Part shown: in pieces, positions 1 to 13,383 of the stretch
Layout of the letters: every line of letters begins with the position of its first letter
Numbering within the stretch: the stretch's first letter is position 1
Assembly (NCBI GenBank): GCA_016209865.1
Contig: JACQVL010000128.1
Span: 1 to 13,383 of the forward strand
From: Candidatus Latescibacterota bacterium
GTDB taxonomy: Bacteria > JAAXHH01 > JACQVL01
Length of the DNA stretch: 13,383 bases
Direction: 5' to 3'
Notes under the pieces: generated by a model
The model's database searches: none
Told to the model about the DNA's origin: nothing
What the model saw: only the letters and a program-made list of their open reading frames with translations
Program-made: the position numbers and the translations under genes

Positions 1-2
1 GA

Positions 3-3000
3 GGGGAGATCGCCCCGCAGAGCGCACTCCCCCTTTCTCTCCCCACCGTGGGAGAGAAAGGGGGCCGGGGGGATAGTGAGGGAAAGACCCCGAACCCCGA
101 ATCCCGAACCCCGAGCCCTATCGTCCGCCTCACCGCCCGCATCGACTGGGAATCTCGCCCGGCGCAGAACCTCTACGCCTTCCTTCCCGGCACCGACCCG
201 GCCGTCGCGGATGAACTCATCGTGCTTGAAGCGTACTACGACGCGATGTCGGTCGTCCCGTCCCTCGCCCCTGGGGCGGAACAGGCATGCGGTCTGGCCG
301 CCCTCCTCGAGCTGGCCCGGTGGCTCACGGCACATCCGCTCAAACGGCCGGTGCTCTTCATGGCGTCGGCTGGACACGGCGAAGGCCTCGCCGGCGCCCG
401 GGCGTTCGTCGCCCGCCACGTCCGCCGGACGGACCACCCGCTGAAGGTGGCCCTCTTCCTCGCGCTCGACCTGTCGAGCGGGTCCGACCGACTGGGACTC
501 CTCTATAAAGGAAATTTCTACGATGAAGATCAGAAGTACCTCCAGCCGTGGGTCGCCCAGATCGGCCGCCAGGCGACCACCCTCGCCGGGGAGATCGGTC
601 AGGCGCTCCACCTCGACCCGGCTCGCCTCCTGGTCGACGGCATCAACCCGACCGGCGGGCGGACCTGGCAGACGTACATCCCCGGCCGCATCGCCCTCGA
701 CCATGAGCCGGTCGTCCTGGCGGGACGGCCCGGCCTGGCGTTCGTCACGGTGGAGGACGCGCGCCTGACCGTCGATACCCCCCTGGATACGGCGGAGCGC
801 GTGAACCTCGACAACCTCACCCGGCAAACGCGCACCCTGATGTGCCTCTTGCCCGACTTACTCAACACCTCCGCCCCGTTCGTCACGAAGCGGCTGATCG
901 ACGTCTGGGGCACGCTCTCCGGCCGGGTGGTGGAATTCGACGTCTCCGTCAATATCCTGCCGGACAAGCCCGTCCCAGATGCCCTCGTCACGGCGGCCTC
1001 GTTCGTCACCCCGAAGACGCTGATGGGCGTCCGGGCGATCCCGATGGGGATGACCGACGCTGCTGGACGATTCGCTCTGGATGGGTTAGCGACGGTCCGG
1101 GGCGTCGGGGGGTTGCGCGGACTGATGTCCGTCTCCGCGTTCCGATCCCACCCGGAGACGGGCGTGCTCGTCTACGCGCCCGACCGTGGAGCGCAGGGCG
1201 AGGGGAGCTTCCCGACGCGCGTCCGGATGCTCAGCGCCAGGCGAGAGGCGACGGTCGTCGTCTTCCGGTGCCAGCCCGTGACGCTGTTCGACCTGATCGA
1301 TCAACGGTACTTCTTCCCGCTCCAGACGCTCGCCGTCTACGACGCCGGGACGAACGGCCAGCCGTTCATCTACGGGCATGCTCTTCCGCAGTCGTGGGAC
1401 TTCAGTCAATCCGTCGAGCCGTGCGCGGTCGTCTTCGGCCAGCCGGGAGCGCGGCTCCGGGTGACGATGAGCTCCGGGTTAGCCGGCCGGCAACTCCTGC
1501 TCCTGAACGCGACGGAAGACGATCCCGACGGGACCGGGTTCCAGGTGGATGACCGGCCGGCCGTCGTCCACACCGCCTACCGGGTGGCCCGCGACATGTG
1601 GACGCTCGACGACGACCGCCTCCGGCAGTTTGCCCGTCATGGCATCATCAACCGCCAGGTCGACCGGCTGCACCGGACGGCGAAAGGACTGCTCGACCGC
1701 GCGGAGGCGGCGCTCCGGGCGCGGCGGTACGACGAGTTCATCGCGTCCGCGAAAGCCGCCTGGAGCGTCGAGTCGCGGGCGTATCCCGATATCTTGGGCA
1801 CGGTCGAGGATGCGGTCACGGGTGTGATGTTCTACCTGGCTCTGCTCGTCCCGTTCGCCTACTGCGCCGAGCGGCTGCTGTTCGCCGGCCGCCGGATCGA
1901 ATGGCGGATCATCGGGATGTTCGGCATCTTCACCGTCGTCTTCATCATCCTCCAGGTCGTCCATCCGGCGTTCGCCATTACCCTCACCCCCCTGATCGTT
2001 CTCTTAGCGTTCCTCATCATCGCTATGGCCTCGGCGGTCATCGGGATCGTCACGATGAAGTTCGAGGCGCGTCTCGCTGAGTTGAAGACCGGGCGGACGG
2101 GCCGGCACGAGGATGACGTCAGCCGGGTCGGGTCGATGGCCACCGCCGGGGTGCTGGGCATCGCCAACATGCGGAACCGTCCGTTCCGCACCGCGCTCAC
2201 CTGTCTGACGCTCGTGCTGCTCACGTTCTCCGTCATCTCGTTCACGTCCGTCATCCGCCATCTGCGGCTGAACAAGGTCGCCTATTCAGAGGCGCAACCC
2301 GCCTACGCCGGTCTCCTGCTCCGCCACCGGACGTGGGAACCGCTCGCGGACGAAACCTATGCCGTCTTTGCCAATGAGTTCGGGGAGAGCGGCCCGGTCG
2401 CACCGCGCACCTGGTACTACTCGTCGCGGGTGGGCGACCGCTCGTTCGTCGATGTCCGGAATCCCGCGTCCGGCGCGACGTTCGTGGCCACGGCGGTCGT
2501 CGGGTTGACGCATGAGGAGGCCCGGCTGCGTCCCTCGCTGTTAGCCTGTCTCGCGGGCGGTCGCTGGTTCAGCGCGGACGACCGGATGGGGGCGATCCTC
2601 CCGATCGGGGTCGCCCGGCGATTGGGCATCGACCCGGCGCGGCTCGACAGCGCCCGCGTGACGATCGCGGGCCGGCAGATGCCTGTCGTGGGGGTGATCG
2701 ATCCCGCGCGGTGGGATCGGTCGGCTGATCTTGACGCCGAGGCATTGACGCCGGTGGACTTCGTTCAGATGTCGGAGCGCCGGGCGCGCCAGGGACCGCC
2801 CGACCCGGAGGACTTCGAGGAGTATATCCACCTCCCGGCTGAGAACATCATCTTCCTTCCGTACCCGCTCGTCATCAGCTTAGGCGGCACGTTGCAGTCG
2901 ATCGCGGTCGGGTTTGCCGATGCTCGCGTCGTGGCCGAGACGCTCGACGCGCTCATGCCGCGGACGGCGCTGACGCTGTTCGCCGGGACGGGCGACCGGG

Positions 3001-3923
3001 TGTACCTGTACAGCACGATCGGGGCGACGGCGGTGGGCGGGCTGAGCGACCTGGTCGTCCCCATCCTGATCGCCGCGCTGATCGTGATGAACACGATGCT
3101 CGGCTCAGTGTACGAACGGACGCGGGAGATCGGGGTGTTCAACTCGGTCGGACTGGCCCCCGGTCACGTCGCCGCGCTGTTCTTGGCGGAAGCGTGCGTG
3201 TACGCGGTGATCGGGGTGGTGCTCGGCTACCTGATCGGCCAGAGCGTCTCCCGCCTGATCATCCGGTTCGACTGGCTGCCGGGGTTCGAGCTGAACGTCT
3301 CTTCCCTTGCGGCGGTGGGCGCGAGCGCGCTCGTCATGGCGGTGGTCATCCTCTCGACCGTCTACCCGGCGCGACTCGCCTCCCGGATCGCCGTGCCCGC
3401 CGTCGAGATGGGTTGGCGGCTGCCGCCGACGCCGGGCGACCGGCTCGTCATCCCCCTGCCGTTCACCGTGACGGGCAGCCATGCGATCGGGATCAACGCC
3501 TACCTGAAGGAGTTCCTCGACACGCACGTCGAGGCGGCGGTCGGCCAGTTCGCCTGCGATGAGGTGATGTTGTCGTCAACGCCTGTCATGTCTGATATTG
3601 ATACTCCGTACTCCGCACTCTACACTCCGCACTCGATCGGGCTCTCCCTCCGGTTCATCGCCTGGCTCGTCCCGTACGACCTCGGCGTCAGTCAACGGGT
3701 GGAGCTGCGGACGATCCCGACGGACGACCCGCACATCTCCGCGCTCGAATTCGTCATCGACCGGCTGAGCGGGGACGCTGCGTCCTGGCGGCGGGTGAAC
3801 CGGAACTTTCTGAACATCCTGCGGAAGCAGTTCCTGATCTGGCGGACGTTAGGAAGAAGCGGACAGGAGCGGTACGCGGAGGTAGGACGAGCGATGGTGG
3901 GAGGAGGCGCGGACGGGGAATGA
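3..3923 (+). CDS. M28-like (pseudo)peptidase fused to FtsX/MacB-type permease, 5'-partial
   Basis: Residues are counted from the GTG at 48, but the frame stays open to the window edge. That GTG lies inside a palindromic repeat, so the true start is probably upstream. Residues ~28-270 resemble an M28 aminopeptidase domain. The usual metal-binding positions are changed: AHYD reads AYYD (Y63), PGAxD reads PGAEQ (E78, Q79) and GEExG reads GHGEG (H110), so hydrolysis is unlikely. Residues ~285-585 form a soluble linker of unknown fold. Hydrophobic helices lie at ~590-612, 618-640, 645-668 and 714-735, followed by a large extracytoplasmic loop. An FtsX-type helix set follows at ~998-1110, including YERTREIGVFNSVGL just after the first helix, typical of MacB/LolC permeases. 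Residues ~1112-1291 are an extra C-terminal domain I do not recognise. No ATPase partner is visible; it may lie upstream. It is convergent with the toxin gene, 19 nt away. FtsX-type assignment is confident; the function is unknown. Confidence 0.8.
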   Translation, partial: GEIAPQSALPLSLPTVGEKGGRGDSEGKTPNPESRTPSPIVRLTARIDWESRPAQNLYAFLPGTDPAVADELIVLEAYYDAMSVVPSLAPGAEQACGLAALLELARWLTAHPLKRPVLFMASAGHGEGLAGARAFVARHVRRTDHPLKVALFLALDLSSGSDRLGLLYKGNFYDEDQKYLQPWVAQIGRQATTLAGEIGQALHLDPARLLVDGINPTGGRTWQTYIPGRIALDHEPVVLAGRPGLAFVTVEDARLTVDTPLDTAERVNLDNLTRQTRTLMCLLPDLLNTSAPFVTKRLIDVWGTLSGRVVEFDVSVNILPDKPVPDALVTAASFVTPKTLMGVRAIPMGMTDAAGRFALDGLATVRGVGGLRGLMSVSAFRSHPETGVLVYAPDRGAQGEGSFPTRVRMLSARREATVVVFRCQPVTLFDLIDQRYFFPLQTLAVYDAGTNGQPFIYGHALPQSWDFSQSVEPCAVVFGQPGARLRVTMSSGLAGRQLLLLNATEDDPDGTGFQVDDRPAVVHTAYRVARDMWTLDDDRLRQFARHGIINRQVDRLHRTAKGLLDRAEAALRARRYDEFIASAKAAWSVESRAYPDILGTVEDAVTGVMFYLALLVPFAYCAERLLFAGRRIEWRIIGMFGIFTVVFIILQVVHPAFAITLTPLIVLLAFLIIAMASAVIGIVTMKFEARLAELKTGRTGRHEDDVSRVGSMATAGVLGIANMRNRPFRTALTCLTLVLLTFSVISFTSVIRHLRLNKVAYSEAQPAYAGLLLRHRTWEPLADETYAVFANEFGESGPVAPRTWYYSSRVGDRSFVDVRNPASGATFVATAVVGLTHEEARLRPSLLACLAGGRWFSADDRMGAILPIGVARRLGIDPARLDSARVTIAGRQMPVVGVIDPARWDRSADLDAEALTPVDFVQMSERRARQGPPDPEDFEEYIHLPAENIIFLPYPLVISLGGTLQSIAVGFADARVVAETLDALMPRTALTLFAGTGDRVYLYSTIGATAVGGLSDLVVPILIAALIVMNTMLGSVYERTREIGVFNSVGLAPGHVAALFLAEACVYAVIGVVLGYLIGQSVSRLIIRFDWLPGFELNVSSLAAVGASALVMAVVILSTVYPARLASRIAVPAVEMGWRLPPTPGDRLVIPLPFTVTGSHAIGINAYLKEFLDTHVEAAVGQFACDEVMLSSTPVMSDIDTPYSALYTPHSIGLSLRFIAWLVPYDLGVSQRVELRTIPTDDPHISALEFVIDRLSGDAASWRRVNRNFLNILRKQFLIWRTLGRSGQERYAEVGRAMVGGGADGE
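29..64. repeat. Palindromic repeat, 15-bp arms, inside coding frame
   Basis: Left arm 29-43 (ccccctttctctccc) is the exact reverse complement of right arm 50-64, with a 6-nt loop. The flanking text (ccgggg, gtgaggg) matches the family of C/T-rich dispersed repeats that usually sit between genes. Here it is in frame with the permease ORF. Confidence 0.75.
88..115. repeat. Heptanucleotide tandem repeat (CCCCGAA-like, four units)
   Basis: Units 88-94, 95-101, 102-108 and 109-115 read ccccgaa, ccccgaa, tcccgaa, ccccgag. The run is in frame and encodes a Pro/Ser-rich stretch (TPNPESRTPSP) just before the recognisable M28-like domain. Confidence 0.8.
3603..3635. repeat. Heptanucleotide tandem repeat (ACTCCGC-like, five units)
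   Basis: Units start at 3603, 3610, 3617, 3624 and 3631 (last incomplete): actccgt, actccgc, actctac, actccgc, actcg. They are in frame within the C-terminal domain of the permease and encode DTPYSALYTPHS. The unit is 7 bp, as in the repeat at 88-115, but the sequence differs. Confidence 0.8.
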
Positions 3924-3942
3924 GTAACTCCCACCTGGGGTT

Positions 3943-4219
3943 TCAATGAGGGTGCCGCTCAATATCGTGGGGACCGACACGGTAGAGGATATACGTGTCG
4001 CCCGCGATGACAAAGGTGAAGCGGTAGCTGCGGCTGACGCGGGCTTCCCAGAGATCCCGGCCCTCGGGGCCCCTGTTGGCCTTCCATCTTTCTGGCCCGG
4101 AGAGAGGGATGGCGCAGGTCGGACAGTAAAAACTCCAACGCCTTATCGCATCGGTTTTGGAGGTGGTGGGGAAGCTGCTGATATTGCCGCGCAAACCCAG
4201 GGGTAAAGGACGCCCTCAT
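3943..4219 (-). pseudogene. RelE/ParE-superfamily toxin, frameshifted
   Basis: The start ATG overlaps the antitoxin stop (ATGA, 4216-4219). The first frame gives 47 residues ending LRHPSLRARKMEG; the rest lies in the next frame and reads RDLWEARVSRSYRFTF, GDTYILYRVGPHDIERHPH. The two halves match the RelE/YafQ/HigB-like mRNA-interferase pattern (hydrophobic helix, HPSL, WEARVS, YRFTF, D-Y-L-RVG-HD). Nineteen nucleotides at 4060-4078 break the frame. They are bounded by GGCC on both sides, and removing them exactly restores an 85-residue protein, a normal length for the family. As written, neither frame gives a full toxin: the first makes 86 residues with a nonsense C-terminal half. Possible explanations are a natural inactivating insertion, an assembly error, or (less likely) recoding. 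Family membership is confident; loss of function is inferred. Confidence 0.75.
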
Positions 4220-4500
4220 ACCTGGGTGTCTTTCAGAGCGCGGATCAGTTCTTCAGCAGTCTCAAAGGGACCGACGAGCTTTCCTTGTTTGACCTCCTCG
4301 AACGCCTCCTGCATCATCCGCTGCCAGGTCTCGGTGTAGTACCACGCCTGATCTTTGGGGATGCGCTTGCGCGGGATCAGCAGGATCGCCTTCTCATTGG
4401 CTACGACTTCCAATTCCTCCCCGGCGGTGAGACCGAGCTGTTTGACGGTCGCGGCGGGGAGGGTAATCTCGCGTCGGGGTCCCAGTTTCACCTTAGGCAT
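4216..4500 (-). CDS. AbrB/MazE/SpoVT-type antitoxin
   Basis: This 94-residue protein has an N-terminal swapped-hairpin DNA-binding domain at residues 3-46: KVKLGPRREITLPAATVKQLGL, then GEELEVVANEKAILLIPRK. That is the AbrB-fold pattern of a basic strand, 'I-LP' and 'L-L--G-E'. Residues ~50-94 (YYTETWQRMMQEAFEEV, FETAEELIRAL) look helical and acidic, as expected of a toxin-wrapping tail. In such modules the antitoxin neutralises the toxin and represses its own operon. A purine-rich Shine-Dalgarno (ggggag) lies just before the ATG. The stop overlaps the toxin start by 4 nt, giving translational coupling. The partner toxin is broken, so this may now be an orphan antitoxin or a plain regulator. 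Confidence 0.85.
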   Translation of the reverse strand: MPKVKLGPRREITLPAATVKQLGLTAGEELEVVANEKAILLIPRKRIPKDQAWYYTETWQRMMQEAFEEVKQGKLVGPFETAEELIRALKDTQV

Positions 4501-4511
4501 TCTCTCCCCCT

Positions 4512-4540
4512 CAATGGTTGATGAACTATCAATCTCATTG
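4512..4540. promoter_or_regulatory. Nested inverted repeat, candidate operator of the TA operon
   Basis: Outer arms caatg (4512-4516) and cattg (4536-4540) flank inner arms ttgat (4518-4522) and atcaa (4528-4532). The element lies directly upstream of the antitoxin Shine-Dalgarno, where an autoregulatory AbrB-type site is expected. That role is inferred; no clear -35/-10 pair was found around it. Confidence 0.4.
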
Positions 4541-4659
4541 GCCTGTCGCGCAGCTCGGCCTGCCTGCGGAGAACCTTCTCCTTGGTGGGTGCCAGCATGC
4601 GATCGAGCCGGCGCAGGACGGTGAGCGAATCCGGCTCTTTCGCGCCCGTTGTCAGAAAC

Positions 4660-4878
4660 CTACTGATGTTGAGCGGCCTGATGTTGAGCGGCCAGCGCAC
4701 CATCGATCAGCGCGAACACCGCCAGCAGCATCAGCAAGGCGCCACCCGTGAACCAGCCTGTCGACCCAAACTTCCACCAGTGATCCGTCATGCCCGCGAT
4801 GAGGCCTAAAACTCCGCAGAGGAGCCCCAGTGCCGCTGCCCCCCGCGCTGCCATACTTCGCCTGTGCCCGTACGCCAT
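4660..4878 (-). CDS. Small two-helix membrane protein, hypothetical
   Basis: This 72-residue protein begins MAYGHRRSMAARG and has two hydrophobic segments. The first is at residues ~13-30 (GAAALGLLCGVLGLIAGM) and the second at ~43-63 (FTGGALLMLLAVFALIDGALA). A short Trp-rich loop (TDHWWKFGSTGW) joins them. A longer in-frame start at 4926 exists. I chose 4878 because AGGAGA (4885-4890) sits 6 nt upstream and an extended -10 lies at 4925-4933. The C-terminus ends AAQHQAAQHQ, produced by a 15-bp tandem duplication that leaves the stop in place. The basic N-terminus suggests the N-terminus faces the cytoplasm. It is monocistronic, 159 nt upstream of the antitoxin. I do not recognise the family. 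Small membrane proteins are common as integron cassette cargo, which fits the attC-like site upstream. Confidence 0.65.
   Translation of the reverse strand: MAYGHRRSMAARGAAALGLLCGVLGLIAGMTDHWWKFGSTGWFTGGALLMLLAVFALIDGALAAQHQAAQHQ
4664..4693. repeat. 15-bp tandem duplication at a gene's 3' end
   Basis: tgatgttgagcggcc occurs twice with no gap (4664-4678 and 4679-4693). It duplicates five C-terminal codons of the small membrane protein in frame, which suggests recent replication slippage. Confidence 0.9.
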
Positions 4879-4895
4879 GTGTGGTCTCCTCTCCT

Positions 4896-4920
4896 TCACG
4901 CGACGCCAAGCGCCGCGTGA
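4896..4920 (-). promoter_or_regulatory. Hairpin in the 5' leader of the small membrane protein gene
   Basis: On the - strand cacgcggcgc and gcgtcgcgtg flank a UUG loop. Adding the outer T-A pair gives an 11-bp stem with one G-U. It begins at about the predicted transcription start and ends just before the Shine-Dalgarno. It could be a stabilising 5' hairpin, a translational control or a repressor site; the sequence cannot say which. Confidence 0.4.
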
Positions 4921-4924
4921 GTCC

Positions 4925-4933
4925 ACTATACCA
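4925..4933 (-). promoter_or_regulatory. Extended -10 promoter for the small membrane protein gene
   Basis: The - strand reads TGGTATAGT, a TGn plus TATAGT extended -10 element, about 47 nt upstream of the chosen ATG. No good -35 lies at the right distance, which extended -10 promoters tolerate. Confidence 0.45.
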
Positions 4934-5042
4934 ATTCCGTTCCACTGAGTCGGCCGTCATCGCATCCATAGGATGCGGATGCCATCTGCCGCCCCCAGGA
5001 GGACACCCACCGAAGAAGCCCAGCCGCGCGAACCACCGTCCA

Positions 5043-5099
5043 GGCTCAACGCCTCCCACGCCGAGCGCGGTTCACGTCGGCCGCAGCGCCTTGTTAGCC
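5043..5099 (-). other. Integron attC-like site (degenerate candidate)
   Basis: On the - strand the 57-bp element starts GGCTAACAAGGCGCTGCGG and ends GAGGCGTTGAGCC. GTTGAGC fits the R' consensus GTTRRRY, with the recombination point expected after its G. GGCTAAC fits R'' (RYYYAAC) except at its second base. The ends pair (GGCT-AAC with GTT-G-AGCC, one bulged G), and GCCGA pairs with TCGGC near the centre. AACAAGGCGCTGC is a common opening of environmental attC sites. The middle of the stem pairs poorly, so this may be a decayed site or chance. Confidence 0.4.
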
Positions 5100-5150
5100 T
5101 ACCCACACGCACGGCCATACCCAGCCCACCGTCCACCCCCAGTGTCCAGT

Positions 5151-5179
5151 AATATATTCTGCGCCTGAGGAATACGCAA
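5151..5179 (-). promoter_or_regulatory. Candidate promoter (TTGCGT-17-TATATT)
   Basis: The - strand -35 TTGCGT (5174-5179) and -10 TATATT (5151-5156) are 17 nt apart and point towards the attC-like site and the small membrane protein gene. The -35 matches the sigma-70 consensus poorly. Confidence 0.25.
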
Positions 5180-5248
5180 CAGGAATCAGTCGGCGACAAT
5201 GGAGAAATGGGATTACACCGATCCTGCGGCTCGATACTCGGGCCTGAC

Positions 5249-5278
5249 ATTATAGCGGTACCCGACATAGATGAGCAA
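5249..5278 (-). promoter_or_regulatory. Candidate promoter with consensus -10 (TTGCTC-18-TATAAT)
   Basis: A perfect TATAAT on the - strand (5249-5254) lies 18 nt from TTGCTC (5273-5278). It would fire leftward, away from the PLP-enzyme gene that ends at 5341. Confidence 0.3.
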
Positions 5279-5340
5279 CAGGCCGAGCAGTTCTGCGACG
5301 TACAGGACTTCTGTATACCTAAATCGCGTAAACGCCCTTT

Positions 5341-6807
5341 CTACCCCAGCCCCGCGTGTTTGCAGACAATCTCCACCGCCTTGACGAGGGTTTTTGCGCC
5401 CAATCTCGCATACTCTTCGATGAGGTTACCGTCCTCATCCAGCGTCCCTAAGCCGGGACCGAGGAACATTTTCCCGCCGTATATCGTGGCCGGCTCGACC
5501 CCCATCTCGACCTGGGCGGACACGATCGGGTTGGTGTTTGCCCAGAGGTCTTCGAGGGTAAAGAGGGGAATGCCGAACCCGCCGTCGTCCCACGTCTGCT
5601 CGTAGTTCAACTCCGTGCCTCCGAGCTGATACGTCTTCGTGAAGATGAATTTGTCCCGGAACCGGCCCGGCGTGAACGATTGAAATTCTTCGACGATGAT
5701 CTCATGAAACCTGTCGATAGGGTCTTTCACGAGCTGCGGTCGGTCGCGCAGGACTCGCAGGTACGCTAACAGGCCGACGAGGGTATCCCGGCCGGGGTCG
5801 CTGAACGTGAAGACCGCCTTGCCGTGGGACGAGACCTCCCCGTACCGCTGCCCCCCCAATCCCATGCCCTTCCGCACCGGGTTGATGATCTCATCTTTCC
5901 CGATGATCAGGCCGCAGGCGGGCGCGCGTCCGGGCTTGTCCATGCTGTAGGTGATGATGTCCGCGCCGACATGACGGGGATCCATCCCGATGAATGGGAT
6001 CGACCCGCCGGTATCGACGATGAACGGGACGTCGTACTCGCGGGCGACGTCGCCGAGCCGCCGCATCAGGACGGGCGTCCCGTGCTCGTCTTTCTGTGCA
6101 TGGCCGTAGCTCGGCGTGTCGTACCCGATCGCAGTGACCGCGGCTAAGAGGGACGCATGCCGGGCCGCCGCCTTCCGGACGTTCTCCATCGTGTGATCGA
6201 CGTCGATCCGGGTCAGCAACGGGGTCGGGTTAAAGCGAATCCCGTGGGATTCATACCGGGCCCCCGCAAACCGTACGTAGAGGGCTTCTAAGTTGGCTAA
6301 GCTCTTCCCTTCAATCCCCAGCTCGCCCCCGGCGACGGTGCGGTCGACTAACAAGTTTTTATACTTCGGCGGGAACGCCCGGCCGTAGCCGCCGATCCAT
6401 TCCGGGTCTTCGCCGTAGAGCATCAGGAACCGGGCGCGGTAGATGTCCCCATGCCGCATGGCCGGGGGAGTGCACAGCGCTTCCATGCAGATGCGGATGG
6501 CGGCCTCGCACGTGTTGGCGACTGCCGCGTCGTACTCGTCGCCGTACACGTCTTTCACGACGTCACGGATGTCATCTTCGACGACGCGAACGGGGAGCGT
6601 CCGTCCGCCGCGATTCGCGTTGACGATCTCATCCAGCACGTAGCCGGGCAAGTTGCCCGGACGGGAGGAACTGCCCGGATACAGGCCGATATCAGCCTTC
6701 AGTTTCTCGATCCCCAATTGTTTACCGTACTGACGGGCTTCTTCATGGATCTTGGGAATGCTCTCGTAGATGTGCTGGTACCATCGGTAGCGGTACATGG
6801 GTTTCAT
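5341..6807 (-). CDS. Fold-type I PLP-dependent enzyme, unassigned family
   Basis: This 488-residue protein is the last gene of the four-gene operon, 17 nt after the aminotransferase, with AAGGAG before its ATG. PLP-enzyme features are visible. VPFIVDTGGS carries D265, the likely pyridine-nitrogen partner. ITYSMDKPGRAPACGLIIGK carries K291, the likely Schiff-base lysine, in a SelA/class-V-like 'DK...GLIIG' setting. Residues ~100-125 (VANTCEAAIRICMEAL) fit the phosphate-cup start of the large domain. The Gly-rich GKGMGLGGQRYGEVSSHGK-like stretch after the lysine is unusual. The N-terminal ~80 residues (WYQHIYESIPKIHEEA, GLYPGSSSRPGNLPGY) and the tail (IYGGKMFLGPGLG) do not remind me of tryptophanase, tyrosine phenol-lyase, SelA or a decarboxylase. 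The reaction could be beta-elimination, decarboxylation or transamination. The fold is confident, the substrate unknown. Confidence 0.85.
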   Translation of the reverse strand: MKPMYRYRWYQHIYESIPKIHEEARQYGKQLGIEKLKADIGLYPGSSSRPGNLPGYVLDEIVNANRGGRTLPVRVVEDDIRDVVKDVYGDEYDAAVANTCEAAIRICMEALCTPPAMRHGDIYRARFLMLYGEDPEWIGGYGRAFPPKYKNLLVDRTVAGGELGIEGKSLANLEALYVRFAGARYESHGIRFNPTPLLTRIDVDHTMENVRKAAARHASLLAAVTAIGYDTPSYGHAQKDEHGTPVLMRRLGDVAREYDVPFIVDTGGSIPFIGMDPRHVGADIITYSMDKPGRAPACGLIIGKDEIINPVRKGMGLGGQRYGEVSSHGKAVFTFSDPGRDTLVGLLAYLRVLRDRPQLVKDPIDRFHEIIVEEFQSFTPGRFRDKFIFTKTYQLGGTELNYEQTWDDGGFGIPLFTLEDLWANTNPIVSAQVEMGVEPATIYGGKMFLGPGLGTLDEDGNLIEEYARLGAKTLVKAVEIVCKHAGLG

Positions 6808-6824
6808 ACGGGAAGGCTCCTTAC

Positions 6825-7997
6825 TCAGATCGCTGCGTCCGCCACCTTCGAGGCCGTCCCTTTTTCCTCGGCCGTCCGGCGCAGGACAGCGGCGATGCGG
6901 TTCAGGCCCTCACGGAGATAAGCATGCTCCAGGCCGTAACTCACGCGCAGATGATGGGGAATTCCGAAATGGTCGCCCGGAGCGACGAGCACCGAGGCGT
7001 CGTGGATCAGGCGGTCGGTCAGGGTGATCGAATCTATCGCCAGGTGGTACCGGGGGAAGGCGATGGCCGCCGCCTGGGGCGGGACGACACTGACTACGTC
7101 GGCGTGCTCGTCCGCCCAGGCTTCGAACACCGACCAGCCGCGACGGATGTACTGGCGCGTCCGGTCGAGGAGGGCCGGCCGCACCTGGCGACTCAACGCT
7201 ATGGGGGCGAGCAGGTGGTTGGAGAGCTTCGCGGTGCTGATGGACAGGTACTCATGACGGGCCCAGAGCTGGTCGATCATCTCCACCGGTCCGACGACCC
7301 AGCCGATCCGCAGGCCGGGCAATCCGTACGCTTTGGAGAGGCTGCCCGCGGCTAGGACCCTGTCGTACCGCCCGTAGAACGTGGGCGTGAACGTGTCGGT
7401 CTCCCGTTCCGCCCCGGCATACACCTCATCCGTCAGCAGCCAGGCCCCGCGACGTTCGGCGACGCGCACGACCGCGTCCATCTCGGCGAGCGTCATGATA
7501 TGGCCGGTCGGGTTGTTCGGGTTGCACACGGCGACGAGCTTTGTCGCGTCCGTCACCGCCTGTCTGAGCTGCTCCTCATCCAGCGCCCAGCCACGGTCGG
7601 GGTCGAGACGGAATGTCATCCGCACCGCGCCGAGGTTGTGCGCAAGACCCCAGCCCTGCAAATAATTCGGGACCTGAATCGCCACAGAATCGCCCGCCTG
7701 AAGAAGGGTGGTGAACACCAGAAAATTCGCCTCCGCGCATCCGACCGTCACCAGGACGTTGTCGGGCGTCGTGCCGGGGTACCACTGGGCGATCGCTTCC
7801 CTGAGGGCAAGCGAGCCGTTCGCCACTCCATACCCTAACTCAATCTCCAGCATCCGCTGGACGAGCGTTGAATCATACGCCGCCAGCTCTGCCAGCGTGA
7901 CGGGATGGACGCCGCTCTCGGAGAGGTTGTACTCGACGACGTTCTCCCATCGGGACATGATCCGTTCCAGGTCGAACGGTTGGAACACGTGCGCCAT
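6825..7997 (-). CDS. Class I/II (AspC-like) PLP aminotransferase
   Basis: This 390-residue protein is a normal size for fold-type I aminotransferases. Diagnostic residues are present. N159-G165 reads NPNNPTG (N162 contacts the cofactor). LLTDEVYAG holds D190 and Y193. SLSKAYGLPGLRIGW carries the PLP lysine K222, followed by the usual G-R-IG. HHLRVSYGLE near residue 350 is the expected site of the carboxylate-binding arginine. ELGYGVANGSLALREAIAQWY is the standard substrate-entry segment. The protein should move an amino group between an amino acid and a keto acid, or act as a C-S or C-N lyase, as some members do; the sequence does not settle the substrate. A near-perfect Shine-Dalgarno (AAAGGAGGAT) precedes the ATG. 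It lies 30 nt after the permease gene, so substrate import and conversion are probably linked. Confidence 0.93.
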   Translation of the reverse strand: MAHVFQPFDLERIMSRWENVVEYNLSESGVHPVTLAELAAYDSTLVQRMLEIELGYGVANGSLALREAIAQWYPGTTPDNVLVTVGCAEANFLVFTTLLQAGDSVAIQVPNYLQGWGLAHNLGAVRMTFRLDPDRGWALDEEQLRQAVTDATKLVAVCNPNNPTGHIMTLAEMDAVVRVAERRGAWLLTDEVYAGAERETDTFTPTFYGRYDRVLAAGSLSKAYGLPGLRIGWVVGPVEMIDQLWARHEYLSISTAKLSNHLLAPIALSRQVRPALLDRTRQYIRRGWSVFEAWADEHADVVSVVPPQAAAIAFPRYHLAIDSITLTDRLIHDASVLVAPGDHFGIPHHLRVSYGLEHAYLREGLNRIAAVLRRTAEEKGTASKVADAAI

Positions 7998-8027
7998 GGC
8001 GTTGATCCTCCTTTGTCTGTTGTGGAG

Positions 8028-9446
8028 TCATTCCCGCGAACGCGGCAATCCTTTTCTCCGCCACGCATAGTACACCGGCACGCCGAGCGCGGTGAACCCC
8101 AATCCGGCCAGGGATTCGACGGGGGAGGCGAAGATCGTGTTGATCAGAATCCCCACCGACGCGAAGATGAACAGGAGCGGGATGGCCGGATAACCCCAGG
8201 CCTGATACGGCCGCGGGAGGTCGGGGTATTTCTTCCGCAGGGTGAACACGGACGCGGCGGCGACGATCCAGAAGATGATGACGACGAACATCATGTACGT
8301 GAACAGTTGTTCGAACGTCCCGGTGACGGCCAGGAGACACGCCCAGACGCCCTGGATGAGGATGGCAAAGCCGGGCGTCCGGAAGCGGGGATGGACGATC
8401 GACATTCTGTGGAAAAACAGCCGGTCTTGTGCCATCGCGTAGTACACGCGAGGGCCGACGAAGATGGAGCCGTTCAGCGCCCCGGACGAGGCGATCACGA
8501 CGACGGCAGCGATCACACCGGCCGCCGTTTGTCCATGCAGCGCCGTCACCGCTTTCTCGGCGACCCTGACCACCCCCACCATCTCATCGATGGGGAGGGC
8601 GCGAAGGTAGACGTAGTTCATCGACACATAGAGAAGGGTAATGATCGAGGTGCCCATGACGAGCGCCCTGGGAATCGTGCGCTGCGGGTTCTTGATCTCT
8701 CCCGCGATGTAGTTGATATTGTTCCAGCCGTCGAACGCGTAGGACACCGCGATCAACGCGACGCCGAACCCGGTGATGAGTCTGCCCACGCTGAATCCCG
8801 CCGGCCGCAGGGCCAGCTCAGGATGAATGCCTGACCCGGCCGTCACCCCGAACACGATCAGGATGGCGATCGCGCCGATCTTCGCCACAGTACACACGTT
8901 CTGGATCGTCTTCCCCAGTCCCACGCCTAAGTAATTGACCGCCGATAAGCCGAGAATCAGGATGCATGCGACGACCTGTCCCATCGAGAGGGTGTAGTGA
9001 ATGCCTCGATGAAGCACCCGGATGTCGTGAGTCAAGACGACCGTCGTGGTCGACAGGGAGGGGAAAAAGTAGCCGAGATACTCCGCGCAGGCGACCGCCA
9101 CCGCCGCCACCGCACCGGTCGCCACCGTGAAGAACATGATCCAGCCGTACAGAAAGCCGGGGAGCGCCCCGTACGCTTCTCGGATGTACACGTATTGCCC
9201 CCCGGCCTCGGGCATCGCCGCGCCCAGTTCCGCGTAGATCAGCGCCCCGGCTAAGGTGAGCAGGCCGCCGACGATCCACGCCAGCAGGATCAGGCCGGGT
9301 GAAGGGATGGACTGCGCGATCAGACCGGTGGTGAGGAAAATCCCCGACCCGACGACGATGCCCACTATCATCATCGTCGCGTCGAACAGGCCGAGCCGCC
9401 TGACTAAGCCGTCCTGATGCGAACTGTCTACACTCGCGTTCGCCAT
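8028..9446 (-). CDS. APC-superfamily amino-acid permease (LAT-like)
   Basis: This 472-residue integral membrane protein has about 12 hydrophobic helices, the standard APC layout. In helix 1, GIVVGSGIFLTTG (GSGIF at 33-37) is the unwound substrate-binding segment. Helix 2 and the following loop read ALIYAELGAAMPEAGGQYVY. Helix 6 reads AFDGWNNINYIAGEIKNPQR, the pattern of L-type (SLC7/LAT) transporters and their bacterial relatives. These move neutral or bulky amino acids, often by exchange. The start is 6 nt after the DUF362 stop, with a GAGGGTG ribosome site inside the end of that gene, so translation is coupled. The last codons (GLPRSRE) run through a REP-like palindrome. The substrate is probably that of the two PLP enzymes downstream; this is inferred from position only. 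Confidence 0.93.
   Translation of the reverse strand: MANASVDSSHQDGLVRRLGLFDATMMIVGIVVGSGIFLTTGLIAQSIPSPGLILLAWIVGGLLTLAGALIYAELGAAMPEAGGQYVYIREAYGALPGFLYGWIMFFTVATGAVAAVAVACAEYLGYFFPSLSTTTVVLTHDIRVLHRGIHYTLSMGQVVACILILGLSAVNYLGVGLGKTIQNVCTVAKIGAIAILIVFGVTAGSGIHPELALRPAGFSVGRLITGFGVALIAVSYAFDGWNNINYIAGEIKNPQRTIPRALVMGTSIITLLYVSMNYVYLRALPIDEMVGVVRVAEKAVTALHGQTAAGVIAAVVVIASSGALNGSIFVGPRVYYAMAQDRLFFHRMSIVHPRFRTPGFAILIQGVWACLLAVTGTFEQLFTYMMFVVIIFWIVAAASVFTLRKKYPDLPRPYQAWGYPAIPLLFIFASVGILINTIFASPVESLAGLGFTALGVPVYYAWRRKGLPRSRE
8030..8049. repeat. REP/dRS3-like short palindrome at the permease 3' end
   Basis: attcccgcg and cgcggcaat are 9-bp arms with one mismatch around an AA centre, within the widespread 'TCATTCCCGCGAA...GCGG.AATCC' type of dispersed repeat. 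The permease stop codon (8028-8030) and its last few codons are supplied by this element. Confidence 0.6.
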
Positions 9447-9452
9447 ACACCC

Positions 9453-10661
9453 TCACGCCGCCCGGTTCTGCTCGTAGACCCGGAAGTGCTCCCCTTCGCG
9501 CTCCTCCGGGTCGGCCAGTTTCAGCCAGACCGCGTGGTCCTTCTTCTCCCCGCTGACTTCCTGAACCGCCCCCGCCTGACTCGGGTCGTTCCCGCTCCAG
9601 ACGACTTCCCCGTCCTGAAGGTAAATAAACCGGCCGGCGTACCGCTCAGCGAGCCGGTTCTGGTCCGACCGGTAGATTAGCGCCTGCTCGCAGGCGGAGC
9701 GACGGAGGTTCATGATCAACTCCGGCGGGTCGTACTCAAAGGAATTAAATTCCGCGAGCGGGGGCGTCAGGTCGGTCTCAAAATCGATCTCCTCTAAATT
9801 GACCGTCCCGAACCCGTGATCGGCGGCGACTTTGATCGGGCTGCGGTCGCGGCGGTACGGGGGACTCGGCCAGTCGAGGGTCGGGTCGTGGCCCATCAGG
9901 TATGCCCCGCACGCGTCCGTGGCGATGACGTGATCCCCCGCGATCAGGGCGTCGCAGACCCGGCCCTCGCCGCCCCACTCACAGCCTTTCTGGCCGGTCA
10001 GGGCGTCGATGATGTTGAGGCACGGCTGGGTGATCAGACCCAGGTCGGGGAGGACGTAGGACAGCCGGATGACGTGATGGTAGTACGATCGCACCCGGCC
10101 GTGCGGCATGACCGGCGGAAGGCCGAAGAGGTTCTTCAGGCAGAGGGTGATTCCCATGAACGCATGGTTCTTCATCTTGGCGATGGAGACGAACGCGTCC
10201 GATTCGCCGATGACCGAGGAGAGCTGGTACTCCGAGAACATCAGCCCGCCGCCGGGGACGCGGTACCGGGTGAACGGAGGGTCCCCGGCCTCGATGTACG
10301 GGATGCCGAACTCCTCGAAGATCGGCCGCATGTTGAAGTCGTTCCCCGGCCGTTCGCCGGGGGATGCAAAACTGCTGTCGAGGACGACGAGCTGCGCGTC
10401 GGTGCGTTCGCGCAAGAGACGCAGTGAGGCGCGGAGGACGTCCTCGTCCACCAGCTCCTGGCGGCGACCGCCGACGCGCCGGATGTTGTCCGTCCGCATC
10501 TGCATGTTGACCTTGAGGACGACCTTCTTCGCGTTCTCCAGCTTCTCCCATGAGCGCGAAAGGGGCGCGGTGATCGTCTTGAGCTTCTCGTAGATTTCAT
10601 CCGGCGACGCGGTGTGGCTGCACCGTAGCGCACGGACCTTATACGCTTTCTCGTCTGGCAT
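9453..10661 (-). CDS. DUF362 domain-containing protein
   Basis: This 402-residue protein is the first gene of the operon. The DUF362 pattern is clear. VVLKVNMQM near residue 50 is followed by LVVLDSSFASPGERP. FVSIAKMKNHAFMGITLCLKNLFG carries K162/K164/H166 and the KN-FG signature. SYYHHVIRLSYVLPDL is the conserved H...DL segment. LNIIDALTGQKGCEWGGEG and VIATDACGAYLMG match the 'I-DA---G-G--G' and 'A-DA-----G' blocks. No ferredoxin-type CxxCxxC cluster is present, so this is the short form without a 4Fe-4S domain. The biochemical role of DUF362 is not settled. No signal peptide is seen, so it is probably cytoplasmic. A GAGGAG ribosome site (10669-10674) lies 7 nt before the ATG. Heading this operon, it may modify the transported amino compound or support the PLP enzymes; that is inference. 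Confidence 0.88.
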   Translation of the reverse strand: MPDEKAYKVRALRCSHTASPDEIYEKLKTITAPLSRSWEKLENAKKVVLKVNMQMRTDNIRRVGGRRQELVDEDVLRASLRLLRERTDAQLVVLDSSFASPGERPGNDFNMRPIFEEFGIPYIEAGDPPFTRYRVPGGGLMFSEYQLSSVIGESDAFVSIAKMKNHAFMGITLCLKNLFGLPPVMPHGRVRSYYHHVIRLSYVLPDLGLITQPCLNIIDALTGQKGCEWGGEGRVCDALIAGDHVIATDACGAYLMGHDPTLDWPSPPYRRDRSPIKVAADHGFGTVNLEEIDFETDLTPPLAEFNSFEYDPPELIMNLRRSACEQALIYRSDQNRLAERYAGRFIYLQDGEVVWSGNDPSQAGAVQEVSGEKKDHAVWLKLADPEEREGEHFRVYEQNRAA

Positions 10662-10714
10662 GATGCGTCTCCTCGTGAAGGTATTCGTGGGGAGAGATGT
10701 GGATCGTGTCTTCT

Positions 10715-10743
10715 AATGTGATGCCGTCATCCTCGATCGTCAA
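10715..10743 (-). promoter_or_regulatory. Candidate promoter of the DUF362 operon (TTGACG-17-CACATT)
   Basis: In the 104-nt gap after zwf, the - strand has TTGACG (10738-10743), a 17-nt spacer and CACATT (10715-10720). The -35 is 5/6 consensus and the -10 only 3/6. It would give a leader of about 45 nt before the DUF362 ATG. Confidence 0.3.
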
Positions 10744-10765
10744 GCCATTCCGACGACCGTGCCAA

Positions 10766-12256
10766 TCATGCGCTGGCCTGGCCCCCGCAGCTCTGGAGCC
10801 AGGCGCGGCCATCGCGTGCCATGAGCGCATCGGCCTCTGCCGGTCCCCAGCTCCCCGGCTCGTAGAGAATCAACGGCGGTGCGTGATGGTGCTCCCATTC
10901 TTCGAGGAGCGAGTCTACCAACTCCCATGCGCGCGTGATCTCATCACTGCGGGCAAAGAGAGAAGCGTCTCCGTGAATCGCATCCAGGAGTAAGCGTTCG
11001 TAAGCGTCCGGCAAGATATGCTCGCCGAAGCGATCGTCGTAGTGAAAATCCATATCCACCGGAGAAGTCTGCATCCCGGCCCCGGGGACTTTCGTCTCAA
11101 AGTAGAGGTGCATGCCCTCGTTGGGTTGAATACAGAGGGAGAGGCGATTGGGGTTCAGTCCTTCGGCCTCTGCGAAGAGGAGATGGGGCACACGCTTGAA
11201 TTGCAGCGTGATTTCGGTCGTCTTGAGGGCCAGTCTTTTCCCGGAGCGCAGGTAGAACGGCACCCCCTGCCATCTCCAGTTGTCTATATATGTCTTTAAG
11301 GCGATGAAGGTCGGAGTCCGTGAATCAGGAGCGACATCGGGTTCTTCCCGATATCCCCTGTACTGGCCCCACACACCGTCCGCCAGATGCAAGGGGCGTA
11401 TCGCCTGGAGGACTTTGACCTTCTCATCGCGCAGCGCCTTCGCATTAAAGACAACCGGCGGTTCCATCGCGGTGAGGGTGAGGAGTTGGAACAGATGATT
11501 CTGGACCATGTCACGCACCACGCCCGCCTGATCGTAGTAACCAGCGCGGTGCTCGACTCCGACACTCTCGGCCATCGTGATCTGCACATGATCGACGTGG
11601 TTGCGGTTCCACATCAGCTCAAAAATGGTGTTTGCGAAACGGAAGCTCAGGATGTTCTGCACCGTCTCTTTGCCCAGATAATGGTCGATGCGGTAGACCT
11701 GGTCCTCCCGAAAGACACGATGAAGGTGTTCATCAAGTTGACGACTACTCTCGACATCACGCCCAAACGGTTTTTCAACGATGAGGCGCGTCCAGTCCGG
11801 ATCACTGCGGTTTAATCCGGCCTGACCCAATTGCTCAACGACCACGGGATAGAGTACGGGAGGGATTGCCAGGTAGAAGAGGCGATTGCCGTGTGTGTCG
11901 AGCGTTGTCTCGAAGTGATGCAGCCGTTCTCTGAGTTGTCGATAGGTCTCTGGATCGTCGTAGCTGCCCGCCAGGTAGGTGAACCGGTCGGCAAAACGAG
12001 GCCAGAGCTCACGAAGGGCTGGTTTGTGTCGTCCGTATTCCGTCACCCCTTCGTAGAGTTGATCGCGAAACGCCTGATCCGTCAGGGGAGTTCGCGCCAC
12101 TCCGATCACCCGAGTCGCCTGGGATAAGCGATCCTCACACGCCAGACTATGCAGGGCTGGGATCAGCTTACGCCGTGTCAGATCCCCAGAAGCCCCAAAG
12201 ATGATGATGACAGCGGGTGGGGTCTGATGCTGGGTGGACGAGCTAATGGAGGGCAT
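10766..12256 (-). CDS. zwf: Glucose-6-phosphate 1-dehydrogenase
   Basis: The enzyme oxidises glucose 6-phosphate to 6-phosphogluconolactone with NAD(P)+, the entry step of the oxidative pentose phosphate pathway. At 496 residues it is full length. IIFGASGDLTRRKLIPAL (G21-T27 region) is the Rossmann-type nucleotide loop. LIVEKPFGRD holds K162. RIDHYLGKETVQNILSFRF holds the signature D191-H192 active-site motif and the conserved lysine near 196. The ATG at 12254-12256 shares one base with the VOC-gene stop (TGATG), so translation is coupled. A GTG one codon upstream is an alternative. It ends 104 nt before the DUF362 operon. No 6-phosphogluconolactonase or gnd is adjacent. Its leucine TTA codons have a different context from neighbouring genes. 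The assignment is certain. Confidence 0.98.
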   Translation of the reverse strand: MPSISSSTQHQTPPAVIIIFGASGDLTRRKLIPALHSLACEDRLSQATRVIGVARTPLTDQAFRDQLYEGVTEYGRHKPALRELWPRFADRFTYLAGSYDDPETYRQLRERLHHFETTLDTHGNRLFYLAIPPVLYPVVVEQLGQAGLNRSDPDWTRLIVEKPFGRDVESSRQLDEHLHRVFREDQVYRIDHYLGKETVQNILSFRFANTIFELMWNRNHVDHVQITMAESVGVEHRAGYYDQAGVVRDMVQNHLFQLLTLTAMEPPVVFNAKALRDEKVKVLQAIRPLHLADGVWGQYRGYREEPDVAPDSRTPTFIALKTYIDNWRWQGVPFYLRSGKRLALKTTEITLQFKRVPHLLFAEAEGLNPNRLSLCIQPNEGMHLYFETKVPGAGMQTSPVDMDFHYDDRFGEHILPDAYERLLLDAIHGDASLFARSDEITRAWELVDSLLEEWEHHHAPPLILYEPGSWGPAEADALMARDGRAWLQSCGGQASA

Positions 12257-12639
12257 CACCCACCGCCCTTGCCAGCCTGTCGTGGGTAGTAGTCGTTGAA
12301 CTCGATCTCATTGTTGTCCGGGTCGAAACAGAACACGCTGACACTCTCGCCGAAATCGACCGGGCCGCGCGCCCAGACGCCGTGTTGCTTGAGGATCGCT
12401 GTGATCGGCTCGATCTCCTCAGGTTCAACGGCAAACGCAAAATGACACGGACCTGCGCCCCGATGTCCGGGGGTTCCGAAGAGCCGAAGCTGGATACGGC
12501 ACTGCGGGGCTTCGACCCAGGTCACCCGTGGGTCGATGCGCTTCAGCGGAAACCCCAGCACCTCGCCGTAGAATCGCTCCGCTTGTTGGAGGTCTCGTAC
12601 TTCTAACACGAGTTCTGAGATGCCTTTGACAGGAATCAT
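12256..12639 (-). CDS. VOC-fold (glyoxalase/bleomycin-resistance/dioxygenase) protein
   Basis: This 127-residue single-module protein shows the two beta-alpha-beta-beta-beta units of the vicinal-oxygen-chelate fold. The first is ISELVLEVRDLQQAERFYGEVLGF (residues 7-30). The second is CHFAFAVEPEEIEPITAILKQHG (65-87), ending FCFDPDNNEIEFNDYYP. Expected metal positions are H66 and E113. The first ligand position, usually His, is E9 here. That leaves an E/H/E set which could still bind a divalent metal after dimerisation. Members include glyoxalase I, fosfomycin thiol transferases and ring-cleavage dioxygenases; nothing visible picks one. GAGGAGG lies just upstream of the ATG, overlapping the end of the lipoprotein gene 10 nt away. 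It sits between a lipoprotein and zwf in one transcript. Confidence 0.88.
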   Translation of the reverse strand: MIPVKGISELVLEVRDLQQAERFYGEVLGFPLKRIDPRVTWVEAPQCRIQLRLFGTPGHRGAGPCHFAFAVEPEEIEPITAILKQHGVWARGPVDFGESVSVFCFDPDNNEIEFNDYYPRQAGKGGG

Positions 12640-12649
12640 CCCCTCCTCC

Positions 12650-13159
12650 TCACTCGCGCGCGAGTTCTGTCGGCGGGAGAGACACCTTGTAGGAGTCGCC
12701 CTGATTGGCCTTCAACAGGAACGTCCCCCCTAAACTCGGCCGGCCACCCTGTCCGCCCAGAAAGGTCAACGAGGGAGCCGATACTGTCCCTTGCAGCGGT
12801 CCCTCTTTCGTATACAGACGGAATGTGCCAGAGATGAAACGGGTCGGGACGCCTGGTTCCGCCTCAATCTGCACGATGAGGCTCTCTGGTGGGACGATTC
12901 CCGTGATGGGGTTTCCTGATGGATCGCGGACAAAACGGAAAGTCCCGTGCACCGTATACCCCTCGCGCAGTCCGGTGCAGGCTTGGAGACGGAGTGGAAG
13001 ACGGCTTGCAGTGCTCCCACGGATTTGCTCTACAGATGCAGACTGCGCGCCCTGGCAGGCAATAAGCAGCACGGTGAAGAGCGAAACGACACATCGGCAC
13101 AAACGGTCGATGAAAAGGTCGAGTGCCATGAGGCGAAGCTCATTGAGATGGTGTGCCAT
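12650..13159 (-). CDS. Predicted lipoprotein, hypothetical
   Basis: This 169-residue protein has a hydrophobic signal segment (VVSLFTVLLIAC) ending in the lipobox LIAC with C35. It should therefore be lipidated and anchored, probably in the outer or cytoplasmic membrane facing the periplasm. The mature part is rich in short beta-strand-like segments (YTVHGTFRFVRDPSG, FISGTFRLYTKEG, LQGTVSAPSLTFLGG, LGGTFLLKANQGDSYKVSLP), which suggests a small beta-barrel or sandwich. No enzymatic motif was seen and I do not recognise the family. Two starts are possible, 13159 and the ATG at 13129 (giving a more usual signal peptide with C25). Neither has a good Shine-Dalgarno. It is the first gene of the cluster with the VOC protein and zwf. 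Confidence 0.7.
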   Translation of the reverse strand: MAHHLNELRLMALDLFIDRLCRCVVSLFTVLLIACQGAQSASVEQIRGSTASRLPLRLQACTGLREGYTVHGTFRFVRDPSGNPITGIVPPESLIVQIEAEPGVPTRFISGTFRLYTKEGPLQGTVSAPSLTFLGGQGGRPSLGGTFLLKANQGDSYKVSLPPTELARE

Positions 13160-13256
13160 GGGAATGTCTGTTTATGGTCGAAAGGTTGATAAGGGTGAAG
13201 TATGATGGGGGAGATATCCCCAGCGTGAGGTCACCAGTCATGGTTGTCTCTATGGA

Positions 13257-13285
13257 TATGTACATTGTGGGGATCGCGGCGTCAA
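13257..13285 (-). promoter_or_regulatory. Candidate promoter of the lipoprotein-VOC-zwf cluster (TTGACG-17-TACATA)
   Basis: The - strand has TTGACG (13280-13285, 5/6 consensus), a 17-nt spacer and TACATA (13257-13262, 3/6), in an AT-richer gap upstream of the cluster. The leader to the first start would be about 90 nt. Nothing else recognisable lies between 13160 and 13353. Confidence 0.4.
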
Positions 13286-13353
13286 GGGATAACAGAGCGA
13301 CCCACACTCCCGAATTGATGTTGTAGCAGAGGAAAGGTTGGTAAGTGTTGCTT

Positions 13354-13378
13354 GCCACTTTCTTTAGAAGAAAGTGGC
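13354..13378. terminator. Perfect 11-bp hairpin at the window edge, possible terminator
   Basis: gccactttctt (13354-13364) and its exact complement (13368-13378) flank a 3-nt loop. No long T-run follows on either strand inside the window, so it is either a terminator of a gene beyond the edge or a dispersed palindrome. Confidence 0.4.
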
Positions 13379-13383
13379 GCAAA

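Follow-up and report, generated by a model that had tools for sequence, protein, structure and literature searches.

A conserved aminotransferase–PLP enzyme pair within a four-gene locus of a candidate-phylum bacterium

Layout of the four-gene locus

The window, meaning the whole stretch of 13,383 nucleotides analysed here, is part of a 3.75-Mb genome of Candidatus Latescibacterota that is 83% complete. An earlier note on this DNA had described four closely spaced genes on one strand, and all four open reading frames are present on the minus strand, in the order DUF362, permease, AT and PLPX, with intergenic gaps of 6, 30 and 17 nt. The genes, together with two features inside PLPX, are as follows.

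9453–10661, minus strand: DUF362 protein, 402 amino acids, lacking a Cys-x2-Cys motif (PF04015, 86 bits, above the gathering score of 24)
8028–9446, minus strand: APC-superfamily amino-acid permease, 472 amino acids (PF13520; nearest to the L-type (LAT) transporters, TIGR00911)
6825–7997, minus strand: class I/II aminotransferase (AT), 390 amino acids (PF00155, 164 bits)
5341–6807, minus strand: PLP enzyme of an unnamed family (PLPX), 488 amino acids (no Pfam or NCBIfam family above cut-off)
6292–6468, minus strand: family-specific insertion of PLPX, approximately residues 114–172, about 55 residues (motif YGRxxPxxYK..DR..GE.G)
5935–5937, minus strand: codon of K291 of PLPX, the predicted PLP Schiff-base lysine in YSMDK (invariant in 21 sequences)

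G6PD lies before the set, separated from DUF362 by a 104-nt gap, and has a GC3 of 0.67 compared with 0.81–0.87 over the four genes. The coding sequences of DUF362, AT and PLPX are real, because conserved orthologues (56–78% identity) exist in related genomes. The good ribosome sites reported earlier hold for DUF362 (GAGGAG), AT (AGGAGG) and PLPX (AGGAG) but not for the permease, which is preceded by a weaker GAGG. A candidate promoter ahead of DUF362 was not recovered: a consensus scan for sigma-70-like sites, a weak test in this phylum, found 0 compared with 1.4 expected by chance. The gap after G6PD contains a near-match, TTGACG...CACATT (8/12).

The Pfam scores given above confirm the identities proposed for DUF362 and AT. 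The LAT-type label stands for the permease at the level of the APC superfamily, to which PF13520 assigns it; TIGR00911 is its best subfamily model, and at 250 bits against a cut-off of 702 the permease is not a member. DUF362 has the PF04015 domain in common with a family that offers no biochemical role to transfer, placed in Pfam clan CL0471 together with the LarA domain DUF2088 (PMC11770544). A PDB sequence search returned no solved homologue of DUF362, and a literature search found no paper linking it to such an operon.

Elsewhere in the window, positions 48–3923 on the plus strand hold an open reading frame that is open at the window edge (at least 1,291 amino acids) and combines M28 peptidase and FtsX permease domains in one protein. 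Positions 3943–4500 on the minus strand hold a MazE-like antitoxin (PF04014) and then an 83-amino-acid open reading frame that resembles a RelE-type toxin by eye and has no Pfam hit.

Gene order in the phylum

Across 16 genomes of the phylum (the window genome and 15 others), PLPX is present in every one, at 75–78% identity, and in the synteny tally 15 of them, the window genome included, carry AT and PLPX in a constant order on one strand. The idea that the four genes co-occur in other genomes failed in this comparison (0 of 15), as neither DUF362 nor the permease lies in the PLPX operon of any of the 15 other genomes in the tally; what the neighbourhood check did return, in 14 of them, was the AT–PLPX pair. 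The four genes are neither conserved nor recurrent as a unit, and the AT–PLPX pair is the core of the earlier idea that survives the checks.

Thirteen of the 15 other genomes encode, on one strand, an ornithine-cyclodeaminase-family reductase (OCD), AT, a class V PLP enzyme (KYN_V) and PLPX. In G013, AT and KYN_V are separated by unrelated genes; in G014, AT–KYN_V–PLPX is retained and the contig ends before OCD; and in G011, PLPX has no AT nearby and a permease relative (38% identity) is found near it on the opposite strand. OCD was not found in the window genome, where at 83% completeness OCD and DUF6917 (described below) could be unsampled, and the closest KYN_V-like proteins there are only about 31% identical. 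On these grounds DUF362 and the permease appear to have become attached to AT–PLPX in this genome, the gene order itself being direct sequence. In most genomes of genus g3, a divergent KamA-family radical SAM protein (L005:9678–11069 and equivalents) lies downstream of PLPX; it is lysine 2,3-aminomutase-like (121 bits, below cut-off) and convergent to the OCD–AT–KYN_V–PLPX operon.

DUF362 is encoded by 13 of the 15 other genomes (56–62% identity) at a separate locus, beside MDR dehydrogenase, PhyH and TRAP-transporter genes in most of the relatives' loci read. A functional partnership between DUF362 and AT–PLPX is unsupported, the two being unlinked in relatives, and the import-and-convert module first proposed is plausible for this genome only, with no supported part for DUF362. 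It is quite possible, though less than probable, that rearrangement set DUF362 and the permease upstream of AT–PLPX and that they are functionally unrelated to the pair, as the conserved yet unlinked position of DUF362 and the failure of the permease to be kept adjoining PLPX would both imply. However, the 6- and 30-nt gaps and the alike GC3 values suggest co-expression, and G011 also has a permease relative near PLPX.

The PLPX family

No Pfam or NCBIfam family scores above cut-off on PLPX, in agreement with its earlier description as unassigned, and it falls inside no characterised family; the best traces are TIGR01437, SelA and class V aminotransferase. The DgaE/SelA-related model TIGR01437 gives a weak, local match (26 bits, cut-off 385; E 3e-6), PF03841 (SelA) gives 16 bits against 22.8 and the Pfam class V aminotransferase model gives 18 bits, with weak scores in 5 of 20 family members. 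Remote similarity to SelA/DgaE, Sep-tRNA:Cys-tRNA synthase, cysteine desulfurases and O-acetylhomoserine sulfhydrylase is confined to the PLP-lysine region. Membership of the SelA/DgaE group was rejected, as the scores fall below the TIGR01437 and PF03841 cut-offs. PLPX resembles these enzymes in fold type I and in a local D...GAD...S.DK..G.P..G.I.G pattern around the PLP lysine, but differs in its conserved insertion, about 55 residues long, and in having no detected similarity to them beyond the PLP-lysine region.

An alignment of 21 PLPX sequences from five lineages contains 83 invariant positions. These include K291, its predicted partner aspartate D265 (21 of 21 sequences) and C100–E101 of the phosphate-cup motif; the T-C-E-A cup is separated from the lysine by 192 residues, compared with about 137 in AT. 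Within the insertion, 16 of the 51 residues at positions 114–164 are invariant (P114, P115, G120, Y123, R126, Y141, G142, R143, P146, Y149, K150, D155, R156, G161, E162 and G164). The cofactor side reads D-T-G-G-S and DKPGRAP in the window clade and D-N-A-W-G and DKAxGAP in the other clade. Because the clades differ right at the cofactor, the comparison suggests a change of substrate.

AlphaFold2 supplied with 14 close sequences only gave an unusable model (pLDDT 38.6), whereas 20 sequences including distant homologues gave a pLDDT of 74.9 and a pTM of 0.80. This model is unreliable at residues 134–169 and 320–331, and the insertion is modelled with low confidence. The top Foldseek matches were SepCysS, D-phenylglycine aminotransferase, SelA and Cap15 (E ~1e-11). 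A second aligner gave tied Z scores of 19–21 to fifty entries from widely differing families, including SelA, SepCysS, sugar aminotransferases, GABA aminotransferase, transaminases, SHMT and threonine aldolase, and all 1,000 re-aligned Foldseek chains scored Z ≥ 8; no structural relative stood out among fold-type I enzymes in either search. SepCysS/SepSecS likewise have fold type I, and 3wkr is the top Foldseek match (E 1.6e-11, Z 20), but identity is 12–14% and PLPX belongs to metabolic operons that also encode transporters and RidA. The modelled topology and the invariant lysine and aspartate show PLPX to be a fold-type I PLP-dependent enzyme.

Among 384 genomes sampled across the domain, PLPX was found in the phylum and in just 4 genomes outside it; in one further phylum, a second search recovered it from 10 of 103 genomes, which all belong to one family. 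This phylum is probably Thermotogota, because the best match of the glutamate dehydrogenase next to PLPX is Thermotoga maritima 1B26 (630 bits; the next distinct protein scores 473). Full-length homologues at 39–44% identity occur in the Thermotogota-like genomes, in three other genomes (G143 and G280, the only two of their class in the search set, and G094, the only one of its phylum) and on a Variovorax paradoxus plasmid, whose homologue is 39.5% identical to the window PLPX and 44% to a Thermotogota-like one. No relatives were found in viral contigs, and a PHROGs search returned nothing. In a tree, the window clade stands apart from the others (100/100) and Variovorax sits on a long, unsure branch. 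The PLPX family is conserved across the whole phylum examined and sporadic elsewhere.

Companions of PLPX and a candidate pathway

Outside the phylum, PLPX recurs with a small set of partners. In Variovorax, a TauABC/SsuABC-like ABC transporter is followed by PLPX and RidA; G143 and G280 share the order DUF6917–PLPX–RidA–B12-binding protein; and Thermotogota-like genomes have a YheO-type regulator, RidA, DUF6917, PLPX, an FAD protein and a membrane protein, or a variant of this order with a DAO-type oxidase, TRAP transporter and racemase. G094 retains DUF6917–PLPX. The transporter beside PLPX thus varies between the LAT permease of the window, the TauABC-like ABC system of Variovorax and a TRAP/TAXI or other membrane protein in the Thermotogota-like genomes. 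RidA adjoins PLPX or lies one gene off in the Thermotogota-like genomes, G143/G280 and Variovorax, and is not beside it in the window or most of its phylum. RidA proteins also serve oxidases and other imine sources. Since RidA is near PLPX also at loci with no amine oxidase beside PLPX, it most simply serves PLPX.

DUF6917 (PF21891) is encoded by 21 of 23 PLPX genomes and by none of 14 control genomes. It adjoins PLPX outside the window phylum (L089–L097, L074–L077); genomes of the phylum carry it at a different locus, next to threonine synthase, a D-Ala-D-Ala carboxypeptidase-like protein and in some cases DapF, names assigned partly by reading. The association is not exclusive, as Thermomicrobium and Streptomyces plasmids carry DUF6917 with no PLPX match. 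A literature search found no paper naming DUF6917. DUF6917 is further found next to a proline racemase, near LysX and, in Thermomicrobium roseum, next to a TPP enzyme (also L124–L128); in Streptomyces it lies inside a gene annotated dxs.

Several of these loci also encode a protein of about 600 amino acids with an N-terminal B12-binding domain like that of lysine 5,6-/ornithine 4,5-aminomutase (L092:14570–17235, L074:6374–8191 and L075:12215–14050, with equivalents of the L092 protein in L089, L091, L093 and L094). Its remaining ~480 residues have no Pfam match, and it is possibly a new B12 enzyme. In Thermotogota-like genomes a KamB-like reactivase (191 bits, cut-off 210) follows it.

AT falls in the PRK07324/GntC/VioD branch, scoring below cut-off for NF005593 (278 against 476 bits) and for the GntC (266 against 415) and VioD (238 against 391) equivalogs. 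It aligns over its full length with GntC/VioD and the Streptococcus suis protein 3OP7 (180–187 bits), keeping the PLP lysine and aspartate, and its closest solved structures are 3OP7 and GntC 8FFT. GntC and VioD make cyclic arginine derivatives, and of the GntC residues named in the same work, T84 and H250 lie on the guanidinium side (PMC10367076). AT keeps E9, S25 and K219 but has G for S26, A for T84 and I for H250. Because S26, T84 and H250 are lost, arginine cyclisation by AT appears unlikely, and on these residues and the cut-offs its assignment as a GntC/VioD-type arginine cyclase was rejected.

Plasmid-borne AT relatives lie beside OCD (Streptomyces, Pararhizobium, Mesorhizobium), RidA or amino-acid/amine ABC transporters. 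A plasmid of Mesorhizobium sp. 113-3-3 (NZ_AP023245; L064:2733–8496) carries OCD (50% identity), AT (40%) and the class V enzyme (47%) together; the cluster further includes an amine ABC transporter, RidA and a member of the allantoate-amidohydrolase family. This cluster shares with the phylum operon the three families upstream of PLPX, along with a transporter and RidA, but has no PLPX, DUF362 or APC permease within the stretch read. We found no experimental description of the OCD–AT–class V triad.

We tentatively prefer, at somewhat less than even confidence, a reading drawn from these neighbours and from weak similarity, in which DUF362, the permease, AT and PLPX would be one transcriptional unit for amino-acid catabolism. 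The permease would import an amino acid or derivative, AT would move the amino group of the imported compound, and PLPX, forming a PLP aldimine at K291, would catalyse α,β-elimination of the ammonia-lyase or dehydratase type and release an enamine/imine. Elsewhere, the neighbouring RidA would hydrolyse this product to keto acid and ammonia; two studies describe RidA as hydrolysing the enamines or imines that PLP-dependent elimination enzymes produce (PMC4433059, PMC5619798). In the window genome the unit would have been re-assembled, with DUF362 and the permease replacing OCD and the class V enzyme. Elimination is favoured mainly because RidA is close to PLPX where no oxidase adjoins PLPX. Most remote similarities of PLPX are to elimination/replacement enzymes, which we counted for this chemistry. 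Against it stand the weak, local nature of the SelA/DgaE similarity, a model that comes roughly as near to transaminases, SHMT and threonine aldolase as to SepCysS, the separation of RidA from PLPX in the window and most of its phylum, and the service of RidA to other imine sources.

The same structural closeness, which extends to sugar aminotransferases and GABA aminotransferase, and the weak class V aminotransferase scores in 5 of 20 members would fit a transferase or decarboxylase (transaminase-, SHMT- or aldolase-like) in an operon for general amino-acid interconversion that eliminates no enamine. We consider this somewhat unlikely, as RidA adjoins PLPX in several unrelated lineages and AT and, in relatives, the class V enzyme already give the operon other PLP chemistry. 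Pathways for non-protein amino acids repeatedly contain OCD-family and PLP enzymes, and OCD, AT, the class V enzyme and PLPX might together make a non-standard (diamino or cyclic imino) amino acid, with the window genome retaining part of the module. This is improbable: AT does belong to the branch of GntC and VioD, makers of cyclic arginine derivatives (PMC10367076), but the GntC guanidinium-pocket residues T84 and H250 are A and I in AT, no NRPS-like gene was seen in the loci read, and near-universality in the phylum and an uptake permease suit housekeeping or catabolic use.

PLPX may found a new functional family of fold type I and, with DUF6917 and RidA, carry out an undescribed amino-acid elimination step; the family is universal in the genomes examined of one candidate phylum and recurs in a Thermotogota-like family near genes of lysine-aminomutase type (KamB, B12-binding). 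We regard this new role as possible rather than probable. The PLPX enzyme, and not the four-gene set, is the part worth testing. RidA, DUF6917 and AT with OCD and the class V enzyme make a small expressible set for finding its reaction, and in a culturable organism the OCD–AT–class V triad represents an apparently undescribed amino-acid pathway. The companions of PLPX would offer a first functional handle on DUF6917, and the PLPX family, outside Pfam and NCBIfam coverage, has been kept in every genome examined of a phylum without cultured members and in unrelated thermophiles.
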